Translations under genes and position numbers: made by a program
NCBI GenBank assembly: GCA_022447665.1
Contig: JAKVAQ010000003.1
Span: forward strand, 1-64,000
Source of the DNA: Crocinitomicaceae bacterium
Lineage (GTDB): Bacteria; Bacteroidota; Bacteroidia; Flavobacteriales_D; Crocinitomicaceae
Direction of reading: 5' to 3'
Length of the DNA: 64,000 bases
Shown: one piece after another, positions 1 through 64,000 of the stretch
How positions within the stretch are numbered: the first letter of the stretch is position 1
How the letters are laid out: the number at the start of each line of letters is the position of its first letter
The notes under the pieces: generated by a model
What the model was told of the DNA's origin: nothing
Database searches by the model: none
What the model saw: the letters and a program-made list of their open reading frames with translations, nothing else

Positions 1-2130
1 TGTTATAGACGTCCACCGGGAAGAAAAAAACACGTTGATGGTCAAAACTTTGAAGACATCTATTACACGGTTCGTGTAGGAGATGCTTGGGGTGAATCAG
101 CGATTATTGACAAATCTTCAGGTTACGTAAATAAAGAGGTAAATGAAGGTAAAAACCATACCGCGCCAGTTAGCGTTTCGGCTGATGGAATGACACTTTA
201 TATTTATAAAGAAAATGGTATTTGGAAAAGTGAGAAAAACGAATCTGGTCAATGGGGTATTCCAAAAAGAATGAACCAGAATGTGAACATTGGTGAAGCT
301 ACTCCAAGTATTTTTGTTACTCAAGATGAAAGTGAAATGTTCATTGTTGGTCTAAATGCTGATGATGGATTCGGAGGTAGAGATATTTACTACTCAAAGA
401 AAAACGAGAATGGATCATGGAGCAAACCTGAGAACTTAGGTCCAACTATTAATACGGAATATGACGAAGATGCTCCATATTTTTCTAAAGATGGTAAAAC
501 GCTTTATTTCGCATCTAAAGGCCACAACACAATGGGTGGTTTCGACATCTTTAAAACTGAAAGAGATGAAAATGGTAACTGGAGTGATCCTGTAAATATA
601 GGGGCGCCTGTGAACTCTTCTGGAGATGATATTTTCTATGTAGAGAATTCGGAAGGTACTTTGGCTTACTATTCTTCAATGCGTCCAGGTTCTTTCGGAT
701 ATATGGATATCTATACGGCTAAATACGGTTGTAAAAATATTCCTACAACAAACGTTAAAGGTTATGCCGTTTTCTCTGAAAATAACCTTCCTGTAAACGG
801 TGTAATAAAAATCACCAATAAAGAGACTGGTGAAGAAATGGGAACATTTTCTACAAACCCTAAAACTGGAAAGTACGAAATGGCCTTACCACCTGAACAA
901 ACTTATTTATTAGAGTTAGTTATCGCTCAAAGCCGTTACACTAAAATTCGTCCGCATGTTGAAGAATTCTTCATTCCTAAGCAATGTGAGACATACAACC
1001 TTTATCAAGAGATTACAATTGAGTATCTATACGATGAGTCTGGTCAAGAATACGCTTCGAAAGCAACTTTTAAGAACGCAATGTTCGATATTGAATCTGA
1101 GATTGAAGAAAAATATGGTGTTAGCGATTTCTCAGGATCAGTAGGCGCTATTGATTTCGTTTCAGGTATTGGTGGAGAAGTTTCTCATTCTGGAACTTCG
1201 AATGCAGAAGGAATTGAAGTATGGTTAATGAATACTAATCATCAAGTGCTTAGAATTGATGAAACTGATGCGAATGGTAAGTTTTCGTTTGAGCATATTG
1301 ACACAACTCAGGAGTACATTCTTTTATTTAATCAAGATGATGCCAATGCGAGCTACAAGAGCCTGTTAGGGGGGAATGAAAACAACCTTAACTTAACTGG
1401 TAACGTTTACAATTTCTCGAATGAAACTAACACGAATAGAGCATCACAAAAAATCTACCTTTCGAACACTCAAAAAGTGGTAGCCAATATTGTAACTACC
1501 GGCGATAATGGTAAATACGAATTAGCGGCAAACTCATCTAATCCATTCGAAGTTGAAGACGTTAACAACAATGTTACCTTCTCTTACAACTTAGATAATT
1601 CAGATGCAGAAATTACTTATTCGGCATTTATACACACAATTGATCCTAATAATACTGAGCTAACCTACACGGAAGAAGTAGATATTATTGAACTGAAAGA
1701 AATGGTAGAGGATTCTACTGGTGGTTCAGGATCGGGAAGCGAACTTCAGTTATTTGCAGATTTGCTGTTCGATTTTGATAAGCACTTTCTTAGAGATAAA
1801 AGTGAAAACATACTTGATAACCTTTATAACTTCATGAAAGAAAATAAAGAAGTTACTATTCGTCTTGAAGGACATACAGACTGGTTTGGTTCTGAACCTT
1901 ACAACGATAAATTATCTAAGCGTAGAGCTCTCGCAGCACACAAATACTTAATTGATAAAGGTATTGCTGCAAATCGCATAAGTAATGCATGGTTTGGGGA
2001 AACAAGGGAAAAAGTTCCTAATGCTTATCCAGATGGAGCGGATAATCCTGAAAACCGTCAGCTTAACCGTCGTGTTGAAATTAAGATTGAAGTTCCAGAA
2101 ATGGCAGACTTATATCTATCTTTGCAATAA
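1..2130 (+). CDS. PorE-like OmpA-family outer-membrane protein (5' end outside window)
   Basis: The reading frame is already open at base 1, so only the last 709 residues are present. The visible part has PD40/WD40-like propeller repeats (several SxDG..LYF and GGxDI(Y/F) units, about residues 20-240), a carboxypeptidase-regulatory-like domain (about 245-330), further beta-rich segments, and a C-terminal OmpA peptidoglycan-binding domain (about 585-700) with the DFDK strand, GHTD and an NRRVEI end. This order resembles PorE of the type IX secretion system, which ties the machinery to peptidoglycan, but similar proteins with other roles are common in Bacteroidota and the N-terminal TPR region expected for PorE is not visible. 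Family assignment is firm; the PorE identity is inference. Confidence 0.85.
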   Translation, partial: CYRRPPGRKKHVDGQNFEDIYYTVRVGDAWGESAIIDKSSGYVNKEVNEGKNHTAPVSVSADGMTLYIYKENGIWKSEKNESGQWGIPKRMNQNVNIGEATPSIFVTQDESEMFIVGLNADDGFGGRDIYYSKKNENGSWSKPENLGPTINTEYDEDAPYFSKDGKTLYFASKGHNTMGGFDIFKTERDENGNWSDPVNIGAPVNSSGDDIFYVENSEGTLAYYSSMRPGSFGYMDIYTAKYGCKNIPTTNVKGYAVFSENNLPVNGVIKITNKETGEEMGTFSTNPKTGKYEMALPPEQTYLLELVIAQSRYTKIRPHVEEFFIPKQCETYNLYQEITIEYLYDESGQEYASKATFKNAMFDIESEIEEKYGVSDFSGSVGAIDFVSGIGGEVSHSGTSNAEGIEVWLMNTNHQVLRIDETDANGKFSFEHIDTTQEYILLFNQDDANASYKSLLGGNENNLNLTGNVYNFSNETNTNRASQKIYLSNTQKVVANIVTTGDNGKYELAANSSNPFEVEDVNNNVTFSYNLDNSDAEITYSAFIHTIDPNNTELTYTEEVDIIELKEMVEDSTGGSGSGSELQLFADLLFDFDKHFLRDKSENILDNLYNFMKENKEVTIRLEGHTDWFGSEPYNDKLSKRRALAAHKYLIDKGIAANRISNAWFGETREKVPNAYPDGADNPENRQLNRRVEIKIEVPEMADLYLSLQ

Positions 2131-2148
2131 CATAATTGCAAGAATTTC

Positions 2149-2982
2149 ATGAACTTAAATCTAAAGCGTCCACTCGCTTTCTTTGATCTAGAAACAACTG
2201 GACTTGATATCTCAGCAGATCGTATAATTGAAATTGCCATTCACAAGGTAATGCCGAATGGCAACGAAGACAAACTAGTACTTCGTATTAATCCTGAGAT
2301 GAATATTCCGGCAGACTCCACCGCCATACATGGAATTACAGATTATGATGTAAAAGATGCACCGACCTTTAAGGAAGAAGCTCAAAACATTATTACATTT
2401 ATTGGAAATGCTGATTTAGCGGGATATAACTCCAATAGATTTGATGTTCCCTTTCTACTTGAAGAACTCTACCGAAACGATTTTGAGCTTGACATGAGCG
2501 ATCGGAAAAGCATTGACGTACAAACCATTTTCCATAAAATGGAACAACGAACCTTAGAGGCTGCACTCAAGTTCTATTGTAAAAAAGAATTGAAAAACGC
2601 GCATAATGCACATGCAGATGCCTTTGCTACCTACGAGGTTTTAAAAGGACAACTGGAAATGTATGAAAATCTTGAAAATGATGTTGATGCATTAGAGGCC
2701 TTTACACACCAAGGACAGAATAGAAAGATTGATTTCGTAGGACGTTTGGCTTTGAATGATAAGGGAGAAATGATATATAATTTCGGTAAGAATTCAGGTA
2801 AGACAATTGCACAAGTATTAAAGTCTGAACCAGGGTACCATAAATGGATCATTGATAACAACTTCCCTACCTACACTAAAAAAGTCCTTGAAAAAGAAGT
2901 AAATAGAATCAAAAGTACAAATAATCAAGGCGGAAGTATCGAGAATAAATTAGACGCTTTAAAGAAAAAATTCAACAACTAG
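2149..2982 (+). CDS. DEDDh 3'-5' exonuclease (DnaQ/ExoX-like)
   Basis: A 277-residue protein with all DEDDh exonuclease motifs: Exo I FDLETTG (D13, E15), Exo II NSNRFD (D99) and Exo III HNAHAD (H152, D157, pattern HxAxxD). These residues bind the two catalytic metals that remove 3'-terminal nucleotides from DNA or RNA. The region after about residue 185 contains an FGKxxGKT...YHKWI segment like the small C-terminal domain of ExoX-type proteins. It lies 18 bases after the PorE-like gene and 1 base before the next gene, so co-transcription is likely. It lacks a polymerase-interaction motif that I can recognise; a general repair or RNA-processing nuclease is more likely than the replicative proofreading subunit. 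Confidence 0.88.
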   Translation: MNLNLKRPLAFFDLETTGLDISADRIIEIAIHKVMPNGNEDKLVLRINPEMNIPADSTAIHGITDYDVKDAPTFKEEAQNIITFIGNADLAGYNSNRFDVPFLLEELYRNDFELDMSDRKSIDVQTIFHKMEQRTLEAALKFYCKKELKNAHNAHADAFATYEVLKGQLEMYENLENDVDALEAFTHQGQNRKIDFVGRLALNDKGEMIYNFGKNSGKTIAQVLKSEPGYHKWIIDNNFPTYTKKVLEKEVNRIKSTNNQGGSIENKLDALKKKFNN

Positions 2983-2983
2983 T

Positions 2984-3592
2984 ATGAAAATCATTTGTAT
3001 AGGACGTAATTATAGCGAACATGCTAAAGAAATGAACGCGGCTGTTCCAACACAACCAATGTTCTTTTTAAAACCAGATACAGCGCTGAATAGAGAAAAT
3101 AAATTCTACATTCCTAGCTTCTCAAATAATGTGCATTATGAACTAGAAATTGTAGTGAAAATATCAAAAGTAGGAAAGAGTATTGACCCGAAGTTTGCGC
3201 ATAAATACTACAACGAATTTACATTGGGAATTGATTTTACAGCTAGAGATCTTCAGGCCAAATGCAAAGAAAAAGGACATCCTTGGGAAATTGCGAAGGG
3301 ATTTGATAATTCGGCATTTCTGGCTTCTGAGACTTTTAACAAAGAAGATTACGACCTAAACAATCTGAATTTTGAACTTCTAAAGAATAATGAAAGTGTT
3401 CAAAAAGGAAGTAGTTCAGACATGATTTTTAAGATTGATGAGCTTATAGCATACGTGAGTAAGTTTATCACTTTAAAACAAGGAGATCTGCTGTTTACAG
3501 GGACTCCAAGTGGTGTAGGTCAGATTGTTCAAGGCGATCAATTAATTGGAAAACTAGAAGACAAAAAGGCGTTTGAACTAGCCGTACTCTAA
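2984..3592 (+). CDS. Fumarylacetoacetate hydrolase family protein
   Basis: A short (202-residue) FAH-fold enzyme. It begins with the family signature IGRNYxEHAKE, has the acidic metal ligands in YELEIVVKI and in GIDFTARDLQ, and ends with the conserved TGTPSGVG loop. The family cleaves or decarboxylates C-C bonds of beta-keto acids with Mg2+ or Mn2+; short members include acylpyruvases and oxaloacetate decarboxylases/tautomerases. The substrate cannot be read from the sequence. The start is one base after the exonuclease stop, implying one transcript. Confidence 0.88.
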   Translation: MKIICIGRNYSEHAKEMNAAVPTQPMFFLKPDTALNRENKFYIPSFSNNVHYELEIVVKISKVGKSIDPKFAHKYYNEFTLGIDFTARDLQAKCKEKGHPWEIAKGFDNSAFLASETFNKEDYDLNNLNFELLKNNESVQKGSSSDMIFKIDELIAYVSKFITLKQGDLLFTGTPSGVGQIVQGDQLIGKLEDKKAFELAVL

Positions 3593-3620
3593 AGAATTCC
3601 TAGGAAATATTAGAATTATC

Positions 3621-3653
3621 TTTGGTGTTTTTAATTTTTTTATTATAATTTTG
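3621..3653 (+). promoter_or_regulatory. Bacteroidota-type promoter of the acidic lipoprotein gene
   Basis: TTTG (3621-3624), 21 bases, then TAATTTTG (3646-3653), a full match to the Bacteroidota -33/-7 consensus TTTG / TAnnTTTG. Transcription would start near 3660, leaving a leader of about 48 bases. Not experimentally verified. Confidence 0.65.
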
Positions 3654-3707
3654 CCCCCAATTAAGGCAAACACGTTTAATCAATTGTAAATTAAAAGAAA
3701 CGCTATT

Positions 3708-3974
3708 ATGAAAAAGACATTTAAAATGTTAGCACTTGCATTTGTTGCATCTGCATTTATGGTATCATGCGGTGGAGATGACGCTGCAGAAGCTTTAACT
3801 GACGCTCTTAACGAGGCAGTTGAAGAAGTAAACGAAGAAATCGAAGAAGTTGCTGAAGAAATCGAAGAAGTAGTTGAGGAAGCAGATACTGCTAACGCTG
3901 ACGCTATGGCTTGCGAAGAAGGAGCTTGCGAAGATGGTGCTTGTGAAGGTGGAGACACTGAAGAAGCTCACTAA
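3708..3974 (+). CDS. Small acidic lipoprotein with Cys repeats
   Basis: An 88-residue exported protein. The N-terminus (MKKTFKMLALAFVASAFMVSC) is a lipoprotein signal; after lipidated Cys21 comes GGDD, an acidic stretch like those that direct Bacteroidota lipoproteins to the surface. The body is almost entirely Glu, Asp and Ala, with heptad-like EEVNEEIEEVAEEIEEV units that suggest a helix, and ends with three Cys spaced five apart (ACEEG-ACEDG-ACEGG). No enzymatic domain is visible. It is monocistronic, with its own promoter and a strong terminator. A structural or metal-binding role is possible but unproven. Confidence 0.8.
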   Translation: MKKTFKMLALAFVASAFMVSCGGDDAAEALTDALNEAVEEVNEEIEEVAEEIEEVVEEADTANADAMACEEGACEDGACEGGDTEEAH

Positions 3975-3994
3975 GAAATTTAGTTTCGAAAAAG

Positions 3995-4022
3995 AAGGCT
4001 ACCCATTGGGTAGCCTTTTTTG
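3995..4022 (+). terminator. Intrinsic terminator after the acidic lipoprotein
   Basis: Perfect 10-bp stem AAGGCTACCC / GGGTAGCCTT with loop ATT, followed by a run of T (4016-4021). It ends the lipoprotein transcript; its T-run also contains the TTTG box of the next promoter. Confidence 0.9.
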
Positions 4023-4049
4023 TTTTACGTGGGATTATGATTAATTTTG
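4019..4049 (+). promoter_or_regulatory. Promoter directly abutting the next start codon
   Basis: TTTG (4019-4022), spacer 19, TAATTTTG (4042-4049). The ATG of the next gene begins at 4053, only 3 bases after the -7 box, so a transcript from this promoter would have essentially no leader. Confidence 0.6.
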
Positions 4050-4052
4050 TGT

Positions 4053-4658
4053 ATGCCTCAAATTCCAGAACATTTAGCCAATCTCGAAGCATGGGAGTCG
4101 AGCAGAAGAAGGTTCGTAAAATCGGTCTTATTGGCAGGGGTAGCATTGCAAATACCAATATTCACGTCTTGTTCTAATATTACATTCAAAGGAAATGTAA
4201 AAGTTTCTGACGAACAAGCGAGCATTCTTAACCTCGTACTAAATAAACTTTGGCCTGATGATGGAAATGGTCCAAGTATCAAAGACCTCAATACCCAAAA
4301 TTACATACTCAACTTATTACTCCAAGAAGAGAAGCATAAGTATCACAATAAATTTATTGTTGAAGGAATTGATTGGGCCAATGAAACTTCCAAAGAAAAC
4401 TTAAAGGCCGATATACTGAATTTAAGTTCCGATGAGCTAGATAAACTCATGGAAATAATGATTGAGGATGAATATGGGAGTAAATGGTGTTCGGTTCTCA
4501 TCACCTATACCTATGAGTCACTTATACTCGATCCAGAATATGGAGCCCAACCAAATGAAGTTGGTTGGACCTGGTTAGGTCATACACCAGGAAGTCCAAG
4601 ACCAGATAGTTCAAATAACTACGACGCACTTTTTAAAATGGTGAATGATGAAGTATGA
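4053..4658 (+). CDS. Gluconate 2-dehydrogenase subunit 3 family protein, Tat-exported
   Basis: About 201 residues. The N-terminus carries a twin-arginine signal (SSRRRFVKSVLLAG, matching S-R-R-x-F-x-K) followed by a hydrophobic segment ending in a Cys. The rest matches the small subunit of membrane-bound gluconate 2-dehydrogenase-like complexes. Such subunits are exported folded together with, and often carry across, the FAD-containing GMC subunit, which is encoded next with a 14-base overlap. I place the start at ATG 4053; a TTG two codons earlier is in frame but less likely. No cytochrome c subunit is next to it, so the electron acceptor is unknown. Confidence 0.85.
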   Translation: MPQIPEHLANLEAWESSRRRFVKSVLLAGVALQIPIFTSCSNITFKGNVKVSDEQASILNLVLNKLWPDDGNGPSIKDLNTQNYILNLLLQEEKHKYHNKFIVEGIDWANETSKENLKADILNLSSDELDKLMEIMIEDEYGSKWCSVLITYTYESLILDPEYGAQPNEVGWTWLGHTPGSPRPDSSNNYDALFKMVNDEV

Positions 4659-6336
4659 TGTATGTGTAGTAGGCAGTGGAGCCGGTGCCGGACCAGTTAT
4701 ATACGAATTGAGTAAGGCTGGCTTTAATGTTGTTGTGCTCGAAAAAGGACCGTGGTTCAACACCGAGCACTTCTCAAAAGATGAAATGGTGGCTACCCGT
4801 CGTGATTTATACAAATCGGATTTAGAGGGAGAATTTCATGTTGTTGAGTCAAAGAATGATGCAGGAGAATGGGAAGCCAAAACAACACAAGCGAGTGGAA
4901 AATCTTATTGGAATGGTAACTGTGTGGGAGGATCTTCCAATTTTATGAGTGCCTATTTCCATCGCCTAAAACCGAACGATTTTAAACTTGCTTCTACTTA
5001 TCCGGATACATACGAGGGATCTAATACAGTTGATTGGCCTATATCTTACGACGATTTAGAGCCATATTATGCAAAAGTAGAGACCGAGATAGGCGTTTCA
5101 GGTAAGGTTGTACCTCATAAAGCCTTAGAACCTCGCTCTACAGAAGACTTTCCATATCCCCCATTAGGCACGAATGTGTTCGGAGAATGGGTAAAGGAAG
5201 CGGCAAAAGAAGAAAATGTACAAACCTTTCCTGCACCACGTGGAATTATTTCATCACCTAAAGGAAAAAGGAAAGCTTGTTATCACTCCAATTACTGTGG
5301 AAGTTTTGGTTGTAGTTCAGATGCCAAAGGAAGCAGCCGTGCTGCACTATTAGATCAAGCTATTGAAACAGGAAATTGTAAAATTATACCGCATGCTAAA
5401 GTATTCCATTTAGATTGTGGTGATGGTGAAGAAATCCAACGTGCAAAATATTATGATTCTTCAGGCGAGAAGAATATTGTTGAAGCCAGACTCTTTGTAG
5501 TGGCCTGTCAAGCCGTAGAAACCTCGAGATTACTATTAATGTCGAAAAGTGATAAATTCCCTAATGGACTTGCCAATAATAGCGGAAACGTAGGTAAAAA
5601 CCTTCTTTTTGCTGGAGGAGGTGCAGGTTCGGGGATTTTTGACTTGAATAAACTTGACGAAGACAAACGTAAGAAGTTTGATATTCCATTGACTTTCGTA
5701 AATCAAGCCACACAAGATTTCTATGAAATCGATGACGAAGAGTTCGGACCTGTGACTAAAGGTGGAACAATAGATTTCTTAATTGAACACTCAGCTCCAA
5801 TGCCAAAATTAATACGTCAAAAACGTGACGAGAATGGCAAGCTACTTTATGGTTCAGCGTTAAAATCCAAAATTCACGATTCTTTTCGCAACAAAAAACG
5901 TGTTCGTTTTGAGGTTTTTAACGATTGGATACCTAATGATGACTCCTTTATAAAGCTTAGCGAGGAACATGTTGATAAATGGGGCGATCCGGTTGGACAT
6001 ATTCGTATTGGTTACCTCGACGAAATGATTCGTGTGGGTAAATACATTGCAAAAAAAGCTACGCGTATTCTATTCCATACTGGAGCAAGAGATTTACAAT
6101 TTACTATTTCAGGTGCTCCACCTCGAAATTTAATGGCTGGAGGGTGTCGTTTCGGTACTGATCCTAAGACCAGTGTTTTGGATGCTAATTGTCAGGCGCA
6201 TGAAGTGAATAATCTTTACGTTACCGATGCAAGCTTTATGCCTACTGGAGGAAGCGTTCCATACACGTTCACAATATATGCGAATTCTTTTCGTGTGGCA
6301 GATAAGATTATAGAAAGACTTAATAGCGAAGCTTAA
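4645..6336 (+). CDS. GMC-family FAD-dependent oxidoreductase
   Basis: A 563-residue flavoprotein. The N-terminal Rossmann motif VVGSGAGAG (about residues 8-16) binds FAD; NGNCVGGSSN (about 92-101) is the GMC signature region and the C-terminal part shows NLYVTDASFMPTGG and the VADKI end. It has no signal of its own and overlaps the Tat-exported small subunit, so the two probably leave the cell as a complex. Odd point: where the family normally has catalytic His in HxxGTxRMG this protein has LMAGGCRFG, and the Asn of the later NP motif is also absent. This may mark a distinct subfamily with another proton acceptor. The sugar or alcohol substrate is unknown. Confidence 0.88.
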   Translation: MMKYDVCVVGSGAGAGPVIYELSKAGFNVVVLEKGPWFNTEHFSKDEMVATRRDLYKSDLEGEFHVVESKNDAGEWEAKTTQASGKSYWNGNCVGGSSNFMSAYFHRLKPNDFKLASTYPDTYEGSNTVDWPISYDDLEPYYAKVETEIGVSGKVVPHKALEPRSTEDFPYPPLGTNVFGEWVKEAAKEENVQTFPAPRGIISSPKGKRKACYHSNYCGSFGCSSDAKGSSRAALLDQAIETGNCKIIPHAKVFHLDCGDGEEIQRAKYYDSSGEKNIVEARLFVVACQAVETSRLLLMSKSDKFPNGLANNSGNVGKNLLFAGGGAGSGIFDLNKLDEDKRKKFDIPLTFVNQATQDFYEIDDEEFGPVTKGGTIDFLIEHSAPMPKLIRQKRDENGKLLYGSALKSKIHDSFRNKKRVRFEVFNDWIPNDDSFIKLSEEHVDKWGDPVGHIRIGYLDEMIRVGKYIAKKATRILFHTGARDLQFTISGAPPRNLMAGGCRFGTDPKTSVLDANCQAHEVNNLYVTDASFMPTGGSVPYTFTIYANSFRVADKIIERLNSEA

Positions 6337-7467
6337 TTGGAAGCTAAAAAACATATTCTTGTTGTTCCTCAATGGTACCCTAATAAAACAGATATTCAAT
6401 TAGGTGGATTTATTCAACAACAAGCTCGACTTATTTCCAGTGACTTTGAGGTGACAGTCCTCTACCCTCACCCTCTTCATGATGCGCATAAGGATTTTGA
6501 CTGCGAAGTGAAAATTGAAGAAAGTGTTCGAGAAATTCGTGTTTACTACAAACAAGATCAAGGGATATTAAGGCGATTGAAGAACTTTAGCCGTTTCAAA
6601 AAAGCACTTTCTATTGGACTCAAACAAATAGAAACTCCAATTGACTTATGTCATTTGCATGTTCCAATGCGTTCGGGGTTAATTTTAGAGCAAATAGAAA
6701 AAGATATACCTGTAGTTGTCACATCTCACTGGTCTGGTCATTTAAATGGAGAGTATGATAACTTACCAGCGAAAGAAAGGAAACTCTATTTAACGGCTTT
6801 GAAGCGCGCGAAGAAAATAACTTCTGTTAGTGAAGATCTACAAAAAGCCTTAACTAAAAATACAGGGGCAAGGTCTTCCGTCATTCCAAATCCAATATTT
6901 GGTACTCCTACTCCTTATCCATCAAATGAAAAAGGGGTAAAGATTTTGACGGTTGGTGACCTAAACAATCAAACAAAAAACTACATTGGATTATTAGAGA
7001 GTTTCTCGAAAGCTTTGAAGAAGAATGAAAATTTATTCTTAGATATAATTGGGGATGGTCCGGATAGAAAAATGATTCTTCATAAAATATCTAAACTAGG
7101 ATTAGAAGAAAAAGTAAAACTTCTAGGACGCATGTCTCAAAGCGAGGTACAAGAACGTTTTAAAGATTATCACTTTTTCGTGAATAATTCAATTACGGAA
7201 ACGTTTGGTATGGCTATCGCTGAAGCAATCGCAAATGGACGACCTGTAGTTTGTACAGCAAGTGGTGGCCCCAATCATTTTATTCGTAAAGAAAACGGAT
7301 TACTAATCCCATTGGGTGAAACTGCCGCATACGTCGCAGCAATAAACAAAATGACCGATAACTACCTTAATTACAATCCCACTGAAATCAGTAATAGTAT
7401 TCTCGCAATTTATGGAGAAAATAAGGTTAAGGAAGAATGGTGTTCTCTTTATAAATCAATCTTATAA
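6337..7467 (+). CDS. Glycosyltransferase family 4
   Basis: A 376-residue GT-B-fold glycosyltransferase. The N-terminus (HILVVPQWYPN...LGGFIQQQA) is the acceptor-side signature and the C-terminal half has the GT4 features VGDLNNQTKNYIGLLESF, IGDGPDR and SITETFGMAIAEAIANG..VV, where the ETFG..EA segment (EX7E type) binds the nucleotide sugar. The start is a TTG directly following the TAA of the GMC gene and in the same frame; no ATG precedes the conserved N-terminal motif, so TTG appears to be real. Its stop overlaps the next ATG (TAATG). It probably works on surface polysaccharide or lipid-linked sugar; donor and acceptor are unknown. Confidence 0.88.
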   Translation: MEAKKHILVVPQWYPNKTDIQLGGFIQQQARLISSDFEVTVLYPHPLHDAHKDFDCEVKIEESVREIRVYYKQDQGILRRLKNFSRFKKALSIGLKQIETPIDLCHLHVPMRSGLILEQIEKDIPVVVTSHWSGHLNGEYDNLPAKERKLYLTALKRAKKITSVSEDLQKALTKNTGARSSVIPNPIFGTPTPYPSNEKGVKILTVGDLNNQTKNYIGLLESFSKALKKNENLFLDIIGDGPDRKMILHKISKLGLEEKVKLLGRMSQSEVQERFKDYHFFVNNSITETFGMAIAEAIANGRPVVCTASGGPNHFIRKENGLLIPLGETAAYVAAINKMTDNYLNYNPTEISNSILAIYGENKVKEEWCSLYKSIL

Positions 7468-7958
7468 TGATTAGAAAGGTAAAGGAAAGCGATGCTCCTG
7501 CAATATGTGAAATGTACAATCACTATATCCGTGAAACGGTAATTACATTTGAAGAGGTTGAGCTAACATCAGCCGAAATGCTGGAAAGAATTCGCAAAGT
7601 AAAAGATAAGTTCTTTTGGTTGGTATATGAGGAAGACGGAAAGATTTTGGGTTATGCCTATGCCAATACGTGGAGAGAACGAGTGGCCTATCGCTATTCA
7701 ATAGAAACAAGTGTATATGTGGCTCCAAAAGCAAAAGGAAAAGGGATTGGAAAAATGCTTTATAAGGATTTGCTCAACCTGCTTAAAGAAGGAGGCTTTA
7801 AACAAATTATTGGAGGAATCACTTTGCCCAATAAACCCTCAGAAAAATTCCATGAATACTTCGGGTTTAAAAAAGTTGCCCATTTTAGTAAAGTAGGATT
7901 GAAATTTGACCAATGGCATGACGTTGGTTTTTGGCAGCTAGATTTTTCTGAGGAATAA
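7467..7958 (+). CDS. GNAT N-acetyltransferase (Pat/MnaT-like)
   Basis: A 163-residue single-domain GNAT enzyme resembling phosphinothricin/methionine-sulfone acetyltransferases: MIRKVKESDAPAICEMYNHY at the start, AYRYSIETSVYV as strand 4 and KGKGIGKMLY as the acetyl-CoA pyrophosphate loop (Q/RxxGxG/A type). It acetylates a primary amine with acetyl-CoA; family members act on methionine derivatives or amino acid analogues. It overlaps the glycosyltransferase stop by one base and abuts the next ATG, so it belongs to the same operon, which makes an amino sugar or lipid amine another possible substrate. Confidence 0.85.
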   Translation: MIRKVKESDAPAICEMYNHYIRETVITFEEVELTSAEMLERIRKVKDKFFWLVYEEDGKILGYAYANTWRERVAYRYSIETSVYVAPKAKGKGIGKMLYKDLLNLLKEGGFKQIIGGITLPNKPSEKFHEYFGFKKVAHFSKVGLKFDQWHDVGFWQLDFSEE

Positions 7959-9698
7959 ATGCAAAAAAGAACAATCAATATACTCTTGTGGGCCTTTGGA
8001 GGACTCGTGTATTTGTATATTCTAATTCGATGCTTCACGCTTGAACCTTTTATAGATGAAATTTGGAATTTTCACCTTTACGTAAAAACTGGAGATTACA
8101 ATCCATTCACGGCACATTTAGATGCGAATAACCACTTCATTTCTACATTCTTAAACCGGTTATCCTTTTTAATATTTGGAGATAATTTTATAGCAATGAG
8201 GTTGGTTGAGTCGGCCTTCTTTATTCTGTTTTTCAATTATTTAATGAAGATCAGATCAATCATGAAAAACAAAAAACTAGGAGCATTCTTAGTTTTAACG
8301 CTTTGCTCCATTTTCTTTATTAATTCTTTCTTTTCACTTGCAAGAGGTTACGGGATATCACTGGCCTTATTAACTGGGGCGATTTTTCATTTAATAGAGT
8401 ATGCAAATCACTTCAAGTTAAAGGACATTCTCTTTATATCTGTATTTGGTAGCTTAGCCATTTGGTCAAACCTTGCCTTTATACCAATAATTGGTTTAGT
8501 CTTTCTTTTGGGAATTCTCATCTCTATTCAAAACAAAGATTTTAAATCCATATTTCTCTTAATTCTCATTGGGGGAATCCCTTATTTTGCCGGCGCTATT
8601 CATGCTTTAGAATTAAAGGCCGCAGGAGAACTTTACATCGGAGGTAAAACTGGATTTTATTCTGATGTAATCCTTAATTTACCGAATGAATTACTCGGTT
8701 TTGAAGGAGTATGGATGTTCTTGGTTTGGGGATTTTTAACCGGGATTTTTATCTTCTTAAACCTCAAGAAAATTTCATGGAATAAGAACAGTGGGATTAT
8801 TTTAATTCTTTTTATTTCAACCTTATTCAGTGCGATTTTAATGCATGTATTTATGGGGATCAACTATCCGCAGAACAGAGTTGCCATTCACTTCATTCTA
8901 TTAGGTGTTTTAAGCTTCTATTTTTTGCTTGATATGGGAGAAAAATTTTGGATTGTTGGAGTATACCCTTTTACAATATTCCTACTGCATTCCTTGACCC
9001 ATTTCAACTTTAGCTATTCAGCGCCATGGCAGCAGAATGTATTGATGCGAAATGATATCACGATAATTGAAAACGAACAACGAAACCAGGAAGAATTATT
9101 CACCCTCTCAAGTCCATTTAGTTTTAAATCATACGTTCATTATTTTAATTACGACAACCCTTTCCGTATGAATGTCCCTCAATGGAAGGATTTCCCTAGC
9201 GAAACGGCAGATTACCTTATAACGACATATAATCAAGCTGGCGTAAATCAGGGTTTATACGATACTGTTTATACCAACCCTATATCCGGTGTAACTATTT
9301 TTGAAAGGTCAGAAAAAGTCTTATGGAAACCACTAGCGAATATCCAAGTGCCTCCAATAAGTTCTAGAGATTCGCTTATTTCCATATTAAAACTGGACTT
9401 ACAACCCGAAAGCAACATGATGAAAGTATCCTATACTGGTAATCTTCAAACAAATGACGAAGCGGCTATTGGTTTCTTGGTGATAAATATCTCAAATGAG
9501 GCTGAGGTTTTTGGTGAAGAGTTTATAATGCTAGATCGATACTTTAATAACTTCTCTGCTTATAGGCAGTTAGAAATAGCTCACTACTTTAATAAACTTC
9601 CTAAGGAAACCATAGACGTTGAAGTTTACCTCCTTAATATAAGTAGGAGTGAATGGAATCTAGAAGATTTTAAGATTAGCCTAAGTCAGACTAATTAA
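7959..9698 (+). CDS. Polytopic membrane protein, GT-C glycosyltransferase-like
   Basis: 579 residues with about 10 hydrophobic segments in the first 370 residues and a soluble C-terminal domain of about 200. The first loop contains an acidic FIDEIWNFHLY motif followed by LDANNHFISTFLNRL, the arrangement seen in the first extracytoplasmic loop of PMT/ArnT-like GT-C enzymes, which use polyprenyl-phosphate sugars. This suggests transfer of a sugar to lipid or protein on the periplasmic side, consistent with the GT4 gene upstream. Similarity is by pattern only, so specificity is open. The 3' end overlaps the convergent response-regulator gene by 8 bases. Confidence 0.65.
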   Translation: MQKRTINILLWAFGGLVYLYILIRCFTLEPFIDEIWNFHLYVKTGDYNPFTAHLDANNHFISTFLNRLSFLIFGDNFIAMRLVESAFFILFFNYLMKIRSIMKNKKLGAFLVLTLCSIFFINSFFSLARGYGISLALLTGAIFHLIEYANHFKLKDILFISVFGSLAIWSNLAFIPIIGLVFLLGILISIQNKDFKSIFLLILIGGIPYFAGAIHALELKAAGELYIGGKTGFYSDVILNLPNELLGFEGVWMFLVWGFLTGIFIFLNLKKISWNKNSGIILILFISTLFSAILMHVFMGINYPQNRVAIHFILLGVLSFYFLLDMGEKFWIVGVYPFTIFLLHSLTHFNFSYSAPWQQNVLMRNDITIIENEQRNQEELFTLSSPFSFKSYVHYFNYDNPFRMNVPQWKDFPSETADYLITTYNQAGVNQGLYDTVYTNPISGVTIFERSEKVLWKPLANIQVPPISSRDSLISILKLDLQPESNMMKVSYTGNLQTNDEAAIGFLVINISNEAEVFGEEFIMLDRYFNNFSAYRQLEIAHYFNKLPKETIDVEVYLLNISRSEWNLEDFKISLSQTN

Positions 9699-10356
9699 AT
9701 AAGAATTTATTTGGAGAAATGTGATTCTCCTTAACAGCATACATAACTATACCAGCAGTATTCTTAACACCAAGTTTACCCATGATGTTTTTACGGTGTG
9801 TATTGATGGTATGATTACTTAAAAATAGCTTTTCGGAGATTTGCTTATTGGTCCACCCTTCAGCGATCATTGTTATTATTTCGATTTCTCTTTCTGAAAG
9901 CACTATTGGTTCACATGAAAGTTCCATTTCACCTAAGCCCTTCACGTCAATACCCTCTTTTTGAATCGTCTTAATGATATTTCCGCAGAAGAAACGATTC
10001 CCTGATGCCGTTTGAACCACAGCGTCTTTAATCTCTTCAATAGAGCAATTCTTTTTTACGTGAGAGATGATACCTGCTTTAACAGCATTGATAACTGTAG
10101 TTGCTGACTGTGTTGGGGTAATCGCAACCACATTCATTTTAGAGGCTAACTCCATGATTTTTGGAACAACATCTATCGAAAATTCATCTGAAGTATAGTC
10201 GATTAAAACGACATCTGGTTGAAAGGTTCCAACCTGGCTAATTAACTCTTGGGCGTCTCTCGCTTCGCTTACAATCTGAACATCAGTACCTTTGAATACA
10301 GATCGCAATCCTATTCGCACCAACTCGTTGTTATCTGCTATAATAAGATTGATCAT
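9691..10356 (-). CDS. LuxR/NarL-family response regulator
   Basis: A 221-residue two-domain regulator. The receiver domain (1-120) has the acidic pocket (IIADN), the phospho-acceptor Asp in VLIDY (about residue 53), the Thr in AITPT and the Lys in VKKN. The C-terminal helix-turn-helix (about 150-215) has the LuxR signature LSEREIEII..EGWTNKQISEKLFLSNHT. No histidine kinase is adjacent, so its sensor is encoded elsewhere, which is common for this class in Bacteroidota. Target genes cannot be read from the sequence. A TATCTTTG -7 box lies 34 bases upstream. Confidence 0.9.
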   Translation of the reverse strand: MINLIIADNNELVRIGLRSVFKGTDVQIVSEARDAQELISQVGTFQPDVVLIDYTSDEFSIDVVPKIMELASKMNVVAITPTQSATTVINAVKAGIISHVKKNCSIEEIKDAVVQTASGNRFFCGNIIKTIQKEGIDVKGLGEMELSCEPIVLSEREIEIITMIAEGWTNKQISEKLFLSNHTINTHRKNIMGKLGVKNTAGIVMYAVKENHISPNKFLFN

Positions 10357-10389
10357 TGTGTTTATTTAGATTAAATATAAATAACGTTA

Positions 10390-10397
10390 CAAAGATA
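10390..10397 (-). promoter_or_regulatory. -7 box of the response regulator promoter
   Basis: On the minus strand TATCTTTG matches TAnnTTTG. A transcript would start near 10384 and have a leader of about 28 bases. No clear TTTG was found at the -33 distance. Confidence 0.4.
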
Positions 10398-10441
10398 ACA
10401 CTCATCTCCTAAAAATCCATGCGAAAGAGATTAAGATTTCA

Positions 10442-10939
10442 TTAACTAAATATCTTGAATCGAGGTCCAAATTTAATACCTCCTGATATCCAGCGACCTA
10501 CACTGGTGTTCCACTGAAAAGCAATTTCAAAAGACCAATTAAATCCATTGCGCTGAATCCTATTTATGCCAACAGGAATGTATAAATTATAATACTCCCA
10601 GGAGTCTTCTACAGGACCAACAGAGTTATATAATCCAACATAAGGAGTAGCTCTTTGTGGCCCTCTACCCAGGGGGTGAAAACGTCCGCCAAATGTAAAA
10701 CCAACATTCTCTGCGGTCAAATGATAACCTATGCCGCCCTCAATGGCAAAATTTGGTTGGATAAAATAATCATAGGTTAATGCTCCTAAACCAACCGGAC
10801 CAAAGGCATAAACTTGAACGGCAGAAGGATATTTATTACGCGGATTCACATCCTTGATTTTATCCTTGATCTTCTCTCCAATTTGTGCATTTACAAATCC
10901 CGAGAATATAATGAAAAGTATAGCTATTGTTTTGCGCAT
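10442..10939 (-). CDS. Small outer-membrane beta-barrel-like protein of unknown function
   Basis: About 165 residues. A signal peptide (MRKTIAILFIIFSGFVNAQ) is followed by a Lys-rich stretch (IGEKIKDKIKDVNPRNKYPS) and then alternating aromatic/glycine strands (AFGPVGLGALTYDYF, GGIGYHL, FGGRFHP, GIKFGPRFKIFS) typical of an 8-stranded outer-membrane barrel. The start is ATG 10939; a TTG two codons upstream is less likely. It follows the TonB receptor gene by 34 bases on the same strand and may be co-expressed with it. No specific family recognised. Confidence 0.65.
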   Translation of the reverse strand: MRKTIAILFIIFSGFVNAQIGEKIKDKIKDVNPRNKYPSAVQVYAFGPVGLGALTYDYFIQPNFAIEGGIGYHLTAENVGFTFGGRFHPLGRGPQRATPYVGLYNSVGPVEDSWEYYNLYIPVGINRIQRNGFNWSFEIAFQWNTSVGRWISGGIKFGPRFKIFS

Positions 10940-10973
10940 GTTCAAGATGATAACGCAAAATTGAGATTAGGTA

Positions 10974-13283
10974 CTAAAATTTCATGCTTACCGCAATACT
11001 TGGCATAATAGGTAATTGATATACCTTTTCATTAGTAACACGATTTACATAAAAAATATTTTGACGGCTGTATAAGTTGGTTACACCTCCAATAAATTCC
11101 CATTTGATATTTTCATACTTTTTAGATTCCAACGACTTCTTCAAGTTCACATCAAATCTGTGATAAGTTGGGAGACGTCCGTTATTTCCATTATCGAAAA
11201 TAAAGGTTAGGTCGCTTGCATTTCCTGTTGTATAATCCGCATCTATTGATCCAATAACTGGTTCTTCGTATACTCCTAAAGTTTGGTTGAAAGGAAGACC
11301 AGAACCTAAGTTCCAACGTGCACTTACTTCCCAACTCTCATCTTTACCAAATTTGTAAGTTGAAATGAAGTTAATGTTGTGTCTTCTATCAAAAACAGGA
11401 GGGTAAGATTGGAAACCATCCCAACGCGTTACTTTACCTAAAGAGTATACTGCCCAAACATAAAGCTTTCTTCCAGTATAACTAAATACTACGTCTCCAC
11501 CAAAGGCTCTTCCACTCTCAATAATGAAGTCCTTCTTAAATACATCTGGTTGATCAAAGTTCTCCGCGTTATCGTCAAATATCTTGTTGTTATTAATGTT
11601 TGATAGCTGCGTAAACCATTTATAGTATCCCTCAAACTCTAATGCAAATTCATCGTTTAAATCTATCTCCAAACCACCAATCGCATGCCACGCCTTCTGG
11701 AGCCCGTTGAAAATTTCTCTTTCCTCACCATTTTCCTGTACAAACTCATCTGGAATGTTAGAAGGTGCAGTAATGAATCCATAGAATAAGTTCACTACAT
11801 CTTGGTCAGAAGTTGTACTAGTAAAGTTTTGCGTGTAGTAACCACCAGCTGCCTTAAAACGAACCGTTTCTAATGCATTAAACTTCATACTTAAACGAGG
11901 TTCAGCAGTAATTTGCCCTACCGAAGAGTACCCTTGGAAACGCACGCTCGGTTCAATTACGAATCTTCTGTTTTCAGTCACATGACGGTAGCTCACATAA
12001 GCACCTGCTTCTATAGTATTGTTTCTTTGCTCAATAAGTCTATTAACAGAGTTAAATGTTGCAAAGTCCGTTTGAAAGTAGTTAAAACCAAACCCATAAT
12101 CTAACTTACTCTTTCCTGGTAGGTGATAGGTAAAATCGAATGCCATTTCTCCCCCTAAGATTCCTGATGTCCTGTCTTGGAGGTTTTCCTCACTTAAGGT
12201 AATATCGTAGCGCGAGAAGTTAATTCTACCCTTCATGAAAAGCTCTGAATTTTGAGGAACGAATAAAAAGTTTGTACCTCCTCCGTAACTGTTCCAATTA
12301 AGGTTTGAAACTGCTTGGTAGGTTACCTGGTCGTTAAAAGAGAACCCAAAAACAGAGAATTTATTTGCAGCATCGCCTTTCATTGTTACCTTTCCGTATA
12401 AATCCCAAAAGTTAAAAGGTAATCCCTCTCCATCATTTATGTAAGGGTATAATGCTTTTGAAGTCTCTTCTAGTAAAGATGCTTTACCTGAGACTACAAA
12501 TGAAATATCGTTATTTTTTGAAAGTGGACCTTCCAGTAATAAACTTGAAGTAAAAGGAGAAATCCCAACCATTCCAGCTAATCTTTTCGAGTTTCCATCT
12601 CTATATGAGATATCCATTATGGATGAAATTCTACCTCCATACTTGGCATTAAAACCTCCAGTATAAATGTCAGCACCTTTAATTAAATCTGTTTCAAAAA
12701 CTGAGAAAAATCCGATAGAGTGAAATGGGTTATAAATCGTCATTCCATCAAGTAGAATTTTATTTTGGATTGGGGTACCACCTCGCACATATACCTGACC
12801 ACCTTGGTCACCTGTTGATACTACACCTGGAACCGTTTGGAAATATCCTGCAATATCGGACACACCACCTGTTACTGGTACTCTAGAAATATCTTCCGTT
12901 GTAATCTTTACTACTGAGATTCCTGGATCAACTAAGTTTTCTTCTCTTTTATGGTCAATTAAAACAGTACCCAATGTTTTTGAAGGTTTCAAAGCAATTT
13001 TTAGGTCAACTATTTTATTGTTTTCCACAACAATATCCTCCGAGTAATCTTCGTATTGCGGTAATGAAATTTTAACGGTGTAATTTCCTGCAGGTACATT
13101 TGGAATAGAAAATAATCCATCGAAATCTGTTCCGGCAAATAGGTCTGTTCCAATAATGGCAATCTTCGCGAATGGAACGCCATTCCCATCATCTTGATTC
13201 GTAATTACTCCTCGAACCGTACCTTGCGAAAACGACTGAAATCCAATCATTAAGAAGGTAATAACTAATAAAACTTGTCTCAT
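10974..13283 (-). CDS. TonB-dependent outer-membrane receptor with carboxypeptidase-like N-terminal domain
   Basis: 769 residues. A signal peptide (MRQVLLVITFLMIGFQSFSQ) leads into a CarboxypepD-regulatory-like domain (about 22-105), a plug domain (about 115-240, with QVYVRGGTPIQNKILLDGM and the GFNAKYGGRISSIMDI end) and a beta-barrel ending in AVSMKF, i.e. a terminal aromatic. Such receptors import large or scarce nutrients with energy from TonB-ExbBD. No SusD partner is adjacent, so glycan uptake of the Sus type is not supported; a metal chelate, peptide or other ligand is possible. A TATATTTG -7 box precedes it. Confidence 0.9.
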   Translation of the reverse strand: MRQVLLVITFLMIGFQSFSQGTVRGVITNQDDGNGVPFAKIAIIGTDLFAGTDFDGLFSIPNVPAGNYTVKISLPQYEDYSEDIVVENNKIVDLKIALKPSKTLGTVLIDHKREENLVDPGISVVKITTEDISRVPVTGGVSDIAGYFQTVPGVVSTGDQGGQVYVRGGTPIQNKILLDGMTIYNPFHSIGFFSVFETDLIKGADIYTGGFNAKYGGRISSIMDISYRDGNSKRLAGMVGISPFTSSLLLEGPLSKNNDISFVVSGKASLLEETSKALYPYINDGEGLPFNFWDLYGKVTMKGDAANKFSVFGFSFNDQVTYQAVSNLNWNSYGGGTNFLFVPQNSELFMKGRINFSRYDITLSEENLQDRTSGILGGEMAFDFTYHLPGKSKLDYGFGFNYFQTDFATFNSVNRLIEQRNNTIEAGAYVSYRHVTENRRFVIEPSVRFQGYSSVGQITAEPRLSMKFNALETVRFKAAGGYYTQNFTSTTSDQDVVNLFYGFITAPSNIPDEFVQENGEEREIFNGLQKAWHAIGGLEIDLNDEFALEFEGYYKWFTQLSNINNNKIFDDNAENFDQPDVFKKDFIIESGRAFGGDVVFSYTGRKLYVWAVYSLGKVTRWDGFQSYPPVFDRRHNINFISTYKFGKDESWEVSARWNLGSGLPFNQTLGVYEEPVIGSIDADYTTGNASDLTFIFDNGNNGRLPTYHRFDVNLKKSLESKKYENIKWEFIGGVTNLYSRQNIFYVNRVTNEKVYQLPIMPSIAVSMKF

Positions 13284-13300
13284 GGTGTCACTTAATGGCC

Positions 13301-13308
13301 CAAATATA
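13301..13308 (-). promoter_or_regulatory. -7 box of the TonB receptor promoter
   Basis: On the minus strand TATATTTG matches TAnnTTTG, 17 bases before the ATG at 13283. Transcription would start around 13295. The -33 element is not obvious. Confidence 0.45.
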
Positions 13309-13382
13309 CGCTTAATAAAGGGCTTGACCTAGAAATTGCGTACTTGCTTATTTAAGTGTATTGATTTGTTGATGAGTGGTTT

Positions 13383-13832
13383 TCAAACTTGAATGAAAAC
13401 AACAAGGTCATTGTAAATCATCAATAATAAGTTCCTGAGAATTCTTTCTTGCTTGCTTCTTTCTGGCCTCTTTGTCTTTTTCACAATACCAACTATAGTT
13501 AGCACCACTCCCAACAGAATCATGTAAAAAGGATAGAAGAATATGATTCCATTCACCCAGCCTCCAGTTAACCAAGCCAAACAGGCTACAAGGAATATTA
13601 TTCCCCCAAGTAATTCGCTTTTTATACCATACTTGGCTAAACCAAATAAATCACTTGATTTCGATTGAGCATCACGAAGTTCTTTCCTTAATTTTTGATC
13701 TCTGAGCATCTCAGTATTCTCGATAAAATGCTCACATTCGATATCGAAGTCTGCATGTTCTTCTGTCAAGGAACACACTAGGCCTTTTTGTGGGTTAAAT
13801 TGTCGTTTTGTACAATTGGTACAAAACTTCAA
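13383..13832 (-). CDS. Small two-TM protein with N-terminal Cys cluster
   Basis: 149 residues. The first 35 residues hold four Cys (CTNC, then C20 and C33) in a zinc-ribbon-like arrangement, followed by a polar helix and two transmembrane segments (about 75-120, with an LTGGWVNG turn), then a basic tail. This architecture is frequent in Flavobacteriales but has no assigned function that I know. The only possible start that keeps the CxxC motif is TTG 13832, because an in-frame TAA lies 7 bases before it. It precedes the TonB receptor by about 100 bases. Confidence 0.65.
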   Translation of the reverse strand: MKFCTNCTKRQFNPQKGLVCSLTEEHADFDIECEHFIENTEMLRDQKLRKELRDAQSKSSDLFGLAKYGIKSELLGGIIFLVACLAWLTGGWVNGIIFFYPFYMILLGVVLTIVGIVKKTKRPERSKQERILRNLLLMIYNDLVVFIQV

Positions 13833-13874
13833 ATGGTCTTATCGGGTCATGGGAGAAAGGTAATTAAAAATAAA

Positions 13875-14882
13875 TTACCCAATAATACGATGCACCAATT
13901 CTTTCATTAATTCCGCATCTGGAATACCACTAGCTGTAACACCTTTTGCATGCATATCAAATTCACGCAGAATAGAAAACACTTGGGATATTTTCTTCGG
14001 AGGATGCTTCCTTTTATGCGTTAGTAATTGCTTAGCAACAAAAGGATGAACGCCAACTTTAGAAGCTATTTGACGTGGATCATCCGTCTTTAAGAAATGT
14101 GTTTTAAATAGACGCTGGTAGAGGGTATGAAGATTTGCAAGCACTACCGTAATATGCGTGGCTTTAGGATTGCGTTCAAAGTAATGTACAATTTGATAAG
14201 CCTTTTGGACTTCTTTTTCAAGCACTGCGTTCACTAGTTCAAAGACATTAAAATCTTTCGAAATCCCAATATGTTCCTCAATGTGCTTTTCATTGATTTG
14301 TGTTCCTGCTGGAACCAAAATAAAAAGCTTCTCTAATTCATTAGAAATACGGGCAAGATCATTGCCAACATGCTCACAAATTAGGGCAACTGCCTTATCA
14401 GTAATCACATAATCTTTCTCCTTCAAATATCCTTTTACCCATTCCGGAAGCTTATAATCCTTGATTTGTTCGGATTCAAAAATTGTAGCTGACTTGGATA
14501 AAAGCTTAAAGACCTTAGTCCTTTTATCGAACTTTTTATACTTGTAGGCGAATATTAGAATGGTTGTTGCGGAAGGCGATTCAAAATACTTTTCAAAAAC
14601 TTCCCATTGACTAGAAGTTCTGTATTCCTGCGCCTCCTTCACTATAATCACTTGTCGTTCAGCCATCATTGGTAAGCGAACGGCTGCATCAACAACGCTT
14701 ATAGGAGGTGTATCTTTTGCGTAAAAAATAGTTTGATTGAAATCTCTTTCTCCTTCATCAAGGATGTTTTTGGCAGCGAAATCAACAATCAAATCAATGA
14801 AGTATGGCTCTGCCCCATGCAATAAATAAATGGGCTTAACCTCAGCACTTTTTAATTGTTTTATGACACCGGTATGATTCAA
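13875..14882 (-). CDS. holA: DNA polymerase III subunit delta
   Basis: 335 residues, the usual length for HolA. The N-terminus (KPIYLLHGAEPYFIDLIVD) is the degenerate P-loop region of delta, which has no ATPase activity but opens the beta clamp within the clamp loader; the middle ELEKLFILVP and VFELVNAVLE segments and the C-terminal helical collar follow the family pattern. The start must be TTG 14882: the stop of der lies 6 bases upstream in the same frame, and no ATG precedes the conserved motif. Translation is therefore probably coupled to der. Confidence 0.9.
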   Translation of the reverse strand: MNHTGVIKQLKSAEVKPIYLLHGAEPYFIDLIVDFAAKNILDEGERDFNQTIFYAKDTPPISVVDAAVRLPMMAERQVIIVKEAQEYRTSSQWEVFEKYFESPSATTILIFAYKYKKFDKRTKVFKLLSKSATIFESEQIKDYKLPEWVKGYLKEKDYVITDKAVALICEHVGNDLARISNELEKLFILVPAGTQINEKHIEEHIGISKDFNVFELVNAVLEKEVQKAYQIVHYFERNPKATHITVVLANLHTLYQRLFKTHFLKTDDPRQIASKVGVHPFVAKQLLTHKRKHPPKKISQVFSILREFDMHAKGVTASGIPDAELMKELVHRIIG

Positions 14883-14888
14883 TCTGTT

Positions 14889-16196
14889 TTACTTTTTTCT
14901 AAAGAACATTCTAATCGGAACCCCTTCAAAATCAAATCTCTCACGAAACTTATTCTCTAAATAACGTTTATAAGGATCTTTAATATATTGTGGTAAGTTA
15001 CAGAAAAAAGCAAAGGCTGGTGCGTGTGTTGGTAGTTGAGTAGCGTACTTAATTTTTACAAACTTACCTTTCACAGATGGTGGTGGATTTAGTTCTACAA
15101 CTTCCTGCACAAATTCGTTTAATCTCGCCGTTTGTACTTTTTGAGTTCTGCTATCATAAACCTTCATGGCAGTCTCTAAAGCCTTGTGTAATCTTTGTTT
15201 TGTTATAGTCGAGGTAAAAAGAATTGGAACATCTCTAAATGGGGCCAATTGCTCACGAATTTTATCTTCATACTCAATTGATGACATGGTCTCTTTTTCA
15301 ACTAGATCCCACTTATTAACTAATACAACGACTCCTTTACGGTTTTTCTCAATTACATAAAAGATACTGAGGTCCTGTTTCTGAATTCCCTGTGTAGCAT
15401 CAATCATAAAAATACATACATCCGAGTATTCAATACTTCTTACTGAACGCACCACAGAATAGAATTCAAGATCTTCATGAACTTTACTTCTCTTTCTAAT
15501 TCCAGCCGTATCAATCAATACAAAGTCAAATCCGAATAACTTATATCGGGTATTGATCGAATCTCTGGTAGTTCCAGAAATCGGCGTAACAATATTTCTC
15601 TCCTCACCAGTAATGGCATTGATGAATGATGATTTACCGACATTTGGCTTACCTACAACGGCAATTTTCGGAACACCTGTTAGGTCTTCTTCATCAACTT
15701 CAGGATCAAATTTGTCAATTAATGCATCGAGTAAATCACCAGTACCGGCACCATTGTTAGCAGAAAGTGTGTGTAACTCGCCAAAGCCCATCGAATAAAA
15801 CTCTGCCGCGTCAGGAATGCGCACTGGTGTATCCACCTTATTCGCAATCACCATTACTGGTTTATTGGTTCTTCGTAAAATATCTGCTACGGCTTCATCT
15901 AAATCGGTAACCCCCACGGTAACATCGACCATGAATAAGATTACTGAAGCTTCTTCAATTGCAATTAATACTTGCTTTGCTATTTCTCCTTCAAATATAT
16001 CATCAGAACCTTGGACATAGCCTCCTGTATCTACGACACTAAATTCTACACCATTCCACTCTGCCTTACCGTAAATTCTATCGCGTGTAACACCACTTTT
16101 TTCCTCTACAATAGCCGTACGCGATTCCGTAAGCCTATTAAACAGGGTAGATTTTCCCACATTTGGGCGACCAACTATTGCAACAAGATTAGACAT
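14889..16196 (-). CDS. der: Ribosome biogenesis GTPase Der (EngA)
   Basis: 435 residues with two tandem GTPase domains, the hallmark of Der: G1 motifs GRPNVGKST (residues 8-16) and GKPNVGKSS (about 182-190), two DTGG/DTAG switch motifs and NKxD specificity motifs (NKVD, NKWD). The C-terminal KH-like domain ends in a basic FRKK. Der binds the 50S subunit and is needed for its late assembly. It is followed closely by holA, with the same-frame TTG start. Confidence 0.96.
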
Positions 16197-16245
16197 GGTT
16201 TAATAATTTAATGCAGGGACAAAGGTAGTGTTAAAGGGTGATTTA

Positions 16246-17121
16246 TTAGTATCCGAAAGATTCTAATTTTCGATCGTTACTTCTCCAGTTCTCATCCACC
16301 TTAACGCGAAGTTCAATAAACACTTTCTTTTCAATGAATTTCTCAATGAGCTGCCGGGACTTAATACCGACGTGTTTAATCTTTTTTCCTTGGTGCCCGA
16401 TGATAATTCCTTTTTGTGAATTTCGCTCCACAAATATTGTAGCCATAATTCTAACAATGTCCTCTTCTTCTTTATAAGAATCGACTACAACCTGCGTAGC
16501 ATAGGGGATTTCTTTTTTATACGTTTCAAAGATCTTTTCACGTATCATTTCAGATATGAAAAAACGAAGGGGTCTATCCGTTAAATCTTCCTTATCAAAA
16601 TAAGGAGGGCTTTCAGGTAATGTGGTGTGGATAAATTCCCAGATAGGCTCCAAACCAAATCCTTCTAATGCGGAGATAGGAAAAACATTTGAGTTTGGAA
16701 GTTCGTTTTTCCAATGAGCAATTTTCTCCTCGAGTAATTCCTGATTCCCTTGATCTATTTTATTGAGTAAAACCAAAACTGGGATACTTGTCTTTTTAAG
16801 TCTTTCTAGGGTTCTTTCATGATTTACCTTAGTTTCATAAATGTCAGTTACAAAAAGTATGATATCAGCGTCTTTCATGGCTGAATTGACAAATCCCATC
16901 ATATTTTCATGTAGCTTGTAATTAGGATCGAGTACCCCAGGAGTATCAGAAAAGACAATTTGATAATCATCCGAATTCACAATACCAGTAATTCTATGTC
17001 TCGTTGTTTGTGACTTCGAGGTAATAATAGATAGTCTCTCCCCTACCAATTGATTCATCAAAGTAGATTTCCCTACATTGGGCGAACCAATAATGTTTAC
17101 AAAGCCGGACTTATGTGCCAT
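16246..17121 (-). CDS. era: GTPase Era
   Basis: 291 residues. G1 GSPNVGKST (12-20), DTPG switch II in FSDTPGVLD, NKID specificity motif, then a C-terminal KH domain with ERNSQKGIIIGHQGKKIKHVG region that binds the 3' end of 16S rRNA. Era acts in 30S maturation. It sits 49 bases upstream of der on the same strand, grouping two ribosome-assembly GTPases in one likely transcription unit. Confidence 0.96.
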   Translation of the reverse strand: MAHKSGFVNIIGSPNVGKSTLMNQLVGERLSIITSKSQTTRHRITGIVNSDDYQIVFSDTPGVLDPNYKLHENMMGFVNSAMKDADIILFVTDIYETKVNHERTLERLKKTSIPVLVLLNKIDQGNQELLEEKIAHWKNELPNSNVFPISALEGFGLEPIWEFIHTTLPESPPYFDKEDLTDRPLRFFISEMIREKIFETYKKEIPYATQVVVDSYKEEEDIVRIMATIFVERNSQKGIIIGHQGKKIKHVGIKSRQLIEKFIEKKVFIELRVKVDENWRSNDRKLESFGY

Positions 17122-17240
17122 GGTGCAAATTTAATCTATTTCAATTACGCACAAACCTTATTTTTTTAATGAAATAAATTTTATTCCTAAAGTAACTTGG
17201 CCGTTCGTAAGATATAATTTTCCTCTTAAGTAGAACGTGC

Positions 17241-17248
17241 TACATTTG
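17241..17248 (+). promoter_or_regulatory. -7 box of the glycine-rich T9SS protein promoter
   Basis: TACATTTG, a full TAnnTTTG match, with a T-run (17218-17221) at the -33 distance. Transcription would start around 17255, 19 bases before the ATG. Confidence 0.5.
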
Positions 17249-17273
17249 GCGTATCAAATGCAATAAATAAATT

Positions 17274-19028
17274 ATGAAAAGACTTTACAAATCTATTTTA
17301 GCCATATGCTTTATGGGTTCTGTGAGTGCGATGGCACAAACAACGACCTATAGCTACACTGGTAGCCTGCAAACTTACACCGTACCTGCCGGTGTTACTT
17401 CCATTGAAATATCATGCACCGGTGCTCAAGGCGGAGATGGAAATCCTGGAATTCCAGGAAACGGAGCCAATATGACCGGGACCTTCAGCGTTACACCTGG
17501 AGAAGACTTGACAATTATGGTAGGACAAAAAGGGCTTACCGGAGATTTCGTCGGCGGTGGTGGTGGAGGAAGTTTCGTTTGGAACTCTTCTGATGTTCTA
17601 TTAATTGCTGCTGGTGGCGGTGGCGGAGGTGGTCGATCAGACACTGGTGATAATACTCATATTGATGGAATTGACGCTACTACAACCGCAGTTGGAACAA
17701 ATGGAAATGGACAATTAGCAGGTGCAGGAACATCTGAAGAAGGAGGCACAATACCCCCTGGAACAGTAGGTGATTCCAGATATGCTTCGGGTGGAGCAGG
17801 ATGGAATTCTGATGGAAATGACGGCTCTTTACACGGGTGTTCCACAAATTCACTTGGCGGCCATCGTCCACTAGATGGCGGTGCTGGAGGAACAGGTGGA
17901 GGAAGTGCAGGTGCAGGAGGCTACGGCGGCGGCGGTGGCGGAAACGCTAGATGCGGTGCCGTTGGCGGCGGCGGAGGAGGAGGTTACTCCGGTGGCGGTG
18001 CTGGTGGTGAAGTTGTAGGAAACCGTTACGATGGTGGCGGTGGAGGAGGTTCCTTTAATTCGGGAACTGATCAAGTAAACACTGCTGGTGTTGGAACTGC
18101 GGATGGAGAAATTGTAATTACAGTTGTTTGTACTGGATTAGTTACTTCTTCTGAAAGTGATACACTTTGTGATGGTGATATGGTAACATTGTCTGCCTCT
18201 TCTGCAGGAACAGGAACTGTGACTTGGGACATGGGCGTTACTGATGGAGTTGCATTTACTCCTCCAGTAGGATTAAACACTTATACCGCGACATCAACTG
18301 ATCCAGGTGATTGTGATCTAGTCATTGAAATTTTGGTGGGAGAAATTCCAACGGTTGATGCCGGTTCAGATGTAAATATTTGTGAAGGTGATTCTGTGCT
18401 ATTAGACTCTGACGGTACGGCTGAAACCTATACTTGGAGTGGTGGCGCGCCTGATAGTGTTTGGTTCACCCCTTCGGCAGGTACAACAATATATACATTA
18501 ACAGGTGAAATAGATTTAACCGGATGTTCAGCTACAGATGACGTAAGTGTCGCTTATAATGTAATCAACCTAGCAGTTTCTTATAGTGGTGGAACCTTAA
18601 CCTCGGGTACTTCAGGTGCCACATATCAATGGGTTACTTGTCCTGGACTGGACCCAGTAACAGGAGCAACTTCACAAGATTTCACTCCAGTGAATAATGG
18701 GGATTACGCAGTAATAATCGATTTAAACTCTTGTATTGATACTTCTGATTGTACAACAATCGCTGATTTAGGTGTTGAATCTTTCGTAGGAAACTCTGCT
18801 ATATTGGCTTACCCTAATCCAACAGAATCTTTCGTTACTATTAACACTGGAGGAATTCAATATGAAACAATCAAAGTCTATGCTTTAGATGGTAAATGCG
18901 TTCTAGAGATACCAACAAACGGTAAAGAACAACTTGATATTGATCTTACTGAACTAAATACGGGAATATACCTTTTGGAAGCACAAGGAGAAAAAACATC
19001 CCAAACAATTAAGATTACAAAAAAGTAA
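17274..19028 (+). CDS. Secreted glycine-rich protein with T9SS sorting domain
   Basis: 584 residues. After the signal peptide (MKRLYKSILAICFMGSVSAMA) comes a domain with a YTVPAGVTSIEISCTGAQGG lead and long poly-glycine tracts (about residues 95-265), matching the pattern of the Gly-rich domain also found in animal ALK/LTK receptors (polyglycine-helix bundle). Two Ig/PKD-like segments follow (about 280-440) and a C-terminal T9SS type A sorting domain starting at YPNPTES and ending KITKK. The protein is thus predicted to be exported by Sec and T9SS and fixed to the cell surface or released. An adhesive or matrix role is plausible. It has its own promoter and terminator. Confidence 0.85.
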   Translation: MKRLYKSILAICFMGSVSAMAQTTTYSYTGSLQTYTVPAGVTSIEISCTGAQGGDGNPGIPGNGANMTGTFSVTPGEDLTIMVGQKGLTGDFVGGGGGGSFVWNSSDVLLIAAGGGGGGGRSDTGDNTHIDGIDATTTAVGTNGNGQLAGAGTSEEGGTIPPGTVGDSRYASGGAGWNSDGNDGSLHGCSTNSLGGHRPLDGGAGGTGGGSAGAGGYGGGGGGNARCGAVGGGGGGGYSGGGAGGEVVGNRYDGGGGGGSFNSGTDQVNTAGVGTADGEIVITVVCTGLVTSSESDTLCDGDMVTLSASSAGTGTVTWDMGVTDGVAFTPPVGLNTYTATSTDPGDCDLVIEILVGEIPTVDAGSDVNICEGDSVLLDSDGTAETYTWSGGAPDSVWFTPSAGTTIYTLTGEIDLTGCSATDDVSVAYNVINLAVSYSGGTLTSGTSGATYQWVTCPGLDPVTGATSQDFTPVNNGDYAVIIDLNSCIDTSDCTTIADLGVESFVGNSAILAYPNPTESFVTINTGGIQYETIKVYALDGKCVLEIPTNGKEQLDIDLTELNTGIYLLEAQGEKTSQTIKITKK

Positions 19029-19047
19029 ATTAACCTTCAAGAAACAG

Positions 19048-19084
19048 AAAGCCCTGCCCATAAATTGGTGTAGGGCTTTTTTTA
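19048..19084 (+). terminator. Intrinsic terminator after the glycine-rich protein
   Basis: Stem AAAGCCCT (19048-19055) / AGGGCTTT (19072-19079) followed by a T-run extending to 19083. Confidence 0.85.
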
Positions 19085-19147
19085 TTGGGGTCAAAATCAT
19101 GAGTGAAAAACTGTCCGTTGATAAAAGAAATTGGTCATTCACAAAGA

Positions 19148-19181
19148 TTTGCCCCACGAGAAACCACCTTTCTTACCTTTG
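19148..19181 (+). promoter_or_regulatory. Promoter of a candidate small RNA
   Basis: TTTG (19148-19151), 22 bases, TACCTTTG (19174-19181): a full match to the Bacteroidota promoter pair. No ORF of useful length follows before the terminator at 19229-19267. Confidence 0.55.
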
Positions 19182-19187
19182 AGTGTA

Positions 19188-19270
19188 GTTATAACAGAGA
19201 TTTAAAAAATTCATGGTTGAATGAGAGCATCCCTATCTAGACGCTAAATGTTTAGGTAGGGATTTTTATT
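19188..19270 (+). ncRNA. Candidate small RNA (about 80 nt)
   Basis: The segment begins at the predicted start of the 19148-19181 promoter and ends at a Rho-independent terminator: outer stem ATCCCTA (19229-19235) / TAGGGAT (19257-19263), inner stem CTAA / TTAG, T-run 19263-19267. The only start codon inside opens a three-codon ORF. The unit is bounded upstream by the terminator of the glycine-rich gene and downstream by the separate promoter of the nitroreductase gene, so it looks like an independent transcription unit rather than a leader. I do not recognise a known RNA family. Confidence 0.45.
19229..19267 (+). terminator. Terminator of the candidate small RNA
   Basis: Seven-bp outer stem and four-bp inner stem separated by an internal loop, directly followed by TTTTT. 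Its position 45 bases before the nitroreductase start means it either ends a short RNA or attenuates read-through. Confidence 0.7.
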
Positions 19271-19286
19271 TCACTGAGATTACATC

Positions 19287-19294
19287 TAAATTTG
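19287..19294 (+). promoter_or_regulatory. -7 box of the nitroreductase promoter
   Basis: TAAATTTG matches TAnnTTTG, 18 bases before the ATG at 19313; the T-run of the preceding terminator lies at the -33 distance. Confidence 0.45.
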
Positions 19295-19312
19295 TGATAT
19301 AAAACAGACTAG

Positions 19313-19909
19313 ATGAAATACAATCTCAGCGAAATTTCAGACTTGATAAAGGATAGAAGAACCATTTATCCTGAATTTTATTCCGACAGAAAAATCCACA
19401 AAGAACAAGTAGAGACTATACTTAACAATGCCATTTGGGCACCTAACCATGGATCTACTCAGCCTTGGCAATTTCATGTGTTCATGGACGATGGACGTAA
19501 GCGTTTAGCGAATTTCTTATCAGAATTATACCTAAACAAAACAAGGCCAGAAGACGTTAAAGAAATAAAGCTTAATAAGCTTAAGAATAGACCATTAATG
19601 GCTGGAGCAGTGATCGCTGTATCTTTAAAAAGGAGTGAAGAAGAAAGAATTCCCGAGCTTGAAGAAATAGAAGCTGTTGCGTGTGCAATTCAGAATATGT
19701 ACTTAACATGCACCGCTTGGGGATTAGGAGCTTTTTGGTCGTCTCCTAAGTTGATATATGGTCAGGAAATGAATGAATTTTTAGAAATTGGAGAGAAGGA
19801 CAAGTGTTTGGCTCTTTTTTACGTTGGCTACGTTAAGGAAGACTATGAATGGCCAAAAGGGCAACGTAGACCTATAGAATATTTTACAACATGGCACGAA
19901 CAAGAATAG
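19313..19909 (+). CDS. Nitroreductase family protein
   Basis: 198 residues, typical of the short YdjA-like nitroreductases. The FMN-binding signature is visible at RRTIYPEFY (RRxxR/S-type start) and in APNHGSTQPWQFHVF; the C-terminal GLGAFWSSP loop is also conserved. These homodimeric FMN enzymes reduce nitro groups, quinones or flavins with NAD(P)H. The physiological substrate is not evident. Its last 19 bases overlap the next gene in another frame. Confidence 0.88.
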   Translation: MKYNLSEISDLIKDRRTIYPEFYSDRKIHKEQVETILNNAIWAPNHGSTQPWQFHVFMDDGRKRLANFLSELYLNKTRPEDVKEIKLNKLKNRPLMAGAVIAVSLKRSEEERIPELEEIEAVACAIQNMYLTCTAWGLGAFWSSPKLIYGQEMNEFLEIGEKDKCLALFYVGYVKEDYEWPKGQRRPIEYFTTWHEQE

Positions 19910-20241
19910 GCAATTTTGGATTGGTAAACTACCGGGAACATCCGACGCAGAAAAATTACTGGGTTTTTAATTTCATGTCAGAATCTGAGGCGAATCTATT
20001 TGAAGAAATTTTAAATCGTGAAAAGATTTGGTTTGAGAAGGACGAAGATGAGGTTCAAGCTGGACGAACGTTTTTATTTGGCGTTAAAAGGGATGATTTT
20101 TCGCGAGCACAAAGAGCCAACTTTGAAGTGGCTGCAAAACACAGAAAGCCATTAATCACCAACAAAATTTTACGTTATTCACTACTTATTATCTTCTTTG
20201 GATTTTTGAGCTTGGCAATAATTGGATATGTAAAAAGTTAA
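19891..20241 (+). CDS. Unknown protein with C-terminal membrane anchor
   Basis: 116 residues. A soluble mixed alpha/beta part (about 1-90: NYWVFNFMSESEANLFEEILN... resembles a small ferredoxin-like fold by pattern) is followed by one transmembrane helix near the C-terminus (about 95-113). No family recognised. The ATG lies inside the 3' end of the nitroreductase gene (19-base overlap), suggesting translational coupling and perhaps a joint role. Confidence 0.6.
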   Translation: MARTRIGNFGLVNYREHPTQKNYWVFNFMSESEANLFEEILNREKIWFEKDEDEVQAGRTFLFGVKRDDFSRAQRANFEVAAKHRKPLITNKILRYSLLIIFFGFLSLAIIGYVKS

Positions 20242-20298
20242 CTTAACTAGGTTTTTATACCCTATTTTAAAAGTGTGTAACCGCCTTACTTTGTTTAC

Positions 20299-21009
20299 AT
20301 GAAACGATTTTTAATACTTATCATCATTCTATCTTCCACTGCGAGTTTCGCTCAGGAAGGCAGCACTCTTTTTGGTATTCAGTATAAACCAATAATTCCA
20401 AACAGGATCATAGGAACCTTTGAACAAGATTTTAGTGCCGACCAACTAACATCTAGTATACGACAGCGTATTGGACATTCTTACGGAATGATGATTCGTC
20501 ATGGCTTCACCGATATGTTTTCTCTTGAAGTGGGGTTAAACTATAACTTTAGAAAATTTGGACTAGACTGGGCGGTTCAGGACTCTGGATACTCAGCGGT
20601 CAGTGATGTTCGAGTCGTGAGTTATGAAATGCCTGTAATGGGGCTAGTATTCATACAGCTTGGGAAACAATTTTGGATGGACGCTGCTATCGGAAGCAGT
20701 ATTACCTTCTTCTCTTCGGATGTTCAAGTTTTTGAACCTATAAATGTAGGAGAATACTTCCTTCAAGAGGGAGCGTATAATAGTAAAATACAAGGAGCTT
20801 TCTTAGCCAATCTCGGATTTGAGTATAGGACTAAGAAGTCAGGGTTCTTTCATTTAGGCGCTTCTTATCACTTGCCTTATGCTCCCATAATGAACTGGGC
20901 CATGAGTTATGAGCATACTTCTGGGCAATCGCTATCAGTACAAACGCTGCGTGGGTCCTATTTAACCTTGGATTTTCGTTATTTCTTACCTGAAAACAAA
21001 GATGACTAA
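20299..21009 (+). CDS. Outer-membrane beta-barrel protein
   Basis: 236 residues with a signal peptide (MKRFLILIIILSSTASFAQ) and alternating beta strands rich in aromatic and Gly residues (GMMIRHGFTDMFSLEVGLNYNF, LGFEYRTKKSGFFHLGASY, LTLDFRYFLPE), the usual look of a small 8-10-stranded outer-membrane barrel. No transporter or enzyme signature is seen. The stop overlaps the next gene by 8 bases, so the two are likely translated from one mRNA. Confidence 0.7.
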   Translation: MKRFLILIIILSSTASFAQEGSTLFGIQYKPIIPNRIIGTFEQDFSADQLTSSIRQRIGHSYGMMIRHGFTDMFSLEVGLNYNFRKFGLDWAVQDSGYSAVSDVRVVSYEMPVMGLVFIQLGKQFWMDAAIGSSITFFSSDVQVFEPINVGEYFLQEGAYNSKIQGAFLANLGFEYRTKKSGFFHLGASYHLPYAPIMNWAMSYEHTSGQSLSVQTLRGSYLTLDFRYFLPENKDD

Positions 21010-21448
21010 AGCAAGCCTCATCGATTTTCTAAAAAAAGAAATCACAGAAAAAATTGAAGCCGTTTTATCAGAGCTCAATGGAATTCAAAAAGCTAAGGCT
21101 TCGGAAACTAAAAGCAGTGCTGGCGATAAATATGAAACAAGCCGTGAGATGATGCGCTTTGAAGAGGAAAAAGCCAATACCCAACTCTCAAAGCTTCGAC
21201 AACAACTGCATCAATTAAAACAGATCAATCCTACTCAAACCCATGACACCATACAATTCGGAAGTCTAGTGGTTACAAGTGAATCTACTTTTCTAATGGG
21301 CATTCCAGTAGGGAAAGTAAATTTCCAAGATCAAGAGGTTTTCGCTATCTCATTAGCCTCTCCAATGGGACAAAATTTTCTGAAGAAACAAGTTGGAGAT
21401 GAGATATCTATGAATAATTTAACATATAAAATCACAGAAATAAACTGA
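21002..21448 (+). CDS. GreA/GreB-like protein
   Basis: 148 residues arranged like transcript-cleavage factors: an N-terminal coiled-coil hairpin (about 1-80, Lys/Glu-rich) and a C-terminal FKBP-like domain with GSLVVTSE... and FAISLASPMGQNFLKKQVGDEI, close to the GreA end (ISPxSPxGxALxGKxVGD). Gre factors insert the coiled coil into the RNA polymerase secondary channel. The tip acidic pair typical of active Gre proteins cannot be identified with certainty (a DKYET segment lies near the turn), so it may be a regulator rather than a cleavage factor. Confidence 0.7.
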   Translation: MTKASLIDFLKKEITEKIEAVLSELNGIQKAKASETKSSAGDKYETSREMMRFEEEKANTQLSKLRQQLHQLKQINPTQTHDTIQFGSLVVTSESTFLMGIPVGKVNFQDQEVFAISLASPMGQNFLKKQVGDEISMNNLTYKITEIN

Positions 21449-21476
21449 TTTTCAGATAAATTCTGAATTATTCATG

Positions 21477-21484
21477 TACTTTAG
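21477..21484 (+). promoter_or_regulatory. Probable -7 box of the cold-shock gene
   Basis: TACTTTAG differs from TAnnTTTG at one position and lies 24 bases before the ATG at 21509. Confidence 0.3.
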
Positions 21485-21508
21485 CACTTTATTATTAATT
21501 ATTTCAGA

Positions 21509-21700
21509 ATGGCTAAAGGAACAGTAAAGTTCTTCAACGACACAAAAGGATTTGGATTTATAGTTGAAGAAGGAACCAACAAAGAGCACTTTGTGCATGT
21601 ATCAGGATTAATCGACGAGATTAAAGAAGGTGATGAAGTTGAGTTCGAATTAAAAGAAGGAAGAAAAGGCTTAAACGCAATTGACGTAAAAGTCGTTTAG
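21509..21700 (+). CDS. Cold-shock domain protein (CspA family)
   Basis: 63 residues forming one cold-shock domain: GTVKFFNDTKGFGFI contains RNP1 (KGFGFI) and HFVHVS is RNP2. These OB-fold proteins bind single-stranded RNA/DNA and melt mRNA structure. A separate gene with its own probable promoter and a strong terminator. Slightly shorter than typical 66-70-residue members but complete. Confidence 0.95.
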   Translation: MAKGTVKFFNDTKGFGFIVEEGTNKEHFVHVSGLIDEIKEGDEVEFELKEGRKGLNAIDVKVV

Positions 21701-21722
21701 ATAAACTTTATTTTTTTGAATG

Positions 21723-21757
21723 TCCCGAGTTAACAATGTTGGCTCGGGATTTTTTTA
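21723..21757 (+). terminator. Intrinsic terminator of the cold-shock gene
   Basis: Stem TCCCGAG (21723-21729) / CTCGGGA (21743-21749), extended inside by weaker pairs, then a run of T. It runs into the 3' end of the convergent gene at 21755. Confidence 0.88.
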
Positions 21758-23176
21758 TTCAGCCTTGATTGGTTCTTTTACATGACCAAACAATTCGTAA
21801 TACTTGATTGCCTTAGCCACATTTTCAGGAACATCATTTTCCCACGACATATCTCCTTTTCTAATCTTACTCAACACATGATCTGAAAGAATATGGAGTA
21901 AATCATTATCAAAATGTTCTATACAAGCAACCTTATCGGACGCTTTCATAAACTGGAAAAGTCCTGCTAATTTTTCAGGAACTTTAAAATTATCTGCCGT
22001 ATAAAGGTCATCCGATTCTGGATTAATCGCTGGATAAACAAACATTTTAACGTTGTGTCCAAACCCTCTACCAAAAGCCTCTAACAAACCTCCATTTAAG
22101 GTATCGTAGTATTTCTCCTCAAAAATAGTTTGAAGGTTATAAACCCCTAAAAGCACTCCAATCTTTTTACCTCTTGTTATACCTGATAGGTATTCGATCA
22201 TTTTATAATGCTTAAGGTAGTTCGAGATCATCACGGTATGCCCCATTGAACCTAATAATTCGGCTCTATCAATAAAATCTTTAGCGGAAATTTTTCCCTC
22301 TGCTGTTAGATCTTTAAGTGTTAATTCTAGTAAGATCGTAGTGTTGTCCTGATCCACTTCCTCCTCTTGGAAGTATTGTGACGACCCATTCTCAATCATA
22401 TCGACATGGATCTTTGTCATTGGACGGAAACGACCTCTCATGAGCAGCACATTCTTTTTGTAAAGCGCCGTACTAGGCTGTAGTACCTTTCCTGTTTGGT
22501 CAAACATAGTTGCATCTGTGCACCCTCTTTTTACCAAATTCAGCGCTAGTATTCTATTGTCAACATGTCCTAAATCTGGACCCGAAGCACGAATCATATC
22601 AATCTCCATACGCTCACGCGGAAGACGGTGCGTTAACGCATCCAAGAATTCATCGATATTGGTTTGAGCGAAATAACATGCATAAATTAAGTTAACACCA
22701 AGAATACCTAATGCCTCTTGCTGTCGTTTGTTACTATTATCATGCATTTTTACGTGAATAATCACTTCATTCGGCTCTGCACCAACTTCATGTTGGAATC
22801 TTAGACCTAACCACCCTTGACCTTGATTAGTCTTGTGATAGTTCAACGACTCTACAGTATTTGCAAATGCGAAAAAACGACTTGTTTTACCTCTTTCCGT
22901 TAACGTCTCGTGAATTGTTGAGTATTCTTTGTCAAGCATTTGTTCAAGACGCTCTTCACAGACATATCGTTTACATTCTCCGTATAAGGTATCCGACATT
23001 TTCATGTCATACGCTGAATGCGTGTATGCAATCGTTCCCGAGGAACCACCCGCCTTAAAAAAATTCGCTGCTACCTCTTGCCCAGCTCCAATCTCTGCGA
23101 ATGAACCATAAATATCTGGATTCAAATTTACTTTTAATGCTCTTTCTTCTGTTGTGAGTCTTCTGCCCTCGCTCAT
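21755..23176 (-). CDS. Conserved cytoplasmic protein of unknown function
   Basis: 473 residues, no signal peptide and no membrane segments. The N-terminal region (IYGSFAEIGAGQEVAANFFKAGGSSGTIAYTHSAYDM) and the central LTHRLPRERMEIDMIRASGPDLGHVDNR segment look highly constrained, and a GKKIGVLLGVYNLQTIFEEKYY stretch lies in the C-terminal third. I recognise this as a conserved protein found across Bacteroidota and some other phyla but cannot assign a reaction; annotations linking it to TonB receptors would not fit a soluble protein like this. It is a lone gene, convergent with the cold-shock gene. Confidence 0.8.
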   Translation of the reverse strand: MSEGRRLTTEERALKVNLNPDIYGSFAEIGAGQEVAANFFKAGGSSGTIAYTHSAYDMKMSDTLYGECKRYVCEERLEQMLDKEYSTIHETLTERGKTSRFFAFANTVESLNYHKTNQGQGWLGLRFQHEVGAEPNEVIIHVKMHDNSNKRQQEALGILGVNLIYACYFAQTNIDEFLDALTHRLPRERMEIDMIRASGPDLGHVDNRILALNLVKRGCTDATMFDQTGKVLQPSTALYKKNVLLMRGRFRPMTKIHVDMIENGSSQYFQEEEVDQDNTTILLELTLKDLTAEGKISAKDFIDRAELLGSMGHTVMISNYLKHYKMIEYLSGITRGKKIGVLLGVYNLQTIFEEKYYDTLNGGLLEAFGRGFGHNVKMFVYPAINPESDDLYTADNFKVPEKLAGLFQFMKASDKVACIEHFDNDLLHILSDHVLSKIRKGDMSWENDVPENVAKAIKYYELFGHVKEPIKAE

Positions 23177-23259
23177 GCTTTCAAAAATGGTACCACGTAA
23201 AATTAATCAACTTTACGCAAAAACTGAGGAATATTCGACGAAATAAGGGGTTTCTAATA

Positions 23260-24099
23260 CTATTTCTTAAAAAATTCATCTGCTTTCTTCTTCGCCATCA
23301 TTTTCATGAAAGAAAAACGGTACGTAAAGCCTGCTTCTGCGAACCAATGATCAGCAGAAAAACCATCGATTACTCCGCCATAAAAATCTAACACGAAGTC
23401 ACGACCAATATTTACAGAAAGTCCAGCATCAACAACATATTCACCCCATTGAAATTCATAGTTTCCTTCGGCAAAAATTGTAGTTTTCCCGAGGTTATAT
23501 GAAACATTGAAGATTGCAGGAAATACAGGACCGTTTCCAAAGCCCGGATAAACTAATCCAAAGTTCATTAAAATGTCAAGTTTTCCAAAATCATTTAAAG
23601 TAGCCAAAATAAACTCTGCCCCGTAGTTATTTTGCCCCATACTTTCACGCCTAAATTTAACACGTGACTGCAGCGCCATAGTAGGTACCCATTTTCTCCC
23701 TTTTAAGAATGAGTATCTAACACCTAGTAAAGGTGAATTCATGCTTCCATCTGAAACAGTATTGTCAAAAGTAGCGTCATAAGCCTTGAACGACTCATGC
23801 GTAAATGTGGTATTGATTTCCAGATTATTTGAAAGACCAATTTTAATATCAGTTGGAACAAACATTCGATTGGTGTAACTTCCATCAAATAACGGATCAT
23901 TCCATCGTTGAAATCTATAACCGCTTTGTACTTGAAGGGTCACAAATCCACAGGTTAAAGCAGACATGGAATTTCCGGGTCTATCAGATCGAACATCTCC
24001 AATTAAATTGTCGATGAATTTATCTGTATTAAAATTGAACTGTGCTTGTGCATATATGCCCAAAAATAGGGCAAAGGTTAGTGTCGCAATTCTTACCAT
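23260..24099 (-). CDS. Outer-membrane channel-like protein (phenol-degradation MetA type)
   Basis: 279 residues with a short signal peptide ending AQAQ. The segment DRPGNSMSALTCGFVTLQVQ and the following beta strands match the transporter family often annotated as putative MetA-pathway phenol degradation proteins, i.e. 12-14-stranded outer-membrane channels. The end (YRFSFMKMMAKKKADEFFKK) is unusually basic for a barrel terminus. Substrate unknown. It follows tex by 32 bases on the same strand and may share its transcript. Confidence 0.7.
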   Translation of the reverse strand: MVRIATLTFALFLGIYAQAQFNFNTDKFIDNLIGDVRSDRPGNSMSALTCGFVTLQVQSGYRFQRWNDPLFDGSYTNRMFVPTDIKIGLSNNLEINTTFTHESFKAYDATFDNTVSDGSMNSPLLGVRYSFLKGRKWVPTMALQSRVKFRRESMGQNNYGAEFILATLNDFGKLDILMNFGLVYPGFGNGPVFPAIFNVSYNLGKTTIFAEGNYEFQWGEYVVDAGLSVNIGRDFVLDFYGGVIDGFSADHWFAEAGFTYRFSFMKMMAKKKADEFFKK

Positions 24100-24131
24100 A
24101 GGTCAAAGATAGTGGAATAATCGTGCCAGTA

Positions 24132-26249
24132 TTAATCAATCAATGAAAGTCCAATTCGCTTACGATCTACCTCAACACTCACCACCTTGCATTCTACATG
24201 TTCATCAATAGAAATGAAGTCTGCCGGGTTTTGCACATACTCTTTCGATAGTTTGGTTTTATGAATCAATCCATTCTCTTTAATCCCTATATTCACAAAG
24301 GCTCCAAAGTCAGTAACGTTGGTCACAATTCCCGTAACTTTCATGCCTGTTTTTAAATCTTCAATGGTTTTTAAGCCAGCTGCAAATTCCAATATCTTCG
24401 CTTTTTTTCTTGGGTCTAATCCTGGCTTTCTGAGTTCTTTAAAAATATCTTCTCGCGTGAACTCTCCAACTGAATCTTCTTTACCTGCAAGCTTCTCCAA
24501 TTGATCAATCAATTCGTCATTCTTAATCACGTCAACAACCTTGTGACCAAGTTTCTTTGCGAGTCCTTCCACGTACGAGTAGTGCTCTGGATGAACAGCG
24601 GTATTATCTAAAGGATTTTCACTTTCTCTCACTCTTAAGAATCCAGCAGATTGTTCAAAAGCACTTGCGCCTAAACGATCTACCTTTTTTAGTTCGGCTC
24701 TTGAAGAAAATGCCCCGTTTTTTTGACGGTAGTCCACAATATTCTCAGCTAACTTGGGACCTAATCCGGCAACGTAATTCAATAAATATTTGCTCGCGGT
24801 ATTTAGATTAACACCGACCTTGTTAACCGAATTCACCACTACTCTGTCTAGGGCATCTTGCAACTTATTTTGATTTACATCATGCTGGTACTGTCCCACT
24901 CCCAGAGACTTTGGATCAATTTTCACCAACTCAGCCATAGGATCCATTAATCTTCTTCCTATTGATACAGCTCCTCTAACGGTCACATCATATTGCCCAA
25001 ATTCTTCACGCGCAATTTTTGAAGCAGAGTAAATCGAAGCTCCATCCTCACGCACTACAAACACCTCAACATCCCTCGAAAAACGCATGTGCTTAATCAT
25101 GTTCTCTGTTTCCCTACTTGCTGTTCCATCTCCTATGGCAATGACATCAATGTTATAAGATTCAACCAACTGATAAATCTTAGACTTGGCCTCCGACATC
25201 TTCTTTTGAGGAGAATGTGGATAAATATTTTCGTTATGCTTTAAATCTCCTTCTTCGTTCAAGCAAACCAGTTTACAACCAGATTTAAAACCCGGATCTA
25301 AGGCTAAAACACGCTTCGAACCAATCGGCGCAGCCATGAGCAAGTTCTTCAAATTCTTTGCAAAATTCTGTATGGACTTATCATCCGCTAATTCTTTAAA
25401 ATGATTTTTAGTTTCTGTTTGCAATGTTGGTTGCAGTAACCGCTTGTAGGCATCTTTTAAACACTTCTGCAATAGGTCTGCCGCCTCGTTATTCTTCTTT
25501 ACAAAAAAACGATTTAGCCAATTCAATACATAATCAGTATTGGGCTCAATTTTGTATTTGATAATACCTTCATCTGCCGCTCTCAAAATGGCCAGCATTC
25601 GATACGAAGGAACATTCGAAAGACGTTGCGTTAAAGAAAAATAGTCTTTGTATTTCTCTCCTTCGCTTTCTTTTCCTTTTACCAATTTTGTTGTGATGAC
25701 ACCATGCTCAAAAAATGATTGACGTAGTTTATCCCTGACAATTTCATTTTCACTCACCCATTCCGCAACAATGTAACAAGCACCTTCTAAAGCTTCATCC
25801 GGTTCAGGATAATCTTGTTTTAAAAAACGTTCCGCCCAGTATTCAGGATCACCTTCTTGCTGCTTCATGATCATTCCAGCTAGGGCTCCTAGTCCTGCTT
25901 TTAAAGCCTTTTCAGCTTTTGATTGACGCTTGGTTTTGAAAGGGTGATAAATATCTTCCAGTTTGTTCGGATCAAAGCAATCTTCAATCTTCTCCTCTAA
26001 CTGAGTAGTTAATTGTCCTTTCTCAGAAATAGCCGATTTTATAAATTCTTTTCGCTTTAATAATTCATCATAACGTTGCATCAAAACTTGAATCGCATCA
26101 ATTTTCTCCTCATCTAAATTCCCTGTTCTATCCTTTCTATACCTAGCAATAAAGGGAGTTGTTGCTCCTTCATTAAATAAGGCGATCACGTTATTTACGC
26201 GTTTACCTTCAATACTTGTTTGACGTGCGATATATTCGGATTGTGTCAT
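24132..26249 (-). CDS. tex: Tex-family RNA-binding transcription accessory protein
   Basis: About 705 residues, the normal length of Tex. Features: N-terminal helical region with NNVIALFNEGATTPFIARYRKDRTG, the YqgF/RNase H-like domain (VLALDPGFKSGCKLV), a helix-hairpin-helix pair (LNTASKYLLNYVAGLGPKLAENIVDYR) and a C-terminal S1 RNA-binding domain (GMKVTGIVTNVTDFGAFVNIG). Tex binds RNA and the transcription machinery and is the bacterial relative of Spt6. I use ATG 26249; a TTG six codons upstream lies within the promoter region. Confidence 0.95.
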   Translation of the reverse strand: MTQSEYIARQTSIEGKRVNNVIALFNEGATTPFIARYRKDRTGNLDEEKIDAIQVLMQRYDELLKRKEFIKSAISEKGQLTTQLEEKIEDCFDPNKLEDIYHPFKTKRQSKAEKALKAGLGALAGMIMKQQEGDPEYWAERFLKQDYPEPDEALEGACYIVAEWVSENEIVRDKLRQSFFEHGVITTKLVKGKESEGEKYKDYFSLTQRLSNVPSYRMLAILRAADEGIIKYKIEPNTDYVLNWLNRFFVKKNNEAADLLQKCLKDAYKRLLQPTLQTETKNHFKELADDKSIQNFAKNLKNLLMAAPIGSKRVLALDPGFKSGCKLVCLNEEGDLKHNENIYPHSPQKKMSEAKSKIYQLVESYNIDVIAIGDGTASRETENMIKHMRFSRDVEVFVVREDGASIYSASKIAREEFGQYDVTVRGAVSIGRRLMDPMAELVKIDPKSLGVGQYQHDVNQNKLQDALDRVVVNSVNKVGVNLNTASKYLLNYVAGLGPKLAENIVDYRQKNGAFSSRAELKKVDRLGASAFEQSAGFLRVRESENPLDNTAVHPEHYSYVEGLAKKLGHKVVDVIKNDELIDQLEKLAGKEDSVGEFTREDIFKELRKPGLDPRKKAKILEFAAGLKTIEDLKTGMKVTGIVTNVTDFGAFVNIGIKENGLIHKTKLSKEYVQNPADFISIDEHVECKVVSVEVDRKRIGLSLID

Positions 26250-26264
26250 TAAATGAATTTCCGG

Positions 26265-26290
26265 CAAAAGTAAGAAATTGTCTACTTTTG
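26265..26290. promoter_or_regulatory. Mirror-image divergent -7 boxes
   Basis: TACTTTTG occurs on the minus strand (26272-26265) facing tex and on the plus strand (26283-26290) facing the outer-membrane/caspase operon, 10 bases apart. Both match TAnnTTTG. A TTTC at 26258-26261 serves as the plus -33 element with a 21-base spacer. Confidence 0.5.
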
Positions 26291-26313
26291 TCCCTACATG
26301 AATATCATGAAGT

Positions 26314-27012
26314 ATGAGGCTACATCACTTCTTTTTTTCAGTCTTTTGTTTTTTGAGTTTTTACTCTCTGTCTCAAGACATCCTGGATTCCGCAGAATAC
26401 CGAAGAACGTACAATAGCAAATGGCAAGCCTTTCAACCAAAACTGGGATATATTGTTCCTAAAAAACTGGAGTTTCAAAATTTTATGACTCCTGAAAATA
26501 GCACTGGTCTATTAAGTGCAGGAATTAGAATAGGAGGACCGAACAATTATGCAGAAGATGGAGCAGCATTGGGATTTGAATATTATATACCTTCTACCTG
26601 GAGTGATTTAAATGACAACCAGTATAAACTTCAAGGTTTTCGCTTTGAACTACCAATTATCCCGATAGCAGGTAACACGCTTGCTGCACTTAAGCAATTT
26701 AAATATTTTCAGTACGCCTTACCGATCAATATTTACTATGGTATTGGAAGCATGTACTTAAAAGATGACCAGTTAAAATACAAGAATTTCTTCTTCGACC
26801 TTAGCGCTTCTTTCTATCCAAGAATTGTATTATTTGACCGTTTAATGATCAGCTCAATTTTTGATTTCTCTTGGGATATTACCGGAAGAAAATGGAAACC
26901 CAAACAAGACGAAGGTGATTTTGATTTAGGTTTTAAAAGAACGGGATATTCATATCACCTTTCGGTTGCTTGGATATTTTTAAATAAATCTGGATACGTT
27001 AGAATCTATTAA
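26314..27012 (+). CDS. Outer-membrane-type protein upstream of the caspase-like gene
   Basis: 232 residues with a signal peptide (MRLHHFFFSVFCFLSFYSLSQ) and alternating strands ending in SVAWIFLNKSGYVRIY, suggesting a small barrel or lipid-facing beta protein (GIRIGGPNNYAEDGAALGFEYY, GIGSMYLKDD, LSASFYPRIVL). No known family recognised. It is one base from the caspase-like gene and shares its promoter, so the two products probably act together at the outer membrane or periplasm. Confidence 0.65.
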   Translation: MRLHHFFFSVFCFLSFYSLSQDILDSAEYRRTYNSKWQAFQPKLGYIVPKKLEFQNFMTPENSTGLLSAGIRIGGPNNYAEDGAALGFEYYIPSTWSDLNDNQYKLQGFRFELPIIPIAGNTLAALKQFKYFQYALPINIYYGIGSMYLKDDQLKYKNFFFDLSASFYPRIVLFDRLMISSIFDFSWDITGRKWKPKQDEGDFDLGFKRTGYSYHLSVAWIFLNKSGYVRIY

Positions 27013-27013
27013 T

Positions 27014-29746
27014 ATGAAAACATTAATTCTGTATATCATATCGTTTCTTTTCTTGTCCTGGAATATTTGTTTAGGCCAAGTAAAATTAATTCTTCCTCAT
27101 TCGGCATACCAAGCACCAACTCACTGCATTATAGGTGAAGAGGAGGTAGTAACTTTTCAGTTGGATTATGCATCTTCTTACTGTAAATTCGATTTGGCCA
27201 CTGGAGAACTTATTACTTCAGGAGCTTCTAAAGAATACCCTTCAGTGGTTGAAAAAAACGTATTCAATAAAACATATCCTGAAATTTATGATGATGAGGC
27301 GTCTATGTTTTCTTCCGCTCCAGAGGAAGTATCTTACATGAACATCTCATGGAAAGACAGAGATAACGAAATAAAAATATTTAAAAAAGAGGGGAAAATA
27401 ACCTCAGATGATTCAGAGCAAAAACTCGACAGTAAAATTGTTCATTTTTGTGATGAAAACTTCGATAATATTCGTTACCTATCTGTTAGTCCAGACCAAC
27501 AATACATAGGTATCTCCGTTGGTCTTCTTGTGTATGTTTTTAAATGTGCGGACGGGGCTAAAATTTGGGAATCAGAAAAAATAAAATCCTTTAAAAAGGC
27601 ACCAGAATTTCGTTTGCTTGATGATGACATCATTGTTTTACCTGAACACCCGGAGACTAAGCAGGCATTTCAAGCGACCTGGTTTGATTATTCAGAAAAT
27701 AAAGTAAATACTTCTTCGGCATCTATAACAAATAGTATGTTCGTAGGAGAATATCAAGCACTTCACTATTTTACTTTTGCTACTGGAGACCCTGCTTCTG
27801 GAGATATTGAAACAACCCAATACATTAATTTAAAAAATGGGGAGTTCAGCGAGCCTAAAAAATCTACTTATCGTGAAAGATATCTAATAGGATATCATGT
27901 GCTAAATGAGGTGCTGCCAAATGAAATCAGCAAAGAAGCTTTTGAAAGGTTTGACGAAAATTATACGCAGTATACCAGCATGTGGAATTACTTCGATTTA
28001 TATTATTCTTTTCTCGGCAATTTAAGAGAGTATGACCAATGGCTTTATGAAGAATACGAAAGACAAGGAATTGAAGACGATGAAATAGTAAAAACTAAGC
28101 TAACCCCTATGACATTGCCTCCACGTTTTTTTACTGAAAACGACTTCAAGCTATCCTATAGTGAAGACAATTACTATGAATCAGAGGACGTAGATCTATA
28201 TCGTAAAACAGAGATGATTTATGTTTATTACGGAAAAGCTACTTTAAAAACTTATCGAGATCTTTTATTTGCGGACGATAATTTTACGAAAGGAAAAGAA
28301 ATAGTTTTTTGGAACTCAGAGAAACCACCTCATGAAGCCAAAGTAAAACTGGTAGTAACCTCAAACGGAACTCCGATTTTTTTAACGCACGATAATTACT
28401 TTTTCTCTACCAAAGACGTAAAAGACTTTCTAGCCTTTTCTGTTGATGGGAAACGATTTAGCTTTGAACAGTTTGATCTTGTTTATAATCGACCAGACAT
28501 AATTCTTGATAGACTTGGTTATGCAGACCAAGCATTGATTGATGCCTACAGAGCTGCTTATCTCAAACGAATTGAAAAAATGGGATTTACGGAGGAAATG
28601 TTAAAACCTACGTTTAATATACCAACATGTGAAGTACTCAATTTAGCTGAAATCCCGAAAACAGTTTCTGATAAGGAACTTGCCTTAAATATATCAGGCC
28701 ATGATGCTCAAGAAAACTTAAAATATCTAAGAATTTGGAATAACAATGTTCCTGTTTTCGGAAGAGACGGTATAAGACTTAAGAATGAAAAATCCTTTTC
28801 AAAAGAAATAAACATACCGCTTCAAAAAGGAAAGAACAATATAGAACTAGCCGTCATGAATGCTGTTGGTGCTGAAAGCTATAAAGTCAAATTCTCGGTC
28901 AACTGTTCTGAAGGTAAAGAAAAACCCGATTTATACTTTGTCTCTATTGGTACGAGTAAATATGAGGATTCAAAATATGATCTGAACTATGCTGCCAAGG
29001 ATGCTAAAGATGTTTACGACTTATTTTCTCGAGAAAATTCGATTTATGGAAGCACAAAGGGATTGTTGCTGAGAGACGAAGATGTCAAAAAAGACGTGAC
29101 TAATGAAATTGCGGAATTTCTCTCTGATGCTGAAATTGATGATCAAGTAATCCTTTTTATTGCTGGACATGGAGTTTTAGATCAAGATTTGAATTATGTA
29201 TTAGCAACCCATGATATGGATTTTAGAAATCCAGCAGAAAAAGGAATCCCTTATGAAAGGATTGAAGAAATTCTGGATAATCTTAAACCGCTGAAAAAAG
29301 TTCTACTTCTTGACGCCTGCCATGGTGGCGAAATAGATAAAGATGATGTTAGCTTAACGTTTGACAATAAAAGTAACGAAGACGATGGTGCCATAAAATT
29401 CAGGTCGGTTGGAAATTCTGTAAATAAAAAAATGGGACTTAATAGTGCTTTTGATCTTAGCAAGCAACTGTTTATTGATATGCGCAAAGGAACAGGAGCA
29501 ACTGTTATTTCATCTTCTGGCGGATTTGAGTTCGCAATTGAAGGTGATGAATGGAATAATGGTTTGTTCACTTATTGTTTGTTAAAAGGATTAAAGGACG
29601 AAAAAGCTGATATTGATAGGGATGGCAACATATTTCTATCCGAATTACAGGCTTACGTTATTAAAGAAGTATCAAGCTTATCGAATAACCAGCAAATACC
29701 TACATCAAGAAGAGCCAACGATTTAATGAATATTCGTATTTGGTAA
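27014..29746 (+). CDS. Exported caspase-like (C14 family) protease
   Basis: 910 residues. A signal peptide (MKTLILYIISFLFLSWNICLGQ) sends it to the periplasm. Residues about 30-430 are beta-rich with degenerate propeller-like repeats; about 550-635 form an Ig-like domain (LNISGHDAQENLKYLRIWNNNVPV); residues about 636-905 are a caspase fold beginning KPDLYFVSIGTSKYED. The catalytic dyad is intact: H719 in FIAGHG and C769 in LLDACHGG, with the usual spacing of about 50 residues. Such proteases cut after basic or acidic residues and are often activated by cleavage. The substrate is unknown; the neighbouring outer-membrane protein is the obvious candidate partner. Confidence 0.88.
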   Translation: MKTLILYIISFLFLSWNICLGQVKLILPHSAYQAPTHCIIGEEEVVTFQLDYASSYCKFDLATGELITSGASKEYPSVVEKNVFNKTYPEIYDDEASMFSSAPEEVSYMNISWKDRDNEIKIFKKEGKITSDDSEQKLDSKIVHFCDENFDNIRYLSVSPDQQYIGISVGLLVYVFKCADGAKIWESEKIKSFKKAPEFRLLDDDIIVLPEHPETKQAFQATWFDYSENKVNTSSASITNSMFVGEYQALHYFTFATGDPASGDIETTQYINLKNGEFSEPKKSTYRERYLIGYHVLNEVLPNEISKEAFERFDENYTQYTSMWNYFDLYYSFLGNLREYDQWLYEEYERQGIEDDEIVKTKLTPMTLPPRFFTENDFKLSYSEDNYYESEDVDLYRKTEMIYVYYGKATLKTYRDLLFADDNFTKGKEIVFWNSEKPPHEAKVKLVVTSNGTPIFLTHDNYFFSTKDVKDFLAFSVDGKRFSFEQFDLVYNRPDIILDRLGYADQALIDAYRAAYLKRIEKMGFTEEMLKPTFNIPTCEVLNLAEIPKTVSDKELALNISGHDAQENLKYLRIWNNNVPVFGRDGIRLKNEKSFSKEINIPLQKGKNNIELAVMNAVGAESYKVKFSVNCSEGKEKPDLYFVSIGTSKYEDSKYDLNYAAKDAKDVYDLFSRENSIYGSTKGLLLRDEDVKKDVTNEIAEFLSDAEIDDQVILFIAGHGVLDQDLNYVLATHDMDFRNPAEKGIPYERIEEILDNLKPLKKVLLLDACHGGEIDKDDVSLTFDNKSNEDDGAIKFRSVGNSVNKKMGLNSAFDLSKQLFIDMRKGTGATVISSSGGFEFAIEGDEWNNGLFTYCLLKGLKDEKADIDRDGNIFLSELQAYVIKEVSSLSNNQQIPTSRRANDLMNIRIW

Positions 29747-29757
29747 AACCCTAAGTT

Positions 29758-30828
29758 ATGTCAGAAGCCTTGAAAGATTTAAAAGTTGTTGAGCTCGCTA
29801 CAGTTTTAGCGGGCCCCTCGGTAGGATTGTTTTTTTCAGAACAAGGCAGTGAGGTAATTAAGATTGAGCATCCTACGAGAGGTGATGTAACACGTTCATG
29901 GAAATTAGGAACAGAGGACGCAGGCGCTAATGTTTCAGCTTATTTCTCTTCTGTGAATTACAAGAAGATTTACGAAAAAGCTGATTTGAAAACTGAAGAA
30001 GGCATTCAGAAGATATATGATTTATTGAATGATGCGGATGTTCTCTTGACCAATTTTAAAAAAGGGGGTGATGTAAAGTTTGGACTAGATTATGCCACTT
30101 TGAAAACAAAGTTTCCTCAGTTAATATTGGGAGAGATTAATGGGTTTGGAGAAGATTCTGATCGTGTTGCTTATGATTTGATTCTTCAGGCGGAATCTGG
30201 ATTTATGTCAATGAATGGACAACCAGATTCTATTCCAACTAAAATGCCTGTGGCCTTAATAGATGTGTTGGCCGGACATCAGTTGAAAGAAGGATTGCTA
30301 GTCGCATTATTGAACCGAGGAAAATCAGGAAAAGGCTGTAAAGTATCCGTTTCGCTATATGATTCTGCTTTGGCTTCTCTGGTGAACCAGGCCAGTAATT
30401 ATCTAATGGCTGATCATATACCTCAGCGAATGGGAAGTAATCATCCTAATATTGCACCATACGGAGAACTATTCAAAACCAAAGATGGGAAAGACATCAC
30501 CTTCGCCATTGGAAGTGATAAACAATTTCAGAGCCTTTGTACCATTTTAGGAAATGAGGATTTAGCTGTAGATTCTAGGTTCTCAAACAATCTAGTAAGA
30601 GTAAAGAATAGAGTTGAGTTGAAAAACGAAATTGCTTTGATGACCGCTAATTTTGATAGCGCCATTATGCTTAGTGCCTGTCTTGAAAAATTCGTGCCAG
30701 CTGCGCAAATCAAGAATCTAGAAGAAGTGTTCAAAGCTAAAGAAGCACAAGACGTTATTCTTAATGAAGAAATTGATGGGCTTGCAACAAAGCGTGTGAA
30801 AAGCGTGGTATATAAGATTACTCAATAA
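29758..30828 (+). CDS. CaiB/BaiF (family III) CoA-transferase
   Basis: 356 residues. The N-terminal LKVVELATVLAGPSVGLFFSEQGSEVIKIEHPTRGD region and the later VNYKK, LLTNFKKG and YDLILQAESGFMSMNG segments are diagnostic of family III CoA-transferases; the Asp of the last motif (about residue 141) is the expected nucleophile that forms an acyl anhydride. These enzymes exchange CoA between carboxylic acids, e.g. carnitine, formate or 2-methylacyl substrates. It is at the short end of the family. It lies 11 bases after the caspase-like gene; the functional link is unclear. A repeat-like element begins right after its stop. Confidence 0.88.
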   Translation: MSEALKDLKVVELATVLAGPSVGLFFSEQGSEVIKIEHPTRGDVTRSWKLGTEDAGANVSAYFSSVNYKKIYEKADLKTEEGIQKIYDLLNDADVLLTNFKKGGDVKFGLDYATLKTKFPQLILGEINGFGEDSDRVAYDLILQAESGFMSMNGQPDSIPTKMPVALIDVLAGHQLKEGLLVALLNRGKSGKGCKVSVSLYDSALASLVNQASNYLMADHIPQRMGSNHPNIAPYGELFKTKDGKDITFAIGSDKQFQSLCTILGNEDLAVDSRFSNNLVRVKNRVELKNEIALMTANFDSAIMLSACLEKFVPAAQIKNLEEVFKAKEAQDVILNEEIDGLATKRVKSVVYKITQ

Positions 30829-30926
30829 GGCTTCTCGACTCTGGACCCTCCTAAGCAGACTCGAAGACCAGCATTCTGATTTAAAAAAGAAGAATTCTAG
30901 GTCACTGAGCCTGTCGAAGTGCCGGA
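30829..30926. repeat. Repeat-like intergenic element containing a TCGA-type palindromic module
   Basis: Between two genes of opposite orientation. The 26-base segment 30900-30925 (GGTCACTGAGCCTGTCGAAG...) is an imperfect palindrome (CACT / AGTG arms) of a kind that recurs in intergenic DNA of many bacteria; a second module, 30830-30878, has TTCTCGACT and ACTCGAAGACC in inverted arrangement. Only one copy is present in this window, so the repeat status rests on resemblance. Confidence 0.4.
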
Positions 30927-31277
30927 TCAATAGAAAAACACCAAAACGCCTACAACCACCGCGCCCATGGCGGCCACTAAAACTGATGCCGCCATAATAT
31001 CTTTTACCTTTCCAATAACGGGATCCCTTTCAGGGTGAAGTTTATCAATCAACTTTTCCAACGCCGTATTAATAAGTTCAAGGCTGATAACAATCACTAT
31101 AGTAAGAATTAACACCACCAATTTCATTGGAGATAGTCCAACAATAATTCCTGCAGTAATAACACATATCGCTGCAATTAAGTGAATAATTAAGTGCGGT
31201 TCTGATCCAAAAACAGATAGCCCTCTAAAGGCGTGGCTAAAGCTTTTAATTCTATTTTTTAGTGACCATTTGGACAT
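30927..31277 (-). CDS. dgkA: Diacylglycerol kinase family protein
   Basis: 116 residues, the size of the small integral-membrane DgkA. N-terminal amphipathic helix (RIKSFSHAFRGLSVFGSE, with the catalytic-type Glu in SEPHLIIHLIAA), three transmembrane helices, and the family signature ELINTALEKLIDKLHPERDPVIGKVKDIMAASVL. Members phosphorylate diacylglycerol or undecaprenol using ATP, recycling lipid carriers. The upstream TATCTTTG box lies only 4 bases from the ATG, so the mRNA may be leaderless. Confidence 0.92.
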   Translation of the reverse strand: MSKWSLKNRIKSFSHAFRGLSVFGSEPHLIIHLIAAICVITAGIIVGLSPMKLVVLILTIVIVISLELINTALEKLIDKLHPERDPVIGKVKDIMAASVLVAAMGAVVVGVLVFFY

Positions 31278-31281
31278 GTAT

Positions 31282-31289
31282 CAAAGATA
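31282..31289 (-). promoter_or_regulatory. -7 box abutting the dgkA start
   Basis: Minus strand TATCTTTG matches TAnnTTTG and ends 4 bases before the ATG (31277). A transcript would begin at or next to the start codon. Confidence 0.4.
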
Positions 31290-31415
31290 TATTAATCAAA
31301 GGGATGAAAAGTCACGCAAAAAAGAAAAATTCCTATTCCAATGAGAGCACAAAGAATAAATAAATTGATGCAATTATAGAATACCCTACTAAGAAACTTC
31401 TTTCCATCAAAAACT

Positions 31416-32147
31416 TCAAACACGACTTTGCTTCCTCCAAATTCTCAATAGCACAGGCGCCACCATCAACCCAATCAATCCACCAGCAATAGCCGTTGCT
31501 ATCAAGTCTCCAAAACTTTGAATACCACGTATGAGAACGATAAAAACCATGACACCACCGACCGTTGAATAGTATTTAAGTCTTTCCTTAAATTCTAACC
31601 AATTGAAGCGAAGATTAGTCGGTAATATCACGGCTAAAACAATAAATGCTGCCCCTAATAAGGTTGTCATCATTTGCCAAAAATCAGGAGTTGGAAAAGT
31701 CCTTCCTAAGAAATGCGTCTCTCCTTGCAAGTACGGAATGTACTGCACAAAATATCCATTCGTATGTGTAAATGCATCCACCAAAAAGTGAGAGAATATT
31801 CCTGCCAATGCTGAAAGGATAAAAACAAACCAGTGCGTTCTAACCCAAAGCCACCAGTTCATTCCTAAAAATGGTGCGTACTTCTCACGAACCATCTTCG
31901 GTAAATTCTGAATCAATCCATCCCGCACCAACCAATGAAAAAGCAAACAACAAATAAAAGTCAGAGGTAAATCGTAATAAAATGCTCCAGCAATGGTGTG
32001 GCCGTGCTCACGCTGCATGCGCATATGAATAAAGTATTCAAAATCAGGCGCCATGCTTCCCATGATTAAGCCTGAGGCCGAAACATAACGACTATTTAAT
32101 TTACAGAATGGTAATACGAAGGCTGGATGTGAAAATGTAAAAGGCAT
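31416..32147 (-). CDS. DUF4184 family membrane protein
   Basis: 243 residues with about six transmembrane segments. The N-terminus (MPFTFSHPAFVLPFCKL, GSMAPDFEYFIHMR) and HFLVDAFTHTNGYFV show the His/Asp-rich motifs of DUF4184, a family distantly resembling membrane-bound metal-dependent hydrolases (YdjM/LexA-regulated type). Conserved His and Asp residues face the same side and could bind a metal. Function unknown. It is separated from the upstream Coq4-like gene by a repeat-like element of about 65 bases. Confidence 0.82.
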   Translation of the reverse strand: MPFTFSHPAFVLPFCKLNSRYVSASGLIMGSMAPDFEYFIHMRMQREHGHTIAGAFYYDLPLTFICCLLFHWLVRDGLIQNLPKMVREKYAPFLGMNWWLWVRTHWFVFILSALAGIFSHFLVDAFTHTNGYFVQYIPYLQGETHFLGRTFPTPDFWQMMTTLLGAAFIVLAVILPTNLRFNWLEFKERLKYYSTVGGVMVFIVLIRGIQSFGDLIATAIAGGLIGLMVAPVLLRIWRKQSRV

Positions 32148-32172
32148 AATTATTTAAGTTTAATTATTAATT

Positions 32173-32239
32173 AGGGAATGTCCTCCCCCTATTCGCTACC
32201 TTTTCTGCGGCAGCTCTTTTCCCCCTCCAAAGGGGGAAT
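32173..32239. repeat. Repeat-like element overlapping the 3' end of the Coq4-like gene
   Basis: GGGAAT ends on both sides, a stable CCCCCT (32221-32226) / AGGGGG (32231-32236) hairpin and a GC-rich core distinguish this 67-base block from its AT-rich surroundings. It encodes the last 16 residues and the stop of the Coq4-like gene. The form resembles small dispersed elements seen in Bacteroidota intergenic regions; only one copy lies in this window. Confidence 0.4.
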
Positions 32240-32698
32240 AATTTTATAATTTTTTTGAATCTCTTCTAATAAAAGATGGAGCATGTTCTCCACCTTCAAA
32301 TCATATAATTTGGGCAGTTCCTTACCTCTTTTATAAAGTGATTTATAGTATTTGAAATAATCAGGGACAAGGACAGTTCCGACAATCATGGTTGAGAATA
32401 AATAAGGCGTCCGTTTTCCATTTCCAAACAATAGATATTGCATTCCAATCTCATCTTTCACCTCAATACCAATCTTTAAGAAAACGTGGTAGGCATCATG
32501 TCGCTCTAGCTTGGGCAAAATTTCAAATCCATTATTATTTAAAAACTTCGATAATTCATTTCCCCAAGTTCCTTTGGGCAGTGCCATGAGTTCTTTAATT
32601 CCTAAAGACCATGGTTTCCTTTTCTTCTTAAAGTACTTGGCATATGGTTTATCCGTCACGGTGAATAACCATAGGCATATTTTTTCGCGGATTTTCAT
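32189..32698 (-). CDS. Coq4-like protein
   Basis: 169 residues. It contains the exact metal-binding signature of Coq4, H-D-x-x-H-x11-E: H67, D68, H71 and E83 in ERHDAYHVFLK...DE, followed by a hydrophobic helix region (YLFSTMIVGTVLVPDYFKYY) like that of Coq4. In eukaryotes and alphaproteobacteria Coq4 acts in ubiquinone synthesis. Here menaquinone is expected (menE is at 41.0 kb), so another lipid-linked role is likely. The last 16 residues are encoded by a repeat-like element and probably do not belong to the ancestral protein. It starts 2 bases after the DUF4173 gene stop. Confidence 0.7.
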   Translation of the reverse strand: MKIREKICLWLFTVTDKPYAKYFKKKRKPWSLGIKELMALPKGTWGNELSKFLNNNGFEILPKLERHDAYHVFLKIGIEVKDEIGMQYLLFGNGKRTPYLFSTMIVGTVLVPDYFKYYKSLYKRGKELPKLYDLKVENMLHLLLEEIQKNYKIIPPLEGEKSCRRKGSE

Positions 32699-32700
32699 GA

Positions 32701-34188
32701 CTAATAACCGTATGAAAACATTCCACGAAATGAATCATAAGGACCAAAGGCATCCGGCCATTTCCGTAATTCAGCTAGAACATATTTATCAGTCATGTTA
32801 AGTGATCGCCAAGTAGATCGCTCTTCTCTACTGGCTAACCGATCTCTTGAGTATCTCGCAAAATCTATAAGATCCGTTTCATAGTATTCATCCATAACCG
32901 TGGTCTGATGATATTGAATGAGAGCAGGTAGAGCATCAGAACCTAGATCAAGAATATAATCCAAATCAATGCGTTCTTTCGCCACATGGGTTAGATTGTG
33001 TTCAGCAATGATTCGGTCCCAAGAAAAGCAGGCAAAGACAACAAAGAATGTTAAGAAAGAAATTGATGTTGTTCTCAGTAAAAACCAAAATGACTGTACC
33101 TTGAACAATTTATAAATGGTCAATCCTATTCCAATCACAGCTAAAAATAGATATACAAAAACCCCAATTCTTTTATAAGTTAAGCCCCAATGTGAAACGT
33201 ATTCCCAGTTTTTAGCTAAGGTGGTTGATATCATCACGAGGTTTTGAATGAGCCAAATCGCTGCTATCCGTTTTATCCATTTTGAGCCCTGAAAATTCAA
33301 CTGACCACGGAACATATAAGTCAGCAATAAAATCACCAAAATAATTGAAGTTATTAAGGCGTTTATTCCTCCATGCACCACCTGCGAATAAGAAGACTCG
33401 AAGCCGTGATTAAATAATTTGGTGCTTACAAAACTGACGTCGATAATATTGTAAAGAAGCAAAAAGGCGTTCAAGGTTATGAGTAAAGCAATGGCCACCT
33501 TAGTTTCATTCTTTACCCCTACTGCACGTTGAATTCCATCCGTGTAATCTTCGTTTATATCGTTCTTTAATGCTTCTTCCCACGCTGTGATTATTTCATC
33601 TTTTCTGGCGTAATAAAAGCCATACAAAAACAAGGTCAATACCAAATAAAAGCCTAAAAAGCCCCATGAAATCCAATCCAAATTAATCCATTCTGTATAG
33701 GCTTTGAAGGTTTCATCGGCTGACTGATACAATTTCAAAAAGATAATCGCTACTAGAATAGGAATCAATACTAAGAGGACATTTTTCATGACCTTTTTTC
33801 GTTTTGTCTCTGCTGAGTTACCAATTGTAAAGAGATTCTCGAAATAATAATAAAAACCTGACCCAAAAGCTTGAACACTTTGTATGATACCTATGGGCAA
33901 CGAATGCTTCAAAAATATTTGTGTTGCAATAAATACAAGGGCTGTAAAGAAATACAAGAAAATACTTAAAACTGAAGCCTGTAAAAACACTGCTAAACCC
34001 GATGCAGCGAATATTCCTGACATAAACCACCATTTCGGTTCTATTAAATACTCCTGCTTTAAGAATCCAAATATTGGAATTGATACCAGTGAAACAATAA
34101 GGGCGTTTAAACCAAAGTATTCTTGGTAATACATGTTGGCAATGACCAATACCCAACCTAGATAAATGTAATTTTTTATTCTTTCCAT
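32701..34188 (-). CDS. DUF4173 family membrane protein
   Basis: About 495 residues, 11-12 transmembrane segments, with the family segments YFENLFTIGNSAETKRKK and LTYKRIGVFVYLFLAVIG and a soluble C-terminal tail of about 90 residues that includes ERIDLDYILDLGSDALPAL. Function unknown; in related genomes it is found beside small winged-helix regulators, as here. I start it at ATG 34188 (MERIKNYIYLG): the longer TTG-initiated frame would lie inside the operator/promoter at 34205-34221. Confidence 0.85.
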   Translation of the reverse strand: MERIKNYIYLGWVLVIANMYYQEYFGLNALIVSLVSIPIFGFLKQEYLIEPKWWFMSGIFAASGLAVFLQASVLSIFLYFFTALVFIATQIFLKHSLPIGIIQSVQAFGSGFYYYFENLFTIGNSAETKRKKVMKNVLLVLIPILVAIIFLKLYQSADETFKAYTEWINLDWISWGFLGFYLVLTLFLYGFYYARKDEIITAWEEALKNDINEDYTDGIQRAVGVKNETKVAIALLITLNAFLLLYNIIDVSFVSTKLFNHGFESSYSQVVHGGINALITSIILVILLLTYMFRGQLNFQGSKWIKRIAAIWLIQNLVMISTTLAKNWEYVSHWGLTYKRIGVFVYLFLAVIGIGLTIYKLFKVQSFWFLLRTTSISFLTFFVVFACFSWDRIIAEHNLTHVAKERIDLDYILDLGSDALPALIQYHQTTVMDEYYETDLIDFARYSRDRLASREERSTWRSLNMTDKYVLAELRKWPDAFGPYDSFRGMFSYGY

Positions 34189-34204
34189 ATCATATTTAAA
34201 AAGC

Positions 34205-34221
34205 ACTTTGAATTTCAAAGT
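34205..34221. promoter_or_regulatory. Operator-like palindrome before the DUF4173 gene
   Basis: ACTTTGAATTTCAAAGT, a perfect 17-base palindrome (8-base arms around one base). It overlaps an AAACTTTG -7-like box (34223-34216, minus strand) and lies 17 bases before the ATG. The same palindrome with one mismatch occurs at 35181-35197 before the first gene of the operon, within a shared context AAAAAGCACTTTG.ATTTCAAAGTT. The winged-helix protein encoded between the two sites is the natural candidate to bind them. Confidence 0.65.
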
Positions 34222-34237
34222 TTATTTATAAAAAAAT

Positions 34238-34531
34238 TTAAAGCTTGCCCAATAGCTTTTCCAAACCATTTAAGTGATCTTGAAAAGCTTTCTTTCCGGC
34301 CTTTGTTGCTTTATATCGTGTATTTGTTTTCTTTCCCACAAATCGTTTGTTCACTTCAATGTATTCCAGTTTCTCTAGTCCATTTATGTGTGAAGCCAAG
34401 TTTCCGTCTGTTAAATTCAATTCTTCTTTTATATGCTTATACTCCACCCAGTCATTCACCATTAACATGGCCATGATACCAAGTCTTACCCGACTTTCAA
34501 AGGCTTTATTTAAACCATCAATACTTCCCAA
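34238..34531 (-). CDS. Winged-helix transcriptional regulator
   Basis: 97 residues forming one winged helix-turn-helix domain of the MarR/ArsR-like type often fused with no other domain: LNKAFESRVRLGIMAMLMVND (helix 1), YKHIKEELNLTDGNLASHINGLEKLEYIEVNKRF (recognition helix and wing) and TRYKATKAGKKAF. The TDGNLASHI signature is characteristic. No sensor domain, so it may sense through the dimer helix at the C-terminus. The start is TTG 34531, 3 bases after the TAG of the upstream gene and in the same frame. Likely represses its own operon through the two palindromes flanking this region. Confidence 0.88.
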   Translation of the reverse strand: MGSIDGLNKAFESRVRLGIMAMLMVNDWVEYKHIKEELNLTDGNLASHINGLEKLEYIEVNKRFVGKKTNTRYKATKAGKKAFQDHLNGLEKLLGKL

Positions 34532-34534
34532 ACT

Positions 34535-35173
34535 CTATTTCTTATAATCGTATTTGAAGTACATTATTGTTCCGTAAACAATGTGCAATACCCCAAATCC
34601 AGTAGCCCAGTAATAAATCATATTTGCTGGGTTGAACAGGGCCAAAGTTCCCAAAATCATTTCAAGCCCCGCCAAATATTTTATTTCGTTGTGAACATAT
34701 TTTGAACCATTCAATAGGGACATACCATAGAAAATGAGCATTGAAGGAATAATTAAAAACGTTACGCCTTGCAACCAAAGTCCAAAACAGAAAACACCGC
34801 CAAAAAATAAGGGAACTCCAACACTCAGTGCTAAACGAAAACCCATAGGCGTTAAGATTTTCTGATTATTCTTTCTTGCTTTTAACCAAGTAAATAACAC
34901 CCCAAAGCTCAAGGCTAGAACTAAAACAATTCCTGCCAGTGCAAAGAGTTTCATATCTAACTCAAACCACCCTTCCTCCATTCTACCTTGCGCATAATAG
35001 AACGGCGCCTTTTTACTGAAAGTCTCAATCAAATCATAAGCTATCCAAACTCCCACTAAAGCGGTTATTCCAGCAAATACCCCGGAGAGTCCGCTAAGCG
35101 AAATAAACTTAGTTGACTTCTCCATTATTTTTCTGATCTCCTTAAGATCGTCTATCGGATTTTTATCTTCCAT
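34535..35173 (-). CDS. Membrane protein cotranscribed with the winged-helix regulator
   Basis: About 212 residues: a short charged N-terminus (MEDKNPIDDLKEIRKIMEKS) followed by about six transmembrane segments (FAGITALVGVWIAYDL, LFALAGIVLVLALSFGVLF, LALSVGVPLFFGGVFCFG, FLIIPSMLIFYGMSL and others). No family assigned. I start at ATG 35173 because the upstream TTG frame lies within the operator. Its TAG stop is in the same frame as the following regulator gene. The product could be a sensor or effector for the regulator; this is inference from order only. Confidence 0.75.
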   Translation of the reverse strand: MEDKNPIDDLKEIRKIMEKSTKFISLSGLSGVFAGITALVGVWIAYDLIETFSKKAPFYYAQGRMEEGWFELDMKLFALAGIVLVLALSFGVLFTWLKARKNNQKILTPMGFRLALSVGVPLFFGGVFCFGLWLQGVTFLIIPSMLIFYGMSLLNGSKYVHNEIKYLAGLEMILGTLALFNPANMIYYWATGFGVLHIVYGTIMYFKYDYKK

Positions 35174-35180
35174 AAAAAGC

Positions 35181-35197
35181 ACTTTGTATTTCAAAGT
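35181..35197. promoter_or_regulatory. Operator-like palindrome and promoter before the regulator operon
   Basis: ACTTTGTATTTCAAAGT, 17 bases with one mismatch in the arms, overlapping a full TAACTTTG -7 box on the minus strand (35199-35192). The ATG is 8 bases downstream of the palindrome. Near-identical to the site at 34205-34221, including AAAAAGC on one side and TT on the other. Confidence 0.65.
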
Positions 35198-35226
35198 TAA
35201 TTTTAAAATTCAGTCTGGAAAATTTT

Positions 35227-35405
35227 TTAAGGGTTTTTAACAAAGGGAATTTTTAGGCTGCCAATTCTAAGTACGGCCTTTAGTTGGTTATTCATCGCCT
35301 ACTACATGTTGCTCTTGCTGGGCTTCCAAGGTCACCAGCATCACTGCGTTTCGTAACGTCGCTAATTAACAAAGCTATCGGCCTCCCTTAGGGCAGGAAT
35401 CTTGC
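35227..35405. repeat. Structured intergenic element, possible dispersed repeat
   Basis: About 180 bases with base composition clearly richer in G+C than its neighbours and several hairpins: GCTGG...CCAGC (35317-35339), CCCTTAGGG (35386-35394). On the minus strand it holds a 22-codon ORF (35295-35227, starting MNNQLKAVLRIGSLKIP) and on other frames only stops. It lies between the promoter of the regulator operon and the stop of the T9SS hydrolase. It looks like a mobile or RNA-encoding element rather than a gene remnant, but copy number cannot be seen from one window. Confidence 0.45.
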
Positions 35406-35407
35406 AA

Positions 35408-36547
35408 CTACTCCACAACAAACTTTGCAGTAAGTTCCCCTATCCTCAGAACATGTACTCCTGAGCACAAGCCACCCACATATATTTCAGAATTATCGTT
35501 TGAAACTTCTCCTTCTTGCACGAGCTTTCCACTCAAAGTGAAGATTTTATAATTGGTAGAACTTATTGGAGACTGAATGTAAATCACATCTTTCGAAGGA
35601 CTTGGGTAGAATTCTAAAAATTGAATGTTTTGATCATCAATACTTAAATTTTCTGTGAGCAACATGTACTCCCAAACTTCTTTATTCTTGGCAGAATTCT
35701 TTGTTGGTGAATTATGATACAAAATGGCAAATCCAGCATTCTGTGTGGTATATAGTACATGTGAATTATTAAATGGTATCGTATTATTATCTACATGAAC
35801 AGAGTCTTTCAACGCCAATAATCCCATAGTACTAGCATTCGTAAACTGCTTTTCATAATCGACTACTTCATCCAATAAAGAACAATAAGAAAAATGCTTA
35901 TAAGCTGGCGTAACACCTATGGTTTGCATCCAATTTGCTGAAGCAGTGAAATGATCTGAATAATCGTTAGGCCCAGCAAACATAATTACTCTATCTACGG
36001 CAAAAGTCCTTGCTAAAAAAGGTGCGTGACCAGATCCTTGTGAATGCCCTGCAACCACAATATTGGTCCAATCTACATCTGTCCCAGATAAATAATTGTC
36101 CCAGCCATCACTAGGGTAATTCACATCCAAATAATTCAATAGTTTGGTTGTTCTCGTAAATATTGAGTTGAAAGTATCCACATCTATCGCATCAGAAACC
36201 GGCGTTCCAAAACAACGTTCTTGACGGTAGTTATCAAAAGCATATAAATCACTTGAACTGGCAAAACTTGCCGCCGCTGTTTCATTTGGATAGGATAAAC
36301 TAATAACATGAAAACCAAGCTCAGCACAGTAAGGTAAAAAGGCTCCATAAGCATCCGGTGATGAACCAGTGCCGCCAAAGAAAAGAACTAATCTATTGTT
36401 GGGTGAAGAATTATTGAATAGCACATAACTACTATCCTCGTCTGATGCATAACCTGGATCTGTATCAACAGGTTTAACATAAAAGTCGGTCACCTGTGCA
36501 AAGGACAGACTAGAAATTAGAGTTAAGATAAATAGACCAATTCTCAT
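35408..36547 (-). CDS. T9SS-secreted alpha/beta hydrolase
   Basis: About 379 residues. Signal peptide (MRIGLFILTLISSLSFAQ), then an alpha/beta-hydrolase domain: oxyanion region LVLFFGGTGSSPDAYG, nucleophile elbow GHSQG (Ser expected to be catalytic) in IVVAGHSQGSGHAPFLA, and a DEVVDY and HVLY segment that can supply acid and His. The C-terminal 75 residues form a T9SS sorting domain (FYPSPSKDVIYIQSP...AKFVVE). An esterase or lipase acting outside the cell is likely. I use ATG 36547; the longer frame has no signal peptide at its start and overlaps mscS. It follows the MscS gene by 16 bases. Confidence 0.82.
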   Translation of the reverse strand: MRIGLFILTLISSLSFAQVTDFYVKPVDTDPGYASDEDSSYVLFNNSSPNNRLVLFFGGTGSSPDAYGAFLPYCAELGFHVISLSYPNETAAASFASSSDLYAFDNYRQERCFGTPVSDAIDVDTFNSIFTRTTKLLNYLDVNYPSDGWDNYLSGTDVDWTNIVVAGHSQGSGHAPFLARTFAVDRVIMFAGPNDYSDHFTASANWMQTIGVTPAYKHFSYCSLLDEVVDYEKQFTNASTMGLLALKDSVHVDNNTIPFNNSHVLYTTQNAGFAILYHNSPTKNSAKNKEVWEYMLLTENLSIDDQNIQFLEFYPSPSKDVIYIQSPISSTNYKIFTLSGKLVQEGEVSNDNSEIYVGGLCSGVHVLRIGELTAKFVVE

Positions 36548-36563
36548 AGTCTGAAGATACGAA

Positions 36564-37883
36564 CTAATTCGCAACCAAGCCTTTAAAATCTGATCCTGAT
36601 GGATTTTCAAAAACTTCCAATTCAAAGTATCTTGCCGCAGCATATAAGTGATCAAAGATGTCAGCAACGATATTTTCATATGGTCCCCAATCTTTGGTCT
36701 TTGAGAAGCAATAAATCTCCATCGGAACCCCATTCGCTGTTGGATCTAATTGACGTACCAATAAAGTCATCTCCTGATTAATGTTTGGATTGCTCTTTAA
36801 ATAACTCAGCATATAATGTCTAAATACACCAATATTCGTTTGACTTCGACCATTCACCAGAATGTCGTCATCACCAGCGTTTTCAACATTCCATTTCTGA
36901 ATCTCTTCCTCACGTTCTTTTACATAAGAACTTATGAGATTTACCTTCTTAAACTTGGCCAACATCTCTGGTGAACAATACTTAATGGTATCCACTTCGA
37001 TATTAATTGAACGCTTAATACGTCGTCCATCAGACTCCGCCATTCCCCTCCAGTTTTTAAAACTGTCAGATATAAACGAATATGTTGGTATTGTTGTAAT
37101 GGTTCTATCAAAATTTTGAACCTTCACCGTATTTAACGTAATTTCTAGGACATCACCATCTGCACCAAACTTGTCCATCGTTACCCAGTCACCAATACGA
37201 ATCATATCATTCGAAGCCAACTGTACACTTCCAACAAAGCCAAGAATAGTATCTTTAAAAACCAATAAAATTACGGCAGTCATTGCCCCCATTGAAGTTA
37301 GTACCACAATCAAATCGATCTTAAATGCTACCGAAATCATGACAATCACCATGATTAAATTCACTACAATTTTTATCAGCTGAAAAATCGAAACCATGGG
37401 TTTGTCTTTCAGTGCTGGCTTGTCCATTAAAATATCACGCGAAGCATTAAGAAAACGTAATGTTGCAAACAAAAAAGCTAAAATGATCGCCAGTCCTACC
37501 AGTCTTGTAAAGAAATCCGCTGTATTCGGGAATGAATAGAATATTGTTCGTATAAAGGTCTCCATTAATAACAATGGAACCAAATGAGCTAATGCCGAAA
37601 AGAACTTATACTTCACCAAATAATCATCCCATTTCGTCTTCGATTTTGCTGCGAACGTATGAATAATTGAAAGAAGAACTTTTCTAGTACCCCACCACAA
37701 TCCAAAGCTAACACCCACCACTACAAGCGTTAAGAGAAGAGTTCTGGTATAAATCAGCCAATCGCCGCTTAATCCCATTGCGCCCAACACATCATTGCAC
37801 CAGAGTACAATCTGGTCTTGGTACTGCTCAACTTTATTTACTGTTTTATCGACTATTTCTTCAACATTCTCTTTATCGTGCAT
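36564..37883 (-). CDS. MscS-family mechanosensitive channel (YbdG/MscM-like)
   Basis: 439 residues: about five transmembrane segments, the last being the pore helix (VVLTSMGAMTAVILLVFKDTILGFVGSVQL), then the MscS beta domain (DMIRIGDWVTMDKFGADGDVLEITLNTVKVQNFDRTITTIPTYSFIS) and a long C-terminal domain with an insertion typical of YbdG-like members. These channels open under membrane tension and release solutes on hypo-osmotic shock. The N-terminal extension of about 20 acidic residues is cytoplasmic. A TAGCTTTG -7 box lies 17 bases upstream. Confidence 0.92.
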   Translation of the reverse strand: MHDKENVEEIVDKTVNKVEQYQDQIVLWCNDVLGAMGLSGDWLIYTRTLLLTLVVVGVSFGLWWGTRKVLLSIIHTFAAKSKTKWDDYLVKYKFFSALAHLVPLLLMETFIRTIFYSFPNTADFFTRLVGLAIILAFLFATLRFLNASRDILMDKPALKDKPMVSIFQLIKIVVNLIMVIVMISVAFKIDLIVVLTSMGAMTAVILLVFKDTILGFVGSVQLASNDMIRIGDWVTMDKFGADGDVLEITLNTVKVQNFDRTITTIPTYSFISDSFKNWRGMAESDGRRIKRSINIEVDTIKYCSPEMLAKFKKVNLISSYVKEREEEIQKWNVENAGDDDILVNGRSQTNIGVFRHYMLSYLKSNPNINQEMTLLVRQLDPTANGVPMEIYCFSKTKDWGPYENIVADIFDHLYAAARYFELEVFENPSGSDFKGLVAN

Positions 37884-37899
37884 AAGAAAGCTTTACTAC

Positions 37900-37907
37900 A
37901 AAGCTAT
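37900..37907 (-). promoter_or_regulatory. -7 box of the MscS gene promoter
   Basis: Minus strand TAGCTTTG matches TAnnTTTG, between the terminator of the upstream gene and the ATG at 37883. Confidence 0.4.
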
Positions 37908-37916
37908 TTAAAGTTC

Positions 37917-37949
37917 ACAAAAAAAGGGACTTCAAATTTTGAAATCCCT
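37917..37949 (-). terminator. Terminator of the T9SS protein gene at 37976
   Basis: On the minus strand AGGGA (37949-37945) pairs with TCCCT (37929-37925), extended by TTCAA/TTGAA inside one mismatch, followed by a T-run (37924-37919). Confidence 0.8.
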
Positions 37950-37975
37950 CTTTTCCTCAAACCGAATAAAATAAA

Positions 37976-39538
37976 CTATTCTACTACTAGCCTTGTCTGG
38001 TATAGACCTGATGGTAAATTCATTTCCAACAAGTACACTCCACTCGGAAGATCGCTACCAATAATATTTCCTGTTTCATAATACCCTTCTAATGCCATTT
38101 GTCCGCTCATATTCATAATTCTGAAATCACCGCTCTCTTGGGTACTCACGGCGAAACCAGAATTACTAGGATTTGGGAATACTGATATTTCTTTAAGTTC
38201 TTTTTCCGGAGTGCTCAGCATTGTGACTTGATCACAATTGAATCGCCATTGGTCGTCATACCATGTTTTGACTTCTTCAGCAAGCGGATAAAGCCCTCTC
38301 ATATTCTCTAAGTTATCACCTCCTGCATCATTTACTAGATAAACAAAATCGTAACAAATGACATTTCCAGGAGCAAAAGACTCAGGCTCTGCAGTTATTA
38401 GATATCTTCTATCGCTCGGTGCAAATCCGGCAGTAGTTTCATTCCAACAGTTCGTTGAGTCTGGGTGGCAATTAAAATAAAACTTTGTTTCGTAGCCACC
38501 ACCAGGACCCCCCGCAATTATTGGAGTAGCATTGTTTAACACCCCCTGCATTCTATTGAACATTTGAACCTGTGTTGCTGGATAACCCTCTGGTGAAGTC
38601 GAATGGGTCCAAAAAACTCCAGCATGAAGTTTTTTATTTAGTAAAACTGAAGCAAACGCCGGTGGATTCGTTCCAAACCCAGGCGCGGTACCCTGACCAT
38701 TATCTATACCTTCTCCATTGTAACCAAACATCATATTCAAAGCAGAATCACAACCTATCTGATCATTGGTCGCATCTCCTAAATCAATATCAAGAAAATT
38801 CGAACAATAAAATTCCGGAAAAGATTTTGTTCCTCTATTATAAACTCTGACGTTAAGAAATACGGCATCATTTAAATAATCATCAGTATTAAATTGGTAG
38901 TACATGTAATGAACTTCTATTCCACAATTCCAATCACTCTCGCCATTTTCTACTTTCGCGTTATCGTTACTTATTATATATACCGCTTCATCTCCTCGAA
39001 TATCAGGATAATCACCATTTTCAGGATCATATAATCCGTTACCATTTGCATCGACAAAGGGAGCAAGATTATAAGATTCACCATCTGAAACATTTCCATG
39101 TGCCGGCCATTCTTCCAACTCAGAAGGAACTATGTATCCTGTTGCAGTGAAATTTAGTTTATGATAATCAATAGTTGCTTTACTCACTTTCCAAATTGAC
39201 TTTGGATAGTTTATTGGGTTATTGTATTCATCAGTTGGTATATCAGCGCCAAAAGGTCCTTTGTATTGGTCTGAATCCATATCAGAAAGTCGATGAAATG
39301 AAGCAGCTAATTGACCTGAAGCGTCAACACCAGCAAACCAGAACAGACTTCTATATATCAATTGATTTCCCGAACCTTTGGGAAACTCAAAGCCTGGTTC
39401 TGATAGCTCAATATTGTAACAATGAATACTGCTATCATTTAAACTAACAGCGATGTTATTTGCATCTAATATCTCAGTATTAAAGGTTTGAGCAAACAAA
39501 CTACCTGATAATAATAAGCATGGTAATAAAAGTTTCAT
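37976..39538 (-). CDS. T9SS-secreted protein of unknown function
   Basis: 520 residues. Signal peptide (MKLLLPCLLLSGSLFAQ); a large beta-rich body of about 410 residues with DANGNGLYDPENGDYPDI, a DxNxDG/EF-hand-like calcium-binding loop (about residues 170-187); and a C-terminal T9SS sorting domain (VFPNPSNSGFAVS...YQTRLVVE). Most of the body has the pattern of secreted Cryomorphaceae-type proteins that I cannot connect to an enzyme family. It is expected at the cell surface or in the medium. It has its own promoter (-7 box at 39562) and terminator. Confidence 0.82.
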   Translation of the reverse strand: MKLLLPCLLLSGSLFAQTFNTEILDANNIAVSLNDSSIHCYNIELSEPGFEFPKGSGNQLIYRSLFWFAGVDASGQLAASFHRLSDMDSDQYKGPFGADIPTDEYNNPINYPKSIWKVSKATIDYHKLNFTATGYIVPSELEEWPAHGNVSDGESYNLAPFVDANGNGLYDPENGDYPDIRGDEAVYIISNDNAKVENGESDWNCGIEVHYMYYQFNTDDYLNDAVFLNVRVYNRGTKSFPEFYCSNFLDIDLGDATNDQIGCDSALNMMFGYNGEGIDNGQGTAPGFGTNPPAFASVLLNKKLHAGVFWTHSTSPEGYPATQVQMFNRMQGVLNNATPIIAGGPGGGYETKFYFNCHPDSTNCWNETTAGFAPSDRRYLITAEPESFAPGNVICYDFVYLVNDAGGDNLENMRGLYPLAEEVKTWYDDQWRFNCDQVTMLSTPEKELKEISVFPNPSNSGFAVSTQESGDFRIMNMSGQMALEGYYETGNIIGSDLPSGVYLLEMNLPSGLYQTRLVVE

Positions 39539-39561
39539 AAGTTTTGGATTAATGTGTTTTC

Positions 39562-39569
39562 CAAATCTA
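39562..39569 (-). promoter_or_regulatory. -7 box of the T9SS protein gene
   Basis: Minus strand TAGATTTG matches TAnnTTTG, 23 bases before the ATG at 39538. Confidence 0.4.
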
Positions 39570-39709
39570 CGATCTTATAATCACAAGAAATAGTTTTTTG
39601 AATCCAGATGAATTCTATTTTTTACACGTCAAAAAATTAGACCTGTTAAAGAATGTTACTTTTTTGTTATCCATGAATTACAAGGATTAGAAATCCTTAA
39701 ATTGAGGTT

Positions 39710-40459
39710 ATGCGGAAATTATTGGGAGTTTTTTTGATTTTACTTATTACTGCACCAGTTGTAGTTGGACAGTCGTTTAAGGCTGACCAAAAAAGATATA
39801 GAAGGGTTCGTGAGGCTTACGCAGAAAAAGATACCGTTCTTCAGGCTAATTTGGACAGACTGAACATTGAAAGAAGCGAGTTAGAAATATATATTCAAGC
39901 ATATAAATTAGATCGTAAACTTGAAGTCTATGGTAAAAACAAAAAAGACACCGCTTTTCAACTCTTAAAAGACATTGACATCTGTGCTCTTTCCGGCAAT
40001 TTAGGCCCTAAGAGAATGCAGGGTGATCTTCAGATTCCCGAAGGATTTTACAATATTATAATCTTCAACCCGGCCAGTAACTTTCATCTTTCTTTAGGGT
40101 TGGATTACCCCAACAAGTCAGATAAAATATTAGGGGTTAAAGGAAGTTTAGGTGGAGATATTTATATTCATGGGGATTGTGTTACCATAGGCTGCTTACC
40201 GCTCACAGATGACGTAATAAAAGAAGTATACCTCTACTGCGTAGAAGCACGAAACAACGGTCAAAGCAAAATCCCGGTAACAATCTATCCCGCGAGGCTC
40301 GAAGAAGAGACTTTTAGCCAATTTGGAGTTGCATATGCTGCTCGACCTAAAATTCTAGCCCTTTGGAAGGACCTAAAGGCAGGATACGATATTTTCGAAC
40401 AGTATAAGCGTATTCCGAAAGTAAAATTCCTTTCTGACGGGCGTCATGAAATTAAGTAG
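39710..40459 (+). CDS. L,D-transpeptidase (YkuD/YafK type)
   Basis: 249 residues with a signal peptide (MRKLLGVFLILLITAPVVVG). The catalytic motif HGDCVTIGCLPLTDD (HGxxxTxGC(L)xL) with Cys nucleophile is intact. The arrangement, including QIPEGFYNI and the motif near the middle, is like YafK/DpaA-type enzymes, which in E. coli release Braun lipoprotein from peptidoglycan. Acts in the periplasm on peptidoglycan stems, either cross-linking or hydrolysing. A small inverted repeat (AAGGATT-AGA-AATCCTT, 39682-39698) lies 12 bases before the ATG and may be an operator or RNA hairpin. Confidence 0.88.
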   Translation: MRKLLGVFLILLITAPVVVGQSFKADQKRYRRVREAYAEKDTVLQANLDRLNIERSELEIYIQAYKLDRKLEVYGKNKKDTAFQLLKDIDICALSGNLGPKRMQGDLQIPEGFYNIIIFNPASNFHLSLGLDYPNKSDKILGVKGSLGGDIYIHGDCVTIGCLPLTDDVIKEVYLYCVEARNNGQSKIPVTIYPARLEEETFSQFGVAYAARPKILALWKDLKAGYDIFEQYKRIPKVKFLSDGRHEIK

Positions 40460-40468
40460 TTTTGTTGC

Positions 40469-41035
40469 GTGAGAAAGATCTTTGCAAGGCTATTTAGTTC
40501 ACTTTGGTTTTTAGGCTTAATTACCTTAATCGTATTTCCGATTCTGGCTTGGTTAATCCTTTGGCTCAGAGACATTCCTTTATTTTCTATTTTTGAAATT
40601 AGTCAAAAAGAAGTTTATTCACTTCCTGCATTTGCAGCCTACGGAATCATATTTGCGCTTTTTATTATTTGGTTTACCGAGCATCCTTTTTTCGAGAAAT
40701 CGATGAAACGGTATAAGAATTTATTATCTCAATTTAAAATCAACTATTTCTATGCCGTATTCTTGGCTATATGCGCTGGTGTGGGGGAAGAAATCTTTTT
40801 TAGAGGTGCGGTTCAACCATTGCTAGGAATAATTCTTACCGCCTTTGTTTTTGTTGCTGTTCATGGTTACTACGATTTTAAAAATTGGAAAGTAAATCTA
40901 TTTGCTATTGCACTTACTGGCTTTATCGTTTTAATTGGATGGGGAGCTGCCGAATATAGCTTATGGCATGCGATTCTGCCTCACTTTACTTATGATTTAG
41001 TGCTCCTGATTTACGCTATAAGAAAGCAAGATTAA
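40469..41035 (+). CDS. CPBP-family intramembrane protease
   Basis: 188 residues, about six transmembrane segments. It has the CPBP/CAAX-protease motifs in order: GVGEEIFFRG (EExxxR), FVAVHGY (FxxxH) and WHAILPHFTYD (HxxxN/D type). Family members are glutamate-type intramembrane proteases (Rce1-like) involved in prenyl-protein processing or bacteriocin self-immunity. Translation starts at GTG 40469. It may be cotranscribed with the L,D-transpeptidase 9 bases upstream; the 3' end overlaps menE by 4 bases in the opposite orientation. Confidence 0.85.
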   Translation: MRKIFARLFSSLWFLGLITLIVFPILAWLILWLRDIPLFSIFEISQKEVYSLPAFAAYGIIFALFIIWFTEHPFFEKSMKRYKNLLSQFKINYFYAVFLAICAGVGEEIFFRGAVQPLLGIILTAFVFVAVHGYYDFKNWKVNLFAIALTGFIVLIGWGAAEYSLWHAILPHFTYDLVLLIYAIRKQD

Positions 41036-42018
41036 AAGGTTTCTCGAATAACCTTACCTGAGCCGGTTTCTTTAAATTTTGGCAGGTAAATTATTTCTTT
41101 GGGCATTTCTTTTGAGTCCAGTAGATTTCTTAGCTCTTTTTCTAAATCTAATTTCGCCACAGATTCTATAACGAGTACAACAGCTTCCCCCCATTTTTCA
41201 TCTGCCTTTTTTGAAATGTAGTAACGCTGAGGTAAAAGATTCCCAATTTTTTGCTCAATTCTTTCTGGAAAGAGTTTTATACCTCCTGAGTTTATGGCAT
41301 TATCGGCACGGCCTAAAAACCTGAACATTCCCTTTTTAACTATTTCAACCAAATCATTGGTGAGTAGATCTTCTACAATCACTTCATTAGCTTTAAGAAG
41401 TAGTCGTCCTTCAGATGATTCAATTTCCCATCCCTGTAGACATTGATAAAGGTCATTTTCTTCAGAGATTTTCTTTAATGCGAAATGACTCAATGTTTCC
41501 GTCATTCCAAATGTTTGGTATGAATTATTATGTAAAGCCAATAATTGATCAAATTCAGCCTTCCCTAGCTGGGCACCACCGATAATAACATTTTTAATTT
41601 TACTATAGCGTTCTTTTGTTCTAGAATTGGTGAGAATCTCTCTAACTTGAAGGGGAACAAAGGCTGCAAAATCTAAATTCTGCGTTATTACTTCCAAAGG
41701 ATTTTTATTGGGTTCACACGCAATTACCTTCATACCAAATTCCTTTGCTCTTACGATAACCATTTTACCGCCGATGAAAGCTGGAGACATACACAAAAGA
41801 ATGGTTTGGTCCTGCTCAAAACCAAAAAACTTGCCTGTCGCCATAGCAGAATGACGCATAGCAGACTTATTTACCATAAATTTCTTAGGAGCACCGGTAG
41901 AACCGGAGGTCTGTACTTCAATTTCACTTGAATCTGAATCCCAATCTAGGATAAACTTCATACAAGCGTCTTTAAACTGAGTTGATGGATTACCTATAAA
42001 TTCAATTTGAAAAGCCAA
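41032..42018 (-). CDS. menE: o-Succinylbenzoate-CoA ligase-like protein (short Bacteroidota type)
   Basis: 328 residues, a short member of the ANL superfamily. The P-loop TSGSTGAPKKF (about residues 36-46), IIGGAQLGKAE, the A5 motif YQTFGMTETLSH and the C-terminal RADNAINSGGIKLFP hinge and GKVIRETF catalytic lysine are all present. MenE activates o-succinylbenzoate for menaquinone synthesis. The assignment is by similarity of the short Bacteroidota type; other men genes are not in the window. The start is TTG 42018, the only start that keeps the N-terminal helix before the P-loop. Confidence 0.82.
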   Translation of the reverse strand: MAFQIEFIGNPSTQFKDACMKFILDWDSDSSEIEVQTSGSTGAPKKFMVNKSAMRHSAMATGKFFGFEQDQTILLCMSPAFIGGKMVIVRAKEFGMKVIACEPNKNPLEVITQNLDFAAFVPLQVREILTNSRTKERYSKIKNVIIGGAQLGKAEFDQLLALHNNSYQTFGMTETLSHFALKKISEENDLYQCLQGWEIESSEGRLLLKANEVIVEDLLTNDLVEIVKKGMFRFLGRADNAINSGGIKLFPERIEQKIGNLLPQRYYISKKADEKWGEAVVLVIESVAKLDLEKELRNLLDSKEMPKEIIYLPKFKETGSGKVIRETF

Positions 42019-42071
42019 TTTGGAACAGTGTTTGTTTTAGAATTACTAAATTACATAGATAACCAAAGAAC

Positions 42072-42539
42072 ATGAAATATTTAGTAGCAATATTAAGCCT
42101 GGTTTTTATTACCAATTTGAGTATGGCGGAAGTTCCTTGTACTGATGCTGGAAATGGACTTAAGAAAATAGAATCTAAAAAGGGAAAAGGTATACTTTTC
42201 TTTGAAGGTACCTGGAACGAAGCTATCATTAAGGCCAAAAAGGAAAAGAAACTAATATTTCTTGATACTTATACTACTTGGTGTGGTCCGTGTAAACGTA
42301 TGGAAAAATCAACATTCACAGACAAAGATTTGGGGGCTTATTTTAACAAGCATTTTATTAATGTTAAGCTGGATATTGAAAACAATTCTGATGGAAATAG
42401 ACTTGCAAATAAGTTTAATATCACTGCAATTCCAACCTTATTTTTCCTGGACCATAATGAAGAAATTGTAACAGAGACGGCGGGTTTTTTGGATGCCGAA
42501 ACACTTTTGTCAATAGGAAAAGATGCTCAAAAAAAATAA
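42072..42539 (+). CDS. Exported thioredoxin-fold protein
   Basis: 155 residues. A signal peptide is followed by a thioredoxin domain with the active site WCGPC (C71, C74) and the cis-Pro loop ITAIPTLFFLD. The sequence (EAIIKAKKEKKLIFLDTYTTWCGPC) is like the DsbD-gamma/thioredoxin-like group of Bacteroidota. Predicted to carry out thiol-disulphide exchange in the periplasm. Its 3' end overlaps the T-run of the terminator of the convergent gene. Confidence 0.9.
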   Translation: MKYLVAILSLVFITNLSMAEVPCTDAGNGLKKIESKKGKGILFFEGTWNEAIIKAKKEKKLIFLDTYTTWCGPCKRMEKSTFTDKDLGAYFNKHFINVKLDIENNSDGNRLANKFNITAIPTLFFLDHNEEIVTETAGFLDAETLLSIGKDAQKK

Positions 42540-42566
42540 TCCCGCTACATTTCTGTAACGGGATTA
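42528..42566 (-). terminator. Terminator of the serine palmitoyltransferase gene
   Basis: On the minus strand AATCCCG (42565-42559) pairs with CGGGATT (42544-42538), extended by TACA/TGTA around a one-base mismatch; the T-run TTTTTTTT follows and is part of the thioredoxin coding end. Confidence 0.8.
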
Positions 42567-42589
42567 CCTATCTAAATATTTAATAAAGA

Positions 42590-43855
42590 CTACTTATCAG
42601 TTTCAACCTGCTTAAGTGCTTCTGCCTTATATTTTCCTTCATTCAGACCATCAAGTACTTTCTTAAATGTCTCAATTGTGTAGTTTACATCTTCCATCGT
42701 GTGAACAGCAGTAGGTATTAATCTGAGCATGATCACATCTTTAGGAACAACTGGATAAACAACAATAGAGCAGAAGATATTATAGTTCTCTCTTAAATCG
42801 AATGTAATGTTTGTAGCTTCACCTAAAGTTCCGCTTAGGAAAACCGGAGTTACTGCAGAGTTTGTTCTTCCTAGGTTAAATCCTGCTTCTCTTAAACCTT
42901 TTTGTAACGAAGATGCTACTTTCCAAAGATTCTCTTTATGTTCAGGTTGATTTCTCAACATTTCAAGTCTTTTTCTAGCGCCAACAACCAAAGGCATTGG
43001 TAAAGACTTAGCAAACATTTGTGAACGCATGTTGTAACGCATGTACTCAACAATATCCTCAGTTGATGAAATAAACGCCCCAATAGATGCCATTGACTTC
43101 GCAAACGTACCGAAGTAAATATCGATTTCATCGTGAACTCCTTGTGCCTCACCTGTACCCATACCTGTTTCACCAAGTGTACCGAATCCATGAGCGTCAT
43201 CCACTAATAATCTAAAGCTATATTTTCCTGATCTTCTGTATTCAACGATTTCTTTTAATAATCCTTGATCTCCAGCCATACCAAAAACACCTTCAGTAAT
43301 GACTAAGATTCCTCCACCAGTCTCCTCAGCTAATTTTGTAGCTCTGTCCATTTGTTTTTCAAAGCTCTCCATGTCGTTGTGCTGAAAAACGAATCTTTTA
43401 CCAGCATGAAGTCTTACACCATCAATAATACATGCGTGCGACTCAGAATCGTAAACGATTACATCTTTTCTATCAACTACACAGTCAATCGCCGAAAGAA
43501 TACCTTGGTAACCGAAGTTCAATAGAATTGTATCTTCCTTTTGCATGAAATCAGACAACTCGTTTTCCAACGCTTCGTGTTCCGAAGTTTGACCAGTCAT
43601 CATTCTAGATCCCATAGGGTAAGCCATACCCCAATTTGCAGCGGCGTCAGCATCAGCCTTTCTTACTTCTGGCTGATTTGCTAGTCCTAGATAGTTGTTC
43701 ACACTCCATACTAGGCACTCCTTGCCTCTGAACATCATTTTATTTCCAATTTCACCTTCCAATTTCGGGAATGTAAAATATCCATGCACTCCTTTAGCAT
43801 GCTGACCAATCGGTCCTCTGTTTGCTTTAATCTTCTCAAAAATGTCTACTGCCAT
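42590..43855 (-). CDS. spt: Serine palmitoyltransferase-like PLP enzyme
   Basis: 421 residues, alpha-oxoamine synthase family. The PLP Lys is in FGTFAKSMASIGAF, the VDDAHGFG Asp and DSESHAC His are present, and the MFAKSLPMP segment follows. The FAKSxASIG form matches Bacteroidota serine palmitoyltransferases, which make 3-ketosphinganine from serine and palmitoyl-CoA, the first step of sphingolipid synthesis, rather than AONS (biotin) or KBL enzymes. Divergent from bamD across a 168-base intergenic region. Confidence 0.8.
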   Translation of the reverse strand: MAVDIFEKIKANRGPIGQHAKGVHGYFTFPKLEGEIGNKMMFRGKECLVWSVNNYLGLANQPEVRKADADAAANWGMAYPMGSRMMTGQTSEHEALENELSDFMQKEDTILLNFGYQGILSAIDCVVDRKDVIVYDSESHACIIDGVRLHAGKRFVFQHNDMESFEKQMDRATKLAEETGGGILVITEGVFGMAGDQGLLKEIVEYRRSGKYSFRLLVDDAHGFGTLGETGMGTGEAQGVHDEIDIYFGTFAKSMASIGAFISSTEDIVEYMRYNMRSQMFAKSLPMPLVVGARKRLEMLRNQPEHKENLWKVASSLQKGLREAGFNLGRTNSAVTPVFLSGTLGEATNITFDLRENYNIFCSIVVYPVVPKDVIMLRLIPTAVHTMEDVNYTIETFKKVLDGLNEGKYKAEALKQVETDK

Positions 43856-43973
43856 AAATATATTTTCATCCGGGTTTACGGACTATTTAGACCACGAAAT
43901 TAGGTTGAAAAATCAGAATAGCATGCTTTTCAATCAAATTTTATTCACATTTAAACGTTTAGCTTTAGACGAT

Positions 43974-44007
43974 TTTGCAAAACTTAACAATTCAAGTCCT
44001 ATCTTTG
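43974..44007 (+). promoter_or_regulatory. Promoter of the bamD operon
   Basis: TTTG (43974-43977), 22 bases, TATCTTTG (44000-44007). Complete match to TTTG / TAnnTTTG. The ATG at 44024 is 17 bases after the -7 box. Confidence 0.6.
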
Positions 44008-44023
44008 CAAAAGATTTTGAACT

Positions 44024-44827
44024 ATGCGTAAGTACCTCAACTTTATAATCTTATTCCTTACAATTACTGTATTATCAGGTTGTTCGGAGTATAGTAAAGT
44101 CCTTAAAAACGGTGATAATGAAGCAAAAAAAGAATTTGCCATTAAAAGCTATGATGAGGGAAAATACATTCAAGCGATTACTCTTTTAGAGGAGATTATT
44201 CCATTCTACAAGCTAACAATTGAAGGAGAAGACCTTTATTTCATGTATTGCATGTCTAACTACGAGCTTGGAGACTATTATTTAAGTGCTTATTATTTCA
44301 GACGTTTTATACGCCAATACCCAAACAGTCCGAAGGTTGAAGACGCCCTATTTCTAGGAGCTTTATGCTCAGTACATAATTCACCTGAATATCATCTAGA
44401 CCAAACGGAAACTTTAAACGCACTTGATCAAATGCAAATTTTCGTTGATCTATACCCAAACAGCACGCGCATAGATACTTGTAATATTATTATGGATAAT
44501 TTACGCTCTAAATTAGAACTAAAAAAGTTCAGCGGCGCCATGCTATATTACAACACTGGACATTACGGAGCTGCAGTGGTAGCCTTAAATTCCACGATTG
44601 AAGAGTACCCTAATAGCCCACACAAAGAAGACATTCTTTATCACCTTGTTTTGAGTCACTATAAGCTTGCTATTAATAGTGTTCCCTACAAAAAAGAGGA
44701 AAGATTGAACGATACTATCAAAAGTATTAATAAATTTGTGGCCACCTTTCCAGAGAGTAAGCACATTAACGAAGTGGAAAGCATCCGAAAAAACACGGAA
44801 GCTGAGCTTAAGAAATTTGGAAAATAG
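44024..44827 (+). CDS. bamD: Outer-membrane assembly lipoprotein BamD
   Basis: 267 residues. Lipoprotein signal ending LSGC; then TPR-like helical repeats typical of BamD (YDEGKYIQAITLLEEIIPFY, YLSAYYFRRFIRQYPNSPKVEDALF, FVDLYPNSTRID and YGAAVVALNSTIEEYPNSPHKEDILYHL). BamD is the essential lipoprotein of the BAM complex that inserts beta-barrels into the outer membrane. First gene of the conserved cluster bamD-rpoZ-coaBC-porD-recN, with its own promoter. Confidence 0.92.
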   Translation: MRKYLNFIILFLTITVLSGCSEYSKVLKNGDNEAKKEFAIKSYDEGKYIQAITLLEEIIPFYKLTIEGEDLYFMYCMSNYELGDYYLSAYYFRRFIRQYPNSPKVEDALFLGALCSVHNSPEYHLDQTETLNALDQMQIFVDLYPNSTRIDTCNIIMDNLRSKLELKKFSGAMLYYNTGHYGAAVVALNSTIEEYPNSPHKEDILYHLVLSHYKLAINSVPYKKEERLNDTIKSINKFVATFPESKHINEVESIRKNTEAELKKFGK

Positions 44828-44847
44828 AAATTGTTGAATAGAATATT

Positions 44848-45189
44848 ATGAGCATTACTTATAAAAACACAAACGCTGAGAAAACAACTGTTACGAGAGA
44901 TGTTGATGAGTTAACTGAGAAGACTGGAAACATTTACAAAGCGCTTGTAACAATTTCAAAAAGAGCCGATCAAATCGGAATTGAAATGCGTGATGAATTG
45001 ACTCAAAAATTATCTGAATTCGCAACGAATACTGATAACCTTGAGGAGATATTTGAAAATCGCGAGCAAATCGAGATCTCTAAATTCTACGAGAGCCTTC
45101 CAAAGCCAGTAGCGATCTCAATTCAGCAGTACATGGAGGATAAAATCTACGAAAGAGATTACGAAAAGCCTTCTGACGAGAATGAATAA
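44848..45189 (+). CDS. rpoZ: RNA polymerase omega subunit (Bacteroidota type)
   Basis: 113 residues. The segment LTEKTGNIYKALVTISKRADQI corresponds to the conserved core of omega (variant of the ALxxIAKRA motif) and the C-terminal ISIQQYMEDKIYERDYEKP is characteristic of Bacteroidota. Omega chaperones beta' assembly and contributes to ppGpp binding in other bacteria. Located 20 bases after bamD and 9 bases before coaBC. Confidence 0.9.
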   Translation: MSITYKNTNAEKTTVTRDVDELTEKTGNIYKALVTISKRADQIGIEMRDELTQKLSEFATNTDNLEEIFENREQIEISKFYESLPKPVAISIQQYMEDKIYERDYEKPSDENE

Positions 45190-45198
45190 AACCCTGAA

Positions 45199-46389
45199 AT
45201 GCTTTCAGGTAAAAAAATCTTAGTAGGAATTACCGGTAGCATTGCTTGCTACAAATCAGCTTACTTAGTTCGAGAATTAATAAAACTTGACGCAGAGGTG
45301 CGTGTGGTTATGACCACATCCTCAGCAGAGTTTATTGGCCCTCTTACGCTTGCAACTTTATCGAAGAATCCCGTTGCCATAGACTTCGTCAAAAACGATG
45401 AAGGTGAATGGGAAAACCATGTTGAACTTGGACTCTGGGCTGATTTATTTATCATTGCCCCTACCTCTGCAAACACACTATCTAAACTGGTTTCTGGAAA
45501 CTGTGACAACCTATTAATTGCAACCTACCTGAGTGCTAAATGCCCGGTTTGGATCGCCCCTGCAATGGACTTAGATATGTTTAAGCATTTCTCGACACAA
45601 GAAAATCTAGATAATTTAAGAGAGAAAGGCGTAAAGGTAATTGAACCTACTTCTGGGGAATTAGCGAGTGGTTTAGAAGGAAAAGGTAGAATGGAAGAGC
45701 CTGAAGTCATTGCACAGGAAATCCATGATTACTTCAACCCTAAAACTAAGTTAGGCGGAAAACACATAGTAATTACAGCTGGTCCCACCTACGAACCTAT
45801 CGATCCAGTAAGATTTATAGGTAATCGATCATCGGGAACAACTGGAGTATTGTTAGCAGATGAATGTGCAAAGCGTGGCGCCAAAGTAACGCTGATATTA
45901 GGCCCAAGCAATAAAAAAACCGCTCACCCAAAAGTCAATGTGATTCACGTTTCAACAGCAGAAGAAATGTTTGATGCCGTGCAGACTAATTGGGAACTAG
46001 CCGATATCGGCATATTCTCTGCCGCTGTTGCAGACTATAGACCAAAAAATGCAGCCCAAGAAAAGATCAAAAAAAACGATGAAGATATGTCCATTGATCT
46101 TATCAAGAATCCAGATATCCTTAAGTGGGCCGGTGAAAATAAAGGAGATAAATTCACCATTGGTTTTGCCTTGGAAACCGAAAATGAATTGGAAAATGCA
46201 TGGTCTAAGTTTAGTAGAAAAAATACGGATCTATTGGTTCTGAATAGCCTAAAGGATGAAGGGGCTGGATTTGGTGAAACCAATAAAATTTCGATTTTGG
46301 CTAAAAACAATAAAATAAGTAGTTTTGAGTTAAAGAATAAGCAAGGTGTAATCCTTGATATACTTGACGCCCTGGAGGAAGAACTATAA
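45199..46389 (+). CDS. coaBC: Bifunctional CoaBC (PPC decarboxylase / PPC synthetase)
   Basis: 396 residues. N-terminal CoaC flavoprotein: GITGSIACYKSAYLVREL, catalytic His in WENHVELG, APTSANT loop and PAMDLDMF clamp (the Asn of the usual PAMN is Asp, as is common in this phylum). C-terminal CoaB: ITAGPTYEPIDPVRFIGNRSSG, DIGIFSAAVADYRP and KKNDEDMSIDLIKNPDIL with the nucleotide site. The fusion makes 4'-phosphopantetheine for CoA from phosphopantothenate and cysteine. Its stop overlaps the start of porD by one base. Confidence 0.95.
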   Translation: MLSGKKILVGITGSIACYKSAYLVRELIKLDAEVRVVMTTSSAEFIGPLTLATLSKNPVAIDFVKNDEGEWENHVELGLWADLFIIAPTSANTLSKLVSGNCDNLLIATYLSAKCPVWIAPAMDLDMFKHFSTQENLDNLREKGVKVIEPTSGELASGLEGKGRMEEPEVIAQEIHDYFNPKTKLGGKHIVITAGPTYEPIDPVRFIGNRSSGTTGVLLADECAKRGAKVTLILGPSNKKTAHPKVNVIHVSTAEEMFDAVQTNWELADIGIFSAAVADYRPKNAAQEKIKKNDEDMSIDLIKNPDILKWAGENKGDKFTIGFALETENELENAWSKFSRKNTDLLVLNSLKDEGAGFGETNKISILAKNNKISSFELKNKQGVILDILDALEEEL

Positions 46390-47297
46390 TGAAAAATTTA
46401 ATCCTTTTTTTAACCTTATTTATTGCACTAAATACTATTCGTGCTCAAGAGTTGAACTGCCAGGTTTCAGTGATACCAACGCCTGCGTTGCAAATTGGTC
46501 CTGTAGAAAAGGAGATCTTTACAGAGATGGAAAATTCCATTCGTGAGTTCATGAACAATACACGTTGGACGAATGATATTTTCGAAATCGAAGAAAGGGT
46601 AAACTGTAATTTACTTATTACCATATCAGACATTCCAGGAACGTCTACTTATTCAGGTAAAATCCAGGTGCAATCCTCGAGACCAGTTTTTAACTCGAGT
46701 TATAATACAACATTATTAAACCATGTAGATAACGATTTTACGGTTAACTACCTCAGAAGTACCCCTATCCTGCCCCTATCTAACTTTCAGTATAGAGATA
46801 ACATGACCGCAATATTGTCTTTTTACGCCTATATGATTTTAGGGTATGATTATGATAGCTTTTCTTTAGAAGGAGGTTCTGATTTTTTTAAGAACGCACA
46901 GCAAATTGCCAATAACGCCAAAGATTCCGGTGACAATGGTTGGTCTGCCAGATCTGGAAAACAAAATAATCGCTATTACATGGTGGATAATGTGCTTCAA
47001 TCAGTTTTTCAACCTCTTCGGAAAACCTATTATGAATACCACCGCTTGGGATTTGATGTTATGTACAAAGACCTTGCTGGGGGGCGCTCCGTGGTTCTTC
47101 AAAGCCTATCTGCTTTAAACACAATCCATAGCGCTAGGCCGGCATCGATGAACGTTCAAATGTTCTTAACAGCCAAAGCTGATGAGCTCATTAACCTTTT
47201 CTCTCAAGCCGAGATGAAAGAGAAAAATCAAGCTGTAAATATTCTAAAACGAGTTGATCCTTCTAACTCTTCAAATTACCAAAAAATTCTAAATTAG
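46389..47297 (+). CDS. porD: Type IX secretion system protein PorD (DUF4835)
   Basis: 302 residues with a signal peptide (MKNLILFLTLFIALNTIRAQ). The body, with PIFNSSYNTTLLNHVDNDF-type and QYRDNMTAILSFYAYMILGYDYDSFS segments, matches DUF4835/PorD, a periplasmic or outer-membrane-associated protein needed for T9SS function in related bacteria. Its place between coaBC and recN is the one seen across Bacteroidota. TAATG overlap with coaBC. Confidence 0.82.
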   Translation: MKNLILFLTLFIALNTIRAQELNCQVSVIPTPALQIGPVEKEIFTEMENSIREFMNNTRWTNDIFEIEERVNCNLLITISDIPGTSTYSGKIQVQSSRPVFNSSYNTTLLNHVDNDFTVNYLRSTPILPLSNFQYRDNMTAILSFYAYMILGYDYDSFSLEGGSDFFKNAQQIANNAKDSGDNGWSARSGKQNNRYYMVDNVLQSVFQPLRKTYYEYHRLGFDVMYKDLAGGRSVVLQSLSALNTIHSARPASMNVQMFLTAKADELINLFSQAEMKEKNQAVNILKRVDPSNSSNYQKILN

Positions 47298-47301
47298 CTC
47301 C

Positions 47302-48960
47302 ATGCTAAAGCAACTTGAGATTTCGAATTACGCCTTAATCGAAAACCTTTCGTTATCATTCAGCCCTGACTTTACCACAATCACTGGTGAAACCGGTGCT
47401 GGGAAATCGATAATGCTTAAAGCTTTAGGTTTAATTTTAGGAGAAAGAGCAGACACAAGTGTCATCAAACAAAACTCAAGTAAATGTATTCTTGAAGCTC
47501 ACTTTGATATTACTTCTTTAGGTTTAAGCGCCTTTTTTGAGCAGAATGATATTGACTATGACAATCAAAGTATAATTCGTAGAGAGTTTGCCGCTTCGGG
47601 CAAGTCGCGTGCATTTATAAACGATACACCTGTACCGTTGAGTGTGTTGAGTGCACTTGGTAAGAAATTGGTTAATATCCATTCTCAAAATGAAACGATG
47701 CTCATCAATTCTACTGAATTTCAGTTTCAAATACTGGATCAATTTGCAGGCATTAATAACAAAGTGAAAAGCTATCAAGAGGTTTATAAAGAATATCAAG
47801 CACGATTAAAGGAACGAATCGATCTTCAGTTAAAAGAAATGGAGAATCGAAAGGAAAGGGATTATCTCGAATTCTTAGTGAAAGAACTTGAAGAAGCGAA
47901 TCTTGATAATATTAACATATCTGACCTCCAGCAAAAAGGAGATTTAATTGAAAACTCGGAGAAAATTTTAGAGAATCTTCAATATGCCAATTCAGTATTA
48001 GAAAATGAAGAGATCGGGCCAAAAATTGCTCTGAAAGCATTGCTTGAAGCCTTTTCGAACCTCACTGAATACGATAAGAAATATGCAGAGGTACATAGCC
48101 GTTTAATGAGTATTAAAATTGAGCTTGACGATATTGACAATGAAATTGGTGGAATGATCGGGGATTTGAGTATTGATGAGGAAGAGGCTCAAATCGTAAA
48201 AGAAAAACTCGAGTCTGTAAATTCACTAACATTCAAACACAATGTAAATGATTTGCACGGCCTAATCCAATTAAAATCAGACCTCGAACTTAAACTAAGT
48301 GGAATAAATGATAATTCTGAGCGTCTAGAAGAATTAATTGAAATTACCGAAAAGCTGAAAGAAGAAATTGCTAAAAAAAGTAAAGAGATATCAGTTGAAA
48401 GAAGAAAAGCCATTCCTGTTTTTGAAAAAGCTGTAGCAGCAAAACTTGCTGAAATGGCAATGGAAAACGCAGAACTTGAAATCGCTATATCTCCCGTCAT
48501 TGAACCAAACAGATTCGGAGCAGACAACATTACCTATCTTTTTACAGCCAATAAGGGAGCTCCTAAAAATGAACTCAAGAAGGTCGCTTCTGGTGGGGAG
48601 CTTTCGAGACTTATGCTTAGTTTCCTTGAAATATCATCTGAAGTAGATCATTTACCAACCATGATTTTTGATGAAATTGATACTGGGGTGTCAGGAGAAG
48701 TAGCATCTAAAATGGCTGCTGTACTGAAATCCATGGGTAAAAAGCTTCAAATCATTTCGATCACGCATTTACCGCAAGTGGCAGCAGCAGGCTCAGAACA
48801 TATCTATGTTTCTAAGTCCACAAATAAGGATAAGACCACTACCCTCGTCGAAAAATTAAACAACGAAGAACGCGTACTTGCAATTGCTAGAATGTTAAGT
48901 GGCGAGGAAATCTCTGAAGTGGCGAAAGAGAATGCTCAAAGTCTTCTTGCCAACAACTAA
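47302..48960 (+). CDS. recN: DNA repair ATPase RecN
   Basis: 552 residues, standard RecN size. Walker A GETGAGKS (about 30-37), two long coiled-coil arms in the middle (about 150-370), ABC signature SGGELSR followed by the Walker B MIFDEIDTGVSG and ITHLPQVAA (D-loop/His switch). RecN is an SMC-like protein acting at double-strand breaks. Closes the bamD cluster. Confidence 0.95.
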   Translation: MLKQLEISNYALIENLSLSFSPDFTTITGETGAGKSIMLKALGLILGERADTSVIKQNSSKCILEAHFDITSLGLSAFFEQNDIDYDNQSIIRREFAASGKSRAFINDTPVPLSVLSALGKKLVNIHSQNETMLINSTEFQFQILDQFAGINNKVKSYQEVYKEYQARLKERIDLQLKEMENRKERDYLEFLVKELEEANLDNINISDLQQKGDLIENSEKILENLQYANSVLENEEIGPKIALKALLEAFSNLTEYDKKYAEVHSRLMSIKIELDDIDNEIGGMIGDLSIDEEEAQIVKEKLESVNSLTFKHNVNDLHGLIQLKSDLELKLSGINDNSERLEELIEITEKLKEEIAKKSKEISVERRKAIPVFEKAVAAKLAEMAMENAELEIAISPVIEPNRFGADNITYLFTANKGAPKNELKKVASGGELSRLMLSFLEISSEVDHLPTMIFDEIDTGVSGEVASKMAAVLKSMGKKLQIISITHLPQVAAAGSEHIYVSKSTNKDKTTTLVEKLNNEERVLAIARMLSGEEISEVAKENAQSLLANN

Positions 48961-49025
48961 AGGAAACGTCTTAATTTTTGTATTTTGGTATGGATTTTGG
49001 AAAATCCAGTAAAAAAATCTTAATT

Positions 49026-50327
49026 ATGAAAACACGTTTATTCCTCTTAACCCTTTTACTATCAGCTTTTTCAAGTTTTGCACAGAGAACAGGTGATCTT
49101 GTGATTTTTTCTAATACTGGAGAACAATTCTATGTGGTTCTTAATGGAGTTAGGCAAAACATGTCACCAGAAACCAATGTAAAAGTTGAAGGCTTAAAAG
49201 ATAGATGGTACAGTTGTAAAATCATCTCTTCTACTCAAACATTTGAAATTGAGAAGAATGTGGGAATAAAAATGGACAGCTTAACCACATATCGTATCAC
49301 TGAAAAGAAAGGTAAATATAAACTTCGTTTCTATAGCGAGCGTCCATCAGATAATACTCTTGAACCGAATCAAACCGTTGTAACTTACCACGCTGCAGAA
49401 CAAAATACGAATACAGGCACTGCAAACAATACAGGAACTATTAATAATACTGGGATAAATACGACTACTAACACAACGACCACTACAACCACAACTGGTA
49501 CTAATAATGGTTCGAACTCTCAAAGCACTTCATTTGGGATTGGTGTAAAAGCGAATTCTACAGGAAATGAAAACAATAACGATCAGAACACTGAAAGCAT
49601 TAATATCAACATAAATATTGATGAAAACATGGGAGGTATGAATAATGGCGGAAATGTTCAAATCAACGAGAATAATTCTACCTCAACCACTACAACTACA
49701 ACCTCTACATCATCATCTAGCACTGTAAACGGAGAAACAACCTCTTCCTCAACCTATGAAGAAACAAATTCTACCACCGTTAATGGTCAAACTACTACTT
49801 CTACTTATTCTGAATCGTCCACTACCACTACAAATGGCGGCACAACAGAAACCACTACAAATGTAAATTGGACAGGTAACGATCCAGGCACAACCACTAC
49901 GACGACTACAACAGGAATGAACACAGATGTAAACTGGACAGGAAATGAGGCTGGTACAACTACTACGACAACGGGAATGAACGCTGACTTTTCAAATACT
50001 GAAGTAAGTCCTAACACAAGCGCTTGCTTCTACGAAATGGATGCTACCAACTTTGCCTCAGCCAAAAAGAGTATTAGTAGTAAATCTTTTGCGGACTCAA
50101 AGATGACAGTTGCTAAGCAAATTGCAGATAATAACTGTTTATCTGCTCAGCAAATCAAGGAAATTGCAAACCTATTTGATTTCGAAGATGATAAGCTAGT
50201 GTTTGCTAAATATGCATACAATAGATGTGTTGATCAAAACAACTACTTTAAAGTAAATGAAGCATTTCAATTCGATTCTTCTGTAGATGAGTTGAATGAC
50301 TTTATTAATGGTACAACAAATCGTTAA
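49026..50327 (+). CDS. Exported Thr/Asn-rich protein with C-terminal DUF4476
   Basis: About 433 residues. Signal peptide (MKTRLFLLTLLLSAFSSFAQ), an N-terminal beta domain of about 90 residues (GDLVIFSNTGEQFYVVLNG), a low-complexity Thr/Ser/Asn linker (about residues 130-330) that contains a tandem repeat NVNWTGNDPGTTTT / DVNWTGNEAGTTTT, and a C-terminal helical DUF4476 domain of about 95 residues (FASAKKSISSKSFADSKMTVAKQI). DUF4476 has no known role. The start is ATG 49026; an upstream TTG frame is unlikely. The stop overlaps the DUF423 start. Confidence 0.82.
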   Translation: MKTRLFLLTLLLSAFSSFAQRTGDLVIFSNTGEQFYVVLNGVRQNMSPETNVKVEGLKDRWYSCKIISSTQTFEIEKNVGIKMDSLTTYRITEKKGKYKLRFYSERPSDNTLEPNQTVVTYHAAEQNTNTGTANNTGTINNTGINTTTNTTTTTTTTGTNNGSNSQSTSFGIGVKANSTGNENNNDQNTESINININIDENMGGMNNGGNVQINENNSTSTTTTTTSTSSSSTVNGETTSSSTYEETNSTTVNGQTTTSTYSESSTTTTNGGTTETTTNVNWTGNDPGTTTTTTTTGMNTDVNWTGNEAGTTTTTTGMNADFSNTEVSPNTSACFYEMDATNFASAKKSISSKSFADSKMTVAKQIADNNCLSAQQIKEIANLFDFEDDKLVFAKYAYNRCVDQNNYFKVNEAFQFDSSVDELNDFINGTTNR

Positions 50328-50713
50328 TGGACAAACGCATTGTGCTCACTGGAGCAATTTTTATTTTTCTTGGAATTATTCTTGGGGCTTTTGCAGCGCA
50401 TGGTCTCAAGAATATAGTTCCTGAAGAAAAGTATATCATCATTTTTGAAAAAGGAGTTCGTTACCAAATGTACATGGGACTTGGATTTTTGATTGTCGGA
50501 TTTAACGCTTCTAAAGTCGCTTTGTCACTCCGCTTATTTTATTGGTTTGGACTATTGGGCGTAATCATCTTTTCGGGACTTCTATACTTATTATCTATTA
50601 CTCAAATCAAAGTTTTAGGTGCGATTGTTCCTATAGGTGGTACTCTCATGATTCTATCGTGGCTTCTGTTGATCATTAAAATCTGGAAACAAAAATCTAC
50701 TAAAGATTCTTAA
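50327..50713 (+). CDS. DUF423 membrane protein
   Basis: 128 residues with four transmembrane helices. The N-terminus (LTGAIFIFLGIILGAFAAHGL) and FEKGVRYQMYMGLGFL are the DUF423 signatures (relatives of YwdK/YgdD). Function unknown. It overlaps the previous stop by one base (TAATG) and the convergent methyltransferase by 14 bases. Confidence 0.9.
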   Translation: MDKRIVLTGAIFIFLGIILGAFAAHGLKNIVPEEKYIIIFEKGVRYQMYMGLGFLIVGFNASKVALSLRLFYWFGLLGVIIFSGLLYLLSITQIKVLGAIVPIGGTLMILSWLLLIIKIWKQKSTKDS

Positions 50714-51227
50714 AAAACTCCCATAGCACAACGCCAGTGCAAACACTAATATTTAATGAATGTTTCGTACCTATTTGAGGTACTTCAATCACATTATCAA
50801 CGGCATCCACCACTTCTTGCTTCACTCCTTCTACTTCATTACCCATAACTATTGCATATTTCTTTGAAGAATTGATATTGTAATCATTTAGCATGATAGA
50901 GTCTTTGGCCTGTTCTATGGCCAGCGTAATGTATTCATCTTTTAAACTTTCAACTACAGAAAGGACATCTTCCGCATATTCCCATTCAACCGTTTCTGTT
51001 GCTCCTATAGCTGTCTTATGAATTTCACGATGTGGAGGTTGAGCTGTGATTCCACACAAATAAATTTTCTCAATCCTAAAAGCATCAGCGCTTCTAAACA
51101 CTGAACCCACATTATTTAAACTCCTAATATTGTCTAGAACAATAATAATAGGTGTCTTCTCAGATTTCTTGAACTCATCTGCACTTAAACGGTTGAGCTC
51201 TTGTAATTTTAATTTTCTATTACTCAT
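50700..51227 (-). CDS. TrmH/SpoU-family RNA 2'-O-methyltransferase
   Basis: 175 residues, a short SPOUT enzyme without the N-terminal RNA-binding extension. Motif 1 VLDNIRSLNNVGSVFRSADAF (NNVGS, with the conserved Arg), motif 2 YAIVMGNEVEGV and motif 3 VPQIGTKHSLNISV (the trefoil knot and SAM pocket) are all present. It methylates ribose of tRNA or rRNA; the exact target is unknown. Overlaps the HD gene upstream by 4 bases (ATGA). Confidence 0.92.
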   Translation of the reverse strand: MSNRKLKLQELNRLSADEFKKSEKTPIIIVLDNIRSLNNVGSVFRSADAFRIEKIYLCGITAQPPHREIHKTAIGATETVEWEYAEDVLSVVESLKDEYITLAIEQAKDSIMLNDYNINSSKKYAIVMGNEVEGVKQEVVDAVDNVIEVPQIGTKHSLNISVCTGVVLWEFFKNL

Positions 51228-51835
51228 TCGGGTAATTGTGACTCAAGGTATTTTATCCAATTCTCTTTTTTATTCTGCCTTCTTTCAATAGCTGTATTTG
51301 TGTAATAGCAATGATGATTCTTTAAATACGTGACTTGATCTCTTAACCATTGTTCTTCAGAAAGGTCAGCCCCAAAACACAACATTTCCTCATAGAGATT
51401 TCTCGCTTGAACTATATAATTAGGAGTACCCAAATAATCGTGATCCGCATCGCAAATAATCTCTTCCAATAGATTGGATGGATCATGTCCGTGCTGAGTA
51501 GCAAGAATAATGGATGAAATCTCTCTAATCGAATCCTCATCTACATTATAGCGTTCTAAAAACGATCTCATTATTCGAACACCATTTTCCTCATTTTCAT
51601 GATATTCCTCTAAATATCCAGCATCATGAAACAATGCAGCATAACGCAAATTTAGAACGCCTTCTTCATCTACATTTTCAGCTTGAGAATAATAAATAAC
51701 AGCCTCTTCTACACTCAAGGTATGCGCTAAATCATGATAACATAAATCTCTATTTAGCTCTAGTTCAAGCTTCTCCAGAATCTCTTGCCTGATTTCTTGA
51801 AACACCTCTCTTTTATGCTGAAACTTGCTGTTCAC
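51224..51835 (-). CDS. HD-domain phosphohydrolase
   Basis: Up to 203 residues. The HD metal motifs are in order: YHDLAHT (H..D), AALFHDAGY (HD), TQHGHD and CDADHDYLG (terminal D). These bind metals that cleave phosphate esters, for instance nucleotides. The longest frame starts at GTG 51835, but the -7 box TATATTTG ends at 51840, so the GTG at 51805 (codon 11) may be the real start. Coupled to the methyltransferase by a 4-base overlap. Confidence 0.82.
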   Translation of the reverse strand: MNSKFQHKREVFQEIRQEILEKLELELNRDLCYHDLAHTLSVEEAVIYYSQAENVDEEGVLNLRYAALFHDAGYLEEYHENEENGVRIMRSFLERYNVDEDSIREISSIILATQHGHDPSNLLEEIICDADHDYLGTPNYIVQARNLYEEMLCFGADLSEEQWLRDQVTYLKNHHCYYTNTAIERRQNKKENWIKYLESQLPE

Positions 51836-51839
51836 AATT

Positions 51840-51872
51840 CAAATATACTAGTTCTTAACTCCCTAAAACCAA
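51840..51872 (-). promoter_or_regulatory. Promoter of the HD hydrolase gene
   Basis: Minus strand TTG (51872-51870), 22 bases, TATATTTG (51847-51840). The transcript would begin at about the first GTG, so that start would have no leader. Confidence 0.45.
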
Positions 51873-51983
51873 GGATTATTATAAAATCCATTCAACTTTT
51901 ACATGTGAATAAAAACGAAGCCCTCCTTATAAAAGCAGGACTTGCATAGGATATCTTAGCGAGTTAAAGTTCATCTATCACCT

Positions 51984-52529
51984 ATGTTAGGATCATTAAT
52001 TAAGAGAAAACTTGACGCTGATAAAATGGCGAATGTCTTTGTTAACGCGTTCAATGAAGTAATTGAATCAGGCTTTGATGAAGTTGCTGAGATGATTAAC
52101 GAGGATCCAGCCTTTATTGATTGTCCTCAAATTAACAAGAACTACGAAGACGCCTTTTTAATGATCGTTTTAGCAGGTAATCTACGCTTTTTCGAAGATC
52201 ACTTCTCCAAACAAGAAGAAATAGAGATTAAGCAGTTGATTGAACATAAATTTGCTGCTATTTATGATATGAATGCAGGGGATTTCGATGCCATCCTTTC
52301 AGAGTATGATTCTTTTATTTCAAGAGTGAATCACCCTTCTAAAAACACACTTTATGGAATGTCAAAGGCGGTATTCCATAAATTCAAGCTAAATAACTTT
52401 CAAGAAGAATACTTCAAAAACCTAAATACTCCCAATCCTTTATTCTTAAAAAGAATGGATGATATCATTACCAACTTCCTTTGGGACTGGGAACAATTCT
52501 TCAAAAAGCACAAGTTAAATATCGCTTAG
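51984..52529 (+). CDS. Unknown small helical cytoplasmic protein
   Basis: 181 residues, mostly alpha-helical, no signal peptide or membrane segment, rich in aromatic residues near the C-terminus (FLWDWEQFFKKHK). I recognise no family. It stands alone on the plus strand between the divergent HD gene and the T9SS metalloprotease. Its codon use and length are consistent with a real gene. Confidence 0.65.
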   Translation: MLGSLIKRKLDADKMANVFVNAFNEVIESGFDEVAEMINEDPAFIDCPQINKNYEDAFLMIVLAGNLRFFEDHFSKQEEIEIKQLIEHKFAAIYDMNAGDFDAILSEYDSFISRVNHPSKNTLYGMSKAVFHKFKLNNFQEEYFKNLNTPNPLFLKRMDDIITNFLWDWEQFFKKHKLNIA

Positions 52530-52598
52530 AACTATCTGATATTTAACCCTTTTCTTTCGATTTTTTTCATAACTTAGGATTCTCACAAAAACTCAGAC

Positions 52599-55500
52599 AT
52601 GAAAAAAATATACCTTCTACTAGGGGGATGTTTTTTGGTGGGCTCTGCACATGCACAAATCACCGAAGAACTCAAACCTCTAGAAAGTACTTCTGCGTCT
52701 TCAGCAGGAATGGCAATTAAACACATTATTGATACAGAAATTGGACATGGAGTTGGAGGCCATCATTGTGGTGCTCATGACCTAACCAAAGAATATTACG
52801 AATCAATAGGAATGTGGGAAGAATTTCAGGAATCAGTTGAGGAAGGAATCGCTATTTCTGAAGATTTCTCATATACTAAGACTCCTGGAACGAATACTAT
52901 TTCTGTAATCTTTCACGTAGTACATAACCCTGATAATCCAGCGGAAAATGTATCCTATACGGACATCATGACTGTTTACAACGATTTAGTGGAAGACTTC
53001 TCTAAAACGAATGCTGATACTATTGATGCAAGAACAAGTTTTGGATTTATTCCTGCCGATCCGAACATTAATTTCTGTTTGGCAACAAAAGAACCAGACG
53101 GAACACCTCTTGTGGAAGAAGGAGTAATCCGTGTTTCTACAACAGAAGATTGGTATGATTCAGATGGTGGTGAAGAGAATAAAATGAAGTCTTCAGCTAC
53201 TGGAGGATCGGATATTTGGGACAGAAATGATTACCTAAATATTTATATCTGTGATATTTCAAATGGTGCTTCATTCGGAACAGCTGGTTATGCCTACAGA
53301 CCTTCAACAACATTGCTACCTCCTTCTGGATGGGACGGAATTGTATTGGATTATAACCTAGGTGTTACAAACGAAAACGTGCTAACGCATGAGGTAGGTC
53401 ACTATTTAGGACTTGATCACACATGGGGTGGATCTGGCGGATGTGGATCTGACGATGGATTCGCTGATACACCAAACACTGCAGGCCCTTCTTTTGATTA
53501 CGGAGGATCTTGTTCAGGGTCTCAAACTACTTGTGGTTCTACTCAGACACAATACGAAAACTATATGGATTACTCCAACTGTACTGTAATGTTTACAGAA
53601 GATCAGTCAACTTACATGCAGTTAATCCTTCAAGGTATTCGCTCATCTTTATTATTATCACCTGGATGTGATCCAGTTGAGGCTCCTCCTGTGAGTGCAT
53701 TTGATGCATTAGCATCTGGATCAGCACCTTACATTGTTGGTGTTGGTGGCGCAGTTTCATTAATCGATGAGTCTACAAACCTACCTACAGGATGGGCTTG
53801 GACAGTTTCAGGAACTGAAGGTGTTGATTGGAACTATACTTCTGGAACTTCTGCAACTGATCAAAACCCAATTGTAGAGTTTTACACTGTAGGGTTCTAT
53901 GACATTGGTTTAACTGCATCAAACTTTTGGGGTACAGATGCTACTCCTGCAGATTCAATTGGATTTGTTGAAGTGGTTGCTCCTTCAGCGGGCTCTGCAT
54001 GTGATACTTTAAGAAATTACGATCCAGTAACAGAAGGTTTCGCTGCCTATTTATTAACTGGTGTTTTCGGTCCAACTTGGGATGATTGGGGTTACTTACC
54101 TGGTCATGGAGGATATGACTTTGGTGGCGCTACGGGATTACAGCCAATAACTCAATATGCAGAACTTTACACCTCACCGACCACTTCAGAAGTAAGAAGA
54201 CTTATTTTCCCTGTATTCCAGGCTGATGATTTGGGCGTAGCTGATGGTGAAATTAGAATTGGTATTCACCAAGATGATGCAGGAGGTACTCCGGGTACAG
54301 AAATTGTGGAGGACACTTTCGCAATTGCTGACCTGACTGCTGGTTTCTATAACATCGTGAATTTTAGTGATCCAGCAGAAGTAACCGGTAATTTCTGGAT
54401 AACTTATGAATTTGATTATGACGCAACACAGGATACTTTACTTCTTGGTTGCGTAAACTTTGGAGACCGTGATGCCACAACAGGCTTAAATACATTGTAC
54501 CTTGAAACAAACGGTACATGGTACGAAACTACTGACTTATGGGGTGGTTGGGAAACATCAATGTATACAGATGTATTACTTTCTAATGGTGATGACCCAG
54601 TTGCTGACTATGTAATAAGTGAAACGGAAATATGTGTTGGTGGTTCTATTGACGTTAATAGTTCCCCTTCTACTAATGCAACGGATTACGAGTGGTTACA
54701 AACGGAAGACCTTAGTTCTCCACCAACTCCAATTATTTCTACATCAACTGACCCGGCAACAACTTTCACATACTCTGGAACTGCTGGAACTTATGGGGTA
54801 GTTCTTTATGCTGATGGTGCTTGTAAAACAGACGTTGCAACTGTAGATATCACTGTTAATGATGCAGTAGGCTATTCAACCAGTGTAACACATACTACGT
54901 GTGGATATAACAATGGAATTATCGATTTAACTGGTACCGGTGGTGATGGAGTTTATGAATATTCGGTTAACGGTGGAGGATCATTCTCTTCATCAGGAAC
55001 ATTCACTGATTTACCTGCTGGAGATTATGATATTGTTGTTAGAACCAATGGTGACAATTGTGAGGGCACAGGAACCATAACTGTTAATGCATCAACTGCA
55101 TTTGAAGCAACAGTTTCAGCTTCTGTGGCAATTTGCCCTGGTGACGATGTTGACATCACTGCAAGTGGTGGGGTTAGTTATGAGTGGTTTGATGGTTCTA
55201 CCTCATTAGGAACAACTCCTACAGTTAACGTTACTCCTGCAACAACTACTTCATACAACTGTATTGTAGTTGACGGATCAGGGTGTGAGAGTTCAGTATT
55301 TACTACTGTGACTGTGGATCCATTAGATGACGCAACGTTCAACTTTTTTGACTTCTGCTTTGGAGCTGCGAACTCTGCTGTAGACATTGCCACTACTGGA
55401 GGGACATTTAGTTTTGATCCAGCTCCTGGAGATGGAGCGTCAATCAACCCTACAACGGGAGAAATCACTGATGAAGTTCTAGGAACAACTTACTCAGTTA

Positions 55501-56693
55501 AGTATACAGTTGCTGAAGTTTGTGAAAATGACCACGTTGAGACTGTTACTGTGAACTCTGTGGATGACCCTTCATTCGTTACTTCGGATTTCTGTGATGG
55601 TGATGTTAATGTTGTTTCAAGTATAGCAACGCCTAGTGGTACATTTACTTATGATGGTACAGATGCAAGTTCAATTGACCCAGCAACAGGTGTAATTACC
55701 GGTGGTATTCCAGGAACATCTTACGAAATCACTTATGACACTCCTCCTGGAATTTGTTCTGCAACTTCTTCGGTTACAATTACGGTATTAGAGAATCCAG
55801 TTATCTCATTGGTTTCGACTACTGACCCACTTTGTAATGGAGAAGCGACCGGAGCTATTGACATTTCTACTTCAGGTCCAACAATTGATTCATACGATTG
55901 GGGCGGAGCAGGAACAACCGAAGATATCTCTGGATTAGCTGCGGGCGATTACACAATTATTGTTGATGCAGTAGGATGTACAGATACTGAAACGTATACA
56001 TTAACTGACCCGGCTGCAATTGTTATTGATGACTTAACTACTACAGATGTTGATTGTAATGGTGATGCTACTGGAACAGCTGTTACAACAGCAAGTGGCG
56101 GTACAGGAACTTTATCATACGATTATGGCGGAGCTGATGAAACTGCATTACCTGTGGGTCTATACTCAGTAACAGTAACGGATGACAACGGGTGTACAGT
56201 AGATCAAGCATTTACAATTAACGAACCTGCACCTATTGACATTACCGCTGTTGTAACTCCTGATGACGGTACTTCTAATGGAGCTATTGATATCTCCGTT
56301 ACTGGTGGTACAGCTCCTTATACTTACTCTTGGAGTAACGGAGAAACTACAGAAGATATATCAGGTTTACCTGCGGGATCATACACTGTAACCGTTACCG
56401 ATGCAAATGGATGTACTTCTGAAGAAACATATCAAGTAATTTCTACTGTTGGAATTGAGAATAATGAGCTTGACGCTGTTCAGTTATTCCCTAATCCAAC
56501 TCAAGGAGAGATTAACTTAATTCTTCCAGGTGAATTTGCTTACACTTTAATGGATGCAAGAGGAAGAAAAATTATTACTAATGTAGACACAGATAACGCT
56601 ATGATAGACTTATCAGCGTACGAATCAGGAATCTATTTTGTACAGATAAGAAAAGGTGATAATCTTGTGACTAAGAAAATAGTATTAAAGTAG
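52599..56693 (+). CDS. T9SS-secreted metzincin metalloprotease with SprB-like repeats
   Basis: 1364 residues. Signal peptide (MKKIYLLLGGCFLVGSAHA), then a pappalysin-type zinc protease domain: HEVGHYLGLDH (H264, E265, H268, H274) is the metzincin HExxHxxGxxH motif and NYMDYSNCTVMF provides the Met-turn. A PKD-like domain (about 365-460), further beta domains, then about four SprB/PKD-like repeats (about 1065-1275, with GxxxGxIDIS..GG..PYxYxW and AGxYTVTVTDxNGC units) and a C-terminal T9SS sorting domain (LFPNPTQGEIN...KKIVLK). It is predicted to be cell-surface attached or released, digesting proteins. A bidirectional terminator follows. Confidence 0.9.
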   Translation: MKKIYLLLGGCFLVGSAHAQITEELKPLESTSASSAGMAIKHIIDTEIGHGVGGHHCGAHDLTKEYYESIGMWEEFQESVEEGIAISEDFSYTKTPGTNTISVIFHVVHNPDNPAENVSYTDIMTVYNDLVEDFSKTNADTIDARTSFGFIPADPNINFCLATKEPDGTPLVEEGVIRVSTTEDWYDSDGGEENKMKSSATGGSDIWDRNDYLNIYICDISNGASFGTAGYAYRPSTTLLPPSGWDGIVLDYNLGVTNENVLTHEVGHYLGLDHTWGGSGGCGSDDGFADTPNTAGPSFDYGGSCSGSQTTCGSTQTQYENYMDYSNCTVMFTEDQSTYMQLILQGIRSSLLLSPGCDPVEAPPVSAFDALASGSAPYIVGVGGAVSLIDESTNLPTGWAWTVSGTEGVDWNYTSGTSATDQNPIVEFYTVGFYDIGLTASNFWGTDATPADSIGFVEVVAPSAGSACDTLRNYDPVTEGFAAYLLTGVFGPTWDDWGYLPGHGGYDFGGATGLQPITQYAELYTSPTTSEVRRLIFPVFQADDLGVADGEIRIGIHQDDAGGTPGTEIVEDTFAIADLTAGFYNIVNFSDPAEVTGNFWITYEFDYDATQDTLLLGCVNFGDRDATTGLNTLYLETNGTWYETTDLWGGWETSMYTDVLLSNGDDPVADYVISETEICVGGSIDVNSSPSTNATDYEWLQTEDLSSPPTPIISTSTDPATTFTYSGTAGTYGVVLYADGACKTDVATVDITVNDAVGYSTSVTHTTCGYNNGIIDLTGTGGDGVYEYSVNGGGSFSSSGTFTDLPAGDYDIVVRTNGDNCEGTGTITVNASTAFEATVSASVAICPGDDVDITASGGVSYEWFDGSTSLGTTPTVNVTPATTTSYNCIVVDGSGCESSVFTTVTVDPLDDATFNFFDFCFGAANSAVDIATTGGTFSFDPAPGDGASINPTTGEITDEVLGTTYSVKYTVAEVCENDHVETVTVNSVDDPSFVTSDFCDGDVNVVSSIATPSGTFTYDGTDASSIDPATGVITGGIPGTSYEITYDTPPGICSATSSVTITVLENPVISLVSTTDPLCNGEATGAIDISTSGPTIDSYDWGGAGTTEDISGLAAGDYTIIVDAVGCTDTETYTLTDPAAIVIDDLTTTDVDCNGDATGTAVTTASGGTGTLSYDYGGADETALPVGLYSVTVTDDNGCTVDQAFTINEPAPIDITAVVTPDDGTSNGAIDISVTGGTAPYTYSWSNGETTEDISGLPAGSYTVTVTDANGCTSEETYQVISTVGIENNELDAVQLFPNPTQGEINLILPGEFAYTLMDARGRKIITNVDTDNAMIDLSAYESGIYFVQIRKGDNLVTKKIVLK

Positions 56694-56763
56694 TTGTTAC
56701 TTTTCGCTAATACATGAATTAGCTTAGTAACCGCATATTTAATCCTCAAGCAAGGATAAAAAG

Positions 56764-56792
56764 AAACCGCGCTGATATCAGCGCGGTTTTTT
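56764..56792. terminator. Bidirectional intrinsic terminator
   Basis: A 26-base perfect palindrome (AAACCGCGCTGAT then its complement, 56764-56789) followed by T-runs on the plus strand (to 56792) and a T-rich stretch on the minus strand. It separates the convergent metalloprotease and bat operons. Confidence 0.92.
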
Positions 56793-56804
56793 AGTTCTTT
56801 ATGA

Positions 56805-57542
56805 TTAATATTTCCAAACTTCTTCGGAGTGTACCCAGCCTTGGACTTGGCCTAATTTAATTTCCAAAAAGCCTTCAGTAGAATTCATTATCTCAAAAAC
56901 AGTTCCTTCATTTAAGGAAGCTATTGATGAGGCACTTGAAGTTGGGTTTGAATAAATTTCAACGGTTTTATTGATAACAACTGCATTGTTTTCAACTTGT
57001 AAGCGGTTTGTATGGAAATAACTTAAGAATATCGATAACACTAACAAGAAGCCAAATACCCATGCCCCGTAAAAGCTAAAGGTCTTTAAAAGATTGTTTT
57101 GAGATCTGAATTTCAGGAGAATTAAAATAGATAAGAAAACTGAAAATATAATTCCAGCGTAAGCCCAGAAATTTTGCGAACGACCAAAGGCCATACCTTC
57201 GAACCAACGCATTAAACTACGCTCATATAACTCAACATCATCCGAGATTTGCGTCTCTAGGAATTCTAAGTCCGCGATAATTTGATCATCAGAAGGATCA
57301 ACCTTTAATCCCATTTGGTAAGCCCAGACTGACTTTCCAAGACTATCAAGTTCAAAATAGGTTCTACCGATGTTACTATAGACACCACTGGAATGATTTC
57401 CTTTTTGAATTTCTTTTTTGAATAAAACCAATGCTATTTCGTAATTGCCTGCATTATATTCTTTCACGCCCTTTTCAAAGTCATTTCCGAAAGCAAATAC
57501 TGACGTCAGTATGAAAATCCCTATGAGTAATACTCTATTCAT
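56805..57542 (-). CDS. batE: BatE: TPR and SH3-like aerotolerance protein
   Basis: 245 residues: signal or membrane anchor (MNRVLLIGIFILTSVFAFG), two TPR units (about 22-90), two transmembrane helices (about 125-180) and a C-terminal bacterial SH3-like domain (VEIYSNPTSSASSIASLNEGT...GWVHSEEVW). This order is that of BatE. The Bat proteins form membrane complexes that support growth under oxidative or aerobic stress; biochemical details are unsettled. Start overlaps the batD stop (TAATG). Confidence 0.85.
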   Translation of the reverse strand: MNRVLLIGIFILTSVFAFGNDFEKGVKEYNAGNYEIALVLFKKEIQKGNHSSGVYSNIGRTYFELDSLGKSVWAYQMGLKVDPSDDQIIADLEFLETQISDDVELYERSLMRWFEGMAFGRSQNFWAYAGIIFSVFLSILILLKFRSQNNLLKTFSFYGAWVFGFLLVLSIFLSYFHTNRLQVENNAVVINKTVEIYSNPTSSASSIASLNEGTVFEIMNSTEGFLEIKLGQVQGWVHSEEVWKY

Positions 57543-59218
57543 TAAACAACGCGATTTAAATCATTAATTAAGACTTTTACTTCGTGAGCTACACCAGATA
57601 AATCAGATTGCGCAATGGGTGCATAAGCCGACATTTCCAGTTTATTCCAAAGAGATTTAAACTTACCCTTCAATTCCTCACTAACACCTTTACTTTCTAT
57701 AGCAGTCAAAAGTGAAACCTCAGTGATATTTGCTCTAGACAAGCCAAGTTTAACCATCATAAAATCTTCCAACACTCCCTTCAATTTTTGCGAAGCATTC
57801 GATTCAATCAGATTTATTTGCTGAATTTGCTTAATGGCTGTATTAGCTGCCGATCTACGCTTACCCCTTAATAATTGCTCTTCCGATAAATTGGCTCTAG
57901 AACGTTTGTACAATAAAAAAGCACTTATCAATAGTAGAGGACTTATGCTTCCTCCAACGTGCAGCAATCCACCGAATAACTCATTCTCCTTGCTGTTAAT
58001 TTTATGTTCTTCGGTCACTCCAGAAAGCGACGTTTGCCCTGAATAAGATTTCTCTACGCGGTTCTTATAGACCTTACCATAATCTTCATTTCCCGAATTC
58101 ACAGTTATCGTCATCTTATCCGTACCAACTAGTTCGTACTTTTCAGTATTGTAATTGAAAAAAGCAAGTGCAAAGGGTTGAACATCAAATTCACCTGCTT
58201 CTTCAGGAACAATAGCGAATTTATACCTTACTTCCCCTTGGATCCCCTTTGGTGTTGCTTTTGTGTCCGTAAAAATTTCTGGATCGTGAACAAAAAATCC
58301 TTCGGGTAGCTCTAGCATGGGCTCACTCATTTGATCAAAGTTTCCAACCCCCTTTATTGTAATATCTAGATCAATTGCCTCCCCCACATTAACATTCGTC
58401 TTGGATATATCATACATTAATTCAATATCTCCAACTAAACCTTTAAAGTATTCAGGCGCCCCATTAGGTAAGGGTAAAACCTCAATTTCTAGTTTGTTCG
58501 AAATCCCCTCTAAACGTTTTACATTAAAAAAGTCTATTTCCTTCTGTAAAACACCGGTATAAGGCATAATTTGTACTGTACCTTCTTTCGTACCATAAGC
58601 CACCTCTCGAGATAAATCTACTTGGTAATAGTTTTGGTTAGCCGAGACTACTCTATTTAACGTAATTTCTTCTCGTTTTAAATTCTCGGCTGTACCTTGT
58701 GTAATAACTTCAATACTAGAAGGCTGTTCTACCGAATAAAAGGTAGTTGTTAATATAAAAGGCTCCCCTACATACACCTTCTCTTTTGTGGAGGTAAGTT
58801 TTATATAATTCTGAATAGCGTCTGGACTTATATTGTTAAGCTGATCGGAATCCACCACCTCAATAGTGATCTTATCACCATATATGGTTTCCTTGCCACA
58901 GGTCATTTTAGGAGCACCAATCGTGTATTTTCCTTTTTTGAGCGCTTGTAGCGTGTAGGTATATGAATATGTTGTGCTTTGGGAAGCGTTTCCATTATAA
59001 TTACTGTATGATGAACTTTGTCCTACCATCGGTCCTGCTGCCACCTGAACCCCTTTAAACTTTGGAAGATCAAGTTCACAGTTTTGATTCATAATTATTT
59101 CATACGTGAATTTCTCCCCCTCTTGCAGTACTAGTTTACTCACACCAACTTTAATAGAAGCTTGTGAGATTGCTAAGAACCCGATGAAAAGAAAACAATA
59201 TATGAACAGAAACCTCAC
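57542..59218 (-). CDS. batD: BatD: oxygen tolerance protein
   Basis: 558 residues. Signal peptide, then three beta-sandwich domains of the BatD family (about 20-400, with GVSKLVLQEGEKFTYEI and EPFILTTTFYSVEQP as the starts of the repeats), one transmembrane helix near residue 415-435 and a cytoplasmic helical tail of about 120 residues. The periplasmic domains may bind the VWA proteins. The start is GTG 59218. Fourth gene of the bat set in transcription order after batC. Confidence 0.85.
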   Translation of the reverse strand: MRFLFIYCFLFIGFLAISQASIKVGVSKLVLQEGEKFTYEIIMNQNCELDLPKFKGVQVAAGPMVGQSSSYSNYNGNASQSTTYSYTYTLQALKKGKYTIGAPKMTCGKETIYGDKITIEVVDSDQLNNISPDAIQNYIKLTSTKEKVYVGEPFILTTTFYSVEQPSSIEVITQGTAENLKREEITLNRVVSANQNYYQVDLSREVAYGTKEGTVQIMPYTGVLQKEIDFFNVKRLEGISNKLEIEVLPLPNGAPEYFKGLVGDIELMYDISKTNVNVGEAIDLDITIKGVGNFDQMSEPMLELPEGFFVHDPEIFTDTKATPKGIQGEVRYKFAIVPEEAGEFDVQPFALAFFNYNTEKYELVGTDKMTITVNSGNEDYGKVYKNRVEKSYSGQTSLSGVTEEHKINSKENELFGGLLHVGGSISPLLLISAFLLYKRSRANLSEEQLLRGKRRSAANTAIKQIQQINLIESNASQKLKGVLEDFMMVKLGLSRANITEVSLLTAIESKGVSEELKGKFKSLWNKLEMSAYAPIAQSDLSGVAHEVKVLINDLNRVV

Positions 59219-59222
59219 TTAT

Positions 59223-59990
59223 TTACCAATCTTTTTTCTGTGCTTTTCCATTCGCAACAACCTTTTCGTTGTCTAGCTTTTCTTGTAATTTCTTCTCAGC
59301 ACGAAAAGCACTCTTCAATATTTTTTCGGCCTCCTCTTTTGTCATTTCTTTTGTGTATCCTGAGCTATTATTCTCAGGACCCTCTTCATTTTGAGAGTTG
59401 TTGTTATCTCCCTGTTCTCCTCCATCTTCTTCTTGCTCATCTCCTCCATTATCTTCATTCTCTCCGTTATTTTCAGACTCTTCACCTTCATTTCCCTCAT
59501 CACCGTTTTCACCTTCATTCCCTTGTTCTCCTTCAGATTGTTGGGGTTGATTTTGTTGTTGTTCTTTCAACAATTCTTGTGCATAAGCAAGATTATACCG
59601 TGTTGATTCATCTGATGGATTCAACCTTAAGGCCTGCTTGTAAGCTTCAATAGCATCCTTAAGTTTATTAGTTACCATGTGAGTATTTCCTAAGTTATGA
59701 TAGGCTTTAGCTTTATCAAAATTAGTAGGTGCCATATCGGCAAAACTAGAATAAAGTTCACCAGCCTTCTCATATTCCTCTAATCTAAAATATGCATTGG
59801 CCAAATTATAATTTGCCTTAAAATCAATTGGATTTTCATCTACTGCCTTCTGAAAATAGTAACGTGCATCTTCAAAATCCTCTGCCTCATAATTAGAGAA
59901 TCCCCTGTCCATATTCTTTTTATAAAGGTCCTGACTTAAGGCATGTCCGCACCAAAACAACATCAACCCAATGAATAAAATCCTAACCAT
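59223..59990 (-). CDS. batC: BatC: TPR protein with acidic linker
   Basis: About 255 residues. Signal peptide (MVRILFIGLMLFWCGHALSQ), four TPR units (about 25-140, e.g. FKANYNLANAYFRLEEYEKAGELYSSF), an extremely acidic Glu/Gly/Asn linker (about 150-215), and a C-terminal TKEEAEKILKSAFRAEKKLQEKL helix. This is the BatC architecture. I use ATG 59990; the longer frame starting at 60038 lies within the batB coding region. Overlaps batB by 8 bases. Confidence 0.85.
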   Translation of the reverse strand: MVRILFIGLMLFWCGHALSQDLYKKNMDRGFSNYEAEDFEDARYYFQKAVDENPIDFKANYNLANAYFRLEEYEKAGELYSSFADMAPTNFDKAKAYHNLGNTHMVTNKLKDAIEAYKQALRLNPSDESTRYNLAYAQELLKEQQQNQPQQSEGEQGNEGENGDEGNEGEESENNGENEDNGGDEQEEDGGEQGDNNNSQNEEGPENNSSGYTKEMTKEEAEKILKSAFRAEKKLQEKLDNEKVVANGKAQKKDW

Positions 59991-61140
59991 TGTATTCTTG
60001 TAATTTGTGAATAATTCCCGTTCTTCTTTCAGAAACAAATAAATCTCCGACCAACATTAATATTCCTATAATTAAAAACCACTGAAACTGATCTTCATAT
60101 TCTGTGTAAGTCTTCGTTTCGATTTCTTTCGCTTCAATTGATTTAATGTCTTCTAAAATACCCTCGAGGTTTACAAAAGTACCTTCAGCTCTGGTGTAAG
60201 ATCCCCCTCCTTTGTTCGCAACAGCAATTAACATATCTTCATTTAATTTTGTGTACACTGTCTCTCCGAAGGCATCTTTTTTAAGGCCTTGCATTTTACC
60301 TTTAACAATATCTGGTATAGGTGTTTCTTTGGTTGTTGCTAAACCTATGGTGCTGACAATTACATTGTTTTCCCTAGCTCTTTCAGCGGCAATCTCGGCA
60401 CCGCCCTCATGATCTTCTCCATCAGACATAACGATAATGGCTTTATTCACCCCATTTTCCATATCAAACGATGTCATTGCTTTATCAATAGCAACACCAA
60501 TGGCAGTTCCTTGGTTCGTCATCATTTCAGGCGACACAGAATTCAAGAATATTTTGGCAGAACCATAGTCATTCGTTAAAGGAACCTGAATAAAAGCATC
60601 ACCAGCGAATACAATGAGACCTACGCGATCATTATGCATGTTTGAAAAGAACTGATCAATTGCCATTTTAGCTACATCTAGCCTACTCCTTTTGCGATCT
60701 AGATCAAGAGCTCTCATAGAGTTTGAAATGTCCAAACAAACCATAACTTCAATTCCTTCGGCAACAGCTTTTGCAGTTCCTTTTCCATATTGAGGATTTG
60801 CTAACCCAAGAATAAAAAAGACTATCGCATTTCTAAAAAGGAAATACTTTAAGAAAGTCTTGAAAGAAGAAATTGGAATGGTTAAATAGGTTAATAAACG
60901 GCTTGAAGCTAAGGTGCTTGTTTTTCTATTTCTCCAACGGTATAGCAATAGAAAAGCCATTGCAAACAGCGGAACAATCCATAAAAAGAAAAGGTAAATT
61001 GGCTCTTCAAAACGAAAAGCATCTACGTTATTCTCCAAATAATAAACAGACGAAAAGTATACACCCCAGAACAGCAATTCCCATCCTGCAATAGCCAGAA
61101 GGATGAGCTTCATTTTATATGTATAATTCCGCTGTTCCAT
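59983..61140 (-). CDS. batB: BatB: membrane-anchored VWA protein
   Basis: 385 residues. Two N-terminal transmembrane segments, a von Willebrand A domain (about 110-310) with the MIDAS motif DISNSMRALD, the Thr/Asp sites (NQGTAIG and VMSDGEDHEGG), and a C-terminal transmembrane segment. BatA and BatB form heteromers in other bacteria. The ATG at 61140 follows the batA stop directly. Confidence 0.9.
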   Translation of the reverse strand: MEQRNYTYKMKLILLAIAGWELLFWGVYFSSVYYLENNVDAFRFEEPIYLFFLWIVPLFAMAFLLLYRWRNRKTSTLASSRLLTYLTIPISSFKTFLKYFLFRNAIVFFILGLANPQYGKGTAKAVAEGIEVMVCLDISNSMRALDLDRKRSRLDVAKMAIDQFFSNMHNDRVGLIVFAGDAFIQVPLTNDYGSAKIFLNSVSPEMMTNQGTAIGVAIDKAMTSFDMENGVNKAIIVMSDGEDHEGGAEIAAERARENNVIVSTIGLATTKETPIPDIVKGKMQGLKKDAFGETVYTKLNEDMLIAVANKGGGSYTRAEGTFVNLEGILEDIKSIEAKEIETKTYTEYEDQFQWFLIIGILMLVGDLFVSERRTGIIHKLQEYNG

Positions 61141-62172
61141 TTAAACAACGCTTTTTAATAGTGTATAATTCAAAGTTCTGTTCAATAAAATCAACACAAG
61201 TCCCCAAAACAACAACCCATAGTAATGCTCCGGAGGGTTCATTCTGTATTCAAGTACTTTAACTTTCGATTTTTCTAACAAATCTATCTCATCGTAGATG
61301 GCGCGTAATCGTTCCTCATCTGTTGCTCTAAAATATTTACCCCCAGTGGTGTTGGCAATTTTTGTAAGTAACTCTTCATCAATTTCTACAGGACGTTTAT
61401 CATAAATCACCTCTCCAAAAAAACTAGAAATTGGAACTTCTGCCATACCCTTCGTTCCAACACCAATAGTATAAACACATACGCCATATTGTTTTGCTAC
61501 TCTGGCCGCGTCCATTGGATCGATATCGCCTGAATTATTCATTCCATCGGTAAGCAGAATAACAACTTTACTTTTAGCATCACTTTCAATGAGTCGATTA
61601 ACAGATACAGCCAAACCCGTCCCAATTGCAGTTCCCGGCGTAACCATTCCGGTTTCAATATCTTCAAATAAATCAATTAGCAATTCATGATCATTGGTCA
61701 GAGGAACCTGGGTAAACGCCTCCCCTTCATAAACTACAAGCCCTATTCTATCACTCGGTCGTTCTTCAATAAATTCGATACCTACTTTTTTGGCCGATTC
61801 CAAACGGTCGGGTTTAAAGTCTCTTGCCAACATAGAACTTGAAACATCCATTGCAATTACAATATCAATTCCTTCTATATTTTTCTTTTTGTAGTCTTCT
61901 ATATCTTTAGGTAAATAAGGTCTAGCCAAGGCCAGAATCACAAAGGTCAAACCAGCTAAAAGCAACAGCCAATTTGTGTAGCGAATGATTTGTAGACCAG
62001 AGAAATAACTTTTGTTGAATGCTTTTGTATTTGAAAGATTTACAAATCGCATCCCTTTTCGATCGCTATATACTAACCAAAAACCTAGGGCCGGTATAAG
62101 CAATAGCAACCATAGCGCCAACTTAAAGGTGTACTCATACTCAAACACTGCTATGTTCATGATTTCGCTCAC
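61141..62172 (-). CDS. batA: BatA: membrane-anchored VWA protein
   Basis: Up to 343 residues. Two N-terminal transmembrane helices (about 15-80), VWA domain (about 95-300) with MIDAS motif DVSSSMLARDF, TPGTAIG and LLTDGMNNSGD, and a C-terminal transmembrane helix. Strong pattern match to BatA. The GTG start at 62172 forms a GTGA overlap with the previous stop, the same coupling as at 63095; ATG 62160 is an alternative start. Confidence 0.9.
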   Translation of the reverse strand: MSEIMNIAVFEYEYTFKLALWLLLLIPALGFWLVYSDRKGMRFVNLSNTKAFNKSYFSGLQIIRYTNWLLLLAGLTFVILALARPYLPKDIEDYKKKNIEGIDIVIAMDVSSSMLARDFKPDRLESAKKVGIEFIEERPSDRIGLVVYEGEAFTQVPLTNDHELLIDLFEDIETGMVTPGTAIGTGLAVSVNRLIESDAKSKVVILLTDGMNNSGDIDPMDAARVAKQYGVCVYTIGVGTKGMAEVPISSFFGEVIYDKRPVEIDEELLTKIANTTGGKYFRATDEERLRAIYDEIDLLEKSKVKVLEYRMNPPEHYYGLLFWGLVLILLNRTLNYTLLKSVV

Positions 62173-63095
62173 TCTTCCTTCATTGTTCGTTTCACAAAAT
62201 CAATGGACTTATTCAATGCTGTTTCTCCATCTTCTTCTCTCGGCTTAACCTTCGCAAATTTCACCATGTCCGCCTGATTCAAGATGCTTTGCAAATACGC
62301 CTTATCTTCCTCAGATATATCCGCATGCATTAGATTCTGAATGATTTCTCGCGTGGTTTGCTCCATAGCATATATGGAGAACCTATCTTCTAGATATTTC
62401 CTTACAGTATCTGTTAACTCCGAATAATACTGCTTCTTATTCTCTGCTTGCCAAGCCTTAGTTTTTAGCAATCTGTTCAATGCAGCGAGGGCTGGAACGT
62501 GAGCCGGTATTTTAGGTGCTGCCACTACTGGAGACTCATCAGATTTATGAGATTTAATCCACTTACGAACACCCCAGTAAATGATAGGGATTAATAACAG
62601 TAAAAACCAAACCCCATATTCTCTTCCAAAGTCAGACAACTTTTCTTCAAAGCTGTATTCCACTTTATACGGATTATGGATATCATAGATTCCTTTGGAA
62701 GTGTCCACCTCTACTGTTTCTACAAGCAAATAAGTTGGTTTTGTAGTGTAAGTAGAATCATTCAATTCGATTTCTAATGGAGGGATTTCATAACGGCCTT
62801 TCTCAAACGAAGTCAGAAATAACTTCTGTTCTCGTAGGTAAGTGCTTTTATTGGAATCTATTAAGGTTTCATAGTCAATAGTTTGATCTACGATCTCAAT
62901 ATCATCAGTTAAATTATCGGAAAACTGAGGCCAAGCTATCACAGCATTCCCTTCAGGATCGTCGTACGTCAAACTAAAAACAAAGGTGGTTTGCTCTCCT
63001 ATTCTAATTTCAGATTGGAGCAACTGAGACTTTAACTCCTGAGCAAAAATCGCCGAAGTAAGCAATAAAAACGCTATGCTTATTCCCTTAATCAC
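62169..63095 (-). CDS. DUF4381-like protein of the bat operon
   Basis: 308 residues: signal peptide (MIKGISIAFLLLTSAIFA), a periplasmic beta domain (about 20-155) like those of BatD, one transmembrane helix (about 165-185) and a cytoplasmic helical domain (about 205-305) with LKTKAWQAENKKQYYSELTDTVRKYLEDRFSIYAMEQTTREI, the DUF4381 pattern. Translation starts at GTG 63095, overlapping the DUF58 stop (GTGA). It links DUF58 and the VWA genes in the operon, as in other bat loci. Confidence 0.85.
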   Translation of the reverse strand: MIKGISIAFLLLTSAIFAQELKSQLLQSEIRIGEQTTFVFSLTYDDPEGNAVIAWPQFSDNLTDDIEIVDQTIDYETLIDSNKSTYLREQKLFLTSFEKGRYEIPPLEIELNDSTYTTKPTYLLVETVEVDTSKGIYDIHNPYKVEYSFEEKLSDFGREYGVWFLLLLIPIIYWGVRKWIKSHKSDESPVVAAPKIPAHVPALAALNRLLKTKAWQAENKKQYYSELTDTVRKYLEDRFSIYAMEQTTREIIQNLMHADISEEDKAYLQSILNQADMVKFAKVKPREEDGETALNKSIDFVKRTMKEE

Positions 63096-63958
63096 CCTCT
63101 TCGTTTAAACAAGTTTTTTAGTGGCTTGATATAGTCTTCATTTGTATACAACTCAACTGAATCGACTTTACTCCGCTTAAAGATTTCAGCAATTTTTTCA
63201 TCATGAGCTTTGGCTACTTCTTTGTAACGGTGACGCCATTTTTTCGAAGAAGTATTTACCCATGTCGTTTCACCAGATTCAAGGTTTCTCCATTTTACTA
63301 AGCCAAGATTTGGAAGATTTTCCTCTGCAGCGTCTTTCGTTTTTATCGCAATTAGATCATGTTTTCTACTTGCTATTTTAACCGCCTTCTCAATGTTCTC
63401 ATCTTGAAAGTCACTTAGCACAAAAGCGATAGAACGCTTATTTACCATTTTGGTGAAATAGCTCAAAGCCTCTGAGATATTTGTTTTAGTTCCTTTTGGT
63501 TTTAGGGAAATCAGTTCTCGTATAATCCTGAGGATATGTGTTTTACCTTTTTTTGGTGGAATAAACTTTTCAATTTGATCAGAGAACATAAGTAGCCCTA
63601 TTCGATCATTATTACTCACCGCCGAGAAGGCAAGAACAGCGCATAATTCAGTAATAAGTTCTCTTTTCAGTTGATCATTCGTACCAAACATTTCAGAAGC
63701 AGAAACATCAACAAGCAGCATCACTGTTAATTCACGTTCTTCTTCAAAAACCTTTACATGGGTTTCGTTTAAACGCGCAGTTACATTCCAATCAATGGTT
63801 CTAATATCATCGCCAACAGCATAATCACGAACTTCACTAAAGGCCATTCCTCTCCCCTTGAATGCCGAATGGTATTCACCTGAAAAAATTTGAGAAGAAA
63901 GTCCTTTTGACTTAATCTCAATCTTCTTTACTTTTTTTATGAGTTCGCTGGTCTCCAT
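63092..63958 (-). CDS. DUF58 domain protein
   Basis: 288 residues, cytoplasmic. The DUF58 signature SAFKGRGMAFSEVRDYAVGDDIRTIDWNVTARLNETHVKVFEEERELTVMLLVDVSAS is present, with a VWA-like DVSAS motif. DUF58 proteins accompany MoxR AAA ATPases and the Bat proteins; moxR would be the next gene upstream but lies beyond base 64000. The ATG at 63958 is clear. Confidence 0.93.
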   Translation of the reverse strand: METSELIKKVKKIEIKSKGLSSQIFSGEYHSAFKGRGMAFSEVRDYAVGDDIRTIDWNVTARLNETHVKVFEEERELTVMLLVDVSASEMFGTNDQLKRELITELCAVLAFSAVSNNDRIGLLMFSDQIEKFIPPKKGKTHILRIIRELISLKPKGTKTNISEALSYFTKMVNKRSIAFVLSDFQDENIEKAVKIASRKHDLIAIKTKDAAEENLPNLGLVKWRNLESGETTWVNTSSKKWRHRYKEVAKAHDEKIAEIFKRSKVDSVELYTNEDYIKPLKNLFKRRG

Positions 63959-64000
63959 TAATCCTCAGTAGGGAAAGATTTAATGTGTTTATTACTATGG

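Follow-up and report, generated by a model that had tools for sequence, protein, structure and literature searches.

Mutations in COQ4 cause severe CoQ deficiency in humans. The chemistry of the protein has been assigned recently and in partly conflicting ways, as a Zn-dependent C1 decarboxylase in vitro that requires its metal motif (PMC7615680) versus an oxidative decarboxylase in human cells, according to work cited in PMC11495197. Every Coq4 protein characterised so far functions in CoQ synthesis (PMC7615680, PMC11495197), and the locus analysed here raises the question of what a member of this family does in a menaquinone-type member of the Bacteroidota. The locus lies in a 64,000-nucleotide stretch of a Crocinitomicaceae genome (hereafter, the window), where an open reading frame on the minus strand runs from an ATG at 32698 down to 32189 and encodes 169 amino acids. 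A preliminary description of this DNA had reported H67, D68, H71 and E83 in the exact spacing of the Coq4 metal motif, followed by a hydrophobic segment. The translated ORF contains this HDxxH-x11-E motif (codons 67-83; 32450-32500, minus strand), and in the AlphaFold2 model a hydrophobic helix (residues 98-110) comes after the motif helices.

Scored directly against PF05019 (Coq4), the ORF reached 25.9 bits, above the curated cut-off of 22.9, with a match that covers only profile positions 124-220 of 221 rather than the full length; the N-terminal part of the protein is short and diverged relative to the profile. Coq4 was likewise matched by 13 of 14 relatives at E<=0.01. A profile built from 56 relatives recovered two credible PDB chains, 3msq (E=1.9e-8) and 6e12 (E=2.4e-8), in alignments that begin at approximately residue 30, and a Foldseek search with the predicted structure (pLDDT 92.5, pTM 0.86) placed the same two entries on top with probability 1.00, no other PDB entry being found at E<=0.001. 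Six columns are invariant in the 56-sequence alignment (H67, D68, H71, E83, G92 and G125), and four of these are the motif residues. Given the Pfam score, the PDB profile matches, the predicted fold and the invariant motif columns, membership of the Coq4 family, as the preliminary description had proposed, is secure, the protein belonging to the short (S) subfamily; orthology to COQ4 is not claimed. The profile, the fold and the conservation rule out a chance occurrence of the motif. Weak phmmer matches to designed toroids and KCTD1 vanished when the family profile was used.

The two structural matches are Nostoc Coq4 homologues, Alr8543 (6E12) and Npun02000094 (3MSQ), which share the predicted fold and the HDxxH-x11-E motif with the window protein and can be aligned with it over the stretch between about residue 30 and the C-terminus, an LG turn (G46) included. 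They exceed it by some 55 residues and have an insert ahead of the motif, show low identity to it (16-18%) and carry AQ in place of the invariant G92-N93. The motif of Alr8543 is occupied in the structure by oleate together with two Mg ions (PMC9774615). Human and yeast Coq4 have the Pfam family and the metal motif in common with the window protein (PMC9774615), and they act in ubiquinone synthesis together with COQ3, 5, 6, 7 and 9 (PMC7615680), a setting unlike that of the window genome, in which no COQ7, UbiG or UbiH relative was found above cut-off.

The source genome (4.06 Mb, 99.98% complete) encodes MenD (362.6 bits) and MenA, consistent with the menaquinone-type metabolism that had been proposed for it. 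Family searches of the genome gave sub-threshold matches for UbiG and UbiH and no match for COQ7, so that the ring-modifying enzymes expected alongside a functional COQ4 were not detected; this absence refers to three families, in a genome-wide search that can miss weak members and that missed PF05019 itself even though the ORF scores above the cut-off directly. Four UbiA-family proteins are encoded, namely heme O synthase, MenA and two others, none of them above the ubiA_proteo cut-off. The Coq4 homology in a genome of menaquinone type leads us to infer that the substrate is probably something other than a ubiquinone precursor. The menE-like gene that the preliminary description had placed in the window is indeed present, as a short AMP-binding protein of 328 amino acids (41032-42018, minus strand), with o-succinylbenzoate-CoA ligase models as its best matches, all of them below their cut-offs.

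The Coq4-like gene is the fourth of an operon on the minus strand, preceded by a regulator and two membrane proteins as originally described. The first gene encodes MEM1 (34535-35173), a strongly conserved membrane protein predicted to have six long helices in addition to one at the N-terminus. Among 34 sequences it has 28 invariant columns; it scored above no Pfam cut-off, and its predicted fold matched nothing in the PDB at E<=0.001. It is followed by an HTH_34 winged-helix protein (PF13601; 34238-34531), presumably the repressor of the operon, whose position is conserved across loci, and by a DUF4153 membrane protein with an ATG start (32701-34188). Downstream of the Coq4-like gene lie a membrane protein of the DUF4184 / zinc-dependent phospholipase C-like type (31416-32147) and a prokaryotic diacylglycerol kinase, DagK (PF01219; 30927-31277), both assigned by Pfam and found in a conserved neighbourhood. 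Across the 58 loci of the S type, the recurrent same-strand partners are DUF1361 (35 loci), DUF4153 (27), DUF2809 (24), CreD (19), DUF218 (12), DUF4184 (11), DagK (11) and a B12-binding radical-SAM protein (5), counts that derive from sequence clustering and may understate divergent partners. All but two or three of these partners are membrane proteins, the family names of several suggest a link to the envelope or to lipids, and quinone genes are not among the recurrent members of the operon at these 58 loci. This context points to functions in the envelope or in membrane lipids rather than in aromatic metabolism. Hence, of the earlier suggestion of an alternative substrate, perhaps a lipid-phase aromatic, the departure from ubiquinone precursors is supported by the homology and the genome background, and the operon directs attention away from the aromatic part.

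A palindrome search revealed two perfect palindromes in the window operon: putative operator 1, ACTTTGAAATACAAAGT, upstream of MEM1 (35181-35197), and putative operator 2, ACTTTGAAATTCAAAGT, upstream of DUF4153-Coq4 (34205-34221), within which an alternative listed TTG start of DUF4153 (34218) also falls. These are the two copies of the perfect palindrome in the 4.06-Mb genome. At least two matches to ACTTTG-N5-CAAAGT, with up to two mismatches, were present at all 58 S loci, the usual positions being directly ahead of MEM1 and ahead of whichever gene follows HTH_34, often Coq4. The S loci contained 122 such palindromes versus about 5 expected, compared to 3 versus 2 expected in loci of the long type, and 27 loci fetched later yielded 34 sites versus approximately none expected. 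A wider palindrome regulon received no support, one-mismatch matches in the genome being no commoner than those to a reversed-pattern control. The flavobacterial sigma-A -7 consensus is TAnnTTTG (PMC9723704); this element overlaps putative operator 1 as an exact match and occurs at putative operator 2 with one mismatch. Most likely, HTH_34 would repress its own operon by binding both palindromes and occluding the -7 boxes that they overlap.

Among the relatives, those with MEM1 or HTH_34 nearby were labelled S (58 loci with, 34 without). Olleya and Muricauda are among the genera with relatives. Two subfamilies emerged, S (about 150-185 amino acids) and long, or L (mostly about 235-255), and the tree largely splits one from the other, with 3 label changes versus a mean of 29 after shuffling and some joins on long branches. 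The L proteins (around 240 amino acids) share the Coq4 core, the motif and the GN residues and score above the PF05019 cut-off; they differ from the window protein in a hydrophobic C-terminal extension, in their gene neighbours and in the lack of paired palindromes. The family occurs in at least 28 of 395 sampled Bacteroidota genomes, a lower bound with some of the candidates scored, and this sparse distribution makes a core role in menaquinone synthesis unlikely. Within the family to which the window genome belongs, 15 of 150 genomes had a Coq4-like match and 47 had MEM1, which suggests a wider MEM1-HTH_34 operon that Coq4 joins as an optional passenger; one such operon (genome G030, locus L170) has no Coq4 match. 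A natural loss of the metal site was observed in an S-type relative (L165:1438-1905; G483:C15), which carries QDILR (QDxxR) instead of HDxxH and retains the glutamate, the GNG turn, MEM1, HTH_34 and both palindromes. An S-like Coq4 without MEM1 or HTH_34 was also seen on an 8.7-kb contig labelled Pseudomonadota (L081, a Thiotrichaceae MAG), reflecting either transfer or mis-binning.

Taken together, the conserved site, the lack of ubiquinone genes above cut-off and the membrane operon suggest that the window protein is a short, membrane-peripheral, metal-dependent enzyme of Coq4 fold with a non-ubiquinone substrate in the lipid phase, encoded as an optional member of an HTH_34-repressed inner-membrane operon, a reading in which our confidence is evenly balanced. 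Under this reading, the protein would most likely use H67, D68, H71 and E83 to bind one or two divalent metal ions, would probably reside at the inner membrane, on its inner face, and would probably act on a lipid-soluble molecule (a prenyl, phenolic or fatty lipid) distinct from ubiquinone precursors; the envelope operon to which its gene optionally belongs would regulate itself. By analogy with animal COQ4, metal-dependent decarboxylation may serve as the default guess for the reaction, albeit a doubtful one. More specifically, we tentatively propose that a Coq4-fold metalloenzyme may have been recruited, independently of any ubiquinone pathway, for the processing of a membrane lipid or prenyl carrier within an inner-membrane operon that would be the single target of repression by HTH_34.

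Two observations count against the preferred reading, namely that most genomes with MEM1 have no Coq4 and that the L165 protein with QDxxR has the same neighbours and operators, the latter being compatible with a non-catalytic role. The Coq4 fold might then hold a lipid or organise the membrane proteins of the operon, any metal being structural, in keeping with the nearly exclusive membrane nature of the recurrent partners and with the organising role long assigned to yeast Coq4 in the CoQ complex (PMC11495197). The four ligands are, however, invariant in the 56 relatives, unlike most of the surface, a pattern typical of an active site, and we regard a lipid-binding or scaffold protein as rather unlikely. 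We consider it improbable that the protein is an enzyme of a quinone pathway, modifying menaquinone or a precursor of it or processing ubiquinone precursors taken from the surroundings: the CoQ role of its characterised relatives and the active menaquinone route indicated by MenD and MenA would fit, but the family is sporadic both in the phylum and in the 150 genomes of the window's own family, and no quinone gene recurs beside it. Moreover, MenA takes off the DHNA carboxyl during prenylation, and a separate decarboxylase would therefore be superfluous.

The 3' end of the gene bears on yet another explanation, a former Coq4-like protein decaying without present function in the window genome. 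A dispersed repeat (32172-32246, or 32182-32236 on the minus strand in a narrower delimitation), with 13 genome matches at E<=0.1 of which two are long and 82-90% identical, encodes the stop codon and the last ~15 residues, PPLEGEKSCRRKGSE, outside the family domain. This repeat-derived tail, the long end branch of the window sequence in the tree (0.93) and the many MEM1 genomes without Coq4 are compatible with decay. Against it, the frame is full-length, the motif is intact and all invariant columns are kept; the predicted fold is confident up to approximately residue 150, with a pLDDT of 57 in the tail, and the relatives end near the point reached by the pre-tail part of the window protein, so that the tail replaces nothing conserved. 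Decay is accordingly the explanation to which we assign very little probability.

If the tentatively proposed recruitment to a membrane lipid or prenyl carrier is correct, the window protein would be the first Coq4 whose substrate is not a quinone, in a bacterial system simple enough for dissecting Coq4 chemistry. A compact Coq4 core whose metal site is invariant, in a genome where none of the ubiquinone ring-modification enzymes searched for was found above cut-off, offers a test of the action of the fold itself. The system comes with a candidate regulator, two putative operators and a small gene set, and its operon links membrane families lacking a known function (MEM1, DUF4153, DUF1361, DUF2809 and DUF4184). 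Coq4-like proteins of Bacteroidota have been annotated as COG5031, for instance in Chryseobacterium (PMC10710014), a likeness at the level of annotated family within the same phylum, and their presence in this phylum is therefore already catalogued. In the openly licensed literature we found no account of what these proteins do, of a division into subfamilies, or of their operon and its operators. Functional work on any bacterial Coq4 was likewise not found there, nor was anything on DUF4153 in Bacteroidetes or on Coq4 in connection with cyanobacteria and zinc; within those papers, the subfamily split, the operon and the two-operator arrangement appear not to have been described before.

Two genes at related loci deserve mention. 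The B12-binding radical-SAM protein passes the BchE equivalog cut-off (501 versus 481 bits) and is encoded at L031:6914-8368, with equivalents in L023, L028, L030 and L032, in genomes of the family to which the window belongs. At one locus of the class, L143, a permuted papain-like amidase (Peptidase_C92, YaeF/YiiX; 2313-2999) lies between MEM1 and HTH_34.
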